Made by a program: the position numbers and the translations under genes
In this document: piece by piece, positions 1 through 64,000 of the stretch
Position numbering within the stretch: position 1 is the first letter of the stretch
How the letters are laid out: the number at the start of each line of letters is the position of its first letter
Source of the DNA: Vampirovibrio chlorellavorus
GTDB lineage: Bacteria; Cyanobacteriota; Vampirovibrionia; Vampirovibrionales; Vampirovibrionaceae
Direction: 5' to 3'
Length of the DNA: 64,000 bases
NCBI GenBank assembly: GCA_903866275.1
Contig: CAIPMU010000013.1
Location: 124,001-188,000, forward strand
The notes under the pieces: model-generated
The model's database searches: none
The model's input: only the letters and a program-made list of their open reading frames with translations
What the model was told of the DNA's origin: nothing

Positions 1-1490
1 AAGTGCTTCTTGAAGCGGCCTTCGGTTTTGGCCCAATCGTGGAAGGTGTATTCCACCATGTTGCCATCAGCGCCTTTGACCCAGGCCCAGTCACGATCCG
101 GGCTGGGATTACCGGTCATGTTAAAACGACTCTTCATCGTCGGGCCCGCTTCCGGGTCGTAGATGAACAGCGGGAACGCACGGCTCTGGACGGCGGTTTT
201 CGCCTGATGAGCGGCCATGTTGTCAGCCACGCCATGCTCGGGTTGGCAGGTGGTGTAGACGTTGATCACGGCAGGCCCTTTGAATTCCAGCGCCCGGTTC
301 AGCACTTTGTAGTAGTGGCTGGGGTTGGAACCAATGGTCTGGGCCACGAACACGTTGGGGTGCATCACCATGATTTGGCCGAGTTCCTTGCGGCGCTCGA
401 ACTTACCGTGGTGAGATTTCCCGTAGGCGCCCATTTTGGACTCCTGACCGGTGTAAGAGGAGGTGGACTGTTGGCCGCCGGTGTTGGAATAAACCTGGGT
501 ATCCAGTACCAATACCTTAATGTTCATCCCGGACATCAACATACGGGACAGGGCCTGGAAGCCGATGTCCAACATGGCGCCATCGCCGCCCATGTTCCAC
601 AGAATCCAGTCATCGTTGCCGTTTTGATCCCAGTATGCGCGGATCCCCATCGCATCGGTCGGGCCATTCTCAAACAGAGAGTTGGTCCAGGGCACCGTGT
701 ACGGGTTGTATGGGTAGGTGGAACCGTAAACGGTGTTGCAGCCAGTCGAAGCCACGATGCCGAACTTGTTGCCGACTTTTTCGTGTGTGGCCGCCAGCAT
801 CTGACGTATGACGGACGCTTCGCCGCAACCCATACAGGAGCCTGCGCCGCCCTTGTACATATCCAGGTTGCCCAGTTTTAGCATCAAATCGCGCATGTCG
901 GTCTTGTTGATGTGGGTCAACGGGGATTCCGGCAAGGACTTGTAGAAACCGAAGGTTTCCAGGTAGGTGGGCAGGTTTTCCGGGGTTTTCTTGATCATGG
1001 TCAGCGCGTCGTGGTTGCCGCAGACTTCCACGCACTCGCCGCAACCCTTGCACTTGGTGGGGTCGATGAAGATCCCGAACAGGCCGCCTTTGGGCAGGGT
1101 TTCGTCTTTGGCGTGCTTTTTCTCGAACTGGCCGTGGTATTTCACGGTCGTCGCGAATTGCTGACGCAGGTATTCCTTGTGCGATTCATCCGTCACTTTG
1201 GCCAATTCGGCTTCCAGATCTTCGGGCATCACGATTTTGCCCAAGATAGCGGTGTCGGGGCAGTTGTTGACGCAATCCATACAGCCCACGCAGTTTTCTG
1301 CCAGATATTCTGGCAGTTCCGGGGCAATGTAGCTGAAATCCCGGGCGCCACCAGTACCGGCAGGCAGAACGCTCTGCGCGACAAATTCATCCGCAGGCAG
1401 ACTGGAGCCAGCGCCTTTGTTATAGGCATCAACCACTTCCTGCGCACGCTGGTAATCATACCAATGTTCTGTTTTTTTGTTTGCACTCAT
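1..1490 (-). CDS. 2-oxoacid:ferredoxin oxidoreductase, fused ferredoxin-type and TPP-binding (beta) subunit, 3' end outside window
   Basis: This gene runs off the left edge; 496 codons are visible. It should transfer electrons from a 2-oxoacid, probably pyruvate, to ferredoxin with formation of an acyl-CoA. Residues 67-77 and 147-157 carry two CxxCxxCxxxC clusters typical of bacterial 2[4Fe-4S] ferredoxins. Cys219, Cys222 and Cys251 match the proximal-cluster ligands of pyruvate:ferredoxin oxidoreductase. The thiamine-diphosphate motif GDGAMLDIG lies at about 302-310, followed by a VYSNTGGQ signature. The start at 1490 has an AAAGGAG ribosome-binding site. The gene follows the alpha/gamma subunit gene by 57 bases, so the two form one operon. 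The substrate is inferred from family resemblance. Confidence 0.93.
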   Translation of the reverse strand, partial: MSANKKTEHWYDYQRAQEVVDAYNKGAGSSLPADEFVAQSVLPAGTGGARDFSYIAPELPEYLAENCVGCMDCVNNCPDTAILGKIVMPEDLEAELAKVTDESHKEYLRQQFATTVKYHGQFEKKHAKDETLPKGGLFGIFIDPTKCKGCGECVEVCGNHDALTMIKKTPENLPTYLETFGFYKSLPESPLTHINKTDMRDLMLKLGNLDMYKGGAGSCMGCGEASVIRQMLAATHEKVGNKFGIVASTGCNTVYGSTYPYNPYTVPWTNSLFENGPTDAMGIRAYWDQNGNDDWILWNMGGDGAMLDIGFQALSRMLMSGMNIKVLVLDTQVYSNTGGQQSTSSYTGQESKMGAYGKSHHGKFERRKELGQIMVMHPNVFVAQTIGSNPSHYYKVLNRALEFKGPAVINVYTTCQPEHGVADNMAAHQAKTAVQSRAFPLFIYDPEAGPTMKSRFNMTGNPSPDRDWAWVKGADGNMVEYTFHDWAKTEGRFKKH

Positions 1491-1547
1491 TGTAGATGAG
1501 CTCCTTTACACTGTTTTAAAGCAATAAACGGTCAGGGTTCGTTGCGC

Positions 1548-3605
1548 CTAGATAAAGAAGGCGTTGGTGTCTTTACCCTTGGCTTCCCATTCCAGACGAC
1601 CTTGTTCCAGCACGTCCGCGGGGGTAGCATCAATGATTTCGCGGGGCACTTCAAACACTTCCTTGAAGCCTTTGCGGGCCGCTTCCACGTTGTCGCGCAC
1701 AACGGCTGCGCCACGCTTGCCGAAGTATTTCTCAATCGGCACTTCAACGCGTTCAAACAGAGCGTCGTCGCTCAGTCCGGCGTCTTTCTGGAAGGGGGTC
1801 AGGCGCAAGAAGACGCCCAGCAACACGATCCCCTGGAAACGTTGCACCAGCGAGTCGTCGGAGCGGCAGCTTTCCTGGGCAATGCGGATGGTGTCCACGC
1901 CGTAGAAGCGAATGTTGTTTTCCTTGATGTAGTGCTTGGCCCAGACCGGAACGGAATTCCACAACACTTGCGGATCTTCGTTGGGGGTGTGCTGGAAGAG
2001 GGTGCAGCCAGGCTGCAAGCCCACCAGCGGGTTGCCCATGTTCCAGGTGTTGGGGTCCATCAGGGGCACGAACTCGACCTGAATCAGCTCGCTGTGCGTG
2101 CCAATCTTGCCGGTTTTCGTGGTGGTCAGGTAGGTGTTGGTGGGCAAGCCTTTTTTCTCGGAGCCATATTTGGGCGAGGCTTGCACTTTGAACCCGAAGA
2201 TGTCGCCCAGGCAGGTGGCGATAATCTTGTTGGTGGTCACCGAACCGTATCCGCCCACCGAATGGCCGCGAATGGAGAAGGCGCCAGCGGGACGCACGTC
2301 CGGTTCTTCTTTAACTTCCAAAGCGCTGCCGTGATCGATGCCCAGACTAAAGAAGCGCTTGTTGGCACCCTTTTCGGTCATATTCTCAATGGTGGCGACC
2401 ATTTGGCCCGGAGTTACGTCACGACTACCCAAACCGGCCACACCGGAGTATATCACCGGCACACGGTCAATTTTAGGGTAACCGGGGGTGCCCATGGCGG
2501 CTTTGGCAAAGGCCGCTTCAATTTCAGCGGTCAGCGGGTTAGAAACGCCCAGCGGGTTGTCCATCCGCTCAATCACAGCGAAGGCTTTCACGTTTTTCAG
2601 GGCTTCCACGACTTGCGGGCCGGGGAAGGGGCGGAACGACGTAATGGTCAGACTGCCAGTCTTGTGACCCACGCTGCGGATATGATCCAGCGTCACCGAA
2701 GCGGTTTCGGCCGTGGAGCCCAACGATACAATGGCGTACTCGGCATCTTCCAGCTGATAGCCGGTCACCATGTTGTAACGGCGACCTGTCAGGCGATAGA
2801 ACTCGTCCATCGACTCCTGCAGCACTTGAGGCACGCGGTCGTAGAAGATGCGTTGGGCAATTTTGCCGGTCATGTAGCTATCCTGATTCTGCACCACACC
2901 GCTCATCAGCGGAAAGTTGGGGTCAAACAGCTTGCGAAGCTTGTCCTCAGGGCGGCCCAGGTAGCCACTAATCAGCTCGTCTTCGTGGAACAGCACGTTT
3001 TCAATGGTATGAGTGGTCAAAAAACCGTCCTGAATGTTCATAAACGGTGTTTTGGTCGCTTCAGCGGTGCGACGGCTAATCAGGCACAAATCTCCCGCTT
3101 CTTGCGCGTTTTGGGCAAAGACCATGCCCCAACCCACGTCAGTCACCGACATCACGTCATCGTGCCCGGCGTGTACGTTCAGCGAGTGGGAGGTCAGCGC
3201 ACGAGCACCAATGTTGAACACCAGACCCAGACGCTTGCCGGAGATGGTGTACAAGACTTCTTTCATCAGAACCAGCCCTTGCCCGGAGGTGAAGTTGGTC
3301 ACCCGGCCACCAGCCACGGCGTATCCTTCCGATGCGGAGGCCGAACTGTGCTCGGATTCCGGCTGCAGCCACATGATGTCCTTGCCCCACAGGTTTTTCA
3401 TCCCGTTGGAGAAGGCGGACTGAAAGCCCACGCCCATACTGGTTGAAGGGGTAATAGGGTACGCGATCCCGGCTTCGCAAGCGCGGGTTTCGACATGAAC
3501 GACCATCCCGGAACCATCAGCCGTACCGGGAATACCGGGGTACTGAAAGTTTCCAGAGGCCTGGATGTTGTCTTCTTGTGTTTTCGGAGGTTGGGCAAGA
3601 GCCAT
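1548..3605 (-). CDS. 2-oxoacid:ferredoxin oxidoreductase, fused alpha and gamma subunit (pyruvate type)
   Basis: This 685-residue protein is the partner of the downstream TPP subunit. The N-terminal half carries the pyrimidine-binding motif YPITPSTSMG at about 49-58, typical of alpha subunits. The C-terminal part, from about residue 440, carries an IRGHSVGGYGS segment typical of the gamma (CoA-side) domain. Alpha and gamma are therefore fused, while the ferredoxin and beta domains sit in the next gene. This is a two-polypeptide layout, between the single-chain PFOR and the four-subunit archaeal enzyme. I chose ATG 3605 because AAGGAG lies just upstream; the frame stays open for 53 more codons but has no such site there. 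Confidence 0.93.
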   Translation of the reverse strand: MALAQPPKTQEDNIQASGNFQYPGIPGTADGSGMVVHVETRACEAGIAYPITPSTSMGVGFQSAFSNGMKNLWGKDIMWLQPESEHSSASASEGYAVAGGRVTNFTSGQGLVLMKEVLYTISGKRLGLVFNIGARALTSHSLNVHAGHDDVMSVTDVGWGMVFAQNAQEAGDLCLISRRTAEATKTPFMNIQDGFLTTHTIENVLFHEDELISGYLGRPEDKLRKLFDPNFPLMSGVVQNQDSYMTGKIAQRIFYDRVPQVLQESMDEFYRLTGRRYNMVTGYQLEDAEYAIVSLGSTAETASVTLDHIRSVGHKTGSLTITSFRPFPGPQVVEALKNVKAFAVIERMDNPLGVSNPLTAEIEAAFAKAAMGTPGYPKIDRVPVIYSGVAGLGSRDVTPGQMVATIENMTEKGANKRFFSLGIDHGSALEVKEEPDVRPAGAFSIRGHSVGGYGSVTTNKIIATCLGDIFGFKVQASPKYGSEKKGLPTNTYLTTTKTGKIGTHSELIQVEFVPLMDPNTWNMGNPLVGLQPGCTLFQHTPNEDPQVLWNSVPVWAKHYIKENNIRFYGVDTIRIAQESCRSDDSLVQRFQGIVLLGVFLRLTPFQKDAGLSDDALFERVEVPIEKYFGKRGAAVVRDNVEAARKGFKEVFEVPREIIDATPADVLEQGRLEWEAKGKDTNAFFI

Positions 3606-4189
3606 AGAAACGCTTCTCCTTGTTGATATGGTCGAAAATAAAAATTTGGCGCTCAGTTGAGCTCGATTACGGGTGAAAGATGAAGGACATTGCCTGATGA
3701 CAGGCACATAAACCAAAACAATCTGGGCATATTCGGGAGGCACTTCGGGGAATTTCGTGGCCAAGCCTCTGCTCAGACCTGCCAGTTGACCCTATTGTAC
3801 AAAAAACGCGGCAATTTCAAAGGGCAGTTTTAAAACCGCGCAACACAACTGCTTCTTTATAGGGTGAAGCCACCCATGGCTAAGTTGAGATCTTTTAAAC
3901 CATTGTGACAGAGGCACGCATTGTCCTGATCCCCTTGATTATATATGCAGCCGCCGGATCTGCCTAGTTTTGGTTGAAGAAAGCAACGCGTTTGCTTTAG
4001 AAAGCCCAACGCTCGAATTTTTTTTCGATCTTTTTTCGATCCAGGGCTTGCATTTTCGGATGAACTTAGTATCATAGAAACTATGTTCGATAGAAAAAGC
4101 ATTCGATGGCAGTTCAATGGCCTGACATGATTGACCCGCCTCATCCAGATAGTTCCGTGATAGACACCCCAACCCAAGGAAATGGCCCA
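3606..4189. other. Intergenic region between divergent operon heads
   Basis: About 580 bases lie between the oxidoreductase operon (minus) and lexA (plus). The right end holds the lexA promoter and inverted repeat listed separately. TTCGAT occurs four times, at 4024, 4035, 4086 and 4102. I see no convincing gene in the rest. Confidence 0.6.
4048..4088 (+). promoter_or_regulatory. Putative lexA promoter with inverted-repeat operator
   Basis: A -10-like TATCAT (4070-4075) lies 16 bases after TTGCAT (4048-4053). A perfect inverted repeat, CATAG-AAA-CTATG (4073-4085), overlaps the -10 and the expected transcription start. A wider GAAC (4062-4065) / GTTC (4085-4088) pair encloses it. A repressor bound here would block initiation, as expected for LexA autoregulation. 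The half-sites do not exactly match the LexA boxes I know, so operator identity is inferred from position and symmetry. Confidence 0.45.
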
Positions 4190-4945
4190 ATGACCGAACT
4201 CCTTTTTGAAAATGATGAGTTGACCCCCAAGCAACGCGAAGTGCTCAACCAGCTCCTGGGGTTTGTGACGGAAAATACCTATCCACCCTCCATTCAGCAA
4301 CTATGCCAGCTGTGCGGCGTGAGCTCCACCTCCACCATTCATTTTCATCTCAGCGCACTAAAAAAGAAAGGGCTGATTGACTGGAACCCGGCTGAGAAAC
4401 GGGCCATTAGTATCCGTGAGGACATTCGAGATGCTTATCGCGCCGCTTTAACTTCAGGCTTTGACAACGATGCCAGTGACAGAAGCTCCTCGTCCGGCAA
4501 TCTATTCAGCCGTCACAAACATTCTGGAGCGTACACTGCTGTTGAGAGCCCAACGGATGAACGGGCAGCACGACGTGGCGTTTTGCCCATGTTAGGGGCC
4601 ATTGCTGCGGGTTCTCCGCTACAAACCCTGAAAGACACCGTGGAGCGCATTGACTTAAGTGAAGACCTCTGCCCACCCGGATGCTATGCCCTCCGGGTTC
4701 GGGGAACCAGCATGATTGAAGATCATATTATGGATGAGGACATCGTGATTATTAACCCGGACGCTCGGGTGCGGGAAGGCGATGTGGTCGTTGCGCTGAT
4801 CGATCAGGAGACAGCCACACTGAAACGATTCTATCGAGAGAAGGATCGAATTCGACTACAGCCCGCCAACTCAGAAATGGAACCCATTTATGTCACGGAC
4901 GTCCATATTCAGGGACGAGTGGAGGCCGTGATCCGCAAGTATTAG
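4190..4945 (+). CDS. lexA: LexA repressor (SOS response transcriptional repressor and autoprotease)
   Basis: LexA represses DNA-damage genes and cleaves itself when RecA filaments form. The N-terminal winged helix (about 11-78) has the usual LexA layout, with LTPKQREVLNQL in helix 1. The C-terminal S24 peptidase domain shows the Ala140-Gly141 cleavage site, nucleophile Ser174 in RGTSMIED, and general-base Lys212 in TLKRF. The Ser-rich linker (about 80-130) is longer than usual, giving 251 residues against roughly 200-220 for typical LexA. The start at 4190 has AAGGA nine bases upstream. An in-frame ATG at 4106 would lie inside the putative operator and lacks a ribosome-binding site. Confidence 0.95.
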   Translation: MTELLFENDELTPKQREVLNQLLGFVTENTYPPSIQQLCQLCGVSSTSTIHFHLSALKKKGLIDWNPAEKRAISIREDIRDAYRAALTSGFDNDASDRSSSSGNLFSRHKHSGAYTAVESPTDERAARRGVLPMLGAIAAGSPLQTLKDTVERIDLSEDLCPPGCYALRVRGTSMIEDHIMDEDIVIINPDARVREGDVVVALIDQETATLKRFYREKDRIRLQPANSEMEPIYVTDVHIQGRVEAVIRKY

Positions 4946-5184
4946 TCCCTCATCTATCCACTTGGTATTTCAGAATCGGCAATGACAACACGACTAACCC
5001 CCTACTAAAAGAGAGAACCCTGTATGAGATCCTGACAACCTGAATCACACCCTGACCAAGGGTTTTGGCTGAACTCATCCTAAAACCCGGACAGCCCCAC
5101 ACCGATCAACTGACTTTATTTACAGAAACGATTTTAACAAGCGAATTGGTTAAAACATCCACCGTTGAGGAGGTTAAATTTCCT

Positions 5185-5268
5185 ATGCGTATTCAAACTT
5201 TTTTGCGTGATCTACTGGTTGGAAGCTTATTGCTGTTTCCCTACCTGTTTATCCCCAGCCACGTTTAA
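5185..5268 (+). CDS. Small hydrophobic peptide (27 residues), possible leader or membrane peptide
   Basis: ATG 5185 is preceded by a strong GAGGAGGTT ribosome-binding site (AGGAGG at 5168-5173). The 27-residue product has a charged N-terminus (MRIQTFLRD) and a Leu/Phe-rich segment long enough for one membrane helix. The frame is open upstream to 5065 (TTG start), but nothing there looks coding. A strong terminator (5406-5434) and then rlmN follow, so this could be a free small membrane protein or the leader of an attenuator. I do not recognise the peptide. Confidence 0.4.
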   Translation: MRIQTFLRDLLVGSLLLFPYLFIPSHV

Positions 5269-5405
5269 ACGTCAGACACCATTCGGATTTTACGGATTTT
5301 GACCCTATGAACAAGCCTTGTCTTCAGGCATTCAACAGCGATTCAAAATCTGAGGATTTTATTCCGAACACACAGACACCACTCTTTATCCCACAAATCT
5401 CACCG

Positions 5406-5434
5406 GAGGCAATCTATTTGCCTCTTTTTCTTTT
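5406..5434 (+). terminator. Rho-independent terminator upstream of rlmN
   Basis: The stem GAGGCAA/TTGCCTC (5406-5412 and 5418-5424), with a 5-base loop, is followed by TTTTTCTTTT. It ends the transcript from lexA or the 27-residue ORF, or it attenuates rlmN, which starts 46 bases later. Confidence 0.8.
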
Positions 5435-5480
5435 ATTATAGGGTCGTTACCCACTTTAGTAAGAATGACTTGAGCTCACC

Positions 5481-6575
5481 ATGACCGCATTACTGCAACC
5501 TGTCCTCAACCCGATCAATGCATTAACACAACCCAATAACGTCCCGCTGGAGCCATTATTGGGCAAATCCATGGAAGCGTTGCGTGCACTGGTTACGGCG
5601 CTGGATGAGCCTGCCTTTCGGGCCCAACAACTCCACCAGTGGATCTATGTACACTGTGTGCGTGATTTTGAGCAGATGACCAACCTGAAAAAAACGTTCC
5701 GGGATAAACTGACGGAGCGCTATCAGGTGGGGTCCCTGACTGTGGCGGAGAAACAGGTGAGTCAGGATGGCACCACCAAGTACCTCTTCCGCTTGCCCGA
5801 TGGCCAGGTGGTTGAATCGGTCCTGATGTATTTTGAAGAACGGGGCACCTATGCCGTTTGCCTCAGCACCCAGGTGGGCTGCGCGGTGAACTGCGATTTC
5901 TGCGCCACCGGAAAACTGGGCTTCAAACGCAACCTGAGCGTCTCCGAAATCGTGGAGCAGTACGTTTACGTTCAGGCCGACAGTGGCAAAGAAGTACGCA
6001 ACATTGTCTACATGGGTCAAGGTGAACCCATGCTGAACTACGACAACCTGATTGAGGCCACGCACATCCTGAACCAATCGGCCGAAGTGGGCATGCGGCA
6101 CATTACCATCTCGACCTCCGGGATTGTGCCGCGCATTTACGATTTAGCCGCTGCGGATCTGCAACTTACGCTAGCCGTCTCCCTGCATGCCCCCGACAAC
6201 GCCACGCGGGAGGCCATCATGCCCATTAACCGCAAGTGGCGGCTGGAAGAGCTCATGCCCGCCCTGCATCATTACGTGAGCACCACCAACAAGCGCCTCA
6301 CCATCGAATATATCCTGCTGGCCGGTGTGAACGATCAACCCAGCCACGCCCATGATCTGGGCAAATTACTGCAGGGACTCAAGTGCAACGTCAACCTGAT
6401 TCCCTACAACCCCATTGGGGATTCCTACGGGTACAAACGGCCTTCCGGCAATGCCATTCACCGGTTCAAAGACATTGTGAGCACCTATGGCAAAAAAGTG
6501 ACCCTTCGGGTAGAGCGCGGTGTCGATATTGCCGCAGCCTGTGGGCAGCTGGCCAATCAGGTTCAAGTCCGATAA
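5481..6575 (+). CDS. rlmN: Dual-specificity 23S rRNA A2503 / tRNA A37 C2-methyltransferase RlmN
   Basis: RlmN is a radical SAM enzyme that methylates C2 of A2503 in 23S rRNA and of A37 in some tRNAs. The protein has 364 residues, typical for the family. The cluster-binding CxxxCxxC is Cys134-Cys138-Cys141 in GCAVNCDFCATG. The two catalytic cysteines are Cys127 (VCLSTQVG) and Cys354 (DIAAACGQL). The SAM-binding segment MGQGEPMLN is present. An N-terminal extension of about 25 residues precedes the usual start of homology. The ribosome-binding site at ATG 5481 is weak. The gene appears monocistronic, behind a terminator. Confidence 0.97.
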   Translation: MTALLQPVLNPINALTQPNNVPLEPLLGKSMEALRALVTALDEPAFRAQQLHQWIYVHCVRDFEQMTNLKKTFRDKLTERYQVGSLTVAEKQVSQDGTTKYLFRLPDGQVVESVLMYFEERGTYAVCLSTQVGCAVNCDFCATGKLGFKRNLSVSEIVEQYVYVQADSGKEVRNIVYMGQGEPMLNYDNLIEATHILNQSAEVGMRHITISTSGIVPRIYDLAAADLQLTLAVSLHAPDNATREAIMPINRKWRLEELMPALHHYVSTTNKRLTIEYILLAGVNDQPSHAHDLGKLLQGLKCNVNLIPYNPIGDSYGYKRPSGNAIHRFKDIVSTYGKKVTLRVERGVDIAAACGQLANQVQVR

Positions 6576-6987
6576 TCCGCAAACCTGCCAGTAAAAGCGG
6601 GAATCGCAGCTTTTATCAGAGAGATCAGGATTTTTAATCGTTAAAAACCTGATCGCCTCCTTCACCGTGGGTAAATCAATAGAAGGCGGTAAATCACGAT
6701 CCCGTGATGCAGCGCATCCATCCTCTGACACAAACCCAGAGCGCTCCGGGAGATTAGGCCCTGGGTTCGGGCAAGGCCAACACTTGTGACTATGCTTTAA
6801 CGAATATAAAGATATGTCACAAGTTTAGTTCATTATTTAAAGTATTAATTAATTGTTCCGAAGATGAACATGGAAGTCATTCAGGCATTTATCACTCGAG
6901 AGCCTGCGGGCAAAACCGCACCGCTTCATGACCGTGATCCGTCTTCAAGCACTTCCCTTCTGAAGGTGAAATAGGATTGAACTGGCC
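6576..6987. other. Intergenic region, nothing recognised
   Basis: About 410 bases separate rlmN from the next membrane-protein gene. The part around 6780-6870 is AT-rich and could hold a promoter, but I see no convincing -35/-10 pair, terminator or small gene. Confidence 0.5.
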
Positions 6988-7797
6988 ATGAAGACGCAGG
7001 ACTCTTGCAAGGCAATTACCGGCAGCACCCTGATCGGTTTGTTGGCCATTGTTGGCACTGCGGCCGGTATTTACAGCCTGGGCCACAACCTGAACGAAGA
7101 GGGCTCCCTGCCAGGTGAAAACCGCATGGACCATCATTTGACTGCGTTCTTCCAGAATGCCTTCATGGTGACCGGCAACCCGGAAACGCCGCTCAGCATA
7201 ACTGTTCTCAGAAAACCCGCGCCCTCGATAGCCTGTATGCCGGATGGCCTCTGTATCCGGACCAACCTGCACAGGTACGACGCCAATCAGGCAGTGGGCG
7301 CCAAAGGGATCGATCTGGTTGATGATAACGCCTCGATTATCGAAGGACTGGGCAAAGTGGCTCAATCTCAACCGGACACTAGCCGACAATTCCTGGGACT
7401 GATTCAGGAACTGGCAGTAGATGGGCATACCATCGCACTGGAAGAGCGCGCCGTGATTGAGCATTTTGACGGCCCCGATGCTATGGTCGTGTTCAACAGC
7501 CCGGAACGCTATGCTGTAACCCTCGCCAACGTGGAAGATTATTTACAAGCCCACCCTGCAGCACTCAGCCGGGAGCTTCAGCAGGTTCTGGGACTGGCGG
7601 CCAACAATATCACATTACAGGCCAATGACTTCATTGGTAAAGGGGACCCCTATTCCCTGAATGGCGCCACCATCAACCCAAAATTCAAGAGCCCGAGCAG
7701 GCCACAGGTAGTCCTGCCTCTGGAACAGCAAGTCTATAGCCTGTGTGGCGGGGAACAGTATGACCAATGCCACAGCTCAAAAACAGAGACAAATTGA
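6988..7797 (+). CDS. Hypothetical membrane-anchored or secreted protein
   Basis: This is a 269-residue protein I do not recognise. Residues about 10-30 (ITGSTLIGLLAIVGTAAGIY) form one hydrophobic helix after a short basic N-terminus, so it is probably exported or anchored with the rest outside. Four cysteines in the exported part (pairs near 83/89 and 254/262) could form disulfides, which fits the CcdA/thioredoxin system elsewhere in the window. Codon use resembles neighbouring genes. A GGA-containing ribosome-binding site lies about 12 bases before ATG 6988. No enzymatic motif is visible. Confidence 0.6.
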   Translation: MKTQDSCKAITGSTLIGLLAIVGTAAGIYSLGHNLNEEGSLPGENRMDHHLTAFFQNAFMVTGNPETPLSITVLRKPAPSIACMPDGLCIRTNLHRYDANQAVGAKGIDLVDDNASIIEGLGKVAQSQPDTSRQFLGLIQELAVDGHTIALEERAVIEHFDGPDAMVVFNSPERYAVTLANVEDYLQAHPAALSRELQQVLGLAANNITLQANDFIGKGDPYSLNGATINPKFKSPSRPQVVLPLEQQVYSLCGGEQYDQCHSSKTETN

Positions 7798-8275
7798 AAC
7801 GAAAACCACACCCCTGTTACAGAAAGAGCCCATTAAGGCGTCTCAAAGTGGAGCCCGTTTTGACGCCGTAACAGCAAGCTTGACGTGCGTGCTTCGTAAT
7901 TCTTTACATGGGACCCATGCAAATTGTCGCTGATTTTTAACCGCCATCGCAACTTGCCAGGCGGCTATCAATCCGGCGACACCGCAGCAGCACGAGACTT
8001 TAAAAAGCAGTCTATCCCTGAGCTTCAACCCATAAGCGCATCACCAGAAATGACGGTAACAAGCTTTAAACCGATTCGGACCCTGCCGAATCCGGTCAAA
8101 AGTCTGCCCAGCATGACACACTGAATCATACAGTCAGGCAGATTCATGCTATGCGCCCAATGTTTTTTTTATATCATGGCCATGTTCTCACTGAATGAAT
8201 TTTGCAGCGCTAGGCAATTCTGGTTCTTCAGCGCATTGATTACGGTAGAAGATGTACTAACGCTATTGGGGTGAT
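7798..8275. other. Intergenic region with only weak short reading frames
   Basis: About 480 bases precede the coupled gene pair at 8276. Short frames exist on both strands: plus 7760-7933 and 7924-8124, and minus 7843-8028 with a signal-like N-terminus. Each lacks a good ribosome-binding site or needs a TTG start, so I do not call them. AT-rich sequence at 8160-8180 may hold the promoter of the 8276 operon. Confidence 0.4.
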
Positions 8276-9283
8276 ATGGTTATTCAACTTCAAAATCAGC
8301 CTGTCTTACCGAGAAGCCTTTCGGTACAGGCGAGCCGTACGCCGCGCTTCGGTTCAAACGCCGCTAGCACTGCCGCCGAGACCGCAGTCAAGGAAGTGGC
8401 TCATTTGAACATCGCCAAAAATGTGATGAAAGGCATCGAACGCCTGGGCATCACCAAGGACATCCGCGTGGGCGGGATGTCGATGGAAGACATCTCCGGA
8501 CGTTTGCAAACCCTGATTGGCGTGTATATGCTGCAGGGTTATTTTGCCTATAAGGACAAGAAGCACCCGTGGGAAACCAACGGCCGCAACGCGGTGGTAT
8601 GGCTCATGACGGTTGCCCTGAGCGTCTGGAGCAAAAGCGATAGCTACGGGATTAACACCATGGTTTTCAACCACTTTATGAAAGCCAAAGGCACGCCCAA
8701 CAAGATCCCGATGATGCAATCCCTGCTGGACTGGGCCCGCATGGATACGGACTATTTAAAAATTCTGGAAGCGGCAAACATTGATGTCCCCAAAAAGGAC
8801 GCAATCGCGGCGCGAAGTGGTAAAAAAGCCCTCTGGGCCGCATCCTGGCTGGATTCCAACAAGGTAAAACGCATTCAGCGTTATCTGCAGGAGATTGAAC
8901 AGAAAGCGCCCGGCACTCTGGACGAAACCGAACTGGCGATGAAAAAAGCCATTCCGCAGTTTTTCAAGCGGATGAACGTTGCCAACATGGCTTCTACGGC
9001 AGTGATTACCGCCGCAACCGTTTACCTGATCGGCAACGTGGCCATGCAGATTGTGAACAAACTCTTCACGCCGCTGGACAAAGATACCGGCATGCTCAAT
9101 ATGAAACCCACCTATCAACCTTCCAGTGAGTTCAAACCCTGGAAATCGGCCCCCATCGTTCCCTATCAGCCAGGGTTTGCCTATCGTCCGCAACCATTGC
9201 CCTATCAACCGTTTCAACCCTTCATGCCCAACCTGATCACCCGGCCAATGCCACTCTATCCTCAGGGAGGAGTTAATCCATGA
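8276..9283 (+). CDS. Unknown membrane protein with Pro/Tyr-rich C-terminal tail, first gene of coupled pair
   Basis: This 335-residue protein is of no family I can name. The N-terminus is polar and carries a TPRFGSNAA motif at about 22-30. A WETNGRN segment (about 99-105) runs into a hydrophobic stretch (about 106-118). The central region is helical and basic, and a transmembrane helix lies at about 236-258. The last 57 residues are rich in Pro, Tyr and Phe, with repeated PYQP and PFMP motifs, suggesting a binding tail or extended spacer. The ribosome-binding site GGGGTGAT is very close to ATG 8276. The stop overlaps the start of the next gene (ATGA at 9280-9283), so both are made together. 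Confidence 0.75.
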   Translation: MVIQLQNQPVLPRSLSVQASRTPRFGSNAASTAAETAVKEVAHLNIAKNVMKGIERLGITKDIRVGGMSMEDISGRLQTLIGVYMLQGYFAYKDKKHPWETNGRNAVVWLMTVALSVWSKSDSYGINTMVFNHFMKAKGTPNKIPMMQSLLDWARMDTDYLKILEAANIDVPKKDAIAARSGKKALWAASWLDSNKVKRIQRYLQEIEQKAPGTLDETELAMKKAIPQFFKRMNVANMASTAVITAATVYLIGNVAMQIVNKLFTPLDKDTGMLNMKPTYQPSSEFKPWKSAPIVPYQPGFAYRPQPLPYQPFQPFMPNLITRPMPLYPQGGVNP

Positions 9284-11463
9284 GCACATTAATCTCTGGC
9301 ATGAGCGATCCGCTGATCTGGCAAAAGGTCTTGTCGCAATCCCCCAACATCAGTTATTCGACTCGGGGGGTTTCGCGGGTCCACGACACCGATCCGGGCC
9401 GTAAAGGCGACTACTGGTTCCGCGACTTCGGCATGGTGATGGCTTGTGCCTACATGACCGAACTCAGTTTCCGCATTGTGGACAAGTTTTTCACCATCCC
9501 TCAAATCACTTATGCCCTGCAGTTACAACGACTCAGCGACATTCAGCATCCCCTGAAACGCAGCGAACTGTATAAGGATGTTCAGAATTACGACCGCTTG
9601 CCGGAAGTGTTCCAGAACCGCATGATGGGCAGCCTGATTCGGGGCAGCTCTTCCCTGGTGCCACGGGTCATGCGAGAAATGGCCGAACAGGATGCCGAAG
9701 TGCTGGACGACAGTCTCAACCTGAAAGATGGAGAAAAGGTAGCATTCAGCAACGCCCTCAAAGCGCTTCAAAAAAATCCACTGTACAAGGAATCCAATGA
9801 GCCACTGGAACTGGCCATGCGGAATGCGGGTGTCGATAGAAAGATCATTCAGAACATTTCCAACATTGATAACCGCTATCAGCGAGAACAAAAAATTTCC
9901 GAATTTCTGGACAAAAACAAGAACGCCGGGATCAACGAAACGGAGTTTCGCCGGGCCATTCGCCTGGAAGATGCCCGTCAGCGGGGCATTTTGATTGATC
10001 ACATCCATCGAAATCAAAACTACAAAGAGTACGTCACCGAAAAGTATTTTGATCCCAAACACCCCCTAAAATCCATGGTGCCAAACTTCCTGACCCGTTA
10101 TGGCGAACAGGTTTATGCGGCCACGCACAAAGATCAGGAAGCGATGGAAAAGGCGCTGACCGAGATCTGGCACTTACCCCCGGATGCTCGGGTGTCCCAC
10201 TTTGATAAAAAATTCAACGAATTCAAGGAACACTTCTGTGTTCGCAAGGGGCAAACTTTCCTGCCGGATGCACAGATGAAACAATTTCTAAAGCATGGCA
10301 AGGCGCTTCGCAAAATCCTGGAAAAAGGCCAGAAGGCCTGCAAGGATGAATGGCGCAACGCAACCGAATCCCTACAGTATTTCCAGAAAAATGAGCTGGA
10401 AAAACATTGTAAGGATAGCCGAACCGATAAACTCAAAACGAACAAATTTGCAAAAATGCTGGCCACGGAAGAAAACCTGGCCACGGAATTCAGAGCCAGC
10501 CTGAAGCAGGAACTGGAAAGCACCCTGGACAAAATCCACGATCTCATCCCGGGCAAAAACCCGCAAACCGAAGCCAAAAAGGCCATTGAACGACTACAGT
10601 TACATCGCTTCTTCGGACACCCGGAAACAGAAACCCGGGGTCAGGAGCATGCCACCGCCCTGCACCAGGAGATCCGGAACGCATTACCTAAACGCTCAGA
10701 GGAAGTAGCCACCACGGGCCAAAGAAAAGACATTGCCGCAGCCATTAGCAAATTTATGAAGGCTCTGGAGCCCGAATCGTTTGAAACCATGATGCGTCCG
10801 CTGCTCAAAAGCGAAGGCATTTCACTGCTGAAACAGGATGACGGCAAGACGTTTATCCAGAAGATGGAACGTCTGGTCCGGGATTCCATGGACAGCAAAG
10901 TCACAACCGAACTCATCGGCAAAATCCAGAAGAGTAGCGGTTGGCCCAAAGCCTTCCTGACCGTGGCCTTTAACTTTGTGTTCTACGGTCTGGCGGCCAG
11001 CAAGTTTGATAATAATGTCCTGCAACCCTACCAGAAAAAGCTGGTCGCCGAACGCGGCACTTCACAGGATATTGTGAATGCGGGCTATCTGGCGCTGATA
11101 CCCGGTTCTATGTGGCTGACACAGTTGTTTGACACAACCACACCCATTAAAGCCATTCGTCGTCTGGACAGCCTGAGCCGGTTTACCGTCGTCGGCGGCG
11201 CGGCGCTGGCCACCTTTGGCGCGAGCACATACCTCATTCTACAGCAGCTGCTCAAGAAGCCAGCCAAAAACCCGCCCGTCCAGCCTACGGCATTGCGTCC
11301 AACGTCAACGTCCCCCACCGTCATGCCCTTTTCGCCCGTGGGTCGTGCGTCGTTCATCAACATGCCAGCCCAGCAAAATCCCTCCTCCCCATTTGGGCTA
11401 CCCGCACCAGGTTCTGTGGGCTTTAACCGATTCGCCTTTCCCCCAGCCAATCAGGCACGCTAG
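9280..11463 (+). CDS. Unknown large helical membrane protein, second gene of coupled pair
   Basis: This 727-residue protein is not recognisable to me. Translation is coupled to the gene before it: ATGA overlap, with GGGAGGAG at 9265-9272. A hydrophobic stretch after WFRDF (about 48-72) echoes the WETNGRN-hydrophobic segment of the partner. Residues about 130-530 are highly charged and helical, with likely coiled coils. Two or three membrane segments follow at about 565-670. The C-terminal 50 residues are Pro/Phe/Ser-rich, ending with motifs such as SPFGLPAPG. The shared tail type and coupling suggest the two proteins form one membrane complex. No catalytic motif is visible. Confidence 0.75.
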   Translation: MSTLISGMSDPLIWQKVLSQSPNISYSTRGVSRVHDTDPGRKGDYWFRDFGMVMACAYMTELSFRIVDKFFTIPQITYALQLQRLSDIQHPLKRSELYKDVQNYDRLPEVFQNRMMGSLIRGSSSLVPRVMREMAEQDAEVLDDSLNLKDGEKVAFSNALKALQKNPLYKESNEPLELAMRNAGVDRKIIQNISNIDNRYQREQKISEFLDKNKNAGINETEFRRAIRLEDARQRGILIDHIHRNQNYKEYVTEKYFDPKHPLKSMVPNFLTRYGEQVYAATHKDQEAMEKALTEIWHLPPDARVSHFDKKFNEFKEHFCVRKGQTFLPDAQMKQFLKHGKALRKILEKGQKACKDEWRNATESLQYFQKNELEKHCKDSRTDKLKTNKFAKMLATEENLATEFRASLKQELESTLDKIHDLIPGKNPQTEAKKAIERLQLHRFFGHPETETRGQEHATALHQEIRNALPKRSEEVATTGQRKDIAAAISKFMKALEPESFETMMRPLLKSEGISLLKQDDGKTFIQKMERLVRDSMDSKVTTELIGKIQKSSGWPKAFLTVAFNFVFYGLAASKFDNNVLQPYQKKLVAERGTSQDIVNAGYLALIPGSMWLTQLFDTTTPIKAIRRLDSLSRFTVVGGAALATFGASTYLILQQLLKKPAKNPPVQPTALRPTSTSPTVMPFSPVGRASFINMPAQQNPSSPFGLPAPGSVGFNRFAFPPANQAR

Positions 11464-11530
11464 CCCGCAGGCTCGCTCAGGAGACAAGGCAAGACGCAAC
11501 TGGCCCCTATTCCTCAGGCAATCTGGGCTA

Positions 11531-11881
11531 TCAGGACTTTAACGCTTTCAACTGCGTAATGGCCTGACCTTCGGTTTCCCAGATTTCCAGAATGCGATCC
11601 ATGTGGGTCATTTCAATCAGACGGCTGATTTGTGAGTTGAGTCCGTAGAGGGTCAAGTTCCCGCCATGCTCCTTGCAGAGCTTGAGCAGAGAGATCAGTA
11701 CCGCCAGACCAAAGCTGTCCAGCATATCCACGTTACTCAGATTCAGCACAATTCGCTTGTGCCCGCCTTCCAGCAGGTGAGCCACATGGCTTTTCAATAC
11801 AAGGGTTTTGGGATAGCCAAATTTATCATCGGCCACGTCTACCACCACGCATTCTGGCAAAAAGCGATTTTCCAGTTCCAT
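11531..11881 (-). CDS. STAS-domain anti-sigma-factor antagonist (SpoIIAA/RsbV type)
   Basis: This 116-residue single STAS domain is of the kind that binds and sequesters anti-sigma kinases in partner-switching regulation. The phosphorylatable serine is Ser56 in the signature NVDMLDSFGLAVL. Flanking strands IVLNLSN and LTLYGLN fit the fold. I placed the start at ATG 11881, with GGGAG upstream; a TTG two codons earlier is possible. No anti-sigma kinase or sigma-factor gene is adjacent, so the partner must lie elsewhere. The gene is convergent with the membrane-protein pair, with under 70 bases between them and no clear terminator. Confidence 0.88.
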   Translation of the reverse strand: MELENRFLPECVVVDVADDKFGYPKTLVLKSHVAHLLEGGHKRIVLNLSNVDMLDSFGLAVLISLLKLCKEHGGNLTLYGLNSQISRLIEMTHMDRILEIWETEGQAITQLKALKS

Positions 11882-12133
11882 CCTCAAACTCCCGGCAGGT
11901 CAGCACATTTCCCTAAATCTGTCTTCAGTTTAGCACATTTTAAGATGCAGTTCTGAAGGCCAGCCCCCAGCCCGGCAGGCTCCACAGAAAAGAGGATACG
12001 AAGCCACTCTCGCATCAGTCACAATGGAACCAATGTGCAAATGGCTAACTTTTTGGACCATCCTCCGAAATTCTGACGGTTGCGAGAACGCAGCTCCCAA
12101 TAACGGCCTGGATCTCCTGAACAAGGGTACTTG

Positions 12134-12952
12134 ATGATTGATCGTGTGTTTGCCGCCCCCAAAGGGCCAGAACTGGAACAAGGCATTGCATTTGCCCTGA
12201 CCCACCAACTCGACTACGAGTTACCCACGTTCTATTATGTGGAAAATCTCGACGCCAAAGATCGTGAAATTGCCCGCTACCGACAGCTATTGGCAAACTT
12301 TCAGGGGATTTTATCCATGCATGGGCCGATTTTCGACACCAATGTGGTCAGCCTGGACCCCGATCTCATGCGGATTTCCCGGCAACGCTACATCCAGGCC
12401 ATTGATGTCGCAAAAGAAATGAACGTCCGCTATCTGGTCTTCCACTCTCAATGGACCCCCATTTACCCCGCAGCCAACGCAACCCGCATGTGGCTGAGCA
12501 AAATGACCGACTACTGGGAGCAAACCATTGCCGAACACCTGCAAGGCAGCCAAATCACCGTCTTGATTGAGAATTTTCTGGACACCAACCCGGAAAGCAT
12601 AATGACCCTGCTGTCCCGCATCAACTCGCCCCACCTGAAAGCCTGTCTGGACACCGGGCATGTGAATATTTTTTCCGAGCTTTCCCCCATTGACTGGCTA
12701 CAGACCCTGGGCACGCAGGCCGCTTACATCCACGCCCACAACAACGGGGGCGAACTGGATTCCCACGACGCCTTCGGTCAGGGGTTGCTGGATATGGACA
12801 GTTTTCTGCAACATGTGGCCTTGCTCCCCCAGAAGATCCATGTCGCCATTGAAACGTCCACCGTCAAAGGCCTGGCGGAAAGTTACGAGCTTCTCAAACC
12901 ATACTGGCAGATCCAGCCCCCGCAAACGCTGGTCAAAAGCTTCCTGATTTGA
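12134..12952 (+). CDS. Sugar-phosphate isomerase/epimerase-like TIM-barrel protein (AP_endonuc_2 family)
   Basis: This is a 272-residue protein of the xylose-isomerase-like / endonuclease IV fold. Metal-ligand-type segments follow the expected order: MHGPIFD (His near 62), YLVFHSQW, VLIENF, CLDTGHVNI (Asp-x-Gly-His), YIHAHNN, and VAIETS near the C-terminus. These suit a divalent-metal barrel acting on sugars, polyols or abasic sites. Which substrate cannot be told, because the family is diverse. ATG 12134 follows AAGGG at moderate distance; a TTG just before it is the alternative. The gene stands alone, so neighbours do not help. Confidence 0.8.
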   Translation: MIDRVFAAPKGPELEQGIAFALTHQLDYELPTFYYVENLDAKDREIARYRQLLANFQGILSMHGPIFDTNVVSLDPDLMRISRQRYIQAIDVAKEMNVRYLVFHSQWTPIYPAANATRMWLSKMTDYWEQTIAEHLQGSQITVLIENFLDTNPESIMTLLSRINSPHLKACLDTGHVNIFSELSPIDWLQTLGTQAAYIHAHNNGGELDSHDAFGQGLLDMDSFLQHVALLPQKIHVAIETSTVKGLAESYELLKPYWQIQPPQTLVKSFLI

Positions 12953-13193
12953 GAGCCTCACGCATCGCATCAACGCCATAGAACAAAATCAGAAAGCCGT
13001 TTCGCCACCCTTGCGCTCGAAACACCGCTCTGTTGAAACTCCGACAGATTGTAGCTACAGCAAAGTTAGGCTGCACCGGCCTCTGGGGGAAATATGTTGA
13101 AATGTATCAATTTTGCCCGCTGACCCTTCAGAAAACGGGCGTTCTTTCGATACGGAATATATCAATAAAATGTCTCTCCCCTAAGATTCTTAT

Positions 13194-13222
13194 TGGCGCC
13201 TTTCGCGAGGCGCCATTTCTAT
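13194..13222 (+). terminator. Hairpin, probable terminator
   Basis: The perfect 8-bp stem TGGCGCCT/AGGCGCCA (13194-13201 and 13208-13215) with loop TTCGCG is followed by a modest T-rich stretch (TTTCTAT). It lies in the 388-base gap between the isomerase-like gene and the repeat protein. The rest of that gap shows no credible gene. A short TTG-initiated frame at 13033-13296 runs through the hairpin and looks spurious. Confidence 0.5.
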
Positions 13223-13340
13223 ACGGAGACGATGCAAACGGTCGAATGAGACTACCGCAGCGCGGACGAGCGCAGCACCCAAACTCATTCACCTAAGGCT
13301 TTCCCCACCGGCCTAAAGCATTTATAGTGTAAAAAATAGC

Positions 13341-15308
13341 ATGAACCTGGGCGACGCTATGGTCATTGATACCTTCCATCAGAATACTTCTCCCAGACAG
13401 TTGGCTCAGGCCAGTTTACTGGGCCTGCTCTTTACCTGCATGCTTTTACAGGCCGCCATGCCACTGGCACAAGCCATAGATGCCTTATCCGGGGCGGAGC
13501 AAACGTTTTTCTCTCATGATTACGCAGGGGAGCCGGTGTCCGGGCGACTGGATCGACTGGAAAGCAGCGTATTTGGCTCGCCGCAAAATGGCACCGACGC
13601 AGAACGCACGGCCAGACTACTCCGGGTGCTAAACAGGGCCAAAAATGTCATTCCCAGCGGACCCAAAACACCCGCAACCGATGACAACGCCAGCATTAGC
13701 CCCACCCCCTCAGGCATTACCCGGTTCAATCCGCCCAATCAAAATGATCAAAACACCTCCGGTGATCCGGACAATGCAGACAACAGCCCACATACTGAAA
13801 ATACAGTCGGCTCCGGGTATTCTTCAGGCCCAAAACCATCGGTGGGCGAGAGTGACTACCCCACTGTCACGGCTTTAGAACGTGAGGTGTTCAGTCGAGA
13901 CTTTCTGAGAGATGACATCAGCCGCAGGCTGGATCGACTGGAGGCGAAAGCCTTTGGACAGCCCAGCCCCAACATGGCCCTGTCCGATCGGATGGATCGA
14001 CTACTGGCCCGCTACCCCCATGCGGCCGGACAGGTGGCCACCTACGCCGGAAGCTCCAGCAGCGGCACTGGCAGCTCGGCCATTCGGGATCTCCCCAGCG
14101 ACTCTCGAGCCTTTGTGGGCCAAATGGATACCTACACCAAGGTCGGTGTTCTGGAGAAACGGCTGTTCAATGGCAAAACGTTCGACGGCGAACTCCTCAC
14201 CCAGCGACTGGACCGTCTGGAAACCAAGTCTTACGGGCGTAATTTTTCAGGCCAGAGTATTGATATGCGGGTGAACCGTTTGCTGGGTGCCTACAAAACG
14301 CCAGCTAAAAACAACCTCACCACCAACCGGGCCCTCCTGACCCAGCCGGATCCCGCCAAATGGCAGAGTCCTTCGCAGGTCGGGTATACCGGCAGCTTCC
14401 TGTCCCCCTCGGCAAGACCGGGTGGATCGGGGTACTCAAACAGCTATACTCCCGGTGCGAACCCCAATTACAACGGGTACAACAACCCTTATCCTGCGGG
14501 CGGCGACACCAGCCAGCCCAACTATGGTTACAACACCGGCGGGGCTTCAACACCAGCCCAACCCGGTAGCCCCCCGCAAAACATCCAGATTGGCGGCGGC
14601 TTCAGCAGTTCCGGCAGTAGCACGTACAACTTCAGCCCGGACATGATGGCCATGCTGCCTCCCGGCATCCAACAGCAACTGGGCGGCGGCGGGCTCACAC
14701 AACAACAATCGGCCACCACCGTGGTGGGTGCGCCCGGCACAGTCATCACCCAGGAAACCACCAGCTACCCCGGCTTTCAGACCTATGGCGGAGCCCCGGT
14801 TACGACCTACAACTACTATGGCCCTGCCAACGGGGTCAGCCCCAACAGCACCGGGACGGTACAGTTGCCCGGCCAGTCGACGGTCACGGTCATTCAACCC
14901 AACGGGATGCCTACTGTCATCCAGAATCCGGCCTACCCAGGCTATAGCACTGGAACAGGCACGATCAATGGCCTACCCACGCCGGTCTATGTGGGAGATC
15001 CGGCAGTTTTACAAGGACTGAATAACCTGGAAATGAACCTTTACGGGCAGGTAAACCCGATTGAATCGGTGCCGGTGCGCCTGAGTAAACTGGAAACCGT
15101 GATGCTGGGTCAGGTTTATATGGGCTACCCCGATGATCAGCGACTGGGACAGTTGCAGAAGGCGTATCAAATGCAGTCCGTCGGACGCCTGCTGGGTAAG
15201 GGCAAGGCGGCCAACATTGGCCGGACGGCAGGCAGCATGCTCTTTGGCGTACCCATGAATATGCCCACGGCACCCAAACCGCTAATTCCCCCTAGCACCA
15301 CCAAATAG
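13341..15308 (+). CDS. Secreted protein with four RLDRLE-type repeats and Gly/Ser/Asn/Pro-rich spacer
   Basis: This 655-residue protein has an N-terminal signal sequence (hydrophobic about 24-40, likely cleavage after AQA near 45). It carries four copies of a roughly 50-residue repeat at about 49-98, 176-225, 268-318 and 560-612. The pattern is LE-x3-[FY], then RLDRLE-x3-[FY]G, then R-x2-RLL-x-AY. Copy 4 is degenerate (RLSKLE). Between copies 3 and 4 lie about 240 residues of Gly, Ser, Asn, Tyr and Thr. Helical repeats joined by flexible linkers suggest an extended surface or periplasmic scaffold. I do not recognise a named family. A TATAGT-like element lies just upstream, but no good ribosome-binding site is seen. 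Confidence 0.85.
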   Translation: MNLGDAMVIDTFHQNTSPRQLAQASLLGLLFTCMLLQAAMPLAQAIDALSGAEQTFFSHDYAGEPVSGRLDRLESSVFGSPQNGTDAERTARLLRVLNRAKNVIPSGPKTPATDDNASISPTPSGITRFNPPNQNDQNTSGDPDNADNSPHTENTVGSGYSSGPKPSVGESDYPTVTALEREVFSRDFLRDDISRRLDRLEAKAFGQPSPNMALSDRMDRLLARYPHAAGQVATYAGSSSSGTGSSAIRDLPSDSRAFVGQMDTYTKVGVLEKRLFNGKTFDGELLTQRLDRLETKSYGRNFSGQSIDMRVNRLLGAYKTPAKNNLTTNRALLTQPDPAKWQSPSQVGYTGSFLSPSARPGGSGYSNSYTPGANPNYNGYNNPYPAGGDTSQPNYGYNTGGASTPAQPGSPPQNIQIGGGFSSSGSSTYNFSPDMMAMLPPGIQQQLGGGGLTQQQSATTVVGAPGTVITQETTSYPGFQTYGGAPVTTYNYYGPANGVSPNSTGTVQLPGQSTVTVIQPNGMPTVIQNPAYPGYSTGTGTINGLPTPVYVGDPAVLQGLNNLEMNLYGQVNPIESVPVRLSKLETVMLGQVYMGYPDDQRLGQLQKAYQMQSVGRLLGKGKAANIGRTAGSMLFGVPMNMPTAPKPLIPPSTTK

Positions 15309-15344
15309 AAGCCAAGCTGGCGCTTAAAGCCTGCAACGTTTGCG

Positions 15345-16643
15345 TCAGCGGAGGGACTCGCGGGTGCAGCCGGCTGAAGACTCGGGTTGAGGCAATGATC
15401 CGGTGAGGTCTGGCGATTCAGGCAACGCGTGGCTCAATGCCTGAATCAGGCCCTCGATTTGTGGACGGGTGTGCGCTGCACTGAGGGCAATCCGTAGGCG
15501 GGCGGTTCCCACCGGCACTGTTGGCGGACGAATCCCTTGCACAAAATACCCGGCATCCAGCAAAGCCTGACTGGCCTGTAAGGCTTGGGTACTATCGCCC
15601 ACCAGCACCGGGACAATGGGGCTTTTCAGGGGAAATTGAAACCGATGAGCCAGTCCCGCCTGAACCGCCTGTTGCTCAAAGTAGGCCACATTCTCCCAGA
15701 GACGGGTTTTCGGCTGAAAATCCGTTTGAACCAACGCCACAGCCGCATGCGCAGCCGCCACCACGGCAGGCGGCAGGGCCGTGGAATAGATAAAGCCCCG
15801 TGCCCGGTTAATCAGGGTATCCATAAGCACACGGGAACCCGCCACATAAGCACCAGCCCCGCCCAGGGCCTTACTGAAAGTGCCCATTTGCAAGGCAACC
15901 CGATGACTCAGCGCAAACTGCTCACAGAGCCCGCTGCTGCGCTCATCCCCGTAAAGGCCGGTGGCATGGGCTTCATCCACCATCACCAGTGCGTCATAAC
16001 GCTCCGCAATCTCAACCAGAGCGCACAAATCTGGGTAATCGCCATCCATCGAGAACACACTGTCGGTCACGATCCACTTGCGCGCCTCAGTCGGGGCTTT
16101 CCGCAACCGGGCTTCCAGATTATCCAGATCCAGATGGGGGTAGCGGGTCCAGCGGGCCTCGGAGAGTCGACATCCATCCACCAGACTGGCATGGTTCAGG
16201 CGATCGCAAAAGACCAAGTCGCCCGGCTCCAGAATGGCCTGCAAAATGGCCACATTGGCCTGATACCCGCTGTTGAAGACAAGCGCGGCTTCAGTCTTTT
16301 TGAACCGGGCCAGCGCCGCTTCAAGCGCCTGCACCAGTGGCCCAGTGCCGGAAATCAAGCGGGAGGAGGCACTCCCCGTTCCATAGTGTTGAATTGCCTC
16401 AATGGAAGCCGCCTTCAAGCGTTCATCCTGAGACAAGCCCAGATAGTCGTTACTGCTAAAGTTAATCGCGAGCTGTCCATCAAGCTCGACTAGCGTGCTA
16501 GCGGATGACTCCCCGGCATCGCCATGCGGGATGACCGTCCGGCAGCGACGGAGTTGTCCCGTCTCTCGCCAGTGTTCAAGCGCTTCCCGGTAACTGTCCA
16601 TTGCAGCGTGAGGCAGGGCATCCGGTGAGGCTGAATGCGTCAT
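15345..16643 (-). CDS. bioF: 8-amino-7-oxononanoate synthase-like PLP enzyme
   Basis: This alpha-oxoamine synthase is most like BioF, which condenses pimeloyl-ACP/CoA with alanine in biotin synthesis. The PLP lysine is Lys258 in GTFSKALGG. Other markers are NDYLGL (about 65-70), GTGSASSRLISG (88-99), NHASLVDG with His151, and DEAHATG (223-229). Length is 432 residues, against about 385 for E. coli BioF; the extra lies mainly at the two ends. Related enzymes (Kbl, 5-aminolevulinate synthase) share these motifs, and no other biotin gene is nearby, so the exact substrate is likely but not proven. It starts three bases after the stop of the upstream unknown gene, so they are co-transcribed. Confidence 0.88.
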   Translation of the reverse strand: MTHSASPDALPHAAMDSYREALEHWRETGQLRRCRTVIPHGDAGESSASTLVELDGQLAINFSSNDYLGLSQDERLKAASIEAIQHYGTGSASSRLISGTGPLVQALEAALARFKKTEAALVFNSGYQANVAILQAILEPGDLVFCDRLNHASLVDGCRLSEARWTRYPHLDLDNLEARLRKAPTEARKWIVTDSVFSMDGDYPDLCALVEIAERYDALVMVDEAHATGLYGDERSSGLCEQFALSHRVALQMGTFSKALGGAGAYVAGSRVLMDTLINRARGFIYSTALPPAVVAAAHAAVALVQTDFQPKTRLWENVAYFEQQAVQAGLAHRFQFPLKSPIVPVLVGDSTQALQASQALLDAGYFVQGIRPPTVPVGTARLRIALSAAHTRPQIEGLIQALSHALPESPDLTGSLPQPESSAGCTRESLR

Positions 16644-16646
16644 GGG

Positions 16647-17627
16647 CTAGGGATGAACCCAGTCAACCGGTATGCCGATGGTTTCAATGGGAGCTTGTCC
16701 ACCAACAGACTGCTTTAAAATAGCCTCTATCGGATTTGCCAGCATGCCCCAGCGCGTATTGGGCAACACTTGCGGCGGGAGCATTTTTTCAAAAGTCTCA
16801 TAAATTTTGTAAGGCGTGAGTATCGGCTCAACCTGGAATTTGGGCTGGGTGAGTGGGGCCACAGGAGGCACAGGAGGCATAACAGCCGGTCTGACAACGC
16901 GGGCAAAGGGATTCACCGAATGCATCAGCATCAGCGGCGAAATGACGGCTTCCGCTGGCAAATAGGGCATAGGAGGCGTATTCGGTGGAAACATCTTCGT
17001 GAAAAACGACCGTTCTCTCATTGGCCTCAGGAAGTTCTGGCAGGCCAAAGCCGCCGGAGTGGGTAAGTGCTCTTGCAAGCGTGGCATTTGGCCTGGGCGA
17101 TTCACCACCTCAACACGCTGGCGTTTGGAATTGGAATGATGACTTTCCACCGAACGAGCCGGGGATGTAAGAACCAGCTCAGGCTTTGCCGGGGGATTCT
17201 GTTGTGCTCGACGACGCGCCAAGGCATCCAATTGTTTTTGACGATACTCTGGATTTTGCCAACGTCTTTTTGCAGCCAAAACATGCACAGACGGTTTAAC
17301 GGCCTCCGGCTTATCAACTTCAATCGGGGAAAAACGGACTACGCGCTGACGGTTTTGCCGGGATTGCGTAACATCAGGTTGCTGACGGTTCTCCGGTTTT
17401 GGCGCAGTCTGTTCAAATTGATCCTGATGGAGCATGGCGAGCACTTGAACCACCCCCCGTTCATCTTCGGTTAGCTTGTCGGAAGACGCTCTCTCAGATG
17501 GAGATGGGCTCTCTTTTCCACCAAAATACAGCTTGGGAGCGGGTATAGTTGTCAGGATAGAAGGAAACACAGACAATATCTCCAGAAAATCAGGGACACA
17601 GAACACGAAAGAGGGCAACAGAAACAC
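16647..17627 (-). CDS. Hypothetical protein upstream of bioF, with WQNPEYRQKQ motif
   Basis: This 326-residue protein is not recognised. The N-terminus is hydrophobic (about 1-28) and followed by PAPKLYFGGK. Residues about 117-140 contain the basic segment KRRWQNPEYRQKQLDALARR, which resembles NUMOD3-type modular DNA-binding repeats found with homing nucleases; this is only a motif resemblance. The C-terminal half is rich in Pro, Met and Phe. The start is uncertain: GTG 17627 is used because there is no earlier ATG and the next in-frame Met is near residue 64. The tight spacing to bioF implies one transcript. Confidence 0.55.
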   Translation of the reverse strand: MFLLPSFVFCVPDFLEILSVFPSILTTIPAPKLYFGGKESPSPSERASSDKLTEDERGVVQVLAMLHQDQFEQTAPKPENRQQPDVTQSRQNRQRVVRFSPIEVDKPEAVKPSVHVLAAKRRWQNPEYRQKQLDALARRRAQQNPPAKPELVLTSPARSVESHHSNSKRQRVEVVNRPGQMPRLQEHLPTPAALACQNFLRPMRERSFFTKMFPPNTPPMPYLPAEAVISPLMLMHSVNPFARVVRPAVMPPVPPVAPLTQPKFQVEPILTPYKIYETFEKMLPPQVLPNTRWGMLANPIEAILKQSVGGQAPIETIGIPVDWVHP

Positions 17628-17750
17628 TTCGCAGTGCAGCCTCTGGCTTGAGTCTTAGCGAACCAGCACGATGCAACCGGGTGTGCGCTTATTTTACCCA
17701 AATCGCAGAAACTGCGCCAGAAAGAGCAGACGTCAGAGAAGTAAACAACA

Positions 17751-17780
17751 AAAACGTCACGAAATTGCTCGTGACGTTTT
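17751..17780 (-). terminator. Strong terminator after nfu
   Basis: The perfect 12-bp stem AAAACGTCACGA/TCGTGACGTTTT (17751-17762, 17769-17780) has a 6-base loop. On the minus strand it is followed by a T-rich tail (TTTTTGTTGTTT), placing it 35 bases after the nfu stop. The A-rich side could also work in the opposite direction. Confidence 0.85.
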
Positions 17781-17814
17781 TAAAATCCGATGAATCTTGA
17801 TTGAAGGCGCAGGA

Positions 17815-18084
17815 CTAAACCGACACCACTTCGGTAACGCCGGGAACATACTGCTTGAGTTGCTCCTCAATACCCATTTTCAGGGTATAGGTGGAACTGG
17901 GGCAGGTGCCACAAGCGCCCTGCAAGCGAACTTGCACCACGCCTTCCGCGGTCACGTCAATCAGCTCAACGTCGCCACCATCGGCTTGCAAATACGGGCG
18001 CAACATGTTCAGAACTTCCTGGACCTTGTCTTTATCAATGGCCACAGTGGCCACCGGGGCTTCAGTCATTACTTCAGATTCCAT
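17815..18084 (-). CDS. NifU C-terminal-domain protein (Nfu-type iron-sulfur carrier)
   Basis: This 89-residue single Nfu domain holds a [4Fe-4S] cluster between two subunits and delivers it to target enzymes. The cluster motif CxxC is Cys58-Cys61 in GACGTCPSS; the preceding [15 protein letters not shown] is the family signature. ATG 18084 has AAGGAG upstream. The adjacent upstream gene, on the same strand, is an A-type carrier, giving a small iron-sulfur maturation operon. Likely clients in this window are the ferredoxin oxidoreductase and the radical SAM enzymes, although this is inference. Confidence 0.95.
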
Positions 18085-18167
18085 AAAATGTCTCCTTGTC
18101 TTCGGGAAATGGGGTCATGGGGCTTGGGGGTGATTCAGAATAACGAGTGGATTACCGGATTCCGCTA

Positions 18168-18527
18168 CTAAATCCCGAAAGAGGTCCCACAGCCGCAAGA
18201 GCTGGTGGCGTTCGGGTTGATAAACTTGAATCCGCCATCCATCAGCGCACTGGAAAAATCAATCACGGTTCCTTTGATGTAGGGCACCACCATCGGGTTC
18301 ACGAAGAAGGGAACCCCGTGAAACTCCAGCACCATATCACCTTCAGCAGCGGCCGCCTCGGGCTTCAGGTCGTATTGCAGTCCGGCGCATCCGCCACCCA
18401 CCACCGCAATGCGAATACCGCCATGCCCAGTATCCTTCAGCACGTCCCGCGCTTTGGCTGCCGCGGCTTCCGTAATTTCGACGATCGCGCCAGTGGGATT
18501 GGATGATTGTGGCAGGGTATCTGGCAT
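18168..18527 (-). CDS. A-type iron-sulfur cluster carrier (HesB/IscA/ErpA family)
   Basis: This 119-residue protein has the three conserved cysteines of A-type carriers: Cys47 in GGGCAGLQY, and Cys111 and Cys113 in the C-terminal SSCGCGTSFGI. It accepts Fe-S clusters and passes them to apoproteins. I set the start at ATG 18527, with AAGGAA upstream, because the open frame before it has no homology and no ribosome-binding site. It precedes nfu by 83 bases. Which subfamily (ErpA, IscA or SufA) cannot be fixed from sequence alone. Confidence 0.95.
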   Translation of the reverse strand: MPDTLPQSSNPTGAIVEITEAAAAKARDVLKDTGHGGIRIAVVGGGCAGLQYDLKPEAAAAEGDMVLEFHGVPFFVNPMVVPYIKGTVIDFSSALMDGGFKFINPNATSSCGCGTSFGI

Positions 18528-18819
18528 GAGAAGGTTCCTTCTAGCGTTCCGGAAAGGTTTAAACTCTGACGATGGCAGGCACTGAGGGGCGAGTAGTATA
18601 CCCGTGAGCCCAAAACAATGGCGAGGCAAGAACTATCAGCAGTTCAGCCAGGGCACGTTTCGGCATCATTGTGCCTGCTTCCCTATAAAGCATAACGTAC
18701 ACGTCAGGCTTTTTCAATTCATCCGATAAAACGAATGACCGCAAATCCTGAGATATTACCTCAAAACCCGGCTTTGGAGATAAACGCCGTTTTTGTCTAT
18801 AGTAGAGGGGTATCAATGG

Positions 18820-19443
18820 ATGGTGGACATCAACTTGGACGCTTTTGAACCCGCAGCAACCCAATCGTCTGGCAGTGAACACAACGCACTGAACGCGCAC
18901 CCCCATTTGGCAACCACGGCGGAACCTCGACAGACGGCCCAGTTAAAACTGCAGCCAGAAGCCACTTCTGCCAGTGAACAAGCGACAGCCAAACGTGTGG
19001 AAATCTACACCGATGGCGGCTGTCAGCCGAATCCGGGGCCGGGTGGCTGGGGCGCGGTGCTGATTTTCAACGGACGGGAGAAAGAGCTCTACGGCTATGA
19101 AGCAGCCACCACCAACAACCGCATGGAAATGCTGGCAGCCATCCGCGCACTGGAAGCCCTCAAATTTCCCTGTCAGGTCAAGCTGCATTCCGACAGCGCC
19201 CTGCTGATTAACGCCTTTACCAAAAACTGGATACCGGGCTGGCAGCGCAAGGGCTGGGTCAACGCCAGCAAGGAACCCGTCAAAAACCGGGATCTGTGGG
19301 AGCGGCTGGTGGAACTCAGTCGGGATCATCAGGTGGAGTGGGTGAAAGTCAAGGGCCATGCGGGCATTCATTATAACGAGCGTTGCGATCAGCTCTGTCA
19401 TCAAGCCATTACTGAAGGCAAAGCCAGACAAGCCACCTCATAA
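18820..19443 (+). CDS. rnhA: Ribonuclease HI with N-terminal extension
   Basis: RNase HI cuts the RNA strand of RNA-DNA hybrids (R-loops, Okazaki primers). The catalytic carboxylates are Asp65 in YTDGGC, Glu103 in NNRMEM, Asp125 in HSDS and Asp190 in NERCDQL, with His180 in KGHAG. The core begins at about residue 58. The first 57 residues are low-complexity, do not match the HBD domain of eukaryotic RNase H1, and are probably disordered. ATG 18820 follows AGAGGGG; a TTG nine codons earlier is possible. The gene is divergent from the A-type carrier. Confidence 0.95.
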   Translation: MVDINLDAFEPAATQSSGSEHNALNAHPHLATTAEPRQTAQLKLQPEATSASEQATAKRVEIYTDGGCQPNPGPGGWGAVLIFNGREKELYGYEAATTNNRMEMLAAIRALEALKFPCQVKLHSDSALLINAFTKNWIPGWQRKGWVNASKEPVKNRDLWERLVELSRDHQVEWVKVKGHAGIHYNERCDQLCHQAITEGKARQATS

Positions 19444-19753
19444 GCCTCACACTATGTGACCCTCGACCCACACCACTCTAAATACTTCTCCAGCCAGTGC
19501 AATTGACCCCACACCCTGTTTGTGGAAAATTGTTCTTCCTCATTCAGTATCTGTTTATCATTTTCTTTTTAACATGAAACATTTCTAGCACCAGCTGTGT
19601 CGGTTGTGTTTTAAAGCTATTAACGTCGGTTAAACCCTTCACTCACGGATCGAGTGAACTCCATTTCACAAAGCCCGAAGCAGCAACAGTCTATTCTGTA
19701 ATGCCTTCCTCATCTCATCACCCCTCAAAACGCTAACAACGAAGGAGCTTACA

Positions 19754-19933
19754 ATGCCTGGAATCTCTTCATCACTCTTTAAAGATTTAAGCCAATGTGA
19801 ACATAACCTACAAAAAAAACTGACTCAGCCCCAAAACCGCTCTTTCAAGCAAGATTTGAACCACATTGAAACCACACACCAAGCCACTATCATCGCAAAC
19901 GATAGCTTTCAGCAAACACAGCGGACGAAATAA
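19754..19933 (+). CDS. Small hypothetical protein, 59 residues
   Basis: ATG 19754 has an excellent ribosome-binding site, GAAGGAG (19741-19747), six bases upstream. The 59-residue product starts MPGISSSLFKDL and is polar, rich in Gln, Asn, Thr and Lys, with one Cys. It has no signal peptide or membrane segment. A strong terminator follows at 20001-20043, so it looks like a complete small transcription unit. About 310 bases upstream contain nothing else I recognise. I know no family for it. The call rests on the ribosome-binding site, open frame and terminator. Confidence 0.55.
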   Translation: MPGISSSLFKDLSQCEHNLQKKLTQPQNRSFKQDLNHIETTHQATIIANDSFQQTQRTK

Positions 19934-20000
19934 TTTAAAGGAACCAGCACAGGCGCTGCTTTTTGAAACGCTTGGTTGAAGCCCAACACTGAATCCGATG

Positions 20001-20043
20001 AAAAGCATGAAGCACACCGAAGATGTGGCTTCATGCTTTTTTT
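20001..20043 (+). terminator. Strong terminator after the 59-residue ORF
   Basis: A stem of about 16 bp (AAAAGCATGAAGCACA at 20001-20016 with TGTGGCTTCATGCTTTT at 20024-20040, one bulged G) ends in seven T residues (20037-20043). This is the strongest terminator in the region. Confidence 0.9.
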
Positions 20044-20152
20044 CTGCCCGAGAGAGGCGATGAATGACCGCCTGATGTTGCATCCAATTGGACCTATAGC
20101 GGAACCTTCCCGAAAGGATATAAAGCGGCTGTCTTTTGTATGCAAATGTAAA

Positions 20153-20210
20153 TATTTTATATAGAAAAGGAAATACGGCGTATCTAATTGTTTTTACAAT
20201 TTTATATAGA
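20153..20210 (+). promoter_or_regulatory. AT-rich promoter region with duplicated element
   Basis: ATTTTATATAGA occurs at 20153-20164 and again at 20199-20210, 46 bases apart. Either TATATA could serve as a -10. Between them lies an AATTGT/ACAATT inverted repeat (20186-20201). The block ends about 37 bases before the next start, which suits a promoter with a regulatory site. Function is inferred from composition and position. Confidence 0.4.
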
Positions 20211-20246
20211 CATAGAGCAAGGTCAATTGTTCAGGAGATTTAAACC

Positions 20247-21233
20247 ATGAGTATGCAAGTCAAAAAAACAGATCACAGTCCTCAAGCCGTCGGAACGGGC
20301 TCAACCAACCCCAAAGACAAAGGCGCTCACCCGAGTCAAAGCACCCAGCCTAACTCCCTGCTGGATGCCAAGGCTCCAGGTGACAAAGTAGATCTCAGTA
20401 CCCGTGCCCTGATGGCCCAACCTGCTGAAGGCAAAGGCGGCTCCAAAACAGAAAAAAAAGAGACTGAAAAAGACAATGCTGCCGAGAAACAGGGCAATGG
20501 AAAAAAGAAATCCAGCGACTTACCAGATGGCAACCCCTGGAAAGCAACGCTGAAAGCGCAGGAAAAGACTGATGCAGCCAAGGCCAAACAACAGCCCTCA
20601 GACTCTGCAAAACCGGCAACTTCAAGCCAGTCAGCTGGAACCGCCGCATCGACAGACTCATCCCAGCAGGCGCCTAGCCCCGCTCAATTTGCCCGCATGC
20701 TGCAAACCCCGAGTGGATCCAAAGCTGATAAAACTGCAGCAGGGGATGCCTCACCCACCACGACCGGTGCTGCTTCGCAACCAGACTCACTCTTTCAGCC
20801 AGCATCCGTTGGTGCGCCTGACCAGACCAACATCATGCCAATGGGTGATTTTGTGCAGGACTTTGTATCGGATCAGATGACCGTGGATCCGCTCACCGAA
20901 CAGTCCACCGATCAACGCACTGCAAGTGCCGATCAAGCCGAGCAGGCAGCGACGGTGCAATCCACTCAGGCCCAGTTGGCTCAACAGGCAGCCGATGCGG
21001 CGGCAGCCCTGGCCGCATTAGCGATGAAAATATTCATGCCTCAAAGCGTATCGCCCTCTGGCGATGTCAGCGACCCGAAGGCTCAGACCGTATTGAACAA
21101 CGCAGATCTGGCAAAACGCAACGCATTCACCAAATCGCTGGAAGCAATTGATTCGGTCCGAGTGGCCAGTGAAAAAGCCAGCCAGGCCAAGGCTTCCACG
21201 CAAATCTCCAGCCAAATGTCGATGTATCGTTAA
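20247..21233 (+). CDS. Low-complexity, probably disordered Ala/Ser/Gln/Lys-rich protein
   Basis: This 328-residue protein is not recognised. It has no signal peptide or membrane segment. The N-terminal 100 residues are Lys/Gly/Pro-rich with a GDKVDLSTRALMAQ motif at about 45-58. The middle is Ser/Thr/Ala/Gln-rich, and residues about 225-265 are a long Ala/Gln helix-forming run. The C-terminus (about 280-328) is a charged helix. The GDKVDLS motif is reminiscent of flagellar FlgM or FliK-type proteins, but no flagellar gene is nearby, so I do not call it. AGGAG precedes ATG 20247, behind a strong AT-rich promoter region. Confidence 0.75.
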   Translation: MSMQVKKTDHSPQAVGTGSTNPKDKGAHPSQSTQPNSLLDAKAPGDKVDLSTRALMAQPAEGKGGSKTEKKETEKDNAAEKQGNGKKKSSDLPDGNPWKATLKAQEKTDAAKAKQQPSDSAKPATSSQSAGTAASTDSSQQAPSPAQFARMLQTPSGSKADKTAAGDASPTTTGAASQPDSLFQPASVGAPDQTNIMPMGDFVQDFVSDQMTVDPLTEQSTDQRTASADQAEQAATVQSTQAQLAQQAADAAAALAALAMKIFMPQSVSPSGDVSDPKAQTVLNNADLAKRNAFTKSLEAIDSVRVASEKASQAKASTQISSQMSMYR

Positions 21234-21276
21234 TACAAGGCATTCGCAAACTGGATTCACACAACCATCTATTAAA

Positions 21277-21316
21277 CCAATCAGCCTGCCTCAAATCATA
21301 TGGGCAGGCTGATTGG
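21277..21316. terminator. Bidirectional terminator-like inverted repeat between convergent genes
   Basis: A perfect 14-bp stem, CCAATCAGCCTGCC (21277-21290) with GGCAGGCTGATTGG (21303-21316), sits midway between the convergent genes ending at 21233 and 21345. T content flanking it is modest on both sides (TTTAATAG on the minus strand). Confidence 0.7.
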
Positions 21317-21344
21317 CTATAAAGTGAGTGCTCTTCAGACTTGT

Positions 21345-22094
21345 TTAAACGACCGTACCACCATCAATGGTAATGACTTCCCCGGTCATATACGTGTTGC
21401 GATCAGAGACCATAAAGGCCGCAAATTCAGCCAGATCTTGCGGCTTGCCCAAACGGCCCTTGGTACACCACAACTCATACATACTCGTAAACTTATCCGG
21501 TAGCGAGTGGCCCAAATCCGTGTCGTAAATACCGGCAGCAATCCCGTTCACCGTGACGCCAAACTGGCCAGCTTCACGAGAAAGGCACTTGGTAAAGCCC
21601 AACACTGCCGCTTTGCTGGTGGCGTAATGCACCGAAGTCGGCAACGCCCGAATGGCCCCAATCGACGTGATGTTCAGGATATTGCCCGAACGCTGCCGAA
21701 GCATGTGTTTAAAGAACGGTTTGGTGATGTAATACAAACCGTTGACGTTGGTATCAATGACATTCAACCAGGCTTTCTCGGTGGTCGTGGCAAAACTGTC
21801 GGCCTTGTTAATGGCCGCATTATTCACCAGAATGTCGATCTTGCCAAAGTTGGCGATAATATCGGCTACCATGCCTTTGATCGCCACTTTATCGATCACG
21901 GAAACCTTGAAGGCCATGCCCTTGACCCCATGCTGCTCAATGCGACGCAGGGTGTCTTGCGCGGCGACCTCATCGGAATGATAGTTAAAAGCCACATCGG
22001 CGCCTTCACGCGCGAATACCTCACAAAGGGCCTTACCCAGGCCACGGGAGCCACCTGAAATGAAGGCCTTCTTGCCTTCCAAGAGCAATGTCAT
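21345..22094 (-). CDS. Short-chain dehydrogenase/reductase, FabG-like
   Basis: This 249-residue classical SDR uses NAD(P)H to reduce a ketone or oxidise an alcohol. The nucleotide motif is GGSRGLG (14-20), followed by NNAA (91-94). The catalytic residues are Ser144 in NITSIGA, Tyr157 and Lys161 in YATSK, with Asn near 118. The C-terminal MTGEVITIDGGTVV is typical of 3-oxoacyl-ACP reductases. It lies eight bases after the glycosyltransferase gene and is surely co-transcribed with it, so the substrate may be a lipid or sugar intermediate rather than the fatty-acid-synthesis one. Confidence 0.92.
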   Translation of the reverse strand: MTLLLEGKKAFISGGSRGLGKALCEVFAREGADVAFNYHSDEVAAQDTLRRIEQHGVKGMAFKVSVIDKVAIKGMVADIIANFGKIDILVNNAAINKADSFATTTEKAWLNVIDTNVNGLYYITKPFFKHMLRQRSGNILNITSIGAIRALPTSVHYATSKAAVLGFTKCLSREAGQFGVTVNGIAAGIYDTDLGHSLPDKFTSMYELWCTKGRLGKPQDLAEFAAFMVSDRNTYMTGEVITIDGGTVV

Positions 22095-22102
22095 CTTTAG
22101 TT

Positions 22103-23302
22103 TTAAGCCTTTCTCTTTGATTCATTGATTCTGAGCGGCACGGGTGCCGACAGATCGAGATAGCGGAGGACGTCACGGGCAATCATATCGGAAGCGCCAG
22201 GTCTGCCATGCAGCTCAGCGGCCTCTTGGAGCGCGTAATAACTGGCCGGATCATCGATAAGGGATTTTACCACGGAAACAATCTGACCGGGTTGTTTTAG
22301 CATCAAACCGGCCCCGGTATTTTCCAGAAACGCAGCGGTTTGCATTTCCTGCGGCATCGGCGGGGTAATGGTATCGGCGATAATGGGCAAGCGGCAGCTC
22401 AAGGCTTCAAACGTGGTCAAACCACCCAGCTTGGACAGCATGACATCCGAGGCCTTCATCAGTACGTCGATTTCAGACGTGTAACCCATCACTTTTACGG
22501 GAAAGTGGGCTGAGGCGGCCATAGCATGCGCCTTGCCCAGCAGGGCATCATTTTTGCCCGCCAGAAAAATAGCCTGAATATCCAGCCCCATGGCGGAACC
22601 TTCCCGAATCAGGGCTTCATAGATCTGGGGAATGTTGCCGCCGCCAATCCAGCCGGAATTGACGAAAACCGTAAACTTGTCCGGATCCAGTCCCAGTGAG
22701 GCTTTCAGGAAACGTTTTTCCTGCGGGCTAACGGGCTTGAACTTGGAGTGCACCGGCATGCCCACCACCTGAATTTTATGGGAGCCAACGCCGAATTCAA
22801 TCAGCTGCTGCTTGGCGTCATCGCTGGCCACATAGTACTGGGAGACGTCATCGCAGGCCCAGCCCTTCCAGAAGCCGTGATAGGGATCCGTGACCACCGT
22901 CAGCAGGGGTATTTTATCCTGCAAGCCCAGCCGTTTGAGGATATACGCAAAAAAGTGCTGGGTCATGGGGTGAACCGACACAATGACGTTAGGCACGACC
23001 TTTTCAAATAGGCGAATGCCATAGCCCATAGCACTCTTGAACACCAGCTTGGACTCGTTGGGCTTGAGTTTGTTCACGGCCCAGAAGTAATACTTCATCA
23101 AATCCTGATGATCGCGGAGGAGAAGATTATAGAGGTCCGCAGCGGTTCGACTAAACAGATGGCCTTCTTCCAGCACCTGACTCATCTTCACCAGAATGCG
23201 TCCCGGTGACAGGCTATGCAAGCTATTCTCCAGCGCACTGGCGGCGCTACGGTGTCCGCCACCGGTATTAGAAGTCAGTATGAGAACATTTTGCGAGGCC
23301 AT
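22103..23302 (-). CDS. GT28-type glycosyltransferase, MGDG synthase / processive diacylglycerol glucosyltransferase-like
   Basis: This 399-residue GT-B glycosyltransferase transfers a sugar from a nucleotide sugar to a lipid. The N-terminal GGGHRSAA (14-21) and TVVTDPYHGFW are hallmarks of the monogalactosyldiacylglycerol synthase family. The donor-site segment DVMLSKLGGLTTFEALSC and PMPQEMQTAAFL fit the C-terminal domain. No signal peptide is present, so the protein is peripheral on the inner membrane. Being in an operon with an SDR suggests glycolipid synthesis. Galactose or glucose specificity cannot be read from sequence. The ribosome-binding site at ATG 23302 is weak. Confidence 0.9.
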   Translation of the reverse strand: MASQNVLILTSNTGGGHRSAASALENSLHSLSPGRILVKMSQVLEEGHLFSRTAADLYNLLLRDHQDLMKYYFWAVNKLKPNESKLVFKSAMGYGIRLFEKVVPNVIVSVHPMTQHFFAYILKRLGLQDKIPLLTVVTDPYHGFWKGWACDDVSQYYVASDDAKQQLIEFGVGSHKIQVVGMPVHSKFKPVSPQEKRFLKASLGLDPDKFTVFVNSGWIGGGNIPQIYEALIREGSAMGLDIQAIFLAGKNDALLGKAHAMAASAHFPVKVMGYTSEIDVLMKASDVMLSKLGGLTTFEALSCRLPIIADTITPPMPQEMQTAAFLENTGAGLMLKQPGQIVSVVKSLIDDPASYYALQEAAELHGRPGASDMIARDVLRYLDLSAPVPLRINESKRKA

Positions 23303-23740
23303 ACGCTGAATTCAGTCTCTTTAAGTGGGTCATTGCCAATGATTCAATGCTGAGCGATGACTGGGGAATATCATAGCATTGTCTGGCCTTCATCAGGCCG
23401 AGTCAAGCAGACGAGGCGTTTTTTTCCGGGGTGAGGTGTGAAGTCGGCTGAGCGTCCGCCGGATGGGCACTGCCTGTCGTTGCACTGGAAAGTCTCCGGT
23501 GCAATCCTTGCTGAAATAAAACCCAACCAAACAGAGAATCCGGCGGATCGTTTCCGGTTTTCAGATATTGTTAAACAGAATTTTGACCATCATTTTTCAT
23601 CAAGGGCACCCCCGTGATCACAAAGATCTTGGTATGACTGCAACAATTGCAGTAAACTCTTAACACAGAATCGCAGGCGGCTGCTGCACGACCTGACGGG
23701 TTGCCCGCCTCTCCCAAACCGCACTGGAACCCCAAACCCT
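23303..23740. other. Divergent intergenic region
   Basis: About 440 bases separate the glycosyltransferase (minus) from the radical SAM gene (plus). Promoters for both must lie here. I see no clear -35/-10 pair, riboswitch consensus or small gene. The stretch at 23600-23670 is AT-richer than its surroundings. Confidence 0.45.
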
Positions 23741-25093
23741 ATGGCGACAATATTACACCCTGATTCTCATCCCGCAGAAGGCGTTGCAGGCCTTTCCGCC
23801 GAGCAACGTCTGGCGCAGCTGGGCGTGGATTTAACCAAGTATCCCGCAGTTTTCGAACGGGAAAGCGTTGAGCCGCTTTCATGCGCCAAAAACCGGGAGA
23901 TCACGGGGCCCATTCTGCGGGGCTTCGCGGATCAACTGTTGGGCAAAGTCTCCAACCCGGTGATGCTCACGCATATCGTGACCACCCGCTGCAACTACAG
24001 CTGCGGCTTTTGCTCCTTTGCCGATACGCTGAACGCCAAAACCAACGAGCTGAGTCTGACAGAAATCGAGCAGGCCTACGCCACCATTGGCCAGAACCTG
24101 AACGTGATCGTGTATTCTGGCGGGGAAACCACCCTAAACAAGCATCTGCCGCAGATTATTGAGGCGGCGTACCGCTTAACGCCGGTCAAATCGGTATATA
24201 TCATTTCCAACGCCTGGAAACCGGATCTGTTGCTGCAGATTACCCATCAGGTGATGCAGCGGTGCCCCGGCCTTCACCTCACCTGGAGCCTGAGCATTGA
24301 GGGCCCCAAGCCCACCAATAATGCTACGCGCTACACCAAGTCCCCTACATGGGACGCGTGGCAGAACACCATTGACGCCATGGAAGGCCTCAAGGCCATT
24401 CGGGAGCGGTTTGGCTATGATGAGCTGGATGTACAGCTCTGCACGGTGTGCTCTCCCGGCAATGTGGATGTGCTGGATCACTGGTATGAAACTGTGCGCG
24501 ATGTGCTCCAGCCCGACAAGTGGAACCTGAACTTAATGCGCAAGAGCGTGCAGATGAGCAGTCATCAGTTGGCCTCGTTTGATGCCCGCCGTGCCGCTCT
24601 TCAACTGGAGCCCTTTGAGGCCAAGTATCTGGACATCACCCAGCGGGTACGGGCCGATGTGCTCTCGGGCAAGCTGAAATTCTTGTACCACACGCGCACC
24701 CCGGAAGATGGCGCGTTGAAATCGGCGGTGGATCTGATCAGTCAGGAAGAAAACCGCCGCACCGTGCTGGAAGAATCGCCGCAGTTTGGTTGCAAGGCGG
24801 GCTCGCTGGGCGCTTACATTGGCAGCGAAGGCGATGTCAGCGGCTGCGAAGAGTTCGCGCACAACCCGGTAGCCAGCAAAGCCTTTGGCAATCTGCGTGA
24901 CGTGAACGGCAATTTTCAGGCCATATGGCACGGCGAGAAAGCCAGCCAGTATCGCCCCCTGGTGGGCAAGGCCCCCGAATGTCGGGGTTGTACGCTGGAA
25001 AGCCAGCGTAACTATCCCAGTATCCTGATTTCGTTTAAAACCATCCTGAAAGCCAAGGCGCTGGCCGGGCAAATTAAGCGCCAATCGGTATAA
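23741..25093 (+). CDS. Radical SAM protein with SPASM-like C-terminal cysteines
   Basis: This 450-residue radical SAM enzyme binds [4Fe-4S] through Cys84, Cys88 and Cys91 (TRCNYSCGFCSF), with the SAM-contact motif YSGGETTL. The C-terminal region holds further cysteines (FGCKAG, VSGCEEF, CRGCTLES), as in SPASM auxiliary-cluster enzymes that modify peptides or act on sugars. No precursor-peptide gene is evident next door: the next gene is convergent. The final hydrophobic/basic helix (ISFKTILKAKAL) might touch the membrane. No ribosome-binding site precedes ATG 23741. The substrate is unknown. Confidence 0.88.
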   Translation: MATILHPDSHPAEGVAGLSAEQRLAQLGVDLTKYPAVFERESVEPLSCAKNREITGPILRGFADQLLGKVSNPVMLTHIVTTRCNYSCGFCSFADTLNAKTNELSLTEIEQAYATIGQNLNVIVYSGGETTLNKHLPQIIEAAYRLTPVKSVYIISNAWKPDLLLQITHQVMQRCPGLHLTWSLSIEGPKPTNNATRYTKSPTWDAWQNTIDAMEGLKAIRERFGYDELDVQLCTVCSPGNVDVLDHWYETVRDVLQPDKWNLNLMRKSVQMSSHQLASFDARRAALQLEPFEAKYLDITQRVRADVLSGKLKFLYHTRTPEDGALKSAVDLISQEENRRTVLEESPQFGCKAGSLGAYIGSEGDVSGCEEFAHNPVASKAFGNLRDVNGNFQAIWHGEKASQYRPLVGKAPECRGCTLESQRNYPSILISFKTILKAKALAGQIKRQSV

Positions 25094-25131
25094 CACCTCG
25101 CGGACCAATCCAGTGGATGCACCCAAGGGAC

Positions 25132-26259
25132 TTAGTCTTGGGGAATGCGCTCCGCGAGGCGCTCATAGAGTTTCTGCTCGGCGTTCATGCCCAACGAGGC
25201 TGCATAATTACCCAATCCGCGCAATAAGTCCGCGTCCTGCGCGGTCATCTTCTGTTGGCTCTTGGGCTGACTGGCTGCGGGCTTTGATTTTTTGTTTTTG
25301 GGCGCTCGAGTAAATCGGCCCAGAAGCTTGTCCACGTTATCCGTGTCATCAAAGGCTTGCCGCTGGCGACCCATCGATAAAATACCCGCCGTCGCCTGTG
25401 GCGCCAACTGACTTTGCTCTTCCTCATTTTGGGCCAAAGTCGGCATAATCACATTGGAGACGCGCCAGAGGATATTTTCAAACTCCAGGCGCTCAACCGC
25501 GTTACGACTTTGTGACTCTAAAATCACCGTCAGGCCGCGTGCCCCTAAAATCGACTGAATCATCTGCCGGGTAAAGGCGTTGCCCCCGGCGATACGAAGG
25601 ATTTGCGGCGCTTGAGGCAAGTGTACCGTGCGCCCCACGGGCACGGTCAACAGACCGGCATCCAGCCAGTTTTCCGGGTGAGCCGGATCGACTTCGGGGA
25701 TGCCGCGCACGAAGCGGCCCAGAATATTTCGGCGTATGGTTTCATCAAGCACCGGAAACTCATGAGACAGTTTGTTGAGGGCCTGCACCAGCCCGGTGAT
25801 AAACTGGCTAAACAGCAGACCATTGCCGGTCAGAATCGTGCAGGGAATATGCTCATCCACCGGGTTGCGGCGGATCAGGTATTTTTTGGGGTAGAAAAAG
25901 CCCAGACTCACAATTTTGCCCAGATATTCCACAAAGTCGCGCAGCACGTCTTCCAGATGGGCCTCATCAGGGGCAACCAGCAAGACTTCGGGGAGCATGC
26001 CCCGGTAAAGCGCCTCGCTGTGACCGTTGAAAAAGTGACCATCCAGCGAGAGGGTCTGGCGCTTGCCCGCTTTATAAGCGGAAATGCTGGGGCGTTGCTT
26101 GAACCCCTCGGTTTCGGGCGTATCCCGGTAGCCCAGAATGACATCGGTCTGCTCGGCGCTGAAATAACTGAGCGTGAGCGGGTTCAGGGGCAGACAACCG
26201 AAGCTGCCCGGCTTGATCATGGGCTTGGGTAATTCTCCGTGTTTGCTACGGGGAGGCAT
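25132..26259 (-). CDS. Hypothetical cytoplasmic protein
   Basis: This 375-residue protein is of a family I do not recognise. It is soluble, with no signal peptide or membrane segment. Residues about 1-300 look like a folded alpha/beta domain (for example LPEVLLVAPDEAHLEDVLRDFVEYL). A Lys/Pro/Gln-rich linker (about 313-337) leads to a short helical C-terminus (about 338-375). AAGGAG lies ten bases before ATG 26259. It ends only 38 bases from the convergent radical SAM gene, with no terminator between them. No active-site motif is apparent. Confidence 0.7.
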   Translation of the reverse strand: MPPRSKHGELPKPMIKPGSFGCLPLNPLTLSYFSAEQTDVILGYRDTPETEGFKQRPSISAYKAGKRQTLSLDGHFFNGHSEALYRGMLPEVLLVAPDEAHLEDVLRDFVEYLGKIVSLGFFYPKKYLIRRNPVDEHIPCTILTGNGLLFSQFITGLVQALNKLSHEFPVLDETIRRNILGRFVRGIPEVDPAHPENWLDAGLLTVPVGRTVHLPQAPQILRIAGGNAFTRQMIQSILGARGLTVILESQSRNAVERLEFENILWRVSNVIMPTLAQNEEEQSQLAPQATAGILSMGRQRQAFDDTDNVDKLLGRFTRAPKNKKSKPAASQPKSQQKMTAQDADLLRGLGNYAASLGMNAEQKLYERLAERIPQD

Positions 26260-26463
26260 GCAGGGCTGACTCCTTTTAATCTCAATAAGCTAATCTCGAT
26301 GAGTGGATCTATAAACATCCCAACCAGAGCCCGGCTTGTAAAAAGCACAGACGGTCTTCGACTCTCTTTTAGTCTAGCCGAGGCCATGGGGTTTCACCTC
26401 CTCCAAGCGCTCCAGTCGATGGTGGATTTTTCAGGGCGCTCGTGGAGTTACGGGAAGGGTATT

Positions 26464-27522
26464 CTATAAAACTTCGGGGTGCTGGCGACCCATCACCCGA
26501 TCCACAATCCCGGCGAAGACCTGCTGGGCCAGATTATAGAAAATAATGGGGATCATCACCGCCGGATGATCCACCAGCGCCAGCGAGGACAGCACCAACC
26601 CCGAGCCGTTGTTGTTCATGCCCAAGCCAAACATGAGCGAGGCCTGTTCGGCGGGTGTGGCACCCTGAGCGCGGGCAATCAGCCAGCCGGACCCAAAGGC
26701 CACCGCGCAATAGGTGGTGGAGACGATAAAGATGAGCAGCAGAAAATCCCAATCCGGGTGGGTAAACGCCTGCGGCAAGGAGATGGCCGCGTTGGAATAG
26801 CTCAGGAGCAACATATTGATCAGGTTGAACAGCTTGAGATAGGGGGCGGCGTTTTTCAGGTACTTTTCCTTGAAAATAAATTGCACCAAAATGCCCAATA
26901 ACGAAGGAATCACCACGGACAACACCAAAAACGCACTGGCACCTTGCGTGGCCAACTCATGCAGATCCTCAGCATAATCGCCGATGGCCAGCATGCCCAC
27001 TGCATGCATGACCAACGGGGTTAGCCATGGGCTCAAGGCCGTGGTGGTGAACACCAGCCCCAGGCTCAGGGCCAGATTGCCGTTCATGTTTTGTGCCCAA
27101 GCGGTGGAGGAGCCCGCAATGGGCATTGAGGCCACCAGAGCCAGCCCCATCAGAATATTTTGCAGTTCCGCTTGGCTGTGCCAGCCCTGCCCCACCAGCC
27201 AAAACAGACTGATAAACACCAGAGGCACCAGCGTATTGGCGAGCACACCGATGATTAACAGGCCCGGTTTTCGGGCCAGCTGAGAGAGTTCTTCTGCTTT
27301 GGTGCCCAAACCGGCGTTAAACAGCAAAAAGGCCAGCATGAACACTGGCAAGGTCAGGCTCAGGGCATTCCCGCCCGGCCACTGCACCGAGCCCAGCGTG
27401 CATTGCCGAATCCACAGGCCCGGCCCCGGCAGGAGATAAGCAATCACATAGAGGCTCAGCAGGAACCACAGCAAATTCTGGTGAACAAAATGAACGGGCG
27501 CTTCAATCCAGCGATGCTTCAT
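26464..27522 (-). CDS. Bile acid:sodium symporter (BASS)-family transporter
   Basis: This membrane protein of about 350 residues has nine to ten hydrophobic segments. The family signature SMPIAGSSTAWAQNMNGNLALS matches the BASS crossing region, and the FGLGMNNNGSGLVL segment matches the second one. BASS proteins carry organic anions such as bile acids, pyruvate or pantothenate with Na+; this substrate cannot be told. An upstream in-frame ATG at 27546 is possible. I favour 27522, which has AGGAGAG upstream although at a long distance. The gene lies just downstream of smpB on the same strand. Confidence 0.85.
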   Translation of the reverse strand: MKHRWIEAPVHFVHQNLLWFLLSLYVIAYLLPGPGLWIRQCTLGSVQWPGGNALSLTLPVFMLAFLLFNAGLGTKAEELSQLARKPGLLIIGVLANTLVPLVFISLFWLVGQGWHSQAELQNILMGLALVASMPIAGSSTAWAQNMNGNLALSLGLVFTTTALSPWLTPLVMHAVGMLAIGDYAEDLHELATQGASAFLVLSVVIPSLLGILVQFIFKEKYLKNAAPYLKLFNLINMLLLSYSNAAISLPQAFTHPDWDFLLLIFIVSTTYCAVAFGSGWLIARAQGATPAEQASLMFGLGMNNNGSGLVLSSLALVDHPAVMIPIIFYNLAQQVFAGIVDRVMGRQHPEVL

Positions 27523-27579
27523 GGCGTGGGTTTGCTCTCTCCTCATACAGGCAGACTAGCGGATTCCGTCGGAAATGGC

Positions 27580-28062
27580 CTACTTGCCGCGCCCCTTCAT
27601 GGCCCGATCGATTTCGCGCTTGTTGTCGCGCTCGGCGATGGTTTCGCGCTTGTCGTGCAGCTTTTTGCCCTTGCAAAGGCCAATGTCGAGTTTCACCCAG
27701 CAGCGTTCAAAATACATTCTCAGCGGAATCAGAGTGTGCCCGGATTCCTTGGTTTTGCCCACCAGTTTCTTGATTTCCCCCTTGGTGAGGAGCAGTTTGC
27801 GCACGCGATCCGGTTGGTGGTTGTAGACCGTGCCTTTATCATAGAGGCTGATTTGCAGGCCATACAGAAAGACTTCCCCATTTTTGATACGGGCATGGGC
27901 ATCATTCATGGAGACTTTGCCCGCCCGAATAGATTTAATCTCGGTGCCGGTCAGCACGATACCCGCCTTCAGGGTTTCCAGCACATGATACTCATGGAAC
28001 GCCTTCTTGTTGCTGACGACCAGACTGCTTTTTCGGGCTGCGGCTTTATCTTTCGTGGTCAT
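27580..28062 (-). CDS. smpB: SsrA-binding protein SmpB
   Basis: SmpB brings tmRNA to stalled ribosomes in trans-translation. The protein has 160 residues, with KKAFHEYHVLETLKAGIVLTG near the N-terminus, VSMNDAHARI, and GLCKGKKLHDKRE preceding a basic C-terminal tail (RDNKREIDRAMKGRGK) that enters the decoding centre. All are strong family signatures. Trans-translation is complemented in this genome by the RqcH homologue at 41309-43276. The tmRNA gene itself is not seen in the window. Confidence 0.97.
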   Translation of the reverse strand: MTTKDKAAARKSSLVVSNKKAFHEYHVLETLKAGIVLTGTEIKSIRAGKVSMNDAHARIKNGEVFLYGLQISLYDKGTVYNHQPDRVRKLLLTKGEIKKLVGKTKESGHTLIPLRMYFERCWVKLDIGLCKGKKLHDKRETIAERDNKREIDRAMKGRGK

Positions 28063-28199
28063 GGTGTGGATGAAAACTTTCTGATACGGTCAAACTAGCG
28101 GTCATGCGACCGGCTGCCCCCTGTGCCCCTTATCGATAGACCGCAGGCTCGCCGGAAAGACGCCGACAGTCTATAAAGGGTTATAATGAGAGGAGTCTC

Positions 28200-28220
28200 A
28201 TGATACATCGAGAATCATAG
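28200..28220 (+). promoter_or_regulatory. Six-codon leader ORF immediately upstream of the GNAT gene
   Basis: ATG 28200 opens a six-codon frame (MIHRES) ending at TAG 28218-28220, four bases before the next gene's ATG at 28225. GAGAGGAG (28188-28195) sits four bases upstream, and the main ATG has no ribosome-binding site of its own. Ribosomes finishing the leader could restart on the main gene. TATAAT at 28182-28187 directly abuts the ribosome-binding site; if that is the -10, the leader is nearly leaderless instead. Confidence 0.4.
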
Positions 28221-28224
28221 CACA

Positions 28225-29274
28225 ATGATTAAAATCAGGGCTCTGGGAACACGCGAGTTAAAGCAGGTGCTGTCCCTCCTGAATCGCTACAGCGATCGGG
28301 AATCGGAGTACTCTGTGCTGCAAAAGATGCAGCAGCTCTACATTCCGGTGCATCGGCTGAGTCTGGTGCTGCCGCTGAAGTTGCAATTCATGCCCGCCAT
28401 CTTTATTGCCGCCTCCGAGAGCGCCTCGGAAAACAAGGTACTGGGCCTGATCTGGTTGAGCCCGGATGGGCGACACTACCGGCGCTGGAAGATTGAACAT
28501 TTGGTGCTGGATCCCAATTCTTTCTCGTATGATGTGGGCACCCAGTTGGTGAATTACGTCATCAACCGCTACGGCGGCGAGGGCGTACAGACCTTTCTGG
28601 CCTATGTGGATCAGTTTCACAACACCGGGCTGGCCCTGCTGAAATCCTGCGGGTTTCGGCGTTGCGGGCGCATGCATTATTTTTCGCACCACAGCCCCGG
28701 CACTTTAAAATTGCAGCCCATCTCGCTGGAAGGCTTGCGGGAAGGCGTTCCCGGCGATTGCGCCAAGCTGGCCGCCATGTACAACGATGCCCTCCCCCCC
28801 GAAGCCCGCGTCTGTCTGGAAAAAAATCCCAGCGATTTCAATCGCAATCCGGTCCGACGCCTCACGGAAAAAGCCAAGGGTCTATTCTTTAAACGCTGGG
28901 TGGTGCAGGACATGGCCCGTGACTGCCTGACCGCCGCCATCGAAATCAGCACCGGAGATTATCAGGATTTCTATCTCAACCTGCTCATCGCCCCCGGCTG
29001 GGAGTCTCACTATCAGGATGTATTGACCTATGCTGTACAACAAGTGCTTTTAATCACAGGCAACAGTAACCTGTACATCGATTGCCTGGAATTCCACAAG
29101 CACGGTATTGAAGTGCTTGAGCAACTGGGCTTTCACCGCAACTCCATCGCCGAAGTGCTGGTGAAAGACTACTGGATTCCTATCGAGGATAAAGGCGATC
29201 GGCTGCAATCGCCTCTGCTGTTGTTCTCCGGGAGGCCAGTGCCAGCGGTGAATTGTCGCGCTATTCGCGAGTAG
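28225..29274 (+). CDS. Protein with two GNAT-like acetyltransferase domains
   Basis: This 349-residue protein appears to carry two tandem N-acetyltransferase-like folds. The first (about 1-155) includes WKIEHLVLDPNSFSYDVGTQLVNYVINRYGG and a LLKSCGFRRCGRMHYF end, typical of the acetyl-CoA-binding strand and final strand. The second (about 160-335) ends similarly in VLEQLGFHRNSIAEVLVKDYW. The usual Q/RxxGxG/A signature is weak in both, so activity is uncertain. Upstream stops force the start to lie after 28203, and ATG 28225 lacks a ribosome-binding site. Confidence 0.8.
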   Translation: MIKIRALGTRELKQVLSLLNRYSDRESEYSVLQKMQQLYIPVHRLSLVLPLKLQFMPAIFIAASESASENKVLGLIWLSPDGRHYRRWKIEHLVLDPNSFSYDVGTQLVNYVINRYGGEGVQTFLAYVDQFHNTGLALLKSCGFRRCGRMHYFSHHSPGTLKLQPISLEGLREGVPGDCAKLAAMYNDALPPEARVCLEKNPSDFNRNPVRRLTEKAKGLFFKRWVVQDMARDCLTAAIEISTGDYQDFYLNLLIAPGWESHYQDVLTYAVQQVLLITGNSNLYIDCLEFHKHGIEVLEQLGFHRNSIAEVLVKDYWIPIEDKGDRLQSPLLLFSGRPVPAVNCRAIRE

Positions 29275-29343
29275 TTTTTTTCGATTAGTAGCTGTAAGTT
29301 GTAGGCGCTGCTAGTCTAGTTATGATTGCGTTTATGGCTGATT

Positions 29344-29477
29344 GGTCTTGAGGGAGGCCTGCCTCCCTCAAACTCCCTCCATTGGGGAAAATGTTTTCCC
29401 CAAACCCCTCCAAGCGTGAGTTGCTTTTGCGTGGCGGGCGCGCTTTTTTGGGGGATGAAAAGGGCTTTGCCCTTTTT
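29344..29477 (-). repeat. Dispersed three-hairpin element, copy 1 (minus orientation)
   Basis: In minus orientation this copy holds hairpin A (AAAAGGGC-AAA-GCCCTTTT, 29458-29476), hairpin B (GGGGAAAA/TTTTCCCC, 29384-29401) and hairpin C (TTGAGGGAGGC/GCCTCCCTCAA, 29348-29371). The order and the G-rich spacers match copies 2-4. It is the inverted partner of copy 2, 390 bases away. Confidence 0.9.
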
Positions 29478-29569
29478 GGATTGTGGGCGAGTTTTCTTTT
29501 TTGCAGGGTCAAATTTGCTGAATCAGGTGTGGTTTAGTGCAAGGGGGTAATCATTTAAGTGGGTTTTGC

Positions 29570-29740
29570 TAGGGCGTGTTAATTGTTATCACTGAAATGA
29601 AGGACTGTCATTCCCGCGAACGCGGGAATCCATTGCGCGGGCTGGTTTTAAGGTGAAAGGCAAAATGGATGCCTGCGTTCGCAGGCATGACAAAACTTCT
29701 GGCTATAGTAGCGTTTGAGGCTAACTGTTAACACACCTTA
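29570..29740. mobile_element. MITE-like element with 19-bp terminal inverted repeats
   Basis: The ends, TAGGGCGTGTTAATTGTTA (29570-29588) and TAACTGTTAACACACCTTA (29722-29740), are imperfect inverted repeats; both outer ends are TA, fitting insertion at a TA dinucleotide. Inside are two hairpins, ATTCCCGCG/CGCGGGAAT (29610-29629) and ATGCCTGC/GCAGGCAT (29669-29688), themselves arranged as an inverted pair within GTCAT...ATGAC. There is no transposase gene. A related half-unit lies at 52487-52506. The class of parent transposon is not determined. Confidence 0.6.
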
Positions 29741-29770
29741 ATTGATGTTAGGAAGATTGCCTTTAACCCG

Positions 29771-29840
29771 TTCAATAAGCGCATCAATGCCACTAACCTG
29801 CCTTATTCAATAAGTGCATCAACGGCACTAACCTGCCTTA
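29771..29840. repeat. Tandem duplication of a 35-bp unit
   Basis: Two copies of a unit starting TTCAATAAG and ending CTGCCTTA lie head to tail (29771-29805 and 29806-29840), with three mismatches. They sit between the MITE-like element and copy 2 of the three-hairpin element. Confidence 0.85.
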
Positions 29841-29868
29841 CAAGAAGAAAAGCCTCATCCGTAATCCA

Positions 29869-30003
29869 AAAAGAGCCAAAGGCTCTTTTCATCCCCTAAA
29901 AAAGCGCGCCCGCCAGGCGAAAGCAACTCACGCTTGGAGGGGTTTGGGGAAAACATTTTCCCCAATGGAGGGAGTTTGAGGGAGGCAAGCCTCCCTCAAG
30001 ACC
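29869..30003 (+). repeat. Dispersed three-hairpin element, copy 2
   Basis: Hairpin A is AAAAGAGCC-AAA-GGCTCTTTT (29869-29889), B is GGGGAAAA/TTTTCCCC (29946-29963) and C is TTGAGGGAGGC/GCCTCCCTCAA (29976-29999). It ends 31 bases before the stop of pcrA on the minus strand, so the A-rich hairpin may also serve as a transcript end. Confidence 0.9.
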
Positions 30004-30034
30004 CACAAGCTAAAACAGCCACGAATCTAAAAAA

Positions 30035-32572
<2,538 letters not shown>

Positions 32573-32954
32573 GACTAGCTCTAGCCTCTCTATTTAAAAA
32601 CTTGAAACGTTTAAACCAAATAAACAAACACACGCCCATAAATCGGGACGAATTTCCAGAAAACACAGAAACCGTGCATGTTTGACGGTGGGGAGTATAG
32701 TCTAACCGGAACATGGTCCGTAAAGAAATTGATAAAGCAATGGCGCAAATGGCGGCTTTTTATATAATATAGTGGTTGAATCGTCGACTTGTCGATGATT
32801 GTTGCGGCAAACGTTGGATTTCTTAATCATGAGGGCCGACGAAAGACCAACAGCAACAATCCACATGGGTTCCGGGGCGCAGTGAGACTGCACTTCCGGT
32901 TCCGGGAACGATTTACACCAGTTTCAGATTTTAGAAGTGGATGGAAGGGACCCC
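32573..32954. other. Intergenic region with promoter elements and possible structured RNA
   Basis: About 380 bases divide pcrA (minus) from the DprA-like gene (plus). TATAAT lies near 32763-32768. Downstream, GATTGTTGC near 32797 can pair with GCAACAATC near 32851, and GCAGT-GAG-ACTGC forms a small hairpin near 32880-32892. The 13-mer AGACTGCACTTCC (32885-32897) recurs after the next gene. A structured leader or small RNA is possible; no known RNA consensus was recognised. Confidence 0.35.
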
Positions 32955-33599
32955 ATGACTGAGCATTCCCCAAAAACGGATTCTATTGGCGCAGTGTTGG
33001 CAGCGTTGCAAAATGCCAGCCCAATTGGCGTGATGAACCTGTTTGATGACGAAAAAGGGGAGAAAACCATCCTGGTTCCAGTCTCGGATGATGACCTGAT
33101 CGATCAGGATACGCCCGATCCGCATGATGATCTGGCCGCCGAGCTGTCCATGCTGCAACAGAAGTCCAAGACCATTGCTATTATTGGCAGCCGGAACATT
33201 CCCCTGCCCCACCAGCAGATTGTGGAAATGCTGGCCTTTTCGCTGACTCACGATGGCAATCAGGTGATCACCAGCGGTGGCTCCTCGGGAACCAACGCGG
33301 CGGCCATTCGCGGGGCCATGAAGGGTAATCCCAACCAATTGCAAGTGATTCTGCCCCAAACCATTGGCCAACAACCCTCCGATGTGCAGGATCAGCTGAT
33401 TGGCGTGCCGCACATCACCGAGCATCCCGAGTGGAGCATGATGAAACTGGCCGATGCCAGCCGCCTGTGCAACCGGGAAATCGTCGATGCCTGTCAGCAG
33501 TTGATCATTCTGCTCTCTCACGATAGCCCCACCCTGCACACCGCCATTGATTACGCCAACGAGAACCACAAACTGGTAACCTGCCTGTATCTGGATTAA
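32955..33599 (+). CDS. Short DprA-like / SLOG-domain protein
   Basis: This 214-residue protein has a Rossmann-like domain at about 72-214: TIAIIGSR, then VITSGGSSGTNAAAIRGAM, CNREIVDACQQLIILL and a final ALHxAIxYA-type helix. This matches the DprA/Smf and SLOG nucleotide- or DNA-binding fold, but it lacks the N-terminal SAM and C-terminal winged-helix domains of full DprA. Cyanobacteria commonly have such short DprA-like proteins. It may handle single-stranded DNA or sense a nucleotide. ATG 32955 follows GGAAGGGA; a GTG six codons earlier is possible. Confidence 0.75.
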   Translation: MTEHSPKTDSIGAVLAALQNASPIGVMNLFDDEKGEKTILVPVSDDDLIDQDTPDPHDDLAAELSMLQQKSKTIAIIGSRNIPLPHQQIVEMLAFSLTHDGNQVITSGGSSGTNAAAIRGAMKGNPNQLQVILPQTIGQQPSDVQDQLIGVPHITEHPEWSMMKLADASRLCNREIVDACQQLIILLSHDSPTLHTAIDYANENHKLVTCLYLD

Positions 33600-33634
33600 T
33601 CCAGAACCAACATTGTGTTCCCGTTAAACGATAA

Positions 33635-33777
33635 CCTCGGACTAATTAGGGGCTGAGGTGACTGGTGAAACACGCCTATAGTCAGTTTGGTTGATTCAAC
33701 TGAACGGAAAATTGAGGCGTATCCCCCCGCACGCCTCAGGGAGGAGCGGGCTATAAGACTGCACTTCCATTCACCAG
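33635..33777 (+). ncRNA. Candidate structured RNA downstream of the DprA-like gene
   Basis: CTGGTGAA (33662-33669) pairs with TTCACCAG (33770-33777), enclosing hairpins TCAGTT/AACTGA (33682-33687, 33698-33703) and GAGGCGT/ACGCCTC (33714-33720, 33731-33737). A further hairpin CCTCGG/CTGAGG (33635-33640, 33653-33658) precedes it. This multi-branch fold lies in a 367-base gap without a gene. It matches no RNA family I can name: not tmRNA, RNase P, SRP or a known riboswitch. It could be a small RNA or a 5' leader of the next gene. Confidence 0.35.
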
Positions 33778-33966
33778 ATGGGTAGCGCAAGTGTAGCCGG
33801 ATGGGAAGTTACAAAATAAAAATCGATTCGGTACACTGGGGGCACGCCAAAAGAATCTCTAAATTCTTTTAACAATCTTTAGAGATCCGTTTCAGGTTTG
33901 AGTCGCAAACGAGCGGCCAGAAGGCAGAAGAAGCCTATGGCCCCAGGAAAGAGAGTAGGAGGGATT

Positions 33967-34662
33967 ATGAAAAAGCAACTAGTACCCGCACTGATCGCAC
34001 TGTTGGCCCTGGGGCTGCCGGTGGCAAGCCAGGCGCAAATGTCTAACCCCAGCGCCACCACCCCAATGGGTGGCTCCAGCGCCATGCCACCCAGCACCAT
34101 GCAACAGACGGGACAATACCAGTCGGTGCCCTATTCGACGACGCCCTCGGTGCAGACCGTACAACCGGGGATGCCCACCAGCGTCAGCCAGCAAACCCAG
34201 ACCGTTACCACCACCACGCAAGTGGGGGCCAGCACAGTCAGCCCCATTTCCGGGGAAGTGATTGTGGGCAAGGATTCGGCCAGCAGTATCGTGCCGCCCC
34301 TGACCATTGGGCAGGGCACAACCATGATTCGGGTGGTCAACCCGACGCCCAAGCCGGTCAGCTTTAGCGTCCCCACGCTCAGCATGACCTACGAGGTACC
34401 GGCCAATGCCGAGCGGACCATTCAGATTGACCGGGCCCAGACGGCCAACTTGACGCCCGGACAAGTGATTGCCTATTATATCAATGATGCTGGGGGCAAT
34501 CAGATCGCCAGCAGCAACCTGACCAACTACAATTCAGTTGCGTCTCAGGTAAATACCAATACCACCGTGGCCACTGAGCAAAAGCCGGAGCCCAGTTACA
34601 CCAGTACCGCGCCCGAGAAGCACTCTACGGCCAAGCGGTCCACGGTGCGAGGGTATTGGTAA
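33967..34662 (+). CDS. Secreted hypothetical protein with Thr/Ser/Gln-rich N-terminal region
   Basis: This 231-residue protein has a clear signal peptide (MKKQLVPALIALLALGLPVASQAQ). Residues about 25-110 are Ser/Thr/Pro/Gln-rich. A compact beta-rich domain (about 110-195) contains MIRVVNPTPKPVSFSVPTLS and a VPANAERTIQID edge, resembling a cupredoxin-like or immunoglobulin-like sandwich, but no copper ligands are evident. The C-terminus is Thr/Lys-rich. ATG 33967 has GGAGGGATT upstream; earlier in-frame starts are dismissed because the signal peptide would be internal. The L,D-transpeptidase gene follows in the same direction. Confidence 0.8.
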   Translation: MKKQLVPALIALLALGLPVASQAQMSNPSATTPMGGSSAMPPSTMQQTGQYQSVPYSTTPSVQTVQPGMPTSVSQQTQTVTTTTQVGASTVSPISGEVIVGKDSASSIVPPLTIGQGTTMIRVVNPTPKPVSFSVPTLSMTYEVPANAERTIQIDRAQTANLTPGQVIAYYINDAGGNQIASSNLTNYNSVASQVNTNTTVATEQKPEPSYTSTAPEKHSTAKRSTVRGYW

Positions 34663-34778
34663 GCCAATGACGGTTGGGGACAATCGGGAAAGCTCGGTAT
34701 AAACCAACCCGAAACCACTTTGAAATTCAGGCATCACTCAGGCAATACCAGGCATACGACGGGTTTAATACAGGCAAG

Positions 34779-35750
34779 ATGAAAAGCCAATCTGCAATTT
34801 TAAAGCCCGTGATTATCACGATGTCAGCACTCATCCTGTGGGCCGGTATAACGGCTGTCACCGGGGTGGGTGCTGAATCGCTGACACCGGTACAAACCAC
34901 ACCGGGTGTTCCAGCCAACCCGTTTTTGCAAAGCAAAACACCCAATGCACTCCCGGCCCCGTTGCCCCTCCCTGAAGCCGGAAACCGTCGGGTAGTGATT
35001 AACATTCCCAGCCGAACACTATGGGTGTATCAGGGCAATAAAATTGTGCGGTACTTCCCGGTGGGTGTGGGGCGCCCCGGATTTATGACACCAGTGGGTC
35101 AATATAAGGTGATCAGTAAGGTGATCGATCCCGGCTGGGAAAATCCTTATTTGGGAAAAGGTAAAATGCGGCTGGCCCCCGGCGATGAAAACCCGCTCGG
35201 CACCCGCTGGATTGGATTTTATCAGAAGGCCGGTGGGGAGTATGGCATGCATGGCACGGATAATCCGGCGTCGGTGGGCAAGTTCAGTTCCCACGGATGC
35301 GTGAGGATGCGCATTCCGGATGCGGAAGCGCTGTTCGAACTGATTGATCTCGGTACGCCGGTGGAAGTGGTGTATCAACCGGTGCTGATTCGGAAGCAGG
35401 ACAACAGCATTCGGGTGCTGGTCTATCCCGATCGATTTGCAAAGGGCATGCCCAGCATGGCCAAAGTAGAGGCCGATATTTTGAAGCAATATCCCGGGGC
35501 AAGGCTGGACTTGCAAAAACTGCAAAGCGCCCTGAGCCAACCCAACGAACACCCGGTCGATGTCGGGGCACTACCGGAAGAAGATATTTTACAACTCCAG
35601 ATCGCGGAACCCACCGCAAAATCCCAAAAAGCCCAGAAACCCGAAGGCACACCCCATCAAGCGACAATCACCCAAACACCCAGCCCTCAAACCCGAGCAC
35701 GCCAAGCCACAATCACCCAAAGCCCCCCAACCTCATCCCCGAAACCCTAA
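34779..35750 (+). CDS. L,D-transpeptidase (YkuD domain), exported
   Basis: This 323-residue protein cross-links or anchors peptidoglycan through 3-3 bonds. A signal or anchor helix lies at about 9-27. The YkuD domain (about 71-198) shows the active-site motif HGT...SSHGCVRM, with His158, His172, catalytic Cys174 and Arg176. The C-terminal 100 residues are Pro/Gln/Thr-rich, with a duplicated QATITQ motif, probably disordered. I placed the start at ATG 34779, directly before the anchor helix. The earlier open frame is unlikely coding. Confidence 0.9.
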   Translation: MKSQSAILKPVIITMSALILWAGITAVTGVGAESLTPVQTTPGVPANPFLQSKTPNALPAPLPLPEAGNRRVVINIPSRTLWVYQGNKIVRYFPVGVGRPGFMTPVGQYKVISKVIDPGWENPYLGKGKMRLAPGDENPLGTRWIGFYQKAGGEYGMHGTDNPASVGKFSSHGCVRMRIPDAEALFELIDLGTPVEVVYQPVLIRKQDNSIRVLVYPDRFAKGMPSMAKVEADILKQYPGARLDLQKLQSALSQPNEHPVDVGALPEEDILQLQIAEPTAKSQKAQKPEGTPHQATITQTPSPQTRARQATITQSPPTSSPKP

Positions 35751-35920
35751 AACACGCCAAAACTCAATCTTTCACGGCCCACCCCTCACAAAAACTCATG
35801 CCTAGGCACAAATAACATCCTGAGATTAGCAAAAAAAACTCACACCCCCTTCCAGCTTACCAAAGGTAAGCCCTTCACTCCCACCCAAAATCAACCTTAA
35901 AAAAGCGCGCCCTCTCTCCA

Positions 35921-36054
35921 AAAAGAGGCAAAGCCTCTTTTCCTAAGCAAAAAGGCGCCACAGCCACGCAACAAAAAACAACACTTGGAGGGGTTTGGGG
36001 GCAACACTGCCCCCAATGGAGGGAGTTTGAGGGAGGCTAGCCTCCCTCAAGACC
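35921..36054 (+). repeat. Dispersed three-hairpin element, copy 3
   Basis: Hairpin A is AAAAGAGGC-AAA-GCCTCTTTT (35921-35941), B is changed to GGGGGCA/TGCCCCC (35997-36003, 36008-36014), and C is TTGAGGGAGGC/GCCTCCCTCAA (36027-36050). The B stem is altered on both arms yet still pairs. The rest of the 335-base gap between the L,D-transpeptidase and the gene at 36086 shows nothing else. Confidence 0.9.
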
Positions 36055-36085
36055 CACCAGCTAAACCTACATACCCTAAAGAATA

Positions 36086-36364
36086 CTAATTCTCAGACTC
36101 ATTCAAAAAAGACCCCTCAGCCTCCAGGGACTCTGCAGTTTCCAGCAGATCATGCGAGGGAAGGCCGAGCAACAAACCGCAAGATAAAATATCGCGCTGA
36201 CGGAAGGCCCATAGAACGGTGCCATGTTTCCCGTTCTGAAAAAATGAAAAATAATCGCCTTCAATATTTTGCACCCGACCGCGCAAGGGATTATTAAATC
36301 CACGCATCAGGATAAAAACCTCATTACCGCCTTCGTAAGCAGAGTGTAGCAACTTCTCAAACAT
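36086..36364 (-). CDS. Small hypothetical protein, possibly Sm-like fold
   Basis: This 92-residue protein starts at ATG 36364, with an excellent GGGAGG seven bases upstream. The central part (EVFILMRGFNNPLRGRVQNIEGDYFSFFQNG, about 15-45, then TVLWAFRQRDI) alternates strands, with a G-x-V/I turn as seen in small beta-barrel (Sm-like or RNA-chaperone-like) domains. This is shape resemblance only. The C-terminus is acidic. Its stop is 31 bases from copy 3 of the three-hairpin repeat. I do not recognise a named family. Confidence 0.6.
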   Translation of the reverse strand: MFEKLLHSAYEGGNEVFILMRGFNNPLRGRVQNIEGDYFSFFQNGKHGTVLWAFRQRDILSCGLLLGLPSHDLLETAESLEAEGSFLNESEN

Positions 36365-36446
36365 CCAAATACCTCCCGCTCTTGGGCACTCAACGTAGCC
36401 GAATCCAATAGTCGAACCAGCGACCAGAGAGACCAGATTTCAACAC

Positions 36447-36770
36447 TCACTCAAACGCCATTTGATGTTTTGCACGAATGTCTATGGTATCGCGTTTGTT
36501 AAGTTTTGTCAACGAAATGAAGACGTTATGCCCATCAACCCCAAGCAACCGATCGGGCGAGACAGGCTTATGGCTGAGCTTCTGCACCACCGGGTAAAAC
36601 AACCGGTGGCAGGTTTTAACCCAGTCTGAAGCGTAAAAAATTTTAATCCCGATGCATTTTTGAAATCGATAAACCATTTTAAAAAATAAAAATGAACACT
36701 GATTAAATTCCGTAACCCACTCAAAAACACTGGCACAGTATGAGTTTGAAGACCCTATCACTTTTTCCAC
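36447..36770 (-). CDS. Doubtful small hypothetical protein
   Basis: A 107-codon frame with GTG start 36770 and no visible ribosome-binding site. The C-terminal half (VVQKLSHKPVSPDRLLGVDGHNVFISLTKLNKRDTIDI) looks like real protein sequence. The N-terminal half is Phe/Cys-rich and AT-rich, and may be non-coding. It lies directly upstream of, and in the same direction as, the 92-residue gene, so the two could share a transcript. It may be a decayed gene. Confidence 0.3.
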   Translation of the reverse strand: MEKVIGSSNSYCASVFEWVTEFNQCSFLFFKMVYRFQKCIGIKIFYASDWVKTCHRLFYPVVQKLSHKPVSPDRLLGVDGHNVFISLTKLNKRDTIDIRAKHQMAFE

Positions 36771-37329
36771 GGTTCATAAAAACCGAATTGCAACGCACGC
36801 CATACATCTTTCATCCTAGCCAGATGAGCCTTCAAAATGCCCCGACAGGGTAATTGAATCAAGAGTCAAACTTGCCTACCCTAATAGGAACCTAACCGCT
36901 ACAGGGTCGGGCGAAAAACACCAATGGCATCCGGGTTTTCAACTCAGACATCCCGCCAGAAGTTACGTTTCCTGAATTAAATACAAATAATTTAATTCAG
37001 AAACAAAAAATCCAAACAAAAATCACTCGGTTTCAGGCCACAAAACACTGTCATTGTTAAGTCCAGGCAGATCAACAATGAGCCCTCCTGAAAATCAGTT
37101 AAATTCAGTATTCCTATTATCCAGGCAGGCAGGAACAACCCAAAGCAGTCCAATCTGCGACAACACACGTACTGTTTATTTCGGATATTTTCCATGCGCA
37201 AGCCAGAATGAAACCCACAGAAACTGATTCATTCAGTGAGACGCATTCATTCGTCGCATCGGTAGTGGCAATCCCATCTCTCAGAAATAATCAGTCCCTA
37301 TCAAAATAGTTAATGAAAAGGAGTCGGTC
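36771..37329. other. AT-rich intergenic region with long inverted repeat
   Basis: About 560 bases without a convincing gene, upstream of the SLH-protein gene. A perfect 11-bp inverted repeat, CTGAATTAAAT/ATTTAATTCAG (36972-36982, 36990-37000), with a 7-base spacer, could be an operator or an AT-rich hairpin. AT content is well above that of flanking genes, as often seen upstream of highly expressed surface-protein genes. Confidence 0.45.
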
Positions 37330-38979
37330 ATGAAACAGAATAACTGGACGGCGCTGGCCATCAGTATCAGCCTAAGCGCAGGCGTTTCCGTTGCGTTCGC
37401 CGCCAACACCTTTCAGGACGTGAATGGCAGCTGGGCCAAACCGAGCATTAATAAGGCGGTCAACCAGGATATTATGACCGGCTATAGCGATGGCATGTTT
37501 CACCCGGACGCCTGGGTGACGCGCGAAGATTTCGTGCAGATGGCCGCCAAATCCATTGGATTGGCACCTACCCAAGCCAATATCGTGCCCAGTTTTAACA
37601 GTGTTTCCCAAAACACAGCCGGTTTTTCCAACGTGGATAATCAGGCCTGGTTATCCAGTTACCCCAGTGGGGTGGCCTTACCGGATAATCCCGTGCGGCG
37701 CGTAGAAGCGCTGACTGCATTGGCAGGCGCGCTCAACAAACCACTGGTCAGTGATGCGGAAGCCACTAAAATTCTGAATAAATATCAGGACGCGGCACTG
37801 GTGCCCACGGATTCACGACAGGCGGTGGCCACGGCCATTCAGTACAAACTGTTTGCCATCGATCCCAAATCCGGCAGCAACATGCTGGAACCGCTGCGAC
37901 CCGCCACACGAGCCGAAGTCGCCACCATGCTGGAAGAGTTGCATAATAAACGCGACATTGCCATTATTCAAAATGGACAAATGGTGGCCAATGCCGTGCC
38001 GAACGGGGCCGGTATTCCGGGGGGAGCCAGCGCCACCAATACCAGCATGACCAGCAGTAGCAGCACCACAACAACCACGAGCGGAACGGCTAGCACGACC
38101 GCTTCCGAGACCACCACCGGCACGACCGGGGCCGGTGCAGCCAACTCGACCACGGCAGCCACGCAAACCACCACAGGCACCAGCGCGGTGAGTGGCAGCA
38201 GCGAAACCACCACGCCGATGGAAAACACCGGGGTGACGGCAACCTCTCAGGCGGAAGCCGACAAGCAGGCGGCCAAAATCGGATTCAAGCGCACGCCCTA
38301 TCGCAATAGCGCCAACACCATCCCGGAGCTAAAACCGATGAGCAGTTCCACAGAACAACGCACACTGGATGCGGCGGTGCCCCTCACGCTGGCGCCCGGC
38401 ACCACATTCATGGGCACGGTGGCCAAATCGCTGTACTCCGATTTTAACCACCCCGGCGACCCGGCCATGCTGATTCTGGATCACCCGGTACTGGACGCCA
38501 ACGGGCGCGTAATCGCACCGGCAGGCAGCAAGGTGATCGGCTTCGTGAACAGCGTGCTCTCGCGAAACGCCACACCCACCAGCGAAAATGCCCAAATCGG
38601 CCTGACCTTTAACGGATTCATCACGCCTACAGGGCAAATGATTCCCATCAGCGCCACGGTCGATAATGCCGATGGCATTATAAAGGCGGGCGAGGCACAG
38701 GGGATTGTCTACAAGCCCACGCGTTCGGTGCAGGCCTTGCGCCGTGAGGTCAACACCTCCGAAGGGGCAGACTATGGCAGCAAATTTGGCAAGGCCTCAG
38801 TGCTGTCCGAACCGATGGTGAGCCAGGTGAGCCCAACGCCGCTGTACGCCTCCGATATTACGCCCAAGGATCTGCTGATTGGGGTGGGGGATCGACTGCA
38901 ACTACGACTGGATGCCGCAGGCCCTGGCACGATGGTCAACAATACGCTGGAAACGAACAACACGTCCAGCAAACCATAA
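37330..38979 (+). CDS. S-layer homology (SLH) domain surface protein
   Basis: This 549-residue exported protein has signal peptide MKQNNWTALAISISLSAGVSVAFA. One clear SLH motif follows (about 26-85: FQDVNGSWAKPSINKAVNQDIMTGYSDGMFHPDAWVTREDFVQM), with a second weaker set to about 210; such domains bind cell-wall polymers or porin-like anchors. Residues about 235-300 are a Thr/Ser/Ala linker. The C-terminal domain (about 340-470) contains PLTLAPGTTFMGTVAKSL and VIAPAGSKVIGFV, resembling the beta-barrel of VirB10/TrbI-type proteins. That second resemblance is inferred from motifs. AAAAGGAG precedes ATG 37330. Confidence 0.85.
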   Translation: MKQNNWTALAISISLSAGVSVAFAANTFQDVNGSWAKPSINKAVNQDIMTGYSDGMFHPDAWVTREDFVQMAAKSIGLAPTQANIVPSFNSVSQNTAGFSNVDNQAWLSSYPSGVALPDNPVRRVEALTALAGALNKPLVSDAEATKILNKYQDAALVPTDSRQAVATAIQYKLFAIDPKSGSNMLEPLRPATRAEVATMLEELHNKRDIAIIQNGQMVANAVPNGAGIPGGASATNTSMTSSSSTTTTTSGTASTTASETTTGTTGAGAANSTTAATQTTTGTSAVSGSSETTTPMENTGVTATSQAEADKQAAKIGFKRTPYRNSANTIPELKPMSSSTEQRTLDAAVPLTLAPGTTFMGTVAKSLYSDFNHPGDPAMLILDHPVLDANGRVIAPAGSKVIGFVNSVLSRNATPTSENAQIGLTFNGFITPTGQMIPISATVDNADGIIKAGEAQGIVYKPTRSVQALRREVNTSEGADYGSKFGKASVLSEPMVSQVSPTPLYASDITPKDLLIGVGDRLQLRLDAAGPGTMVNNTLETNNTSSKP

Positions 38980-39044
38980 TCACCAGAATTTTAATTGCTC
39001 ACACACACACTCGATAAATTTGGTATAGAGAGCGGTACGACGAT

Positions 39045-39080
39045 GCACCCGGTTGGAAAACCGATCGGGTGCTTTTCTTT
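39045..39080 (+). terminator. Terminator after the SLH-protein gene
   Basis: A stem of about 12 bp (GCACCCGGTTGG, 39045-39056, with CCGATCGGGTGC, 39061-39072, one G-T pair) with an AAAA tetraloop is followed by TTTTCTTT. It lies 65 bases after the stop and just before the convergent small gene at 39094. Confidence 0.85.
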
Positions 39081-39093
39081 GGCCGTGTCTCTC

Positions 39094-39384
39094 CTAGTGG
39101 GCCTGTGCGGTTTGGGAAGGCGCCGGGTACTGCTGCTGTTCCCGCTGAATCACGGTCATCAGCCCCATTAATTCCGTCATGCAGCCTTCCTGTTTCATCT
39201 GGGAAATTAATCCGCTAAATTGGGATTGAAACTGATTTTTATCCATCGAGCCATTGTTCAGGGCGCTTTGTTTAAAGTCCATCAACAGCGTCAGGGCCTG
39301 CTGCCCCTCCACCCGACAATCGGCCCATGCCTGCAAGGGCGCGAGTGTGCTGAGGAGCAATAAACCCGCCAAGAAATATCGCAT
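39094..39384 (-). CDS. Small secreted hypothetical protein
   Basis: This 96-residue protein has a signal peptide (MRYFLAGLLLLSTLAPLQAWA, cleavage near residue 21). The mature part of about 75 residues is helical and Gln/Met-rich, with two cysteines (Cys23 and one near 67) that may form a disulfide. ATG 39384 has GAGGG seven bases upstream; a TTG two codons earlier is less likely. The C-terminal tail is Gln/Ala/Pro-rich. I do not recognise a family; the helical, two-cysteine layout suggests a small periplasmic binding or chaperone-like protein, as inference only. Confidence 0.65.
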   Translation of the reverse strand: MRYFLAGLLLLSTLAPLQAWADCRVEGQQALTLLMDFKQSALNNGSMDKNQFQSQFSGLISQMKQEGCMTELMGLMTVIQREQQQYPAPSQTAQAH

Positions 39385-39617
39385 GGGCAAACCCTCGCTG
39401 ATGCAGTAAACGTGATGGTCCTTTTATCCCTGTGGATAAGCGCCAGCTTGCCCCCGGTTCAGCCGGAAAACAACTGCGAGCGTAAGGATGGTATGCCCGA
39501 TTCTGGCCGGAAAATCACACACTACAAAGAAGTGTAAAGTCCGCATGCGAAAACGGGGCGTTCAATCAAACCGCGCTATTTTCAGCGATGACTGAAGCGT
39601 TTCTCGATATGGGGGGG

Positions 39618-41198
39618 TTATTCCTGAAGCTGATACAGGTAGTACAGCAGTGTACGCACCCCAAAGCCGGTGCCACCCTTGGGAATTTCCGGGCTATCGC
39701 TGCTGACCCAGGCGGGGCCCGCAATATCGAGATGCGCCCAGGCAAGGTTTTTATCCACAAATTCCTTCAGGAACATGCCCGCCGCAGAGGAGCCCGCCTC
39801 GCCCTTGGCCCCGGCGTTGATTAAATCGGCCACGTCGCTTTTCAAATAACTCTTGTACTCGTCATACAACGGCAGGGGCCAAAGCTTTTCGCCCCCCGCT
39901 TCGCCCGCCTTGCGCACGCGATCGATGAGATCATCGCTAGTACCCATGATGCCTGCGGCAGCCTTGCCCAGCGCCACCACGCAAGCGCCGGTCAGCGTGG
40001 CCAGGTCAATCATCTCATCCGGGTTGACTTCTTTTTGAGCATAGGTCATGGCGTCGCACAAAATCAGACGGCCCTCGGCGTCGGTGTTGTTCACCTCAAT
40101 GGTTTTGCCGTTCATGGCAGTGACAATATCGCCCGGCTTGCTGGAGCGCCCGCTGGGCATGTTCTCGCAAGTAGGCACAAAGCAGTCCACCTGCACGGAG
40201 AGATCCTGCAGCTCGGCGATGGCTTTCATGGTAGCTAGCACGGCAGCCGCACCGCCCATATCCATCTTCATAGTTTCCATGGAACCCGCCGGTTTCAGCG
40301 ACAAACCGCCGCTATCGAAAGTAATCCCCTTGCCGATCAGGGCCACTTTTTTCTGGGCCTTGCCCTTGGGCTTGTAGGAGAGATGAATCAGGAACGCGGG
40401 CTGCTCGCTGCCTTGCGCGACCAGTGCAAAAGAGCCCATGCCCAGCTTTTTGATTTGCGCCTGCGTCAAGACCTTGCAAGTCAGACCGGGGATGGCTTCG
40501 GCCTGTTCTTTCAGAAAGGTGGGCGTGACGTAATTGGCGCTATCGTTTACCCAGTCGCGGGCCGTATTGACGCTTTCGGCAATCACTTGTCCCACGCGCA
40601 CCGCTTTTTTCAGTGCGGCAAGCTGGCCTTTGCCTGTGTCTTTTTCCTTGGCCTTGCCTTTCTCGGTGGTGGACGGCAAGACCACGGTGAGGCTGCTTAA
40701 TGGGGTCGAGCTGTCGCCGGTGCCGTTATCGGCCTTGGCCTTCTTGCCCTTGCGCAGCGTGAATTGATAACTCCCCAACACGGCCCCTTCGGCTAACAAG
40801 CGACCGATGGTGTCGGTGTCGAAGGGCTTGATGGCTTTTTGATTCAGTTCTGCCAAGGCAGTAGCTACCGATTTCACTTTCAGTTTTTTGGCCGCCCGAA
40901 TGGCTGCCGCGCTGGCCCGTCGCAGGGACTGCCCCTTGATCTCCTCCGGCTTACCCAGGCCCACCAGAATGACATAGGCCGCAGGGAGTTTGCCGTAAGT
41001 GGGCAGTACTAACGTATCGGCCAATTTCCCTTTGAACCGTGGGTGGGCCGCTTGCAACTCCTGACTGATCATTCCCTTCAGGGCTTTATCCACCGAGAGC
41101 GCCGCGCCCGTAAGCGGCTTGGTCCCTTCCACGATGGTGACAATAATCGCATCGGCTTCCCATTGAGCCAGATCGCCTTGCTGGGCCAGAATTTTCAT
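39618..41198 (-). CDS. pepA: Cytosol aminopeptidase (leucyl aminopeptidase, M17 family)
   Basis: This 526-residue dizinc aminopeptidase removes N-terminal residues in peptide turnover. The signature NTDAEGRLIL is intact. Metal and catalytic lysine residues appear in ALIGKGITFDSGGLSLKP, followed by MKMDMGGAAAV. The N-terminal 180 residues form the less conserved macro-like domain, here with a Lys/Gly/Thr-rich insertion at about 145-190. The C-terminal FGVRTLLYYL is typical. ATG 41198 has GGGGAGG upstream. E. coli PepA also binds DNA at Xer sites; xerC lies about 5 kb away, but no functional link can be drawn. Confidence 0.96.
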   Translation of the reverse strand: MKILAQQGDLAQWEADAIIVTIVEGTKPLTGAALSVDKALKGMISQELQAAHPRFKGKLADTLVLPTYGKLPAAYVILVGLGKPEEIKGQSLRRASAAAIRAAKKLKVKSVATALAELNQKAIKPFDTDTIGRLLAEGAVLGSYQFTLRKGKKAKADNGTGDSSTPLSSLTVVLPSTTEKGKAKEKDTGKGQLAALKKAVRVGQVIAESVNTARDWVNDSANYVTPTFLKEQAEAIPGLTCKVLTQAQIKKLGMGSFALVAQGSEQPAFLIHLSYKPKGKAQKKVALIGKGITFDSGGLSLKPAGSMETMKMDMGGAAAVLATMKAIAELQDLSVQVDCFVPTCENMPSGRSSKPGDIVTAMNGKTIEVNNTDAEGRLILCDAMTYAQKEVNPDEMIDLATLTGACVVALGKAAAGIMGTSDDLIDRVRKAGEAGGEKLWPLPLYDEYKSYLKSDVADLINAGAKGEAGSSAAGMFLKEFVDKNLAWAHLDIAGPAWVSSDSPEIPKGGTGFGVRTLLYYLYQLQE

Positions 41199-41308
41199 AG
41201 CGCCTCCCCGTTCCATGCAGAATCAAACATCTCTATTCGGCATTATACCGCAGCCTATGAGTGTGCATGGCTTGAACTTTACAGAAGAAGACGACCCCAA
41301 AGCAGCCA

Positions 41309-43276
41309 CTAAAGCTCGGGTTCAGTGATGCTCACATTCGCCAGCAACTGCTCAATGACCGTCGCATCCGGGGTAATGAACACGGTGCGTTCTTGCCGGT
41401 AATTCACATGGCCGGGGTAGGAGTGCGGGATTTTGCGCACGAATTTGCTGAGGGTGTAGATCACCGGCACATTTAAACTGCTGCGCGCCGCGCTATAATG
41501 CACGGCCAACATGGCGGCCTCCAGCAGCGTCTGATCCGGCACCTCGCCCTTGCCACTGCGCACCAGCACATGCGAGCCCGGCATCTGGTGCACGTGCAAC
41601 CAGATGTCATCCGAGCGCGAAAGTTTGCCCACAATGGCATCGTTGCCCAACGCACTTTTGCCCAGCAAAATTTCCAACCCGTCACTGGAGGTTAAACGCA
41701 CCACGCCTGCGGTTTTAGCTGCTTTAGGCTTGTCGGGTCTGGCATTGTTTTTAGGTTGTGCCGCCTTGTTTTGCTTGGCGATTTGCTTGGCCCTATTTTT
41801 CCCCAGTTTTGTGGTGTTGCCCTTGATCATGCCCGTGGGCGCTGAGGCCTCATTCGCCTCAGAGGATTTATCAAAAAACTCGTTTTTCCCAAAGTTGGGC
41901 TCGGCCATATCCGCCGCAATCGCAGTAAGTTCCGCCACAGTTTCGGCTTGCGCCAGCAACTGCTTCAGCGTGCCGAGATACTCCCGTTCATCGTGCAGGG
42001 AGGCCGAAATCTGTTGATAAATACCGCGGCGCACCTTGGCCTTTTGGGCCCGCCGGTAATACGCCTGCGCATTCTCCACCCAGCCGATGGCAGGATCCAT
42101 CTCAATCGCCCAGGGCTCGCCCGTCTCGTAATGCGTTAAAGTCACCCGATGCCGGGGCGCGGGCAAGTGCGCCGGATGCTCCGGCACCTCTCGGGCACTG
42201 ACGGCGGCCAGCAAGCGATCACCTGCGGCTTGCAGGGTTTCAATCTCATCCGCGGAAGCCGGTACCAGCTCCCGTTCTCGCTGGTTCAATTTCTTGCTCT
42301 GGCGATCCAGTATTTGCTGCAACTGCTGCCGTTGTCGCTGCACCCGCACCGCTTGCCAGTGGCGGGTAAAATAATCGCCCACCATCGCATTCACGGAATC
42401 AGCCGCGATCCATTGCCCGGACTGGGTTGGATTCAACCCCGGAACGCTCAAGGTAAATCGGGCTCCATCCCGACTAATGCCTGGCTGCAAGTGCTCGCCT
42501 TGCTCCAGTGCGTTTAATTGGCGATAAATCGCCTGAGCGTCTGTGAGCATTGATACTTGATCTAAAGCGGATTGGTTGAGGGTTTGCTCGCTTTGCGCTA
42601 TGGCGTCCTCTAAAATGCGCTGCCCAAACCCTGCCAGATTGCTATTTAAAAAGCGCACCGCATTTTCATCCGCGGGTTTGTGCGACCAAAGCGCGGCAAA
42701 GCTCGCCTCGCCTAACTCGGCCAATAATTGTTTTCCCGGCGGCTTGGGGGGCGGCGCATACGGCAGCCCAGCGGCCAGTTCCCGGTACTGGCTCATCGCC
42801 TCGCTCACGCCATGCGCCACGGCCAGTAAGACCCCTTGCTGTGCATCATAGAGCAGCATGTTGGTGTGCTTGCCCATCAGTTCCAGCGATAAGACCAGTT
42901 GCACCCGGTTACCCAGTTCGTTGAAATTTTCAAAGACCAGCTCCAGCACCCGCTCGCCGGGCAACGTGCGAACCGCTTGCAGGCTGGCCCCGTTCAGGTG
43001 TTTGCGCAACAGCATACACAACGCCGTCGGCTTGGGAAAAGTTTGCAAGGCCGTGTCTTGCTTGTGCCGTGTGTGGGTCAGCGCACAGAAGGGCGCTTCC
43101 GGATTCAGCTGGATAAACAGCAGATTCAAATGCTCCGGACGACTGGCCCCACCCCAAAAGGTGATCAGAAATTCGTGGGCACTAGGGTGCTGCACCTTGC
43201 TGACTTTGGCGTTATCCAGCAAGGTTTGTAATTCACGGGCCAGCGCCTTTAACGTAACGGCATCCAGTTGTTGCAT
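41309..43276 (-). CDS. rqcH: NFACT-family protein RqcH (ribosome quality control)
   Basis: This 655-residue NFACT protein binds stalled 50S subunits and adds C-terminal Ala tails to nascent chains. The NFACT-N region (about 1-170) includes MQQLDAVTLKALARELQ and a KHTNMLLYD motif. A coiled-coil middle (about 300-490) is followed by a Lys/Asn/Ala linker. The C-terminal NFACT-R domain (about 530-640) carries DIWLHVHQMPGSHVLVRS and KFVRKIPHSYPGHV, both strongly conserved. Length is larger than B. subtilis RqcH (about 570) owing to the linker. smpB elsewhere in the window provides the parallel rescue route. Confidence 0.94.
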   Translation of the reverse strand: MQQLDAVTLKALARELQTLLDNAKVSKVQHPSAHEFLITFWGGASRPEHLNLLFIQLNPEAPFCALTHTRHKQDTALQTFPKPTALCMLLRKHLNGASLQAVRTLPGERVLELVFENFNELGNRVQLVLSLELMGKHTNMLLYDAQQGVLLAVAHGVSEAMSQYRELAAGLPYAPPPKPPGKQLLAELGEASFAALWSHKPADENAVRFLNSNLAGFGQRILEDAIAQSEQTLNQSALDQVSMLTDAQAIYRQLNALEQGEHLQPGISRDGARFTLSVPGLNPTQSGQWIAADSVNAMVGDYFTRHWQAVRVQRQRQQLQQILDRQSKKLNQRERELVPASADEIETLQAAGDRLLAAVSAREVPEHPAHLPAPRHRVTLTHYETGEPWAIEMDPAIGWVENAQAYYRRAQKAKVRRGIYQQISASLHDEREYLGTLKQLLAQAETVAELTAIAADMAEPNFGKNEFFDKSSEANEASAPTGMIKGNTTKLGKNRAKQIAKQNKAAQPKNNARPDKPKAAKTAGVVRLTSSDGLEILLGKSALGNDAIVGKLSRSDDIWLHVHQMPGSHVLVRSGKGEVPDQTLLEAAMLAVHYSAARSSLNVPVIYTLSKFVRKIPHSYPGHVNYRQERTVFITPDATVIEQLLANVSITEPEL

Positions 43277-43417
43277 GAGGGAAAAAGACTTTCAGCCGAC
43301 TCCACGGTTCTAACGGTTCAAGGCATTTATTTTCAATGCTTCCGTATTCCACAATAGCGGATTCAACCGGCCCATTCAATGCCGGGGAAGAACACGCATC
43401 ATCCACCACGGATTAAC

Positions 43418-43915
43418 TTAGGTGGAAGGCAGTGCCGGGGCAGCCGCAGCGCGCGCCAGAATGGTATCAATCACGTTGGTCGTGGAGCGATTTTCTATCA
43501 TGGGCACAAACCGAACGGCCGCGCCAATGCGACGCAAGGTGTCCATTTCCGGGAGATTCTCCGGGGTGTATTGCGCGCCCTTGGCATGGTAATTCGGCTG
43601 GATCTGTTTCAGCAGCGGCTCGGGCGTGTCTTCCTCAAACAGGACCACATAATCCACGCAACCCAGTCCGGCAATCAGCTCCGCGCGATCCGATTCATTC
43701 ACGATGGGCCGTTGCGGGCCTTTCAGTCGGCGCACCGAGGCATCGGAGTTGACCAGAACAACCAGCGTCTCACCAGGCTCCTTGCAGGCTTGCAGGTATC
43801 GCAAATGGCCCACGTGCAAAATATCAAAACACCCGTTGGTCGTCACGATAGCAGACTGGCCCCGTAAGGAGGCCAGTCTGTCGATCAACTCGGCGGGTTT
43901 TAACACCTCGCCCAT
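43418..43915 (-). CDS. rfaE2: Heptose-1-phosphate nucleotidyltransferase (RfaE2/HldE C-terminal type)
   Basis: This 165-residue single-domain nucleotidyltransferase has the cytidylyltransferase-like signature TTNGCFDILHVGH (25-37) and RRLKGPQRPIVNE, NVIDTIL near the end. RfaE2 adenylylates D-glycero-beta-D-manno-heptose 1-phosphate to make ADP-heptose for LPS inner core or glycoproteins. The kinase half of HldE is absent here and must be a separate gene. Its ATG lies two bases after the stop of the SurA-like gene, so translation is probably coupled. Related ethanolamine- or glycerol-phosphate cytidylyltransferases are a less likely alternative. Confidence 0.9.
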   Translation of the reverse strand: MGEVLKPAELIDRLASLRGQSAIVTTNGCFDILHVGHLRYLQACKEPGETLVVLVNSDASVRRLKGPQRPIVNESDRAELIAGLGCVDYVVLFEEDTPEPLLKQIQPNYHAKGAQYTPENLPEMDTLRRIGAAVRFVPMIENRSTTNVIDTILARAAAAPALPST

Positions 43916-43917
43916 CG

Positions 43918-45099
43918 TTATTGTTTCGCCGTTTGCGCCGGAGCGGCATTAGTCGCAGCTTGAGGCGCAGGGGCAGCCTGCATAGCACCACCCAAGGCGC
44001 CAGGCCCAGCCATTGCATCCGCTTTGGGTTTATAGGCTTCTTCCACTTCAATCTTGGCGACTGACTTCTGGGATTCCAGCCAGCTTTGCAGGAACGCCTG
44101 TTTTTTCTCCTGAGCCATATGATCATGGATCAATTTTTTGGCTTCCTCGAAAGTTTGTTGATGAGGCGCTTCATGGCTAAACACTTTAATGATGTGGTAG
44201 CCAAACTGGGAGTGAACCACTTCAGGGGTCATTTTGCCATCCGGGGTTTTGGCAGCAGCTTCCCAGAATGCCGGATCAACGGTGCCTTCCGCCATCTCTC
44301 CCAGATCGCCGCCTTTTTGACCCGACAATTTGTCATCGGAATCTTTTTGGGCCAGGGTTTCAAACTTGGCAGGATCGGATTTCACTGCCGCGAAAATTTG
44401 ATCAGCCTTGGCTTTTAACGTGCTCTGCTGCGAAGCCAGTTCCTTGGCCAACGCTTCATCCGTAATTTTTGGATTCTTGCTGCGCAACTCCTGCTTCAAT
44501 TGAGGCAAGATGGCTTTCACCAGAATATGGCTGGCGTGAATACGGGCCGGAATTTTAAACTGAGCCGTATTTTTAGTGTAGAACGCCTTCACATCGGCAT
44601 CAGACACTTTTACCGCGGGACCGCCCTTGGATTCAATAAATTTGGTAACCAGCAGGTTTTGTTTCAACATCTGATCAAAGTCGGATTCAGGCATGTTGTT
44701 CTGCTTCAGAAACGCCTCAAACTGCGGTTTGATGATCGGATTGCTCAGGATGTTTTTCTGTTTGTAGTCCTTGACTTCAGCGTCATTTACCTGAATGCCC
44801 GCCTTTTTGGCTTCCGACAGAATCAGGGTCTGGCGGATCAGTTTATCCATCGCCATCTGCTTGAGCGTGTCTGCCATTTCGGTCCGTTGTTTTTCCGGGG
44901 CATCTTCCAGGTGAAACACCTTTACAAATTCGGCATAGGTTTTTTCATACTCTGCCTTGGAGATAACGGTGCCGTTCACCACAGCGACTTTATCGCCGCC
45001 GCCCAATGCACCCTGATTGGCGCAACCGCTCAGAAAAATGGTAGCAGCCAACATGCTGGCCAAAATGGATGATTTTGTTTTGCTCATTCTCTTACTCAT
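43918..45099 (-). CDS. SurA/PpiC-type peptidyl-prolyl isomerase lipoprotein
   Basis: This 393-residue exported lipoprotein folds secreted or outer-membrane proteins. The signal ends in the lipobox LSGC with Cys26. A SurA-N-like helical region (about 37-190) precedes the PpiC parvulin rotamase domain (about 190-320), marked by ARIHASHILVK, FETLAQKDSDDKLSGQKGGDLG and QFGYHIIKVF. The last 40 residues are Ala/Pro/Gln-rich. A non-Asp residue (Ala27) follows the lipid Cys, so outer-membrane sorting would be expected under E. coli rules. ATG 45099 has AAGGAA eight bases upstream; ATG 45087 is the alternative. Confidence 0.92.
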   Translation of the reverse strand: MSKRMSKTKSSILASMLAATIFLSGCANQGALGGGDKVAVVNGTVISKAEYEKTYAEFVKVFHLEDAPEKQRTEMADTLKQMAMDKLIRQTLILSEAKKAGIQVNDAEVKDYKQKNILSNPIIKPQFEAFLKQNNMPESDFDQMLKQNLLVTKFIESKGGPAVKVSDADVKAFYTKNTAQFKIPARIHASHILVKAILPQLKQELRSKNPKITDEALAKELASQQSTLKAKADQIFAAVKSDPAKFETLAQKDSDDKLSGQKGGDLGEMAEGTVDPAFWEAAAKTPDGKMTPEVVHSQFGYHIIKVFSHEAPHQQTFEEAKKLIHDHMAQEKKQAFLQSWLESQKSVAKIEVEEAYKPKADAMAGPGALGGAMQAAPAPQAATNAAPAQTAKQ

Positions 45100-45449
45100 T
45101 CTTTTGGTTCCTTAGAACTGTAAAACGCGAAAACAGATTGTAGATCGTCAGGAATTTTGACTGAAAACGACTTGAAAACGATTTTGCCCGAGGCCTCTCT
45201 CCGTGTCATGGCTTAGGAACTGGGAAAACAATCACGATCTTCAGACTCCTAGCATTATACCCTATCCCCTGAAACAGCCTATAGTAGATTACAGGACGTT
45301 CATCAACAAGCGCTGCCATTCGCTCAACAAAGCACACCGAAACCGGATACCGTTCAGATTATCCACAGCCTGAACAGAACCCGCGACGCGGAAAAGCAAC
45401 ACATTGAGCCCCACTCATCCCGCACGCAAAATCCTCTATAATAAAGCCT
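45100..45449. other. Divergent intergenic region between surA-like gene and xerC
   Basis: About 350 bases. GAAAACGA is repeated near 45160 and 45171. A TATAAT box at 45437-45442 lies eight bases before the xerC ATG. No gene or terminator is seen. Confidence 0.45.
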
Positions 45450-45450
45450 A
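45437..45450 (+). promoter_or_regulatory. TATAAT -10 box directly before xerC, leaderless start
   Basis: TATAAT (45437-45442) ends seven bases before ATG 45450, so transcription should begin at or next to the A of the start codon. No ribosome-binding site precedes the ATG. The -35 region is poor. This layout is that of a leaderless mRNA. Confidence 0.5.
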
Positions 45451-46478
45451 TGGATGATTTTCAAACGCCACATCGCGAAACACCATCGGCGCTGCATGAA
45501 CGCTTTGCGGAAGGGGCGGGCGCTTTTTTCGGCCACCTGGATGTGAACCGGGGGCTTTCGACCCATACCCTGCGCGCCTATCAGGCTGATGTGGGCCAGT
45601 TTTTAGAATGGCTACCCGGCTTTATTCAGGAAAAACAACCGGAAGCCCGACCTGAAATTCCGTTACACGATTTGCCCTCTGCCTTTATTGGGTATCTTGC
45701 CGGTTTGCAGCTCTCCAAGTCCTCGATAGCTCGTAAAGGCTCAGCCATCAAGTCCTTTTTTAAATTTCTGATGAAAGAGCGCTTCTTTAAGGAAAGCGCC
45801 CTGCCGCTTATTTTTCCTCGACCCAAACTGCCACGACGATTGCCTGAGTTTCTCTCTCAGGCCGAAGTGGAACGCATCCTGACAGCGGCGAGCCAGGGTC
45901 CAACTTCGCCCTTAACCCTGAGAAACCGGGCCATGGTGGAGCTGCTATTTTCTTCCGGCATGCGCGTGGGCGAGCTCATCGCGCTGGACTGGGGGCATAT
46001 CCAATGGGAGCAGGCCGAGTTTCGTATTCTGGGCAAGGGGGATCGCGAGCGCATGGCCTTTGCCAGCCAGCGCGCCATGAACGCACTCGAAGCCTATGCC
46101 GCCATCTGGCCAACCCTAAGCGGCAAGGCATCGAGCTACGACAGCCCGTTTTTTCTCAACAAGGACGGCACCCGTCTCAACGTTCGCAGCGTCAGACGGT
46201 TGCTGGTAGAACTGGGCAGCATCGCCGAGCTGGATAAACCCATTCACCCGCATGTCTTTCGCCACAGCTTCGCCACCCATCTCCTCAATCACGGGGTGGA
46301 TTTACGCATCGTGCAGGAACTACTGGGTCATGTCAGCATTCGCAGCACCCAGATCTACACGCACATCAGCACCGAGCGCCTGAAACGGGCTTACCTGAAA
46401 GCCCATCCCCGGGCCAATCCTTCGGGCATTCCCTCCGCCGAAAAAAATGCTATGCTGGATAGAGAAGCGTCGAGTTAA
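45450..46478 (+). CDS. xerC: Tyrosine recombinase XerC/XerD type
   Basis: This 342-residue site-specific recombinase resolves chromosome dimers at a dif site. Catalytic residues are complete: Arg172 (SSGMRVGEL), Lys196 (ILGKGDRER), His268 and Arg271 (HVFRHSFATHLL), His294 (LLGHVSI) and nucleophile Tyr303 (STQIYTHIS). The N-terminal SAM-like core-binding domain spans about 20-115. The C-terminal tail of about 30 residues is longer than in E. coli XerC. The start at ATG 45450 lacks a ribosome-binding site but lies right after a TATAAT box. I saw no dif-like site in the window. Confidence 0.93.
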   Translation: MDDFQTPHRETPSALHERFAEGAGAFFGHLDVNRGLSTHTLRAYQADVGQFLEWLPGFIQEKQPEARPEIPLHDLPSAFIGYLAGLQLSKSSIARKGSAIKSFFKFLMKERFFKESALPLIFPRPKLPRRLPEFLSQAEVERILTAASQGPTSPLTLRNRAMVELLFSSGMRVGELIALDWGHIQWEQAEFRILGKGDRERMAFASQRAMNALEAYAAIWPTLSGKASSYDSPFFLNKDGTRLNVRSVRRLLVELGSIAELDKPIHPHVFRHSFATHLLNHGVDLRIVQELLGHVSIRSTQIYTHISTERLKRAYLKAHPRANPSGIPSAEKNAMLDREASS

Positions 46479-46541
46479 GTCAAAGGATAGTCACGCACAG
46501 GATGGAAGCGGAACAGAGTACACGACGGAAAGCGCGTCGTC

Positions 46542-48482
46542 ATGGATAAAGTGATGGGGTTGATGCGCGCCTTTTTACCGGAATTTTTACTGCTTGTGAT
46601 AGCAGCCGTTTTGCTATTTCTGAATGTCGGCACCTTTGAAATTGATCCTTACAGTGAGTTCTTTCATATTCAATCCGCGCGGGAAAGCTTGTTCAGCGGC
46701 CACTTTTTTCTGCCCGTCCTGAATGGCCATGATTACCTGATTCGGGCGCCCTTCTGGACCTGGATCGTAATCGCCTTTTTCAAAGTGCTGGGCGTCAGCC
46801 TTTGGGCGGCCCGTATGCCCGCGATTCTCTGTACCCTGCTGAGTCTGGTTTTCACCTATCTGCTCACTCTGGAATTAACCCAAAGCCGGGTGTCCGGTCT
46901 GTTTGCCGCCGCAGCGCTGCTGACCACCTGGGGCTTTTTCCACGGTGGCTCACTCGCCACAGCAGACAGTTTGGCCACGGTGATTTACCTGGCCTTTGCC
47001 TGGGCGATGGTGCAGTGGCAAACGCTGGCCGCGCGCAAAACCACCATTCCGCTCGAAATGAAAGTCTTTTCAGGTGGTTTTGGCGTTTTGCTAGGGTTGC
47101 TCATGCTGGTCAAAGGGACCATGCCCACCCTACTCCTGCTGATTATTGCTGCAGGCTACCTGTTTTTAACCCAAAGCACCGGGCTGCTTCGGAAATTGAA
47201 TTTCAGCCTGTTAATCGCCCCTCTGGCGATCATTCCACTGCCCTGGCTGATCTCTGCCAGTATTCAAAGCGGCAATCCGGGCTTTATCTGGAATTTTCTG
47301 TTCACCCAACCCCTCAACCGCATTGTGGGCGCGGGAGACTGGGCTCAACTGAAACCCGACTGGGTCTTTTATATCAAGCAACTGCCGCAGTCAGCCCTGC
47401 CCTATGGCCTGCTGATTCCGGCGATTCTACTGGATTCCGGTTCGCTGAGCCAGCGCAACAACGCCCAAACACCCGCCTGGATCCTCTGGCTGCTGCTCTG
47501 GTTTGGCTTGGGATTAACGATAAACTCGCTGACGGTTTTTCATGAAACCACCCGCATGCTGCCCTTTATGCCACCCATTGCGGTGCTGGCAGGGTATTAT
47601 CTGGGTTTAGTCGCCGAACACAAGGCCGCAACCAGCACTTACGCCAATACCGTGGTCACTTACATCAGCCTGCTGATGGTGGGCGCGGTGCTGTTTGCCA
47701 TGCTGATCTTTCAGGTCATCCCCAGCGATTATGTGACTCGATACTGGCACTTCCCCGGATTATCGGTGATTGAAAGCCTGACCTTGGGCAGCCATAAAAT
47801 CGATCTGCCGGAAGCCTTTCCGATCTGGAAATTCTGGCTGATTCCGGGTCCGTTCATTTTGCTGGCTGGCGGTTTTATGTTGTACCTGCTGCAAGCCGAG
47901 CGCCGACTGGCCCTGACGCCTGCCACACTCGTGGGCACCAGTCTGGTTTTCATACTCTTTATCAAGGCGCTTTACATGCCCATACTGTATCGCCCCGTCC
48001 CGGAGCACCTGGCCCGGGTGATCAATCAACAACTCAAGCCTCAGGATGGCATCGTGCTGTATTCCCTGCACCCGGACATCAAGCGCGTGCTATTTTATCT
48101 GGACGCCAAAAAGCTGAGCCAGGTGCGCGTGGTGCGTCATCCGGAATTTATTGAGCGTCAGATTGCACCCCAAAATGGCGTCATCTATGGCGTTATCCCG
48201 GAGCACCAGTATTTTAACGATTTACGCATTGCGGATCGCGCCCAACTTCAGGTGGATCAATCCGACTGGAAATGGGATACCGGCAAACTGGGTGAACTTG
48301 GTAAATTTCTATGGATTCGCCAGCCCCGATTTGACGTCATGAAGTCTGAGCTGCTGGCTTTCCAGACTTTGCCGCCAGCCTCGCAACAAGCACTACGGGA
48401 CGTTCTGGCGACAGAGGCAATTTTATCCGGTCAGGCAGCGACCGACGACACCCCGCATCATCACCGCCGCAGAAGACATTAG
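46542..48482 (+). CDS. GT39/ArnT-like polyprenyl-phosphate-dependent glycosyltransferase, membrane
   Basis: This 646-residue integral membrane protein has about eleven to twelve hydrophobic segments. The first extracytoplasmic loop (FEIDPYSEFFHIQSARESLFSGHFFLP...RAPFWTW) corresponds to the acidic catalytic loop of the PMT/ArnT superfamily. The soluble C-terminal domain (about 470-630) is on the outer face. Such enzymes move a sugar from a lipid-phosphate carrier to lipid A, protein or polysaccharide; the acceptor is unknown. ATG 46542 has GGAAAG nine bases upstream. The His-rich tail (HHHRRRRH) is unusual. It follows xerC by 63 bases and may share its transcript. Confidence 0.85.
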   Translation: MDKVMGLMRAFLPEFLLLVIAAVLLFLNVGTFEIDPYSEFFHIQSARESLFSGHFFLPVLNGHDYLIRAPFWTWIVIAFFKVLGVSLWAARMPAILCTLLSLVFTYLLTLELTQSRVSGLFAAAALLTTWGFFHGGSLATADSLATVIYLAFAWAMVQWQTLAARKTTIPLEMKVFSGGFGVLLGLLMLVKGTMPTLLLLIIAAGYLFLTQSTGLLRKLNFSLLIAPLAIIPLPWLISASIQSGNPGFIWNFLFTQPLNRIVGAGDWAQLKPDWVFYIKQLPQSALPYGLLIPAILLDSGSLSQRNNAQTPAWILWLLLWFGLGLTINSLTVFHETTRMLPFMPPIAVLAGYYLGLVAEHKAATSTYANTVVTYISLLMVGAVLFAMLIFQVIPSDYVTRYWHFPGLSVIESLTLGSHKIDLPEAFPIWKFWLIPGPFILLAGGFMLYLLQAERRLALTPATLVGTSLVFILFIKALYMPILYRPVPEHLARVINQQLKPQDGIVLYSLHPDIKRVLFYLDAKKLSQVRVVRHPEFIERQIAPQNGVIYGVIPEHQYFNDLRIADRAQLQVDQSDWKWDTGKLGELGKFLWIRQPRFDVMKSELLAFQTLPPASQQALRDVLATEAILSGQAATDDTPHHHRRRRH

Positions 48483-48510
48483 TTTGAATTTATCAGTTTG
48501 ATTTTAAACG

Positions 48511-49071
48511 CTATTCCGTCAAAGCGTTGGCGTCACCCATCATGCGAATGGAGACCGAGGATTCTCCATAGTTTTTACGGGTGAAGCCTTCTAAATCCGG
48601 ATCGCGATAGCCGTGTTCCGCGATAATCACCCCATCGGGTTTGACCCAGCCATGCTGCACGCACTGACTAACCAGTAAGGGCAACTCCTTAAATCCGTAG
48701 GGCGGATCCAGAAAAATAAAATCAAAGGGCTTCTTGCGACAGGGTTGCGCCAACAACCGCTTCACATCGTTGTTAGACACTTTGATCCTGGCTTCGGTAA
48801 TGCCAATTTTTTCAAAATTCTTCCGCATGGTCCGACACTGATCCTCATCGGCCTCAACGGCCAGAACAAAACCGGCACCCCGGCTCAGGGCCTCCAGACT
48901 CATAATGCCACTTCCCGCAAACAGATCCAGAAAACGGGCGTCCGGCAGATCGAACTGAAAGCGACTAAACAGACTTTCACGCATCATGCCCGTGGTAGGG
49001 CGCACCTGCTTGTGCTTGGGCGGGGAATCCACGGTCCGTCCCCTGAATTGTCCACCGGTAACTCGAATCAA
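48511..49071 (-). CDS. rsmD: 16S rRNA (guanine966-N2)-methyltransferase RsmD
   Basis: RsmD methylates N2 of G966 in 16S rRNA. The 186-residue protein begins (M)IRVTGGQFRGRTV, matching the usual RsmD N-terminus, so I place the start at TTG 49071 with AAAGGA eight bases upstream rather than at an earlier TTG. The SAM motif is LDLFAGSGIMSLEALSRG and the catalytic motif IV is FLDPPYG. The segment RPTTGMMRESLFS binds RNA in relatives. The C-terminal end is slightly extended. It is convergent with the glycosyltransferase gene, with under 30 bases between stops. Confidence 0.95.
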   Translation of the reverse strand: MIRVTGGQFRGRTVDSPPKHKQVRPTTGMMRESLFSRFQFDLPDARFLDLFAGSGIMSLEALSRGAGFVLAVEADEDQCRTMRKNFEKIGITEARIKVSNNDVKRLLAQPCRKKPFDFIFLDPPYGFKELPLLVSQCVQHGWVKPDGVIIAEHGYRDPDLEGFTRKNYGESSVSIRMMGDANALTE

Positions 49072-49199
49072 AACCAGATTTCCTTTGGCAACTAAACACG
49101 ATGACCACAAAATACAGACTTACATAATTAAAAATTCGGAACCCGCATGTCACATTTTTGCATAGCGCATGACTTCCCAATAAACCTGTTGAAGGTTGT

Positions 49200-49919
49200 T
49201 CATGGGTAGAAGGCGAAAACATCCAGCCAACCGGCAGCCTGAGCAATCAGGAGCAGTCCCGCCAGAATAAACACCGCCGCACTCAAGCGGGTAATAACGC
49301 TTCCCACTTGACGAAACAGGGCCATCTGCTTGATGAGGCCCGTAAACAGACCCGCCACCAACAGCAGCACCGACTGCCCCAGTGCGTAGCAAAACAGGCT
49401 CAAGCCGCCCAGCACCCAATTTTGCTCCCGGCTGATAAAACCGAGAATAGCGGTTAAAAATGGCGTGCCGCAAGGTGACGATGCCGCGCCAAAGGCCGCA
49501 CCCAGCACCAGCGGAGCCAACCATGTCCCTGTACCGGTTTCGGGAAATTTGGTGATCAATTGCGGCAAGGGCAAGTGAACCACTTCCAGCAACACCAGCC
49601 CCATCACGATCGCCACTGCGCCCAGCAAATAATACCAGAGCGGCCCCACCAGAGCCGCCATCGCAGTTCCCAGAAGACTGGCCGCGATCCCCAGCGTGGT
49701 GAGAATCAGGGCAAAGCCCAGCATAAACAATAAAATTTGCCGCAGAATGGCCCACTTGCTCTGACCGGTGTAACCGCCCACATACCCCACCAGAATGGGC
49801 AGCATTCCCACCGTGCATGGCAGAAAAGAACTGAGCACACCACCCGCAAAGGCCAGTGCCAACACCCCATAGGAATGGGCATTGAGCGTTTTCAAAAAAA
49901 CAGTCTGTAAAGCGTGCAT
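49200..49919 (-). CDS. ccdA: CcdA-type thiol:disulfide electron-transfer membrane protein
   Basis: This 239-residue protein with six predicted membrane helices passes electrons from cytoplasmic thioredoxin to extracytoplasmic thiol proteins. The redox cysteines are Cys35 in SSFLPCTVG and Cys150 in AASSPCGTP, each followed by the helix-breaking Pro/Gly typical of CcdA/DsbD. This supports cytochrome c maturation or disulfide reduction. A membrane-anchored thioredoxin gene lies 138 bases upstream on the same strand and is its likely partner. Confidence 0.94.
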   Translation of the reverse strand: MHALQTVFLKTLNAHSYGVLALAFAGGVLSSFLPCTVGMLPILVGYVGGYTGQSKWAILRQILLFMLGFALILTTLGIAASLLGTAMAALVGPLWYYLLGAVAIVMGLVLLEVVHLPLPQLITKFPETGTGTWLAPLVLGAAFGAASSPCGTPFLTAILGFISREQNWVLGGLSLFCYALGQSVLLLVAGLFTGLIKQMALFRQVGSVITRLSAAVFILAGLLLIAQAAGWLDVFAFYP

Positions 49920-50057
49920 CGGATTACATCATCAGATTAGATCAAGAGGTTACGGCGTTAGTCAGTCATAAAGAGCCTGACCGGAAAGAACAGCGAGGGA
50001 GTGACCCAGAGAATCTGCGGTCAGCTCCATGCCTGAATCTGCAAAATCAGCACATAC

Positions 50058-50621
50058 TCAGTGCTTCAAGGGCGACTGAACTTTGGTCACAGGCTTGGGG
50101 CTTACGGGTCGCTGGATGGACTTGAGGGCATTGGCCAACACATCAGGAGACTGGTAATCGTACAACACATTCCGGATTTCTCCTTGCTGGTTGATAAAGA
50201 CCACCACAGGCACCGAGACCGGCTTGAATGTTCGTAGAATGGCAGCCTCGGTATGTTGATCCGCCTGAACATCCAGCTTTTTAAAACCCATCTCGGGATG
50301 CTGACTCATCAGTTGCACCACCAGGGGAGACAACCGCTTACAATCGTAGCAAAGGCGTGAGCCCAGATACAGCACGGCGGGCTTTCCCTGAGCGCTCGGC
50401 AAAACCTGCCTGATTTCAGCAGAAGAAGCATGTCGAATTCCCACAAAGAGCGACTCATCCAAGGGCACCGACGCCTTCGAATCCCGAGGATTCACGGCAG
50501 CACTGGCCCCTTCGGTATGCAAGCCCTGATAAACACGCAACAGCAACACCAACATGACGGTGAACAGAAACACCGCAATCAAACGCACTTTATTTTGCGT
50601 GGCAGTGAGACGGGCAGACAT
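50058..50621 (-). CDS. Membrane-anchored thioredoxin-like protein
   Basis: This 187-residue protein has an N-terminal anchor helix (about 12-30) and an extracytoplasmic thioredoxin-like domain (about 65-175). The redox site is CYDC (Cys91 and Cys94), not the classical CGPC. The cis-Pro segment VSVPVVVFIN is present, followed by a Pro/Lys-rich tail. It probably receives electrons from CcdA, encoded next. Its targets may be the several secreted cysteine-containing proteins in this genome. ATG 50621 follows GGAGGC at good spacing; the TTG two codons before is rejected. Confidence 0.9.
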   Translation of the reverse strand: MSARLTATQNKVRLIAVFLFTVMLVLLLRVYQGLHTEGASAAVNPRDSKASVPLDESLFVGIRHASSAEIRQVLPSAQGKPAVLYLGSRLCYDCKRLSPLVVQLMSQHPEMGFKKLDVQADQHTEAAILRTFKPVSVPVVVFINQQGEIRNVLYDYQSPDVLANALKSIQRPVSPKPVTKVQSPLKH

Positions 50622-51423
50622 GGGCAAAAGCCTCCAGATTCTACAGGGGCGGATGAGTCAGATGCATCCGGGAACACCCTCATCTTAGAGCAAGTCTCCG
50701 GGCTTTCCAAGTCAAGAACTATAACACCCCGGCAACTGCCAGAGCATCCGCACGCTTTTCGCTATCGAATGTTAAACAATACCGGCGGATGCTCGTGATC
50801 TGCATTGCAAACGCTTTTAAATTTCCCATCGCTGAAACATGAGCTTATAAAACCAATTCGACTCACAGACCAAGTGATCGCTAGCATCTTCCGGACCACT
50901 ACAAAAATGCTCCGGAACGCCAGGCGATTGCTCACAGGTAACCAACCAGGGAGCAATGCGCCATCGCACTATTGGCTAACGCAACCCTAAAATGGAAATC
51001 CCAAAAAAGGCCGAAAAACGGGATAAGACGGGATTAAAGCATAATGAATTATAAAAACAAATTAAGATATATTAAGCAATCAATCCCGATAAAAACATCT
51101 ATTTAAGAGGCTCCCGAATGTCAATGGGGAAGTTTTACTCCGTAACATGCGCCAGCCATGATAATTCACATGCCAAATGAGTCCATCAGTGGTAAGATAG
51201 TAAATCTAAGGAAGCAATAGATTACAAATTGAACATTTACAAACCGTTACATTTTCGACTCCACTAACACAAAATTGAAGAGATTCGTTTTAATGCTACT
51301 GAAGGGGCATACAGAACAGGTTCTCTTCCTCTGTTGACTGTTGGTAATCAGGCGTGTGACAAGGGCATGTCTGGAAGGAGGTTTGTATGTAACGGTTACA
51401 TTTTCGGGAGGGAATTGTTCGAC
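50622..51423. other. Long intergenic region upstream of the HEAT-repeat gene
   Basis: About 800 bases without a convincing gene. The part from about 51000 to 51320 is AT-rich. AACCGTTACATTTTCG (51242-51257) recurs as AACGGTTACATTTTCG (51391-51406), a direct repeat 149 bases apart. The start-stop pair at 51387-51392 lies here. A long regulated leader for the HEAT gene is plausible. Confidence 0.45.
51373..51392 (+). promoter_or_regulatory. Start-stop mini-ORF (ATG-TAA) with strong ribosome-binding site in leader
   Basis: GGAAGGAGG (51373-51381) lies five bases before ATG 51387-51389, which is followed at once by TAA (51390-51392). A ribosome would initiate and stop without elongation, 31 bases before the true start at 51424. 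Such pairs can stall ribosomes and modulate downstream initiation. Seen directly; the role is inferred. Confidence 0.45.
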
Positions 51424-52281
51424 ATGGCAAGTACTACCGGCACCAAAAAAGAAAAAACAACGAAATCTTTCGACGAGCTTTTGGATGAGCTGAAAAACAG
51501 CCCCTCTGAAAAAACCCGCTATAACGCGGCTCGCATGTTAGGTGAGATGGGTGATCTGGCTGCTGTAGAGCCGCTGATTGATGTTCTCAAGAATGACAAG
51601 AATGGTTCAGTTCGTTTGTATGCAGCGCGCGCACTCGGTGAGTTGGGCGACACCACTGCAACCTTACCCTTGATTGAATCATTACGCGAAGATCGCAACG
51701 TAGATGTCCGCGTCCGGGCTGCCCGTGCTTTGGGTCGTCTCGGTGGCGTGGAAGTGGTTCTCCCCTTGGTGGAAGCCCTCAGCGACAGCAACAGCCAGGT
51801 CTGCATGACCGCCGCTGATGCCCTCATTGAGATTGGCGACATCGCGGTGAAGCCGCTGGTGGAATCGTTGACCAATGAAAAAGTGAACGTGCGTTGCGAC
51901 GCCACCCGCGCGTTGGGTGAGCTGGGCGACGTAGCCGCAGTGGATGCACTGATTGGCGTGTTGACTGATGAGTGGGTAAACGTAAGAATCTACGCGGTGC
52001 AGTCCCTGGGTAAACTGGGTGACAAACGCGCCGTCGGCCATCTGATCGGTGTGCTGGAAAATGAAACGGAAAATGATCTGGTCCGCGCTGGCGCTGGTGC
52101 CGCTCTGGGTATGTTGAAAGACCCCAAAGCCCTCCTGCCTCTCCGCAACCTGATTATGAAGGCCGAAGAACTCGGTGAAATTGAAGATACGGCACTGAAA
52201 GCCTACAAAATGATCATGGCCGCTAACTGGAAGACGGTTCCGGGCGCTAACTACAAAAAAGCCCCAGCCGCCCAGAAGTAG
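51424..52281 (+). CDS. HEAT-repeat protein (PBS lyase / CpcE-like repeats)
   Basis: This 285-residue protein is built from about seven 31-residue HEAT repeats (about 15-250). The repeating core is of the type VRxxAARALGELGDxxAxxPLIxxL, forming a curved helical scaffold for protein binding. Repeats of this class are frequent in cyanobacteria, where some act as phycobilin lyases, but no pigment gene is present here, so a general scaffold is more likely. There is no signal peptide. ATG 51424 has GGGAGGGA ten bases upstream. The leader carries a start-stop mini-ORF and a repeated motif. A strong terminator follows. Confidence 0.9.
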   Translation: MASTTGTKKEKTTKSFDELLDELKNSPSEKTRYNAARMLGEMGDLAAVEPLIDVLKNDKNGSVRLYAARALGELGDTTATLPLIESLREDRNVDVRVRAARALGRLGGVEVVLPLVEALSDSNSQVCMTAADALIEIGDIAVKPLVESLTNEKVNVRCDATRALGELGDVAAVDALIGVLTDEWVNVRIYAVQSLGKLGDKRAVGHLIGVLENETENDLVRAGAGAALGMLKDPKALLPLRNLIMKAEELGEIEDTALKAYKMIMAANWKTVPGANYKKAPAAQK

Positions 52282-52334
52282 TCAGTTTATTTGAAACAAC
52301 TCTCGGCTTTTGTAACCGTATTATTCTGAAATCT

Positions 52335-52371
52335 AAAAGCCCCCGCTTCATTGAGTAGCGGGGGCTTTTTT
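52335..52371 (+). terminator. Strong terminator after the HEAT-repeat gene
   Basis: A perfect 13-bp stem, AAAAGCCCCCGCT/AGCGGGGGCTTTT (52335-52347, 52357-52369), with a 9-base loop and six T residues (52366-52371). It lies 54 bases after the stop codon. Confidence 0.95.
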
Positions 52372-52486
52372 CACAGAAACCAACTCGTCTCCACTCAAAA
52401 AAGCCAACTGCTAAAAGCGCAAGCGTATTGGGAAGACAAAGTATTGAGAAAGCAAAAAAAGCCTGTAACACCCTCGCACAATAGAA

Positions 52487-52506
52487 TCCCGCCTTCGCGG
52501 GAATGA
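52487..52506. repeat. Short hairpin related to the MITE internal hairpin
   Basis: TCCCGC-CTTC-GCGGGA (52487-52502), followed by ATGAC, resembles one half of the paired hairpin inside the 29570-29740 element (ATTCCCGCG.../GTCAT). It may be a solo remnant of that repeat family. Confidence 0.5.
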
Positions 52507-52559
52507 CAGAGGGACCAACAATGCCAGCCCTACAAAAAAGAAAACTCGCCCGCATTCCC

Positions 52560-52695
52560 AAAAGAGGCAAAGCCTCTTTTCCACCCCCAAAAAAGGCGCC
52601 ACCGCCACGCGCCAGAAAACCACGCCTGGAGGGGTTTGGGGAAAACATTTTCCCCAATGGAGGGAGTTTGAGGGAGGCGAGCCTCCCTCAAGACC
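52560..52695 (+). repeat. Dispersed three-hairpin element, copy 4
   Basis: Hairpin A is AAAAGAGGC-AAA-GCCTCTTTT (52560-52580), B is GGGGAAAA/TTTTCCCC (52638-52655), and C is TTGAGGGAGGC/GCCTCCCTCAA (52668-52691). It ends 31 bases before the stop of the sugar transferase gene on the minus strand, the same distance and orientation as copy 2 to pcrA and copy 3 to the 36086 gene. Confidence 0.9.
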
Positions 52696-52726
52696 AGCCC
52701 GATAAACCCGAAAACCCATTAAAAAA

Positions 52727-53461
52727 CTAGCAGGCCCCGCGACTCTCCAACACCGCAGGCAAAGTTTTCAGCAGGATTTTAATGTCATTGATCAGGCTCC
52801 AATCCAGCACATAAGTCATTTCCAGAGCGCAGAGCTGATCGAAATTCAATTTTGAGCGCCCGCTGACTTGCCACAGGCCGGTCATGCCCGGATACACATG
52901 AAAGCGCAGGGTGTAGGGCTCGGCAAAGAGACTGCTTTCATCCGGCGGCAGGGGACGGGGACCCACGAGACTCATTTCGCCGCGAAGCACATTCAGGAGC
53001 TGCGGCAGTTCATCCAGACTCAGGGCGCGGAGCACTTTGCCCACTTTGGTAATCCGGGGGTCATTGGCCAACTTGAATAGCTCACCTTGCAGATTGGCTT
53101 GCTCGCGCAGGGCATCACGTTTGGCATCGGCATCCACGCCCATGGTGCGGAATTTATACATGAAAAAGGGCTGATAATTTTTGCCAATGCGCTCACTCTT
53201 ATAAAGAACAGGACCATCGGAACCCAGTTTAATCAGGATAGCGATGACCGCCAGCAAAGGGGAAATGGCCAAAAGGCCCACGCTGGAACCAGCAACATCA
53301 AGGGTGCGCTTCAGAAATTGCTGAAATTTAAAGGACACCTGACTGGCGCGACTGAAAAAGCGAAAGGTGATATGAATTTGGCGATCGTTCAGAGCAACCG
53401 GAGAAACCAAAGAATCGGGTTTCGTCAGAACGGATTGGGGCGAAAGTGAAGTAGCACTCAT
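52727..53461 (-). CDS. Polyprenyl-phosphate sugar-1-phosphate transferase (WcaJ/RfbP family)
   Basis: This enzyme of about 244 residues starts exopolysaccharide or O-antigen repeat units by putting a sugar phosphate on undecaprenyl phosphate. One membrane segment lies near 54-76 (DVAGSSVGLLAISPLLAVIAILI). The conserved C-terminal domain shows YKFRTM, LRALSLDELPQLLNVLRGEMSLVGPRP, and YPGMTGLWQVSGRS, all family signatures. The start is uncertain: ATG 53461 is used, but the frame is open to 53509 and neither has a strong ribosome-binding site. The sugar is unknown. Confidence 0.93.
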   Translation of the reverse strand: MSATSLSPQSVLTKPDSLVSPVALNDRQIHITFRFFSRASQVSFKFQQFLKRTLDVAGSSVGLLAISPLLAVIAILIKLGSDGPVLYKSERIGKNYQPFFMYKFRTMGVDADAKRDALREQANLQGELFKLANDPRITKVGKVLRALSLDELPQLLNVLRGEMSLVGPRPLPPDESSLFAEPYTLRFHVYPGMTGLWQVSGRSKLNFDQLCALEMTYVLDWSLINDIKILLKTLPAVLESRGAC

Positions 53462-53576
53462 TTGGGGTAACGTCCCATGCTTTTTACATCCAAATATTCT
53501 CATTTGCATGAATATCTTAAAATCAAATTAAAGTCCAGCACATGAATAACCCCATGTTAAGCGCCTGAAACAGGAC

Positions 53577-53593
53577 TATAATCTCCCCCCCCC
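53577..53593 (+). promoter_or_regulatory. TATAAT box followed by a 9-C tract, promoter of GH8 gene
   Basis: TATAAT (53577-53582) is followed by CT and nine consecutive C residues (53585-53593), exactly where transcription should begin. Homopolymer length changes here would alter start-site choice or allow transcript slippage. It is the only clear -10 upstream of the GH8 gene. Confidence 0.5.
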
Positions 53594-53788
53594 GCGATAC
53601 GGCCCAATGCCAATTGCGCGCCCGACTAATACCTCCTGCACACGACAGTAAACGCATTAAGCCGGCGCTCTGAGCGCTCAAAATCCAGACTCAGGAGAAA
53701 ATTTTTCAGTATGTCCCTTCTGTCGCTGAAATTTTCTGTGGCCTCGGGTTTTATTAAAGGCATTGGATCGCAACTGAACGGAATTTCA

Positions 53789-55000
53789 ATGAAAAAACAA
53801 GCCTGGCTTCTTGCCCTGTTGATTATCGCCACGTTAGGCACGGCCACCGCCCTGGCCCCCAAGTCAACGGTCAAACCACCCACCCCCCCCCCCCAAACAA
53901 CGCAGGTCCACTGGGATCTCCCCCAACTGCTGCAAGAGAGCTGGGGATATTACAAGGGTCGCTTTCTGGTGGACGGGGCGCATGTGGTCTCCAGCAACTA
54001 CGGCGGCACCATCAGCGAGGGGCAATCGTACGCCCTGATGAAAGCGGTGTGGATGAACGACCCGCAAACCTTTCGCAAGGTCTGGGGTTGGACCAAAACC
54101 CACATGAAACGCCCGCACGATCACCTGTTGGGCTGGCGCTGGGGCGATGGCCAGTTTGGGGTCCCGCTGGGCCTCATGGAAACCGACAACGCCACCGACG
54201 CAGATCAGGACATCGCCTACGCCCTGCTGCTGGCCGGAAAACAATGGAACGAGCCAGCCTACCTTACGGACGGGCAAGCCATGATTCAGGACATCTGGCG
54301 GCTGAACGTACAAGCCGTGGAGGGGCGCTACTATCTGGTGCCCGGTACCTGGTCCGGCTTTCGGGAAGAGTACCTGAGTCTGGATCCCTCTTATATGGCG
54401 CCTTACGTGTATCGTCACTTTGCCCTGTACGATAAAACGCATGCCGCTGGCTGGACGCAACTGGCGGATGACACCTACGATACGCTGGAGGCCTGCACCG
54501 CCCTGACGACGCCACAACTCCCGCCCAACTGGTGCGCGGTGTCTTGGCATTCGAATCAAGGGCATGCAAATCAAACCGACAAACCCGGCCCGCACATCAT
54601 CTTCTCCGATCGTCAGGGCGAGGGCGCGCGGGACTTTAGCTACGATGCCTTCCGGGTTTACTGGCGCATGCTGATGGACAGCAAGCTTAGTCCTTCTCCC
54701 GGCAGAGAGCGGGCCTTGGCGTATCTGAAGAATCATCCCTTTTTACTAACCTACTGGCAACAACACCATCGCATGCCCGAAGGCTTTAGCAGCACCGGGC
54801 AACCGCTAAGCCAGGAAACGTCCGGGTTTGGGCTGGGGCCGGTACTGGTGCTGAACCATGTCAAGCATCCCGAGCTGGACGGGGCGCTGTATCAGCAAAC
54901 CCTCGGCAAGCATTACAATCCAGACGGGTACTGGTTCAACGATTACAACGACTTCATGCACAGCGTGATCTGGCTGCACCTTTACGCCATGAGCTTATAA
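53789..55000 (+). CDS. Secreted glycoside hydrolase family 8 (endoglucanase/BcsZ-like)
   Basis: This 403-residue secreted hydrolase probably cuts beta-1,4-glucan (cellulose) or related polymer. The signal peptide is MKKQAWLLALLIIATLGTATALA. GH8 markers are SEGQSYALMKAVWMND with proton donor Glu77, ATDADQDIAYAL with conserved Asp at 137/139, and YDAFRVYWRM near the C-terminus. A 12-C homopolymer (53883-53894) encodes the Pro-rich linker right after the signal; one base gained or lost would abolish the protein. I chose ATG 53789 for its signal peptide; ATG 53711 with distant AGGAG is the alternative. The sugar transferase gene is divergent to it. Confidence 0.92.
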   Translation: MKKQAWLLALLIIATLGTATALAPKSTVKPPTPPPQTTQVHWDLPQLLQESWGYYKGRFLVDGAHVVSSNYGGTISEGQSYALMKAVWMNDPQTFRKVWGWTKTHMKRPHDHLLGWRWGDGQFGVPLGLMETDNATDADQDIAYALLLAGKQWNEPAYLTDGQAMIQDIWRLNVQAVEGRYYLVPGTWSGFREEYLSLDPSYMAPYVYRHFALYDKTHAAGWTQLADDTYDTLEACTALTTPQLPPNWCAVSWHSNQGHANQTDKPGPHIIFSDRQGEGARDFSYDAFRVYWRMLMDSKLSPSPGRERALAYLKNHPFLLTYWQQHHRMPEGFSSTGQPLSQETSGFGLGPVLVLNHVKHPELDGALYQQTLGKHYNPDGYWFNDYNDFMHSVIWLHLYAMSL

Positions 55001-55091
55001 AAGGTAGCCTGCCCGCTCCGCTCAATCTCTCCCGATGGAAAGCCGATTGTATTACAATCGCTGCAGCACAGTTTGAGGTGAGGTTGCCCGC

Positions 55092-56660
55092 ATGTTCTTT
55101 TCCGTTGTTTCCCGATTAAGCCGCCGGGGGCTGGGTGCCCTGTTGCCCGTGGCTCTGGCGTTTTCGTTATCCGGTAGCCTGCCTGCGATGGCCAAATCGG
55201 TGCGCCCGCCGGTGCATATCACCTTGTTGCAACTGAACGACGTCTATCAATTTGGCACCGTGGATAAGGGCACCCGGGGCGGGCTGGCACGAGTGGCCAC
55301 CTTACGCCAGCGCGTGCAGGCCGAAAACCCGCACACCTTTCTGGTGTTGGGCGGCGATACCCTCTCGCCGTCGCTGGCCTCCAAACTGTTTCAGGGCAAG
55401 CAGATGATCGATCTCTGGAATCAGATTGGCCTGAACGTGGCCACCTTGGGCAATCATGAATTTGACTTTGGCAATGACGTCCTGCTGAAGCGCCTGAAAG
55501 AATCCCGCTTTGACTGGGTGGTGGCCAACGTGCGCGATAAAACCACGAGGCACGCTTTTGCGGATCTGCCGCCTTATAAGATCTATACCGTAGACGGGGT
55601 ACGCATCGGCTTTTTGGGTCTGCTGACGCCGGATACCGTCAACAGTTCGCATCCGGGCGCCAACGTGGTCTTTGATGACCCGGTGAAAACGGCCATAAAA
55701 ACGATCGCCCAGATGAAAAAGATGGGTGTGGACGTGATCATTGCGGTCACCCACCTGCCCATGCCAGAAGATCAGCAGGTGGCACGCGCCACGCACCACG
55801 CCATTGCCCTGATCATGGGCGGTCATGAGCACAGCCTGATGCAATCGGTGGCGAGCGGCACGCCCATTCTCAAAGTAGGCTCGGATGCCCGGAATCTGGG
55901 CCGCATGGACCTCAGCATTGATCCCCGGACCCATCAGGTGCAAAGCATTGATTGGGCGTTAATTCCCGTGGATGCCAGCGTGCCGGAAGACCCGGCCGCC
56001 GCCGCGCTGGTTAAAAGCTACGAGACCAAAATTGATCAGGCCTTGGGCGCGGTGATTGGCGAGACCACCGTGACGCTCGACGCCCAGCAGCGCCCCAATC
56101 GCAGTCAGGAAACCAACTGGGGCGACTTTGTGGCAGACGGCTACCGCGAGGCCCTGCAGGCGGACGCGGCTCTGCTCAATGGCGGTTCAATTCGCTCCAA
56201 CACCACTTATGGGCCGGGGCCGTTGTCTCGGAAAGACGTGCTGAGCATGCTGCCCTTTGGGAATCCCGTGGTAAAAGTGGCTGTGAGCGGGCAAACCTTA
56301 AAAGCAGCACTGGAACATGGCGTGAGCACCCTGGATCAGCCGGAGGCCGGTCATTTCCCGCAAGTGTCCGGCTTGCGATTTGTCTATGATGGCACTCGCC
56401 CTCCCGGGAATCGGGTGATTCAGCTCACCGTAAACGGGCAACCAGTGGTGCCCGGTCAAACTTACACGCTGGCGCTGACCACGTACCTGCTGGAGGGCGG
56501 AGATGGTTACGCCATGATGAAAAATGCCCGCTTGCTCAGTGAACTGCAAGAAGCCCCATCAGATAGCGAAGTCATCATGGACGCCATTAGCCGCCTGAAA
56601 ACCATCGCCCCTCAGGTGGATGGCCGCATCCTGCGTCAGGATAGTGCAGTCCAGCGATAA
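55092..56660 (+). CDS. Secreted 5'-nucleotidase / UshA-like metallophosphoesterase
   Basis: This 522-residue exported enzyme removes phosphate from nucleotides or related esters. A signal sequence covers about 1-34 (ends PAMA). The N-terminal metallophosphatase domain shows LLQLNDVYQF, VLGGDTLSPS, TLGNHEFDFG, ITHLP-type AVTHLP and MGGHEHS metal-binding motifs. The C-terminal 5'-nucleotidase domain (about 320-505) includes ETNWGDFVADGYREALQADAALLNGGSIR and YLLEGGDGY, which stacks the base. All key residues seem present. It follows the GH8 gene in the same direction after 91 bases; both are secreted scavenging enzymes. Confidence 0.94.
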   Translation: MFFSVVSRLSRRGLGALLPVALAFSLSGSLPAMAKSVRPPVHITLLQLNDVYQFGTVDKGTRGGLARVATLRQRVQAENPHTFLVLGGDTLSPSLASKLFQGKQMIDLWNQIGLNVATLGNHEFDFGNDVLLKRLKESRFDWVVANVRDKTTRHAFADLPPYKIYTVDGVRIGFLGLLTPDTVNSSHPGANVVFDDPVKTAIKTIAQMKKMGVDVIIAVTHLPMPEDQQVARATHHAIALIMGGHEHSLMQSVASGTPILKVGSDARNLGRMDLSIDPRTHQVQSIDWALIPVDASVPEDPAAAALVKSYETKIDQALGAVIGETTVTLDAQQRPNRSQETNWGDFVADGYREALQADAALLNGGSIRSNTTYGPGPLSRKDVLSMLPFGNPVVKVAVSGQTLKAALEHGVSTLDQPEAGHFPQVSGLRFVYDGTRPPGNRVIQLTVNGQPVVPGQTYTLALTTYLLEGGDGYAMMKNARLLSELQEAPSDSEVIMDAISRLKTIAPQVDGRILRQDSAVQR

Positions 56661-56680
56661 ATAGCGTTCACCTGTCAGGC

Positions 56681-57376
56681 TCAATGAGTGGACTGGATGC
56701 GGGTGTAGATCTCTTCCGGGCTGGCCGGTGGGCCTTCACCGGGACGAACGGGCAGAATCAGTGCTTCCAGTCTGGTTTTGGGCGGTAGCGGAAAACGTCG
56801 CCCCGCCACCGAAGCCTGACAAAGAGGATTGAAGCTCAGGGCTTCAATTTGCCCACTACGATTAAACTTGATAGGTGTTCCCAGCGCACATTGCAAGCCC
56901 CCGGTTCGGCCTAAATAATCGCGGGCCGAGAGGTACCAGGCGTACCAGTCCACCTTACCGCTCTCCGATTCCATGGCCTCTTGCAGGGTTTGAACCTTAC
57001 CCGTCAGCATGCGCGGCCCATTCTCCGAAACTGGAACCATGCCCGCTGCGTCGTGGGTATGGTGCGCATCACCCTTGAGTACCATAGAACCCGATGGCCC
57101 CATGCCGGGCACGCGCTCTGTGCTGGCATCCGTGGCCTCATGGAAACCCTGTTCCGGGGCCTCAGCCTGCCCGCTGGTATCCACCAACGGTTTCAGCTCG
57201 TAGTCTTGCTCGCTGAATGTCGTTGCAGGCAAGGCCACGGGCAGATCTGCAAGCCCTGACTCGGCAGACTGAGCCCAAGTGCGGACGCCAACGCCGCTAA
57301 AAACAGCCCCCATGACCAACGCCATGGCCAGCATCTGCCAATGCCACCGATTACGCCACCTGCACAACGAAATCAT
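56681..57376 (-). CDS. Exported hypothetical protein with TonB-C-like end
   Basis: This 231-residue protein has a basic, hydrophobic N-terminus (about 14-36), a signal peptide ending WAQ or an anchor. A disordered middle (about 37-135) is rich in Glu, Ala, Gly and Thr. The C-terminal 90 residues (VDWYAWYLSARDYLGRTGGLQCALGTPIKFNRSGQIEAL...PLPPKTRLEALILPVRPG) resemble the small TonB C-terminal fold, including the polar-core I-x-x-x-G-x-I/L pattern; this is a motif impression. Two cysteines could pair. Convergent with the nucleotidase gene. Confidence 0.65.
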   Translation of the reverse strand: MISLCRWRNRWHWQMLAMALVMGAVFSGVGVRTWAQSAESGLADLPVALPATTFSEQDYELKPLVDTSGQAEAPEQGFHEATDASTERVPGMGPSGSMVLKGDAHHTHDAAGMVPVSENGPRMLTGKVQTLQEAMESESGKVDWYAWYLSARDYLGRTGGLQCALGTPIKFNRSGQIEALSFNPLCQASVAGRRFPLPPKTRLEALILPVRPGEGPPASPEEIYTRIQSTH

Positions 57377-57489
57377 GCGTTCCCTATCCCCGTTGGCTCA
57401 CTTGCCTATCATAGCAAGGCCCAGAGGGCATTTTCTCCCCCAGATACAGGAGTCTGAGCCTAATCCACACGTCTAGGCCATGCAGATGA

Positions 57490-57608
57490 TGAAACAGGTA
57501 TATTTTAAGTATATATTAAAAGTATCCAATAGGCTGTCTTCCTCAACGACTCAACCAATGCTCATTCATTACGCCTCTTATCCCTTGCGGGATAAGAGGC
57601 TTTTGTTT
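57490..57608 (+). ncRNA. Candidate small RNA ending at the orphan terminator
   Basis: Upstream of the terminator lie AT-rich promoter-like sequences (TATATT near 57499, TATATATTAAAAG near 57510-57522). A transcript starting there would be about 80-100 bases and end at 57608. No start codon with ribosome-binding site is present, so a non-coding RNA is more likely than a peptide. The 5' end is a guess. Confidence 0.3.
57573..57608 (+). terminator. Orphan plus-strand terminator
   Basis: A perfect 12-bp stem, GCCTCTTATCCC/GGGATAAGAGGC (57573-57584, 57589-57600), with loop TTGC, followed by TTTTGTTT. The T tail is on the plus strand, but both neighbouring genes are on the minus strand. It implies an unannotated plus-strand transcript. 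Confidence 0.85.
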
Positions 57609-57695
57609 CACATGACAGGCAAAATCATTGATAGACTGCAAAACCAGACTGATTCAAGCGAAAAGCCAAAACCAGAGTCAGCGATTCGCCCAGAC

Positions 57696-58460
57696 CTAGA
57701 ATTTAAAACGCACCGTCACATCACTGGTCACGGTCGATTCTCCGCTTTCCACGGGTGTGGACGAAACGTCCTCAGCCTTGGCCATAGCACGCATGGCGAA
57801 CATGGGACGAGGGTATCCGCCAAACTGGGGCGTGCCTTCCATATTGAAGACGCCGGTGAGCGCAACGCCAGCCGCACCCGCCATGGCCTGAGCATTCGCG
57901 CGGGCATCCTTCACGGCCAGCTCCAGTGCCTTGGTGCGGGAGGCCGTCATATCATTCACGAAAAAGTTCAGGCCGCCCACGTTGGTAGCACCAGCGTTCA
58001 AGGCGCTATCCATAATCCGGCTGCCCTCATCGCCCAGTTTATCCGGAGCAGAGCCCGTGACCGTGACTTGCAGGCTGTTGGTCACCTGATAGCCGATAAT
58101 TTTGGCCAGCCGGTTCCGGGGCGCTTCTCCCTGAATGGGGTAAACATTTACCCCCTGGGTTTCCAGCTTAAGATTGGGCAGATTCAGACTTTTCAGGGCC
58201 GCGATAATGCCCTGCATTCTGTGATTATTATCCGAACGAGCCGCAGGCAACGTCTCGGCCTTGGATTCCACGGTGACATTCACCGACAACGAATCAGGGC
58301 GCACTTTCACTTCGCCATGCCCCTGGGTGGTAATCGTGCCAGCCGGGGGAAACATCTGCTGAGCCTGGGCGGGGAGGGTCATGGCAGTCAAGCTGGCAGC
58401 CACCCCCAAAACCATCAGGCCGGAAAACAGGTTAAAACCGGAACGAGATACAAGGCGCAT
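57696..58460 (-). CDS. SIMPL-domain (DUF541) periplasmic protein
   Basis: This 254-residue exported protein has a signal peptide (MRLVSRSGFNLFSGLMVLGVAASLTAMTLPAQA). The SIMPL domain begins TITTQGHGEVKVRPDSLSVNVTVESKAET, the family signature, and includes the YQVTNSLQVTVTG and AVKDARANAQAMAGAAGVALTGVFNM segments. Members form oligomeric rings and are linked to oxidative-stress protection in E. coli (YggE) and to kinase signalling in animals; the molecular role in bacteria is poorly defined. ATG 58460 has GGAG eight bases upstream and sits directly before the signal peptide; the longer frame is rejected. Confidence 0.92.
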   Translation of the reverse strand: MRLVSRSGFNLFSGLMVLGVAASLTAMTLPAQAQQMFPPAGTITTQGHGEVKVRPDSLSVNVTVESKAETLPAARSDNNHRMQGIIAALKSLNLPNLKLETQGVNVYPIQGEAPRNRLAKIIGYQVTNSLQVTVTGSAPDKLGDEGSRIMDSALNAGATNVGGLNFFVNDMTASRTKALELAVKDARANAQAMAGAAGVALTGVFNMEGTPQFGGYPRPMFAMRAMAKAEDVSSTPVESGESTVTSDVTVRFKF

Positions 58461-58625
58461 CGATAAGTCTCCAAACAAATAAAACCATCCTGTCGCAAGG
58501 TCAGCGTCTCTATGCAACATGCCCCTATTTGACACTGTTTTGTCTACGGCTTCAATAGCTCTCGGCAATTCTGTGAAAAACGGAGCACCTTGATCCTACG
58601 CACAGAACCAGAATCCCCCATTAAA

Positions 58626-58665
58626 ATGCCCGGAAGGCAGTATGGTTCTGTCGCCTTCCGGGCAT
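58626..58665. terminator. Bidirectional terminator after the Pro/Thr-repeat protein
   Basis: A perfect 13-bp stem, ATGCCCGGAAGGC/GCCTTCCGGGCAT (58626-58638, 58653-58665), with a 14-base loop. On the minus strand it is followed by TTTTAA, 38 bases after the stop of the repeat-protein gene. Confidence 0.8.
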
Positions 58666-58702
58666 GTTTATTCAGTTTGATTTTCAGAATGATTGAGCTG
58701 CC

Positions 58703-60721
58703 CTATTTTTTCCAGGCTGACAGCAATGCCAGTAGCTGCTGCATTAAGTTGTTGATCAGCGAGAGAAAATCATTGGGCGCCGGACCCGGACTCGGTGACG
58801 GGGTTGGCGCGGGTGTCGGCCCCGGAGCTGGCGCAGTCGAGCTCACACCAATGGACGCGTGTTGATTAGCCCCGACGGGGGGCGGTGCGGACCGATTGCT
58901 GTTGAACAGACCGCTCCGGGCGTAATCGGAAGCGTTTTGCTTGATATGTTTCTGATCGTTATCCTCGTGATCAAAGGTTTCGCCCAGCAGGCCTGACGGC
59001 ATTTTACCATCACTGAACACACCACCGGCTTTGGACCAGACATCCATGTTCAGATAGGGTGTCCCCTGGTATTTCCGGTTGAGATCGGCCGTGATCTTGT
59101 ACTCACCTGTCGTAATGGTGACTTTGTCGCCATTACGGCTGATGGAATTATTATTGCCCAGCGACATGGTTTGACCGTCTGCCAGCGTGACTTCAGGGGA
59201 TTTGTTGGCCGGATCGGTATAACCCACACTCACCGTGCCGTTGGCGTTCAGGTTGATGGTTCGATTCCCGACCACTAAACCGGCCTGACTAATCAGACTT
59301 GTTTTACCCGGACCGGCAATCATTTGAGCGTTCAGATTCACGCCTTTGTCACTAAGCACGTTGAAGATACCCGTCTTCTGAAAGTCATGCTTCCCGCCAT
59401 CGGCATCCACGCCCTGAGAGTCACACCCACTCGTGGATTGCTCATCTGCCGCAACTGGCGAAGGTGCTGGCGCTGGGCAGGGCGTCGGCGCCGAATTAGG
59501 CACCGGCGCTGGCGTGGGTGCAGGGGTAGGCGTCGGATAAGGTGCCGGTGTAGGCGCAGGCGTAGGCGTTATATCATTTGCCGGCGCTGGCGTGGGGACG
59601 GGCGTAGGCGTCGGATACGGCGTCGGTGTGGGCGCAGGGGTAGGCGTTATATCATTTGCCGGCGCTGGCGTGGGGGCTGGCGTAGGCGTCGGATACGGCG
59701 CTGGCGCTGGCGTGGGGGCTGGCGTCGGGGTGGGCGTAGGTGTCGGATACGGAGCCGGGGCCGGTGCATACAGGGTCAGGGTATGCTGTGCATCCTGAGC
59801 GTAATGGGAGTCGTAGTATGTTTTTACGCCGTTGGCGGCTGTTTTCAATGGCGTGCCCGAGCCAACGCCTTCTGGAGAGGCAAAGGTATTGGTGCCATCC
59901 GGGATACGGAAGCCATAGCTGAGCGTGGTTTTGCTACGCAACTTGGCCACTTCGTCCGGGTTGGCCCCCTGAGCCACCAGATTATCAATAACGGCCTGGG
60001 TCGGTTTTTCAAAATAGTCCACCATCAGGCGCTTTTCCGGCTGACCATTCTGACCCGCACCCGGAACATCGGCATAGTAGAACCGGGCGGTGGGATCGCT
60101 AGGGTTGCCCACCGTGTAGGAATCGGGTGGCAAAAGTTTGCGGGTTTGCCCGTTGGCGTCCACAATGGTCAGCTGCCCGCCGGATAGGGTGGCCTGGGTT
60201 TTCAACCCTTGCGGGTCTTGCACCACAAAGCCATATTCCGTGAATGCTTTATGCCCTTCGGGGTTGATGCTTTCCACATGGCCATTCACGGTCAGTTTCT
60301 GACCGTTGTCGTTGCCGGTAGCCAACATGGTATAGAAGCCGGGCTGGACATCAACCGGAATATCCTGATAATTGTTGCCCTTGCCGCCCACACCGGGATC
60401 CCCGGCCACGTACATGTCATCGGCGCCAAGCACACAACTGGGATTCTGTCCGCTGGGGGCACTGATCACGGCCTGGGTACCCACCGCCTGATTGTTTTCG
60501 GCTAGCAAGCCCGAAACCAGAAATTTCTGCATGGCGAAAAACTTGTTGGCATCAGCCAGCTGCTGAGTGCCCTCAGCCATCAGCTCACCGACCACCCCGG
60601 TGTCATTGGTGCCTGACAGTTCCCGGGTCACATCGATTTGTGAGGGCGCCGGAGCCGGTGTTCCACCGGGAAGGCCCGTATTATAGTTGTTATAAGGGTT
60701 TGGGGTATTGTTAATGTTCAC
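58703..60721 (-). CDS. Large Pro/Thr-repeat protein with vWD-like C-terminal domain
   Basis: This protein of about 672 residues has three parts. An N-terminal region (about 1-320) of beta-type sequence has no family I know. A linker of about 100 residues is built of PTPAPTPAP repeats, including a 26-residue unit ([13 protein letters not shown]...) present twice. A C-terminal beta-rich domain (about 450-600: [55 protein letters not shown]) resembles von Willebrand D-like modules with the GLLG signature. There is no signal peptide, so export would need another route. GTG 60721 has AGAGGAG six bases upstream; ATG 60781 is the alternative. Confidence 0.8.
59505..59765. repeat. Minisatellite encoding the Pro/Thr linker
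   Basis: Tandem short repeats (GGCGTAGGCGTCGG-like) include a 78-bp unit seen at 59563 and again at 59641. They keep the reading frame, so copy number can vary without frameshift. The repeat is coding, not a CRISPR array. Confidence 0.85.
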
Positions 60722-60998
60722 AAGCGACTCCTCTTGGCTAGTCTGTTCAATCGCGACAATAAAATCTGACAGGTGGCTCATTCGAAATAGACCGTTCCTT
60801 TTGGGTATTTCGAAGTTTTTCTGAAAAACTTGAATAAAATTAAGTTTTTTTTACATCGACTGAGGTTTTCGCCATCAACAGAGCAGTTCAGCAGGCTTCC
60901 CTGCGACAGATACGCGAGACGGCTTAGTGGACCCGGTCTGGCAGGCCTCCCCTTTCAGAGCTCCCTCATGTGGCAGCGCTTTTGCTATGCTAAAAGGC

Positions 60999-61694
60999 AT
61001 GAGTATTCCCGAACGCATTTCAGACCGGCTGGCCGAGATTCAAGGCCAGATCAAGCAACTGGCGGACGATCGCCCTGTGACGCTGGTGGCCGTCTCCAAA
61101 TACGCCAGCATCGAGCAGATGCGAGAAGCCTATGCGGCAGGCATTCGCCACTTTGGTGAAAACAAGGTACAGGACGCACTCGCCAAAATCGCGGCCTTCC
61201 CCCCTGCCGATTACCCCAATTTACAGTGGCACCTGATTGGCAACTTGCAAAGCAACAAAGTCAAAAAAACGATTGATCAATTTGCACTGATTCACGCCAT
61301 TGACTCAATTCGACTGGCAGAGGCGTTATCGGTTCAGGCGATGGCCGCAGGCCAGCGACAGGCAATTCTGTTGCAGGTTAACCTGAGCGAAGATCCATCA
61401 AGACATGGCTTTTTACCGGAGGATGTCCCGGCGGCGGTGGCGGAAATTCTGGGGTTGCCCGGTGTGCAGGTGCGGGGCTTAATGGGCATGGCACCGCCTG
61501 AAGCGTCGCTTTCAAACGATCAAGTGATATTGCGGCGGGTTTTTGGCGGCTTGCGCGACCTGAAAGCCCAAGTGGCCGAAGAGCTTGGGATCGATCTGCC
61601 GGAATTGTCGATGGGAATGAGCCATGACTATACACATGCGCTGCAATGCGGTGCTACAATAATTAGGCTAGGGAATTCTCTTTTTAAAACCTAG
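60999..61694 (+). CDS. YggS/YlmE-family PLP homeostasis protein
   Basis: This 231-residue fold-type III PLP-binding protein keeps pyridoxal phosphate and amino-acid pools balanced. The PLP lysine is Lys34 in LVAVSKYAS. Other signatures are GIRHFGENKVQDA, LQWHLIGNLQSNKVKKT, GLMGMAPPE and LSMGMSHDYTHAL, with the phosphate site IRLGNSLF. ATG 60999 gives the usual family length; ATG 60987 is a close alternative. It directly precedes sepF, the common arrangement in cyanobacteria and Gram-positive bacteria. Confidence 0.94.
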   Translation: MSIPERISDRLAEIQGQIKQLADDRPVTLVAVSKYASIEQMREAYAAGIRHFGENKVQDALAKIAAFPPADYPNLQWHLIGNLQSNKVKKTIDQFALIHAIDSIRLAEALSVQAMAAGQRQAILLQVNLSEDPSRHGFLPEDVPAAVAEILGLPGVQVRGLMGMAPPEASLSNDQVILRRVFGGLRDLKAQVAEELGIDLPELSMGMSHDYTHALQCGATIIRLGNSLFKT

Positions 61695-61817
61695 CAGTTG
61701 CCGTACAATAGTTACAAACACACACAATCCACAGTGAAGTTTCAACTTCAGCGTAAAATACTACAAAATAAACACCACAGGATATTAGGATAGAGATCAG
61801 GGAGGTTCCTTGCCGGA

Positions 61818-62291
61818 ATGAATAATGGATTATTGACCAAACTCAAGAACTGGGTTTCTGGAGATCCCTTCGAGGATGACGCTTACGGAATGGAAGAAGA
61901 ATACGACTTCCGTAACACGGCTCGCATGGAACAAGACGCCGAGCTCATTGACGAACCCAAGAAAAACCGCAAGCCCCTGCGCGTGGTGGAACATCCCACC
62001 AGCCAGAAAACGCAAGTGGTGGTGATAGAGCCCCGCGCCTTCGAAGAAGCACTGGAGATCATTGAGCACCTGCGCACCAAAAAATCGGTGATACTGAACT
62101 TACACCTGCTGGATACCGCTCAATCCCAGCGCGTGGTGGATTTCCTCTCTGGCGCAACGCATGCCATTGACGGCAATCAGCAACGCATTGGCGATGGCGT
62201 ATTCATCTTCACCCCCAACAACGTCAGCATTCGCTCCGAAGCTGAAAAAAGCATGGCGATTGAAGACGCCTACTGGAAGCAAAGCTACTAA
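61818..62291 (+). CDS. sepF: Cell-division protein SepF
   Basis: SepF anchors FtsZ to the membrane and organises the division ring where FtsA is absent or redundant. The 157-residue protein begins with an amphipathic membrane-binding helix (MNNGLLTKLKNWVSG), then an acidic linker (about 15-62). The globular domain (about 63-150) shows VVVIEPRAFEEALEIIEHLRTKKSVILNLHLLDTAQSQRVVDFLSGATHAIDG, the family core with the FtsZ-binding helix, and IFTPNNVSI. AGGGAGG lies somewhat far upstream of ATG 61818. A terminator follows at 62407. Confidence 0.96.
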   Translation: MNNGLLTKLKNWVSGDPFEDDAYGMEEEYDFRNTARMEQDAELIDEPKKNRKPLRVVEHPTSQKTQVVVIEPRAFEEALEIIEHLRTKKSVILNLHLLDTAQSQRVVDFLSGATHAIDGNQQRIGDGVFIFTPNNVSIRSEAEKSMAIEDAYWKQSY

Positions 62292-62406
62292 CGAGCCACT
62301 GACCCGATCAGTTCGTTAGGGCTCAACCGGGTAAAGCGACCATCAAACCGTTTCATAGCGTGGATGAGAGACGTTACTTTGGGTTCCAATATTTTAAAAA
62401 TCTCCG

Positions 62407-62441
62407 AAAACCCCGGCCTCTAACCATTGAGCCGGGGTTTT
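62407..62441 (+). terminator. Terminator after sepF
   Basis: A perfect 11-bp stem, AAAACCCCGGC/GCCGGGGTTTT (62407-62417, 62431-62441), with a 13-base loop, lies 115 bases after the sepF stop and separates it from the ABC-transporter operon. Confidence 0.85.
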
Positions 62442-62570
62442 CGCTTTGCTGGGGAAGCGATAAACACCAATCCACTCCCACGGCCGGGGTAATTTCCGCT
62501 AAAATAGGAAGTAGGGCCACAACGCGTTAGAGTGAGGCAGGCCACACCCAAGCTGCCAGAAATAAACTGG

Positions 62571-63482
62571 ATGTTCAAGACCCGAACCCCTTATCTGTAT
62601 TTGATTCTCCCGGCCATTTTTATGATCGGCTTTTTTGTTCTGCCGTTGATCATGGCCTTTCGCATCAGCCTGAGCGATTACTCGCACAATATTTACGACC
62701 CGGCGTTCGTGGGACTGGGGAATTATCTGAAGCTGGCCCAGTCGGCCCCGTTCTGGGAGGCCATGCAGAACACGTTTCTGTTCTTGCTGGGCGCGGTGCC
62801 CGCCATGATGACCCTGCCCATTGTGCTAGCCCTGCTGCTGAACGGCAAGCTCAAAGGCATCAGCGTGTTTCGCAGTTTAATTTATATTCCCGTGGTAATT
62901 TCCATGGTGGTGGTGGGCATTGCCTGGCGCTGGCTCTATGCGGATGACGGGCTGATCAACTGGGGGCTTTCTCTGTTTCATCTGCCCAAAGTAGGCTGGC
63001 TGGTCAACCCGGATATTGCCCTGTACAGCGTGATGATCGTGGTGGTGTGGAAGGGCATGGCATACTATATGATGATGTACTTGGCCCACCTGCAAAGTCT
63101 CTCGCAAGATTTATACGAGGCTGCTGAGTTGGATGGGGCGGGCCTGTGGCGCAAGCACTGGCATGTCACCTTGCCGCATCTGCGCCCGACCATTGTGATG
63201 GTGGCCATTATCAGCACCATCGGTAGCCTGAAGGTCTTCACCGAAATTTATGTGATGACCCGCGGCGGCCCGGTGGGCGCGACCAAGACGCTGGTCTATT
63301 ACATCTACGAGCGCGCCTTTGAGAACCTGGATCTGGGCATCGCCAGCGCGGCGGGCATTGTGTTGATGCTCTTGCTGCTGGCCTTCAGCCTGCTGGAAAT
63401 GAAGTTCTCCCCCAAAGAGGACCGGCCAGCCTTGGGCCAAAAGCCCGCGAGTGGAGCCGGTACACAAAAGGTGGGTGCTTGA
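62571..63482 (+). CDS. Sugar ABC transporter permease, MalF/UgpA type
   Basis: This permease of about 303 residues has six membrane helices and belongs to the carbohydrate-uptake-1 class. The cytoplasmic EAA loop, EAAELDGAGLWRKHWHVTLPHLRP, docks the ATPase. MTRGGPVGATKTLVYYIYERAF is typical of MalF/UgpA-like subunits. ATG 62571 lacks a ribosome-binding site; GTG 62532, in frame, is an alternative. The stop overlaps the start of the next permease (TGATG), so the two halves are made together. The substrate-binding protein and ATPase are not in the window. A sugar or glycerol-phosphate substrate is inferred. Confidence 0.92.
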   Translation: MFKTRTPYLYLILPAIFMIGFFVLPLIMAFRISLSDYSHNIYDPAFVGLGNYLKLAQSAPFWEAMQNTFLFLLGAVPAMMTLPIVLALLLNGKLKGISVFRSLIYIPVVISMVVVGIAWRWLYADDGLINWGLSLFHLPKVGWLVNPDIALYSVMIVVVWKGMAYYMMMYLAHLQSLSQDLYEAAELDGAGLWRKHWHVTLPHLRPTIVMVAIISTIGSLKVFTEIYVMTRGGPVGATKTLVYYIYERAFENLDLGIASAAGIVLMLLLLAFSLLEMKFSPKEDRPALGQKPASGAGTQKVGA

Positions 63483-64000
63483 TGCTGCAATCTATGGTCG
63501 CTCGCACTGTAATGCGTGCTGCAATAAGAACTTTCGTTTCAAAGTTAAAACCTGAAACGCGCCGTCGAATCAAGAATGCGTGGCAATATCTGCTTCTCGC
63601 ACTGTTGGCGCTGCAGGCCGTTGGACCGTTTCTGTGGCTTCTCTCTACCGCGCTCAAAGGCCCCGGCGAGAACATTTTCGCCTACCCGCCCCAGTTTATC
63701 CCCGCGCACCCCACCCTGGAAAACTTTGTCAGCGTGTGGCACAAGGTGCCCATGCCCTGGTTCTTCATCAACAGTATTGTAGTGACCTTGCTGACCATTT
63801 TTTTCAATATCACCCTGAGCGTGCTGGCCGCCTACCCCTTGGCCCGCATGCGCTTCAAGGGGCAGAACACCATTTTCTTCAGCATTCTGGCCACCATGAT
63901 GATCCCCTTTCAGGTGCTCATGATTCCACTGTATCTCATCTGCCTGAAGCTGAATTTGACCGACGGCGGCGGGCTAATCAACGGCTGGATGGGGCTGGTG
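63482..64000 (+). CDS. Sugar ABC transporter permease, MalG/UgpE type (3' end outside window)
   Basis: The first 173 codons of the second permease are visible before the right edge. The N-terminus has an unusual basic extension of about 35 residues (MLQSMVARTVMRAAIRTF...KPETRRRIK), followed by a first helix (about 39-58). The typical MalG loop STALKGPGENIFAYPPQFIPAHPTLENFVSVW is present, then further helices. The EAA loop lies beyond the edge. It overlaps the upstream permease stop by one base. Confidence 0.92.
   Translation, partial: MLQSMVARTVMRAAIRTFVSKLKPETRRRIKNAWQYLLLALLALQAVGPFLWLLSTALKGPGENIFAYPPQFIPAHPTLENFVSVWHKVPMPWFFINSIVVTLLTIFFNITLSVLAAYPLARMRFKGQNTIFFSILATMMIPFQVLMIPLYLICLKLNLTDGGGLINGWMGLV

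Follow-up and report, generated by a model that had tools for sequence, protein, structure and literature searches.

A coupled pair of membrane-protein genes conserved in Vampirovibrionales, with probable distant relatives across the class

Given two adjacent genes whose products resemble nothing readily named, the question arises whether they encode the parts of one membrane system, and whether such a system has relatives elsewhere. The locus that raises it here, designated A-B, lies in a 64,000-nucleotide stretch of contig CAIPMU010000013.1 (the window) from a 3.0 Mb genome of a Vampirovibrio species. Its order, Vampirovibrionales, is a lineage of non-photosynthetic cyanobacteria with a described algal predator (PMC4451040). 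An earlier note, made from the letters of the window, had read the two genes as one two-component membrane machine.

A gene pair coupled by overlapping stop and start codons

The overlap of the two genes by ATGA, as proposed in the earlier note, is borne out with exact coordinates (Table 1), the start codon of B occupying positions 9280-9282 and the stop codon of A positions 9281-9283. The start of B overlaps the stop of A in all 14 A-B pairs that we read, as ATGA in seven, TGATG in four and TAATG in three, and in most of these pairs a Shine-Dalgarno-like stretch lies within the last codons of A. The Gly-Gly end of many A proteins coincides with the position of this ribosome-binding-like coupling site. 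The pair thus has the architecture of translational coupling. A promoter scan returned no promoter-like sites, a terminator scan returned five terminator-like sites where 6.0 were expected, and an Rfam search gave no match.

Table 1. Features of the A-B locus, with positions in the window
Feature	Positions	Strand	Description or basis
Gene A	8276-9283	+	335-aa membrane protein, first in pair; ORF
A leader motif Phe-Gly-Ser, residues 25-27	8348-8356	+	Disordered N-terminus
A N-terminal helical hairpin, residues 70-120	8483-8635	+	AlphaFold2 helices 70-93 and 98-120; conservation
A C-terminal membrane helix, residues 242-260	8999-9055	+	Hydropathy 1.74; module in common with C
A Pro/aromatic tail, residues 264-335	9065-9280	+	Composition
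Coupling site	9265-9283	+	Ribosome-binding-like GGGAGGAG (9265-9272) in the last codons of A, then ATGA
Gene B	9280-11463	+	727-aa membrane protein, second in pair; ORF
B N-terminal helical hairpin, residues 11-79	9310-9516	+	AlphaFold2 helices 11-36 and 39-79
B charged helical spacer, residues 100-553, length-variable	9577-10938	+	AlphaFold2, low confidence; lengths in relatives
B membrane helix, residues 558-576	10951-11007	+	Hydropathy; conserved D-N-x-V-x-QPYQ-x-KL follows
B membrane helix, residues 636-654	11185-11241	+	Hydropathy
B Pro/aromatic tail, residues 660-727	11257-11460	+	Composition; pLDDT <50

Both genes are single-copy in the host genome (E limits of 1 for A and 10 for B). 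The B profile matches 16 of the 18 genomes of the order, and A occurs in the same 16, in 15 by profile and in one (G020) by position; the latter copy was missed by the profile and is counted because of its place directly in front of B and its 63% identity to the A of G008. Run against 194 class genomes, the A profile finds 16: the 15 within the order and one outside it, where the match is weak (E 0.0033). The two genomes of the order that have no A-B are 78% and 56% complete. In none of the genomes are A and B found apart, an arrangement that the earlier note had named as speaking against a joint system: in G063 they share one contig and one strand, and in G056 they stand at the ends of two contigs, which fits an adjacency broken by assembly. 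A-B is therefore a conserved unit, and it is a core, single-copy trait of the order.

Within the genus, the pair is located between rlmN and a STAS-domain gene, and the neighbors that we could identify are lexA, rlmN, the STAS gene and a TIM-barrel gene. Identity to congeners amounts to 45-52% for A and 36-40% for B, as compared with 76-77% for RlmN, so both proteins diverge faster than RlmN. Between close species, A has a dN/dS of 0.12-0.16 and B one of 0.11-0.16, next to 0.09 for RlmN, indicating that A and B are real genes under purifying selection.

Anatomy of the two proteins and searches for known counterparts

AlphaFold2 gave weak models of both proteins (mean pLDDT 62.6 for A and 54.1 for B), in each of which the N-terminal hairpin is predicted at low to moderate confidence. 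In the model of A, this hairpin is followed by a small helical domain, a long helix (residues 217-263) that contains the single strongly hydrophobic segment of the protein, and a disordered tail; pLDDT lies below 50 for residues 1-47 and from residue 272 onward. In the alignment of 12 A proteins, F25 and G26 of the leader are nearly invariant, and Q87, E100, T101 and R104 of the hairpin are invariant. The corresponding B alignment shows conservation of R29, R33, R41, D44 and Y45 in its hairpin. Both 12-row alignments exclude the forms from family f2, which were aligned separately, and one row of the B alignment (L046) begins 11 residues too early.

The middle of B is modeled as helical, with pLDDT below 50 for residues 357-526, and it is this part that varies as the length of the whole protein ranges from the 369 aa of L047 to the 977 aa of the V. 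chlorellavorus protein (L043). The long charged helical stretch that the earlier note attributed to B is present, with 84 K/R and 73 D/E in residues 80-553, and so are the C-terminal membrane helices that it saw in both proteins, one in A and two strongly hydrophobic segments in B. The same holds for the Pro/aromatic tails: the last 60 residues include 16 Pro and 10 F/Y/W in A, and 12 Pro and 6 F/Y/W in B, where the tail carries 6 K/R and no D/E.

Less remained of the W-x(n)-R-[ND] segment that both proteins were said to share. The likeness exists in the letters (W99..R104-N105 in A, W46..R48-D49 in B), but it is not supported as a common motif or shared domain, since the W is conserved in neither family alignment and the N-terminal regions, compared as profiles, match at 0.1-0.2%; the likeness may thus be due to chance. 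Nor are A and B detectable as full-length duplicates of each other (hhalign 1.5-1.6%). Two further sequence likenesses were considered. The ETNGRNA of A resembles the helix motif of high-light-inducible proteins, a likeness that we set aside on account of its different spacing and the lack of conservation at G103. The F-x-G leader was rejected as a general targeting signal because it shows no enrichment near the N-terminus: in its loose form, the pattern occurs near the N-terminus in 96 of 380 non-family genes versus 85 of 380 further in, and in 43 versus 34 of 77 family genes.

The claim that both proteins lack a known counterpart held up throughout, and the clear homology to a characterized family that the earlier note had set as its counterevidence was looked for and not found. 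Searches of A and B against Pfam, NCBIfam and PHROGs gave best E values of 0.011-0.31, far below the cut-offs in strength, and searches against the PDB gave best E values of 0.8-1.4 by sequence and no credible match by profile. With an E limit of 0.1, A, B and five relatives matched no PADLOC family; with a limit of 1, neither A nor B matched a Pfam family of type IV secretion inner-membrane components; and A had no match in phages, nor B in plasmids. Foldseek found no fold match at E <0.001 for either protein (best E 0.9). A second look at the A model with VIA-align gave Z scores of at most 6.1, a level that helical bundles often reach. The BAR-domain/DgkA structures 4avm (Z 5.7, 140 residues, rmsd 6.0) and 4uxw (Z 6.0, 88 residues, rmsd 4.8) have a three-helix arrangement, as does the weak A model, with middling Z scores typical of helical bundles and no sequence relation seen. 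A possible likeness to pore-forming toxins gained no significant support: the two-component alpha-pore-forming protein XaxA was reached only by the profile of C (a gene described below), at a nonsignificant E of 0.09, and is absent from the A and B profile matches at E up to 1. A literature search, with most subscription papers outside its coverage, found nothing on A-B or on the fused family introduced below. Judged by these comparisons, A-B fits no described family.

Further coupled pairs, a fused family and the probable kinship of A-B

A second coupled pair, C-D, lies upstream of A-B in G002, and C and D each match in all 18 genomes of the order. In the host genome, C-D is on a separate contig from A-B, again with an ATGA overlap and with acpS after it, and in two genera (G002 and G014) C-D-acpS-A-B forms one same-strand cluster; acpS accompanies C-D at 12 of the 15 loci of the order that were searched. 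Like A-B, this pair consists of coupled genes and has the terminal membrane helix and the Pro/aromatic tail, whereas it differs in its shorter middle, in the lack of the F-x-G leader in the host copy and in its presence in 18/18 genomes of the order.

Through weak hits in family f6, the C profile pointed to proteins some 500 aa long, such as L150:1474-3021. Relatives of L150 occur in 105 of the 194 class genomes and in 120 of 292 genomes sampled across the phylum, all 120 in the same class. Most of this wider family is supplied by f6, which we take to be Gastranaerophilales. With L150 as the query, three more places were found in the host genome, namely the pairs E1-F1 and E2-F2, both coupled by ATGA, and a single 631-aa protein (L235); fused forms are thus present within the order as well, in L235 and in L228 (from G052). 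The F and G of an F-x-G leader are nearly invariant in 18 fused relatives.

Profile comparison relates the first half of the fused proteins to E (99.1-99.3% probability) and the second half to F (98.8-99.1%), with a fused-family profile of 32 proteins that we selected among those found. Moreover, L235 and L228 align with E and then with F. From these matches it follows that each E-F pair represents a single protein split in two, and contact between E and F is accordingly likely. The fused family is absent from Pfam and NCBIfam, and is hence not a described family.

Some further associations around these genes were considered. Besides acpS, another phosphopantetheinyl transferase stands beside a fused gene, though only in L239, L245 and L246 (genus g34) among 21 loci opened, and we read the association with such enzymes as incidental. 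Tandem fused genes were seen at five opened loci (L236, L237, L238, L240 and L244), mostly chosen for having two neighboring matches, and with gene names recognized by eye they adjoin atpG in L237, L240 and L244 and stand one gene away from it in L236. An accessory role for ATP synthase was rejected, as neither A-B nor C-D was seen to have such a neighbor and the match to the Pfam family ASA5, at E 0.04, is nonsignificant. The H proteins beside the E-F pairs were rejected as family members (hhalign at most 9.1%).

How, then, does A-B relate to this family? In common with the fused proteins, it has the F-x-G leader, a helical hairpin, a helical middle, the terminal membrane helix and the paired arrangement, whether as coupled neighboring genes or as a single fusion, with the coupled form in 14/14 A-B pairs. 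It differs in being split, in its long Pro/aromatic tails and in having diverged beyond direct profile detection, A matching the fused family directly at 9-14%. The link runs through C: compared as slice profiles, A and C match each other at 80-87% in their C-terminal membrane modules, and the C module in turn reaches 87-89% against the end of the fused proteins. The hairpins of D and F match at 52-65%. For B, the module scores are 30-36% against A and 17-20% against the fused proteins. As a control, 10 unrelated membrane slices were compared with 11 modules, a small set drawn from 23 gene groups with several slices of one SecF-like group, and the 110 comparisons gave at most 13.4%. Controls with reversed sequences stayed mostly below 10%, with the B module against its own reverse at 79%, one fused module against another reversed at 43%, F against A reversed at 31% and C against its own reverse at 21% as the highest. 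The B module thus scores above unrelated segments, yet within the range of some reversed controls.

Set against these controls, the kinship of A to C and of C to the fused family is well supported, that of D to F reasonably supported, and that of B to the wider family suggestive only. Part of this pattern is what one would expect if A-B were unrelated to C-D, E-F and the fused proteins, with similarities in layout and in a single membrane segment arising by convergence in hydrophobic sequence. Neither A nor B has an N-terminal module that matches any other: tested for the hairpin motif R..E..RE..G, they reach at most 3.6% against the rest, and the hairpins of A, B and C give no profile match to one another. 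Some of the reversed controls, at 31-43%, point in the same direction. Nevertheless, the A-C and C-fused scores lie far above the highest of the unrelated comparisons, and the gene order and the coupling are the same, with a joint cluster in two genera, so that we consider convergence rather unlikely. Taken together, these comparisons suggest that A and B are probably distant members of a larger, unnamed, class-wide family. The two-component unit proposed in the earlier note stands as a linked pair, on the strength of the shared 16/18 genomes and the 14/14 overlaps, but not as a lone one, for the host genome carries three or more additional coupled pairs together with a fused protein similar in layout.

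Membrane topology and a putative envelope scaffold

In a set of 18 fused proteins, all have a hydrophobic linker between their halves (hydropathy at least 1.2). Among the split proteins, neither the tails of A, C, E1 and E2 nor the leaders of B, D, F1 and F2 contain such a segment. If each half spans the membrane three times, the linker would give both halves the same orientation, which separately encoded halves would have anyway. This raises the possibility of a channel or transporter, in which two or more three-helix units enclose a pseudo-symmetric pore and the fused relatives have 3+1+3 helices. The distribution of the linker is what one would expect of such parallel halves, and charged residues are conserved in the hairpins. 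However, the first hairpin helices are marginally hydrophobic (median hydropathy 0.87 and 0.76), making the number of membrane spans uncertain, L228 has no clear linker, and no transporter family or fold was matched; a channel thus seems to us rather improbable. Less probable still is that A-B is part of an attachment pad or secretion apparatus with which Vampirovibrio feeds on algae, for although the pair is specific to an order with a described algal predator (PMC4451040), and its disordered Pro/aromatic tails could bind a partner, the identified neighbors include no secretion or pilus genes, no secretion-system family was matched and the wider family extends far beyond the order.

Instead, the reading that we favor, and to which we give an even chance, is that A and B are obligate partners in one inner-membrane hetero-complex, a structural envelope scaffold built of paired halves. 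A-B would then be a fast-evolving, order-specific pair related via A to the class-wide family, itself one membrane protein of two similar halves that occurs fused or split, as in E-F and probably C-D. Coupling of start and stop would allow A and B to be produced in step and, by the proposed contact between them, the helical hairpin and the C-terminal membrane helix of each protein would anchor and pair the subunits. The length-variable helical arm and the disordered Pro/aromatic tail may reach into the compartments beside the membrane. Such a complex would be neither an enzyme nor a device for predation only. A scaffold is favored by conserved residues at the hairpins and terminal helices, by the length-variable middle, by the lack of any match to a catalytic family and by a spread far beyond the order of the predator, and it is the occurrence of the wider family in more than half of the class genomes that argues against a predation-only device. 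The gene neighborhood holds nothing that points to a scaffold function.

For the class as a whole, it is tempting to speculate that these non-photosynthetic cyanobacteria possess a multi-copy system of pseudo-twofold membrane complexes of their own, not seen elsewhere, with the halves fused in one large lineage, and split and coupled in that of the algal predator. A-B would be the fastest-evolving of at least four coupled pairs per cell and might assemble with C-D into a single envelope structure. We put this forward tentatively, as a possibility that we would sooner expect to fail than to hold. Since fused and split forms coexist, the contacts between partners are open to prediction and direct testing. 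Few traits particular to the sister lineages of photosynthetic cyanobacteria are understood, and a conserved, multi-copy, paired family that is absent from the curated libraries searched offers a concrete starting point for finding out what sets their envelope apart.

Neighbourhoods of the C-D and A-B pairs

The second coupled membrane-protein pair, C-D, occurs in all 18 genomes of the order Vampirovibrionales and shares one cluster with the A-B pair in two genera. Within family f2, both A (627-759 aa) and B (723-814 aa) are much longer (loci L053, L054 and L055), with aspS after these long forms in L053 and L055, and an extra C-D pair is present in all four f2 genomes.

E-F pairs and the adjacent protein H

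The genome that harbours A-B also encodes, elsewhere, both split and fused representatives of the class-wide E-F membrane protein family, none of which (L233, L234, L235) had a match in Pfam. The conserved protein H is divergently transcribed relative to E-F pairs in two genera and carries F-G-G in its leader; profile comparison of H with the split/fused family gave no link. In family f6, tandem fused genes adjoin atpG/atpA at three loci (L237, L240, L244) and lie one gene away at L236; a tRNA nucleotidyltransferase-like gene is also nearby.

Features located in the window and at other loci
Feature	Position	Strand	Remark
E-F pair	L233:5612-8079		coupled; genome of A-B
E-F pair	L234:2965-5516		coupled; genome of A-B
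Fused E-F protein	L235:4290-6185		genome of A-B
H, ~505 aa	L234:5784-7310	+	divergent from E-F pair
H, ~505 aa	L241:4165-5688	-	divergent from E-F pair
C-D pair	L117:6354-8851 (G000:C16)		coupled; then acpS
Leader protein	L239:1527-2660		F-x-G or F-G
Leader protein	L052:3436-4887		F-x-G or F-G
Leader protein	L241:9421-10923		F-x-G or F-G
Leader protein	L081:5138-5614		F-x-G or F-G
Repeat protein, 655 aa	window 13341-15308		
549-aa protein	window 37330-38979		

Other window proteins and leader-bearing proteins

In the repeat protein, which had no Pfam match, a unit centred on R-L-D-R-L-E-x-K-x-F/Y-G recurs several times. The beginning of the 549-aa protein resembles a surface-layer homology domain. 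A loose pattern test revealed no enrichment of the F-x-G/F-G leader. Other proteins of the class likewise start with a leader that is short and polar and has F-x-G or F-G at its end, and some of the proteins with such a leader are apparently enzymes.
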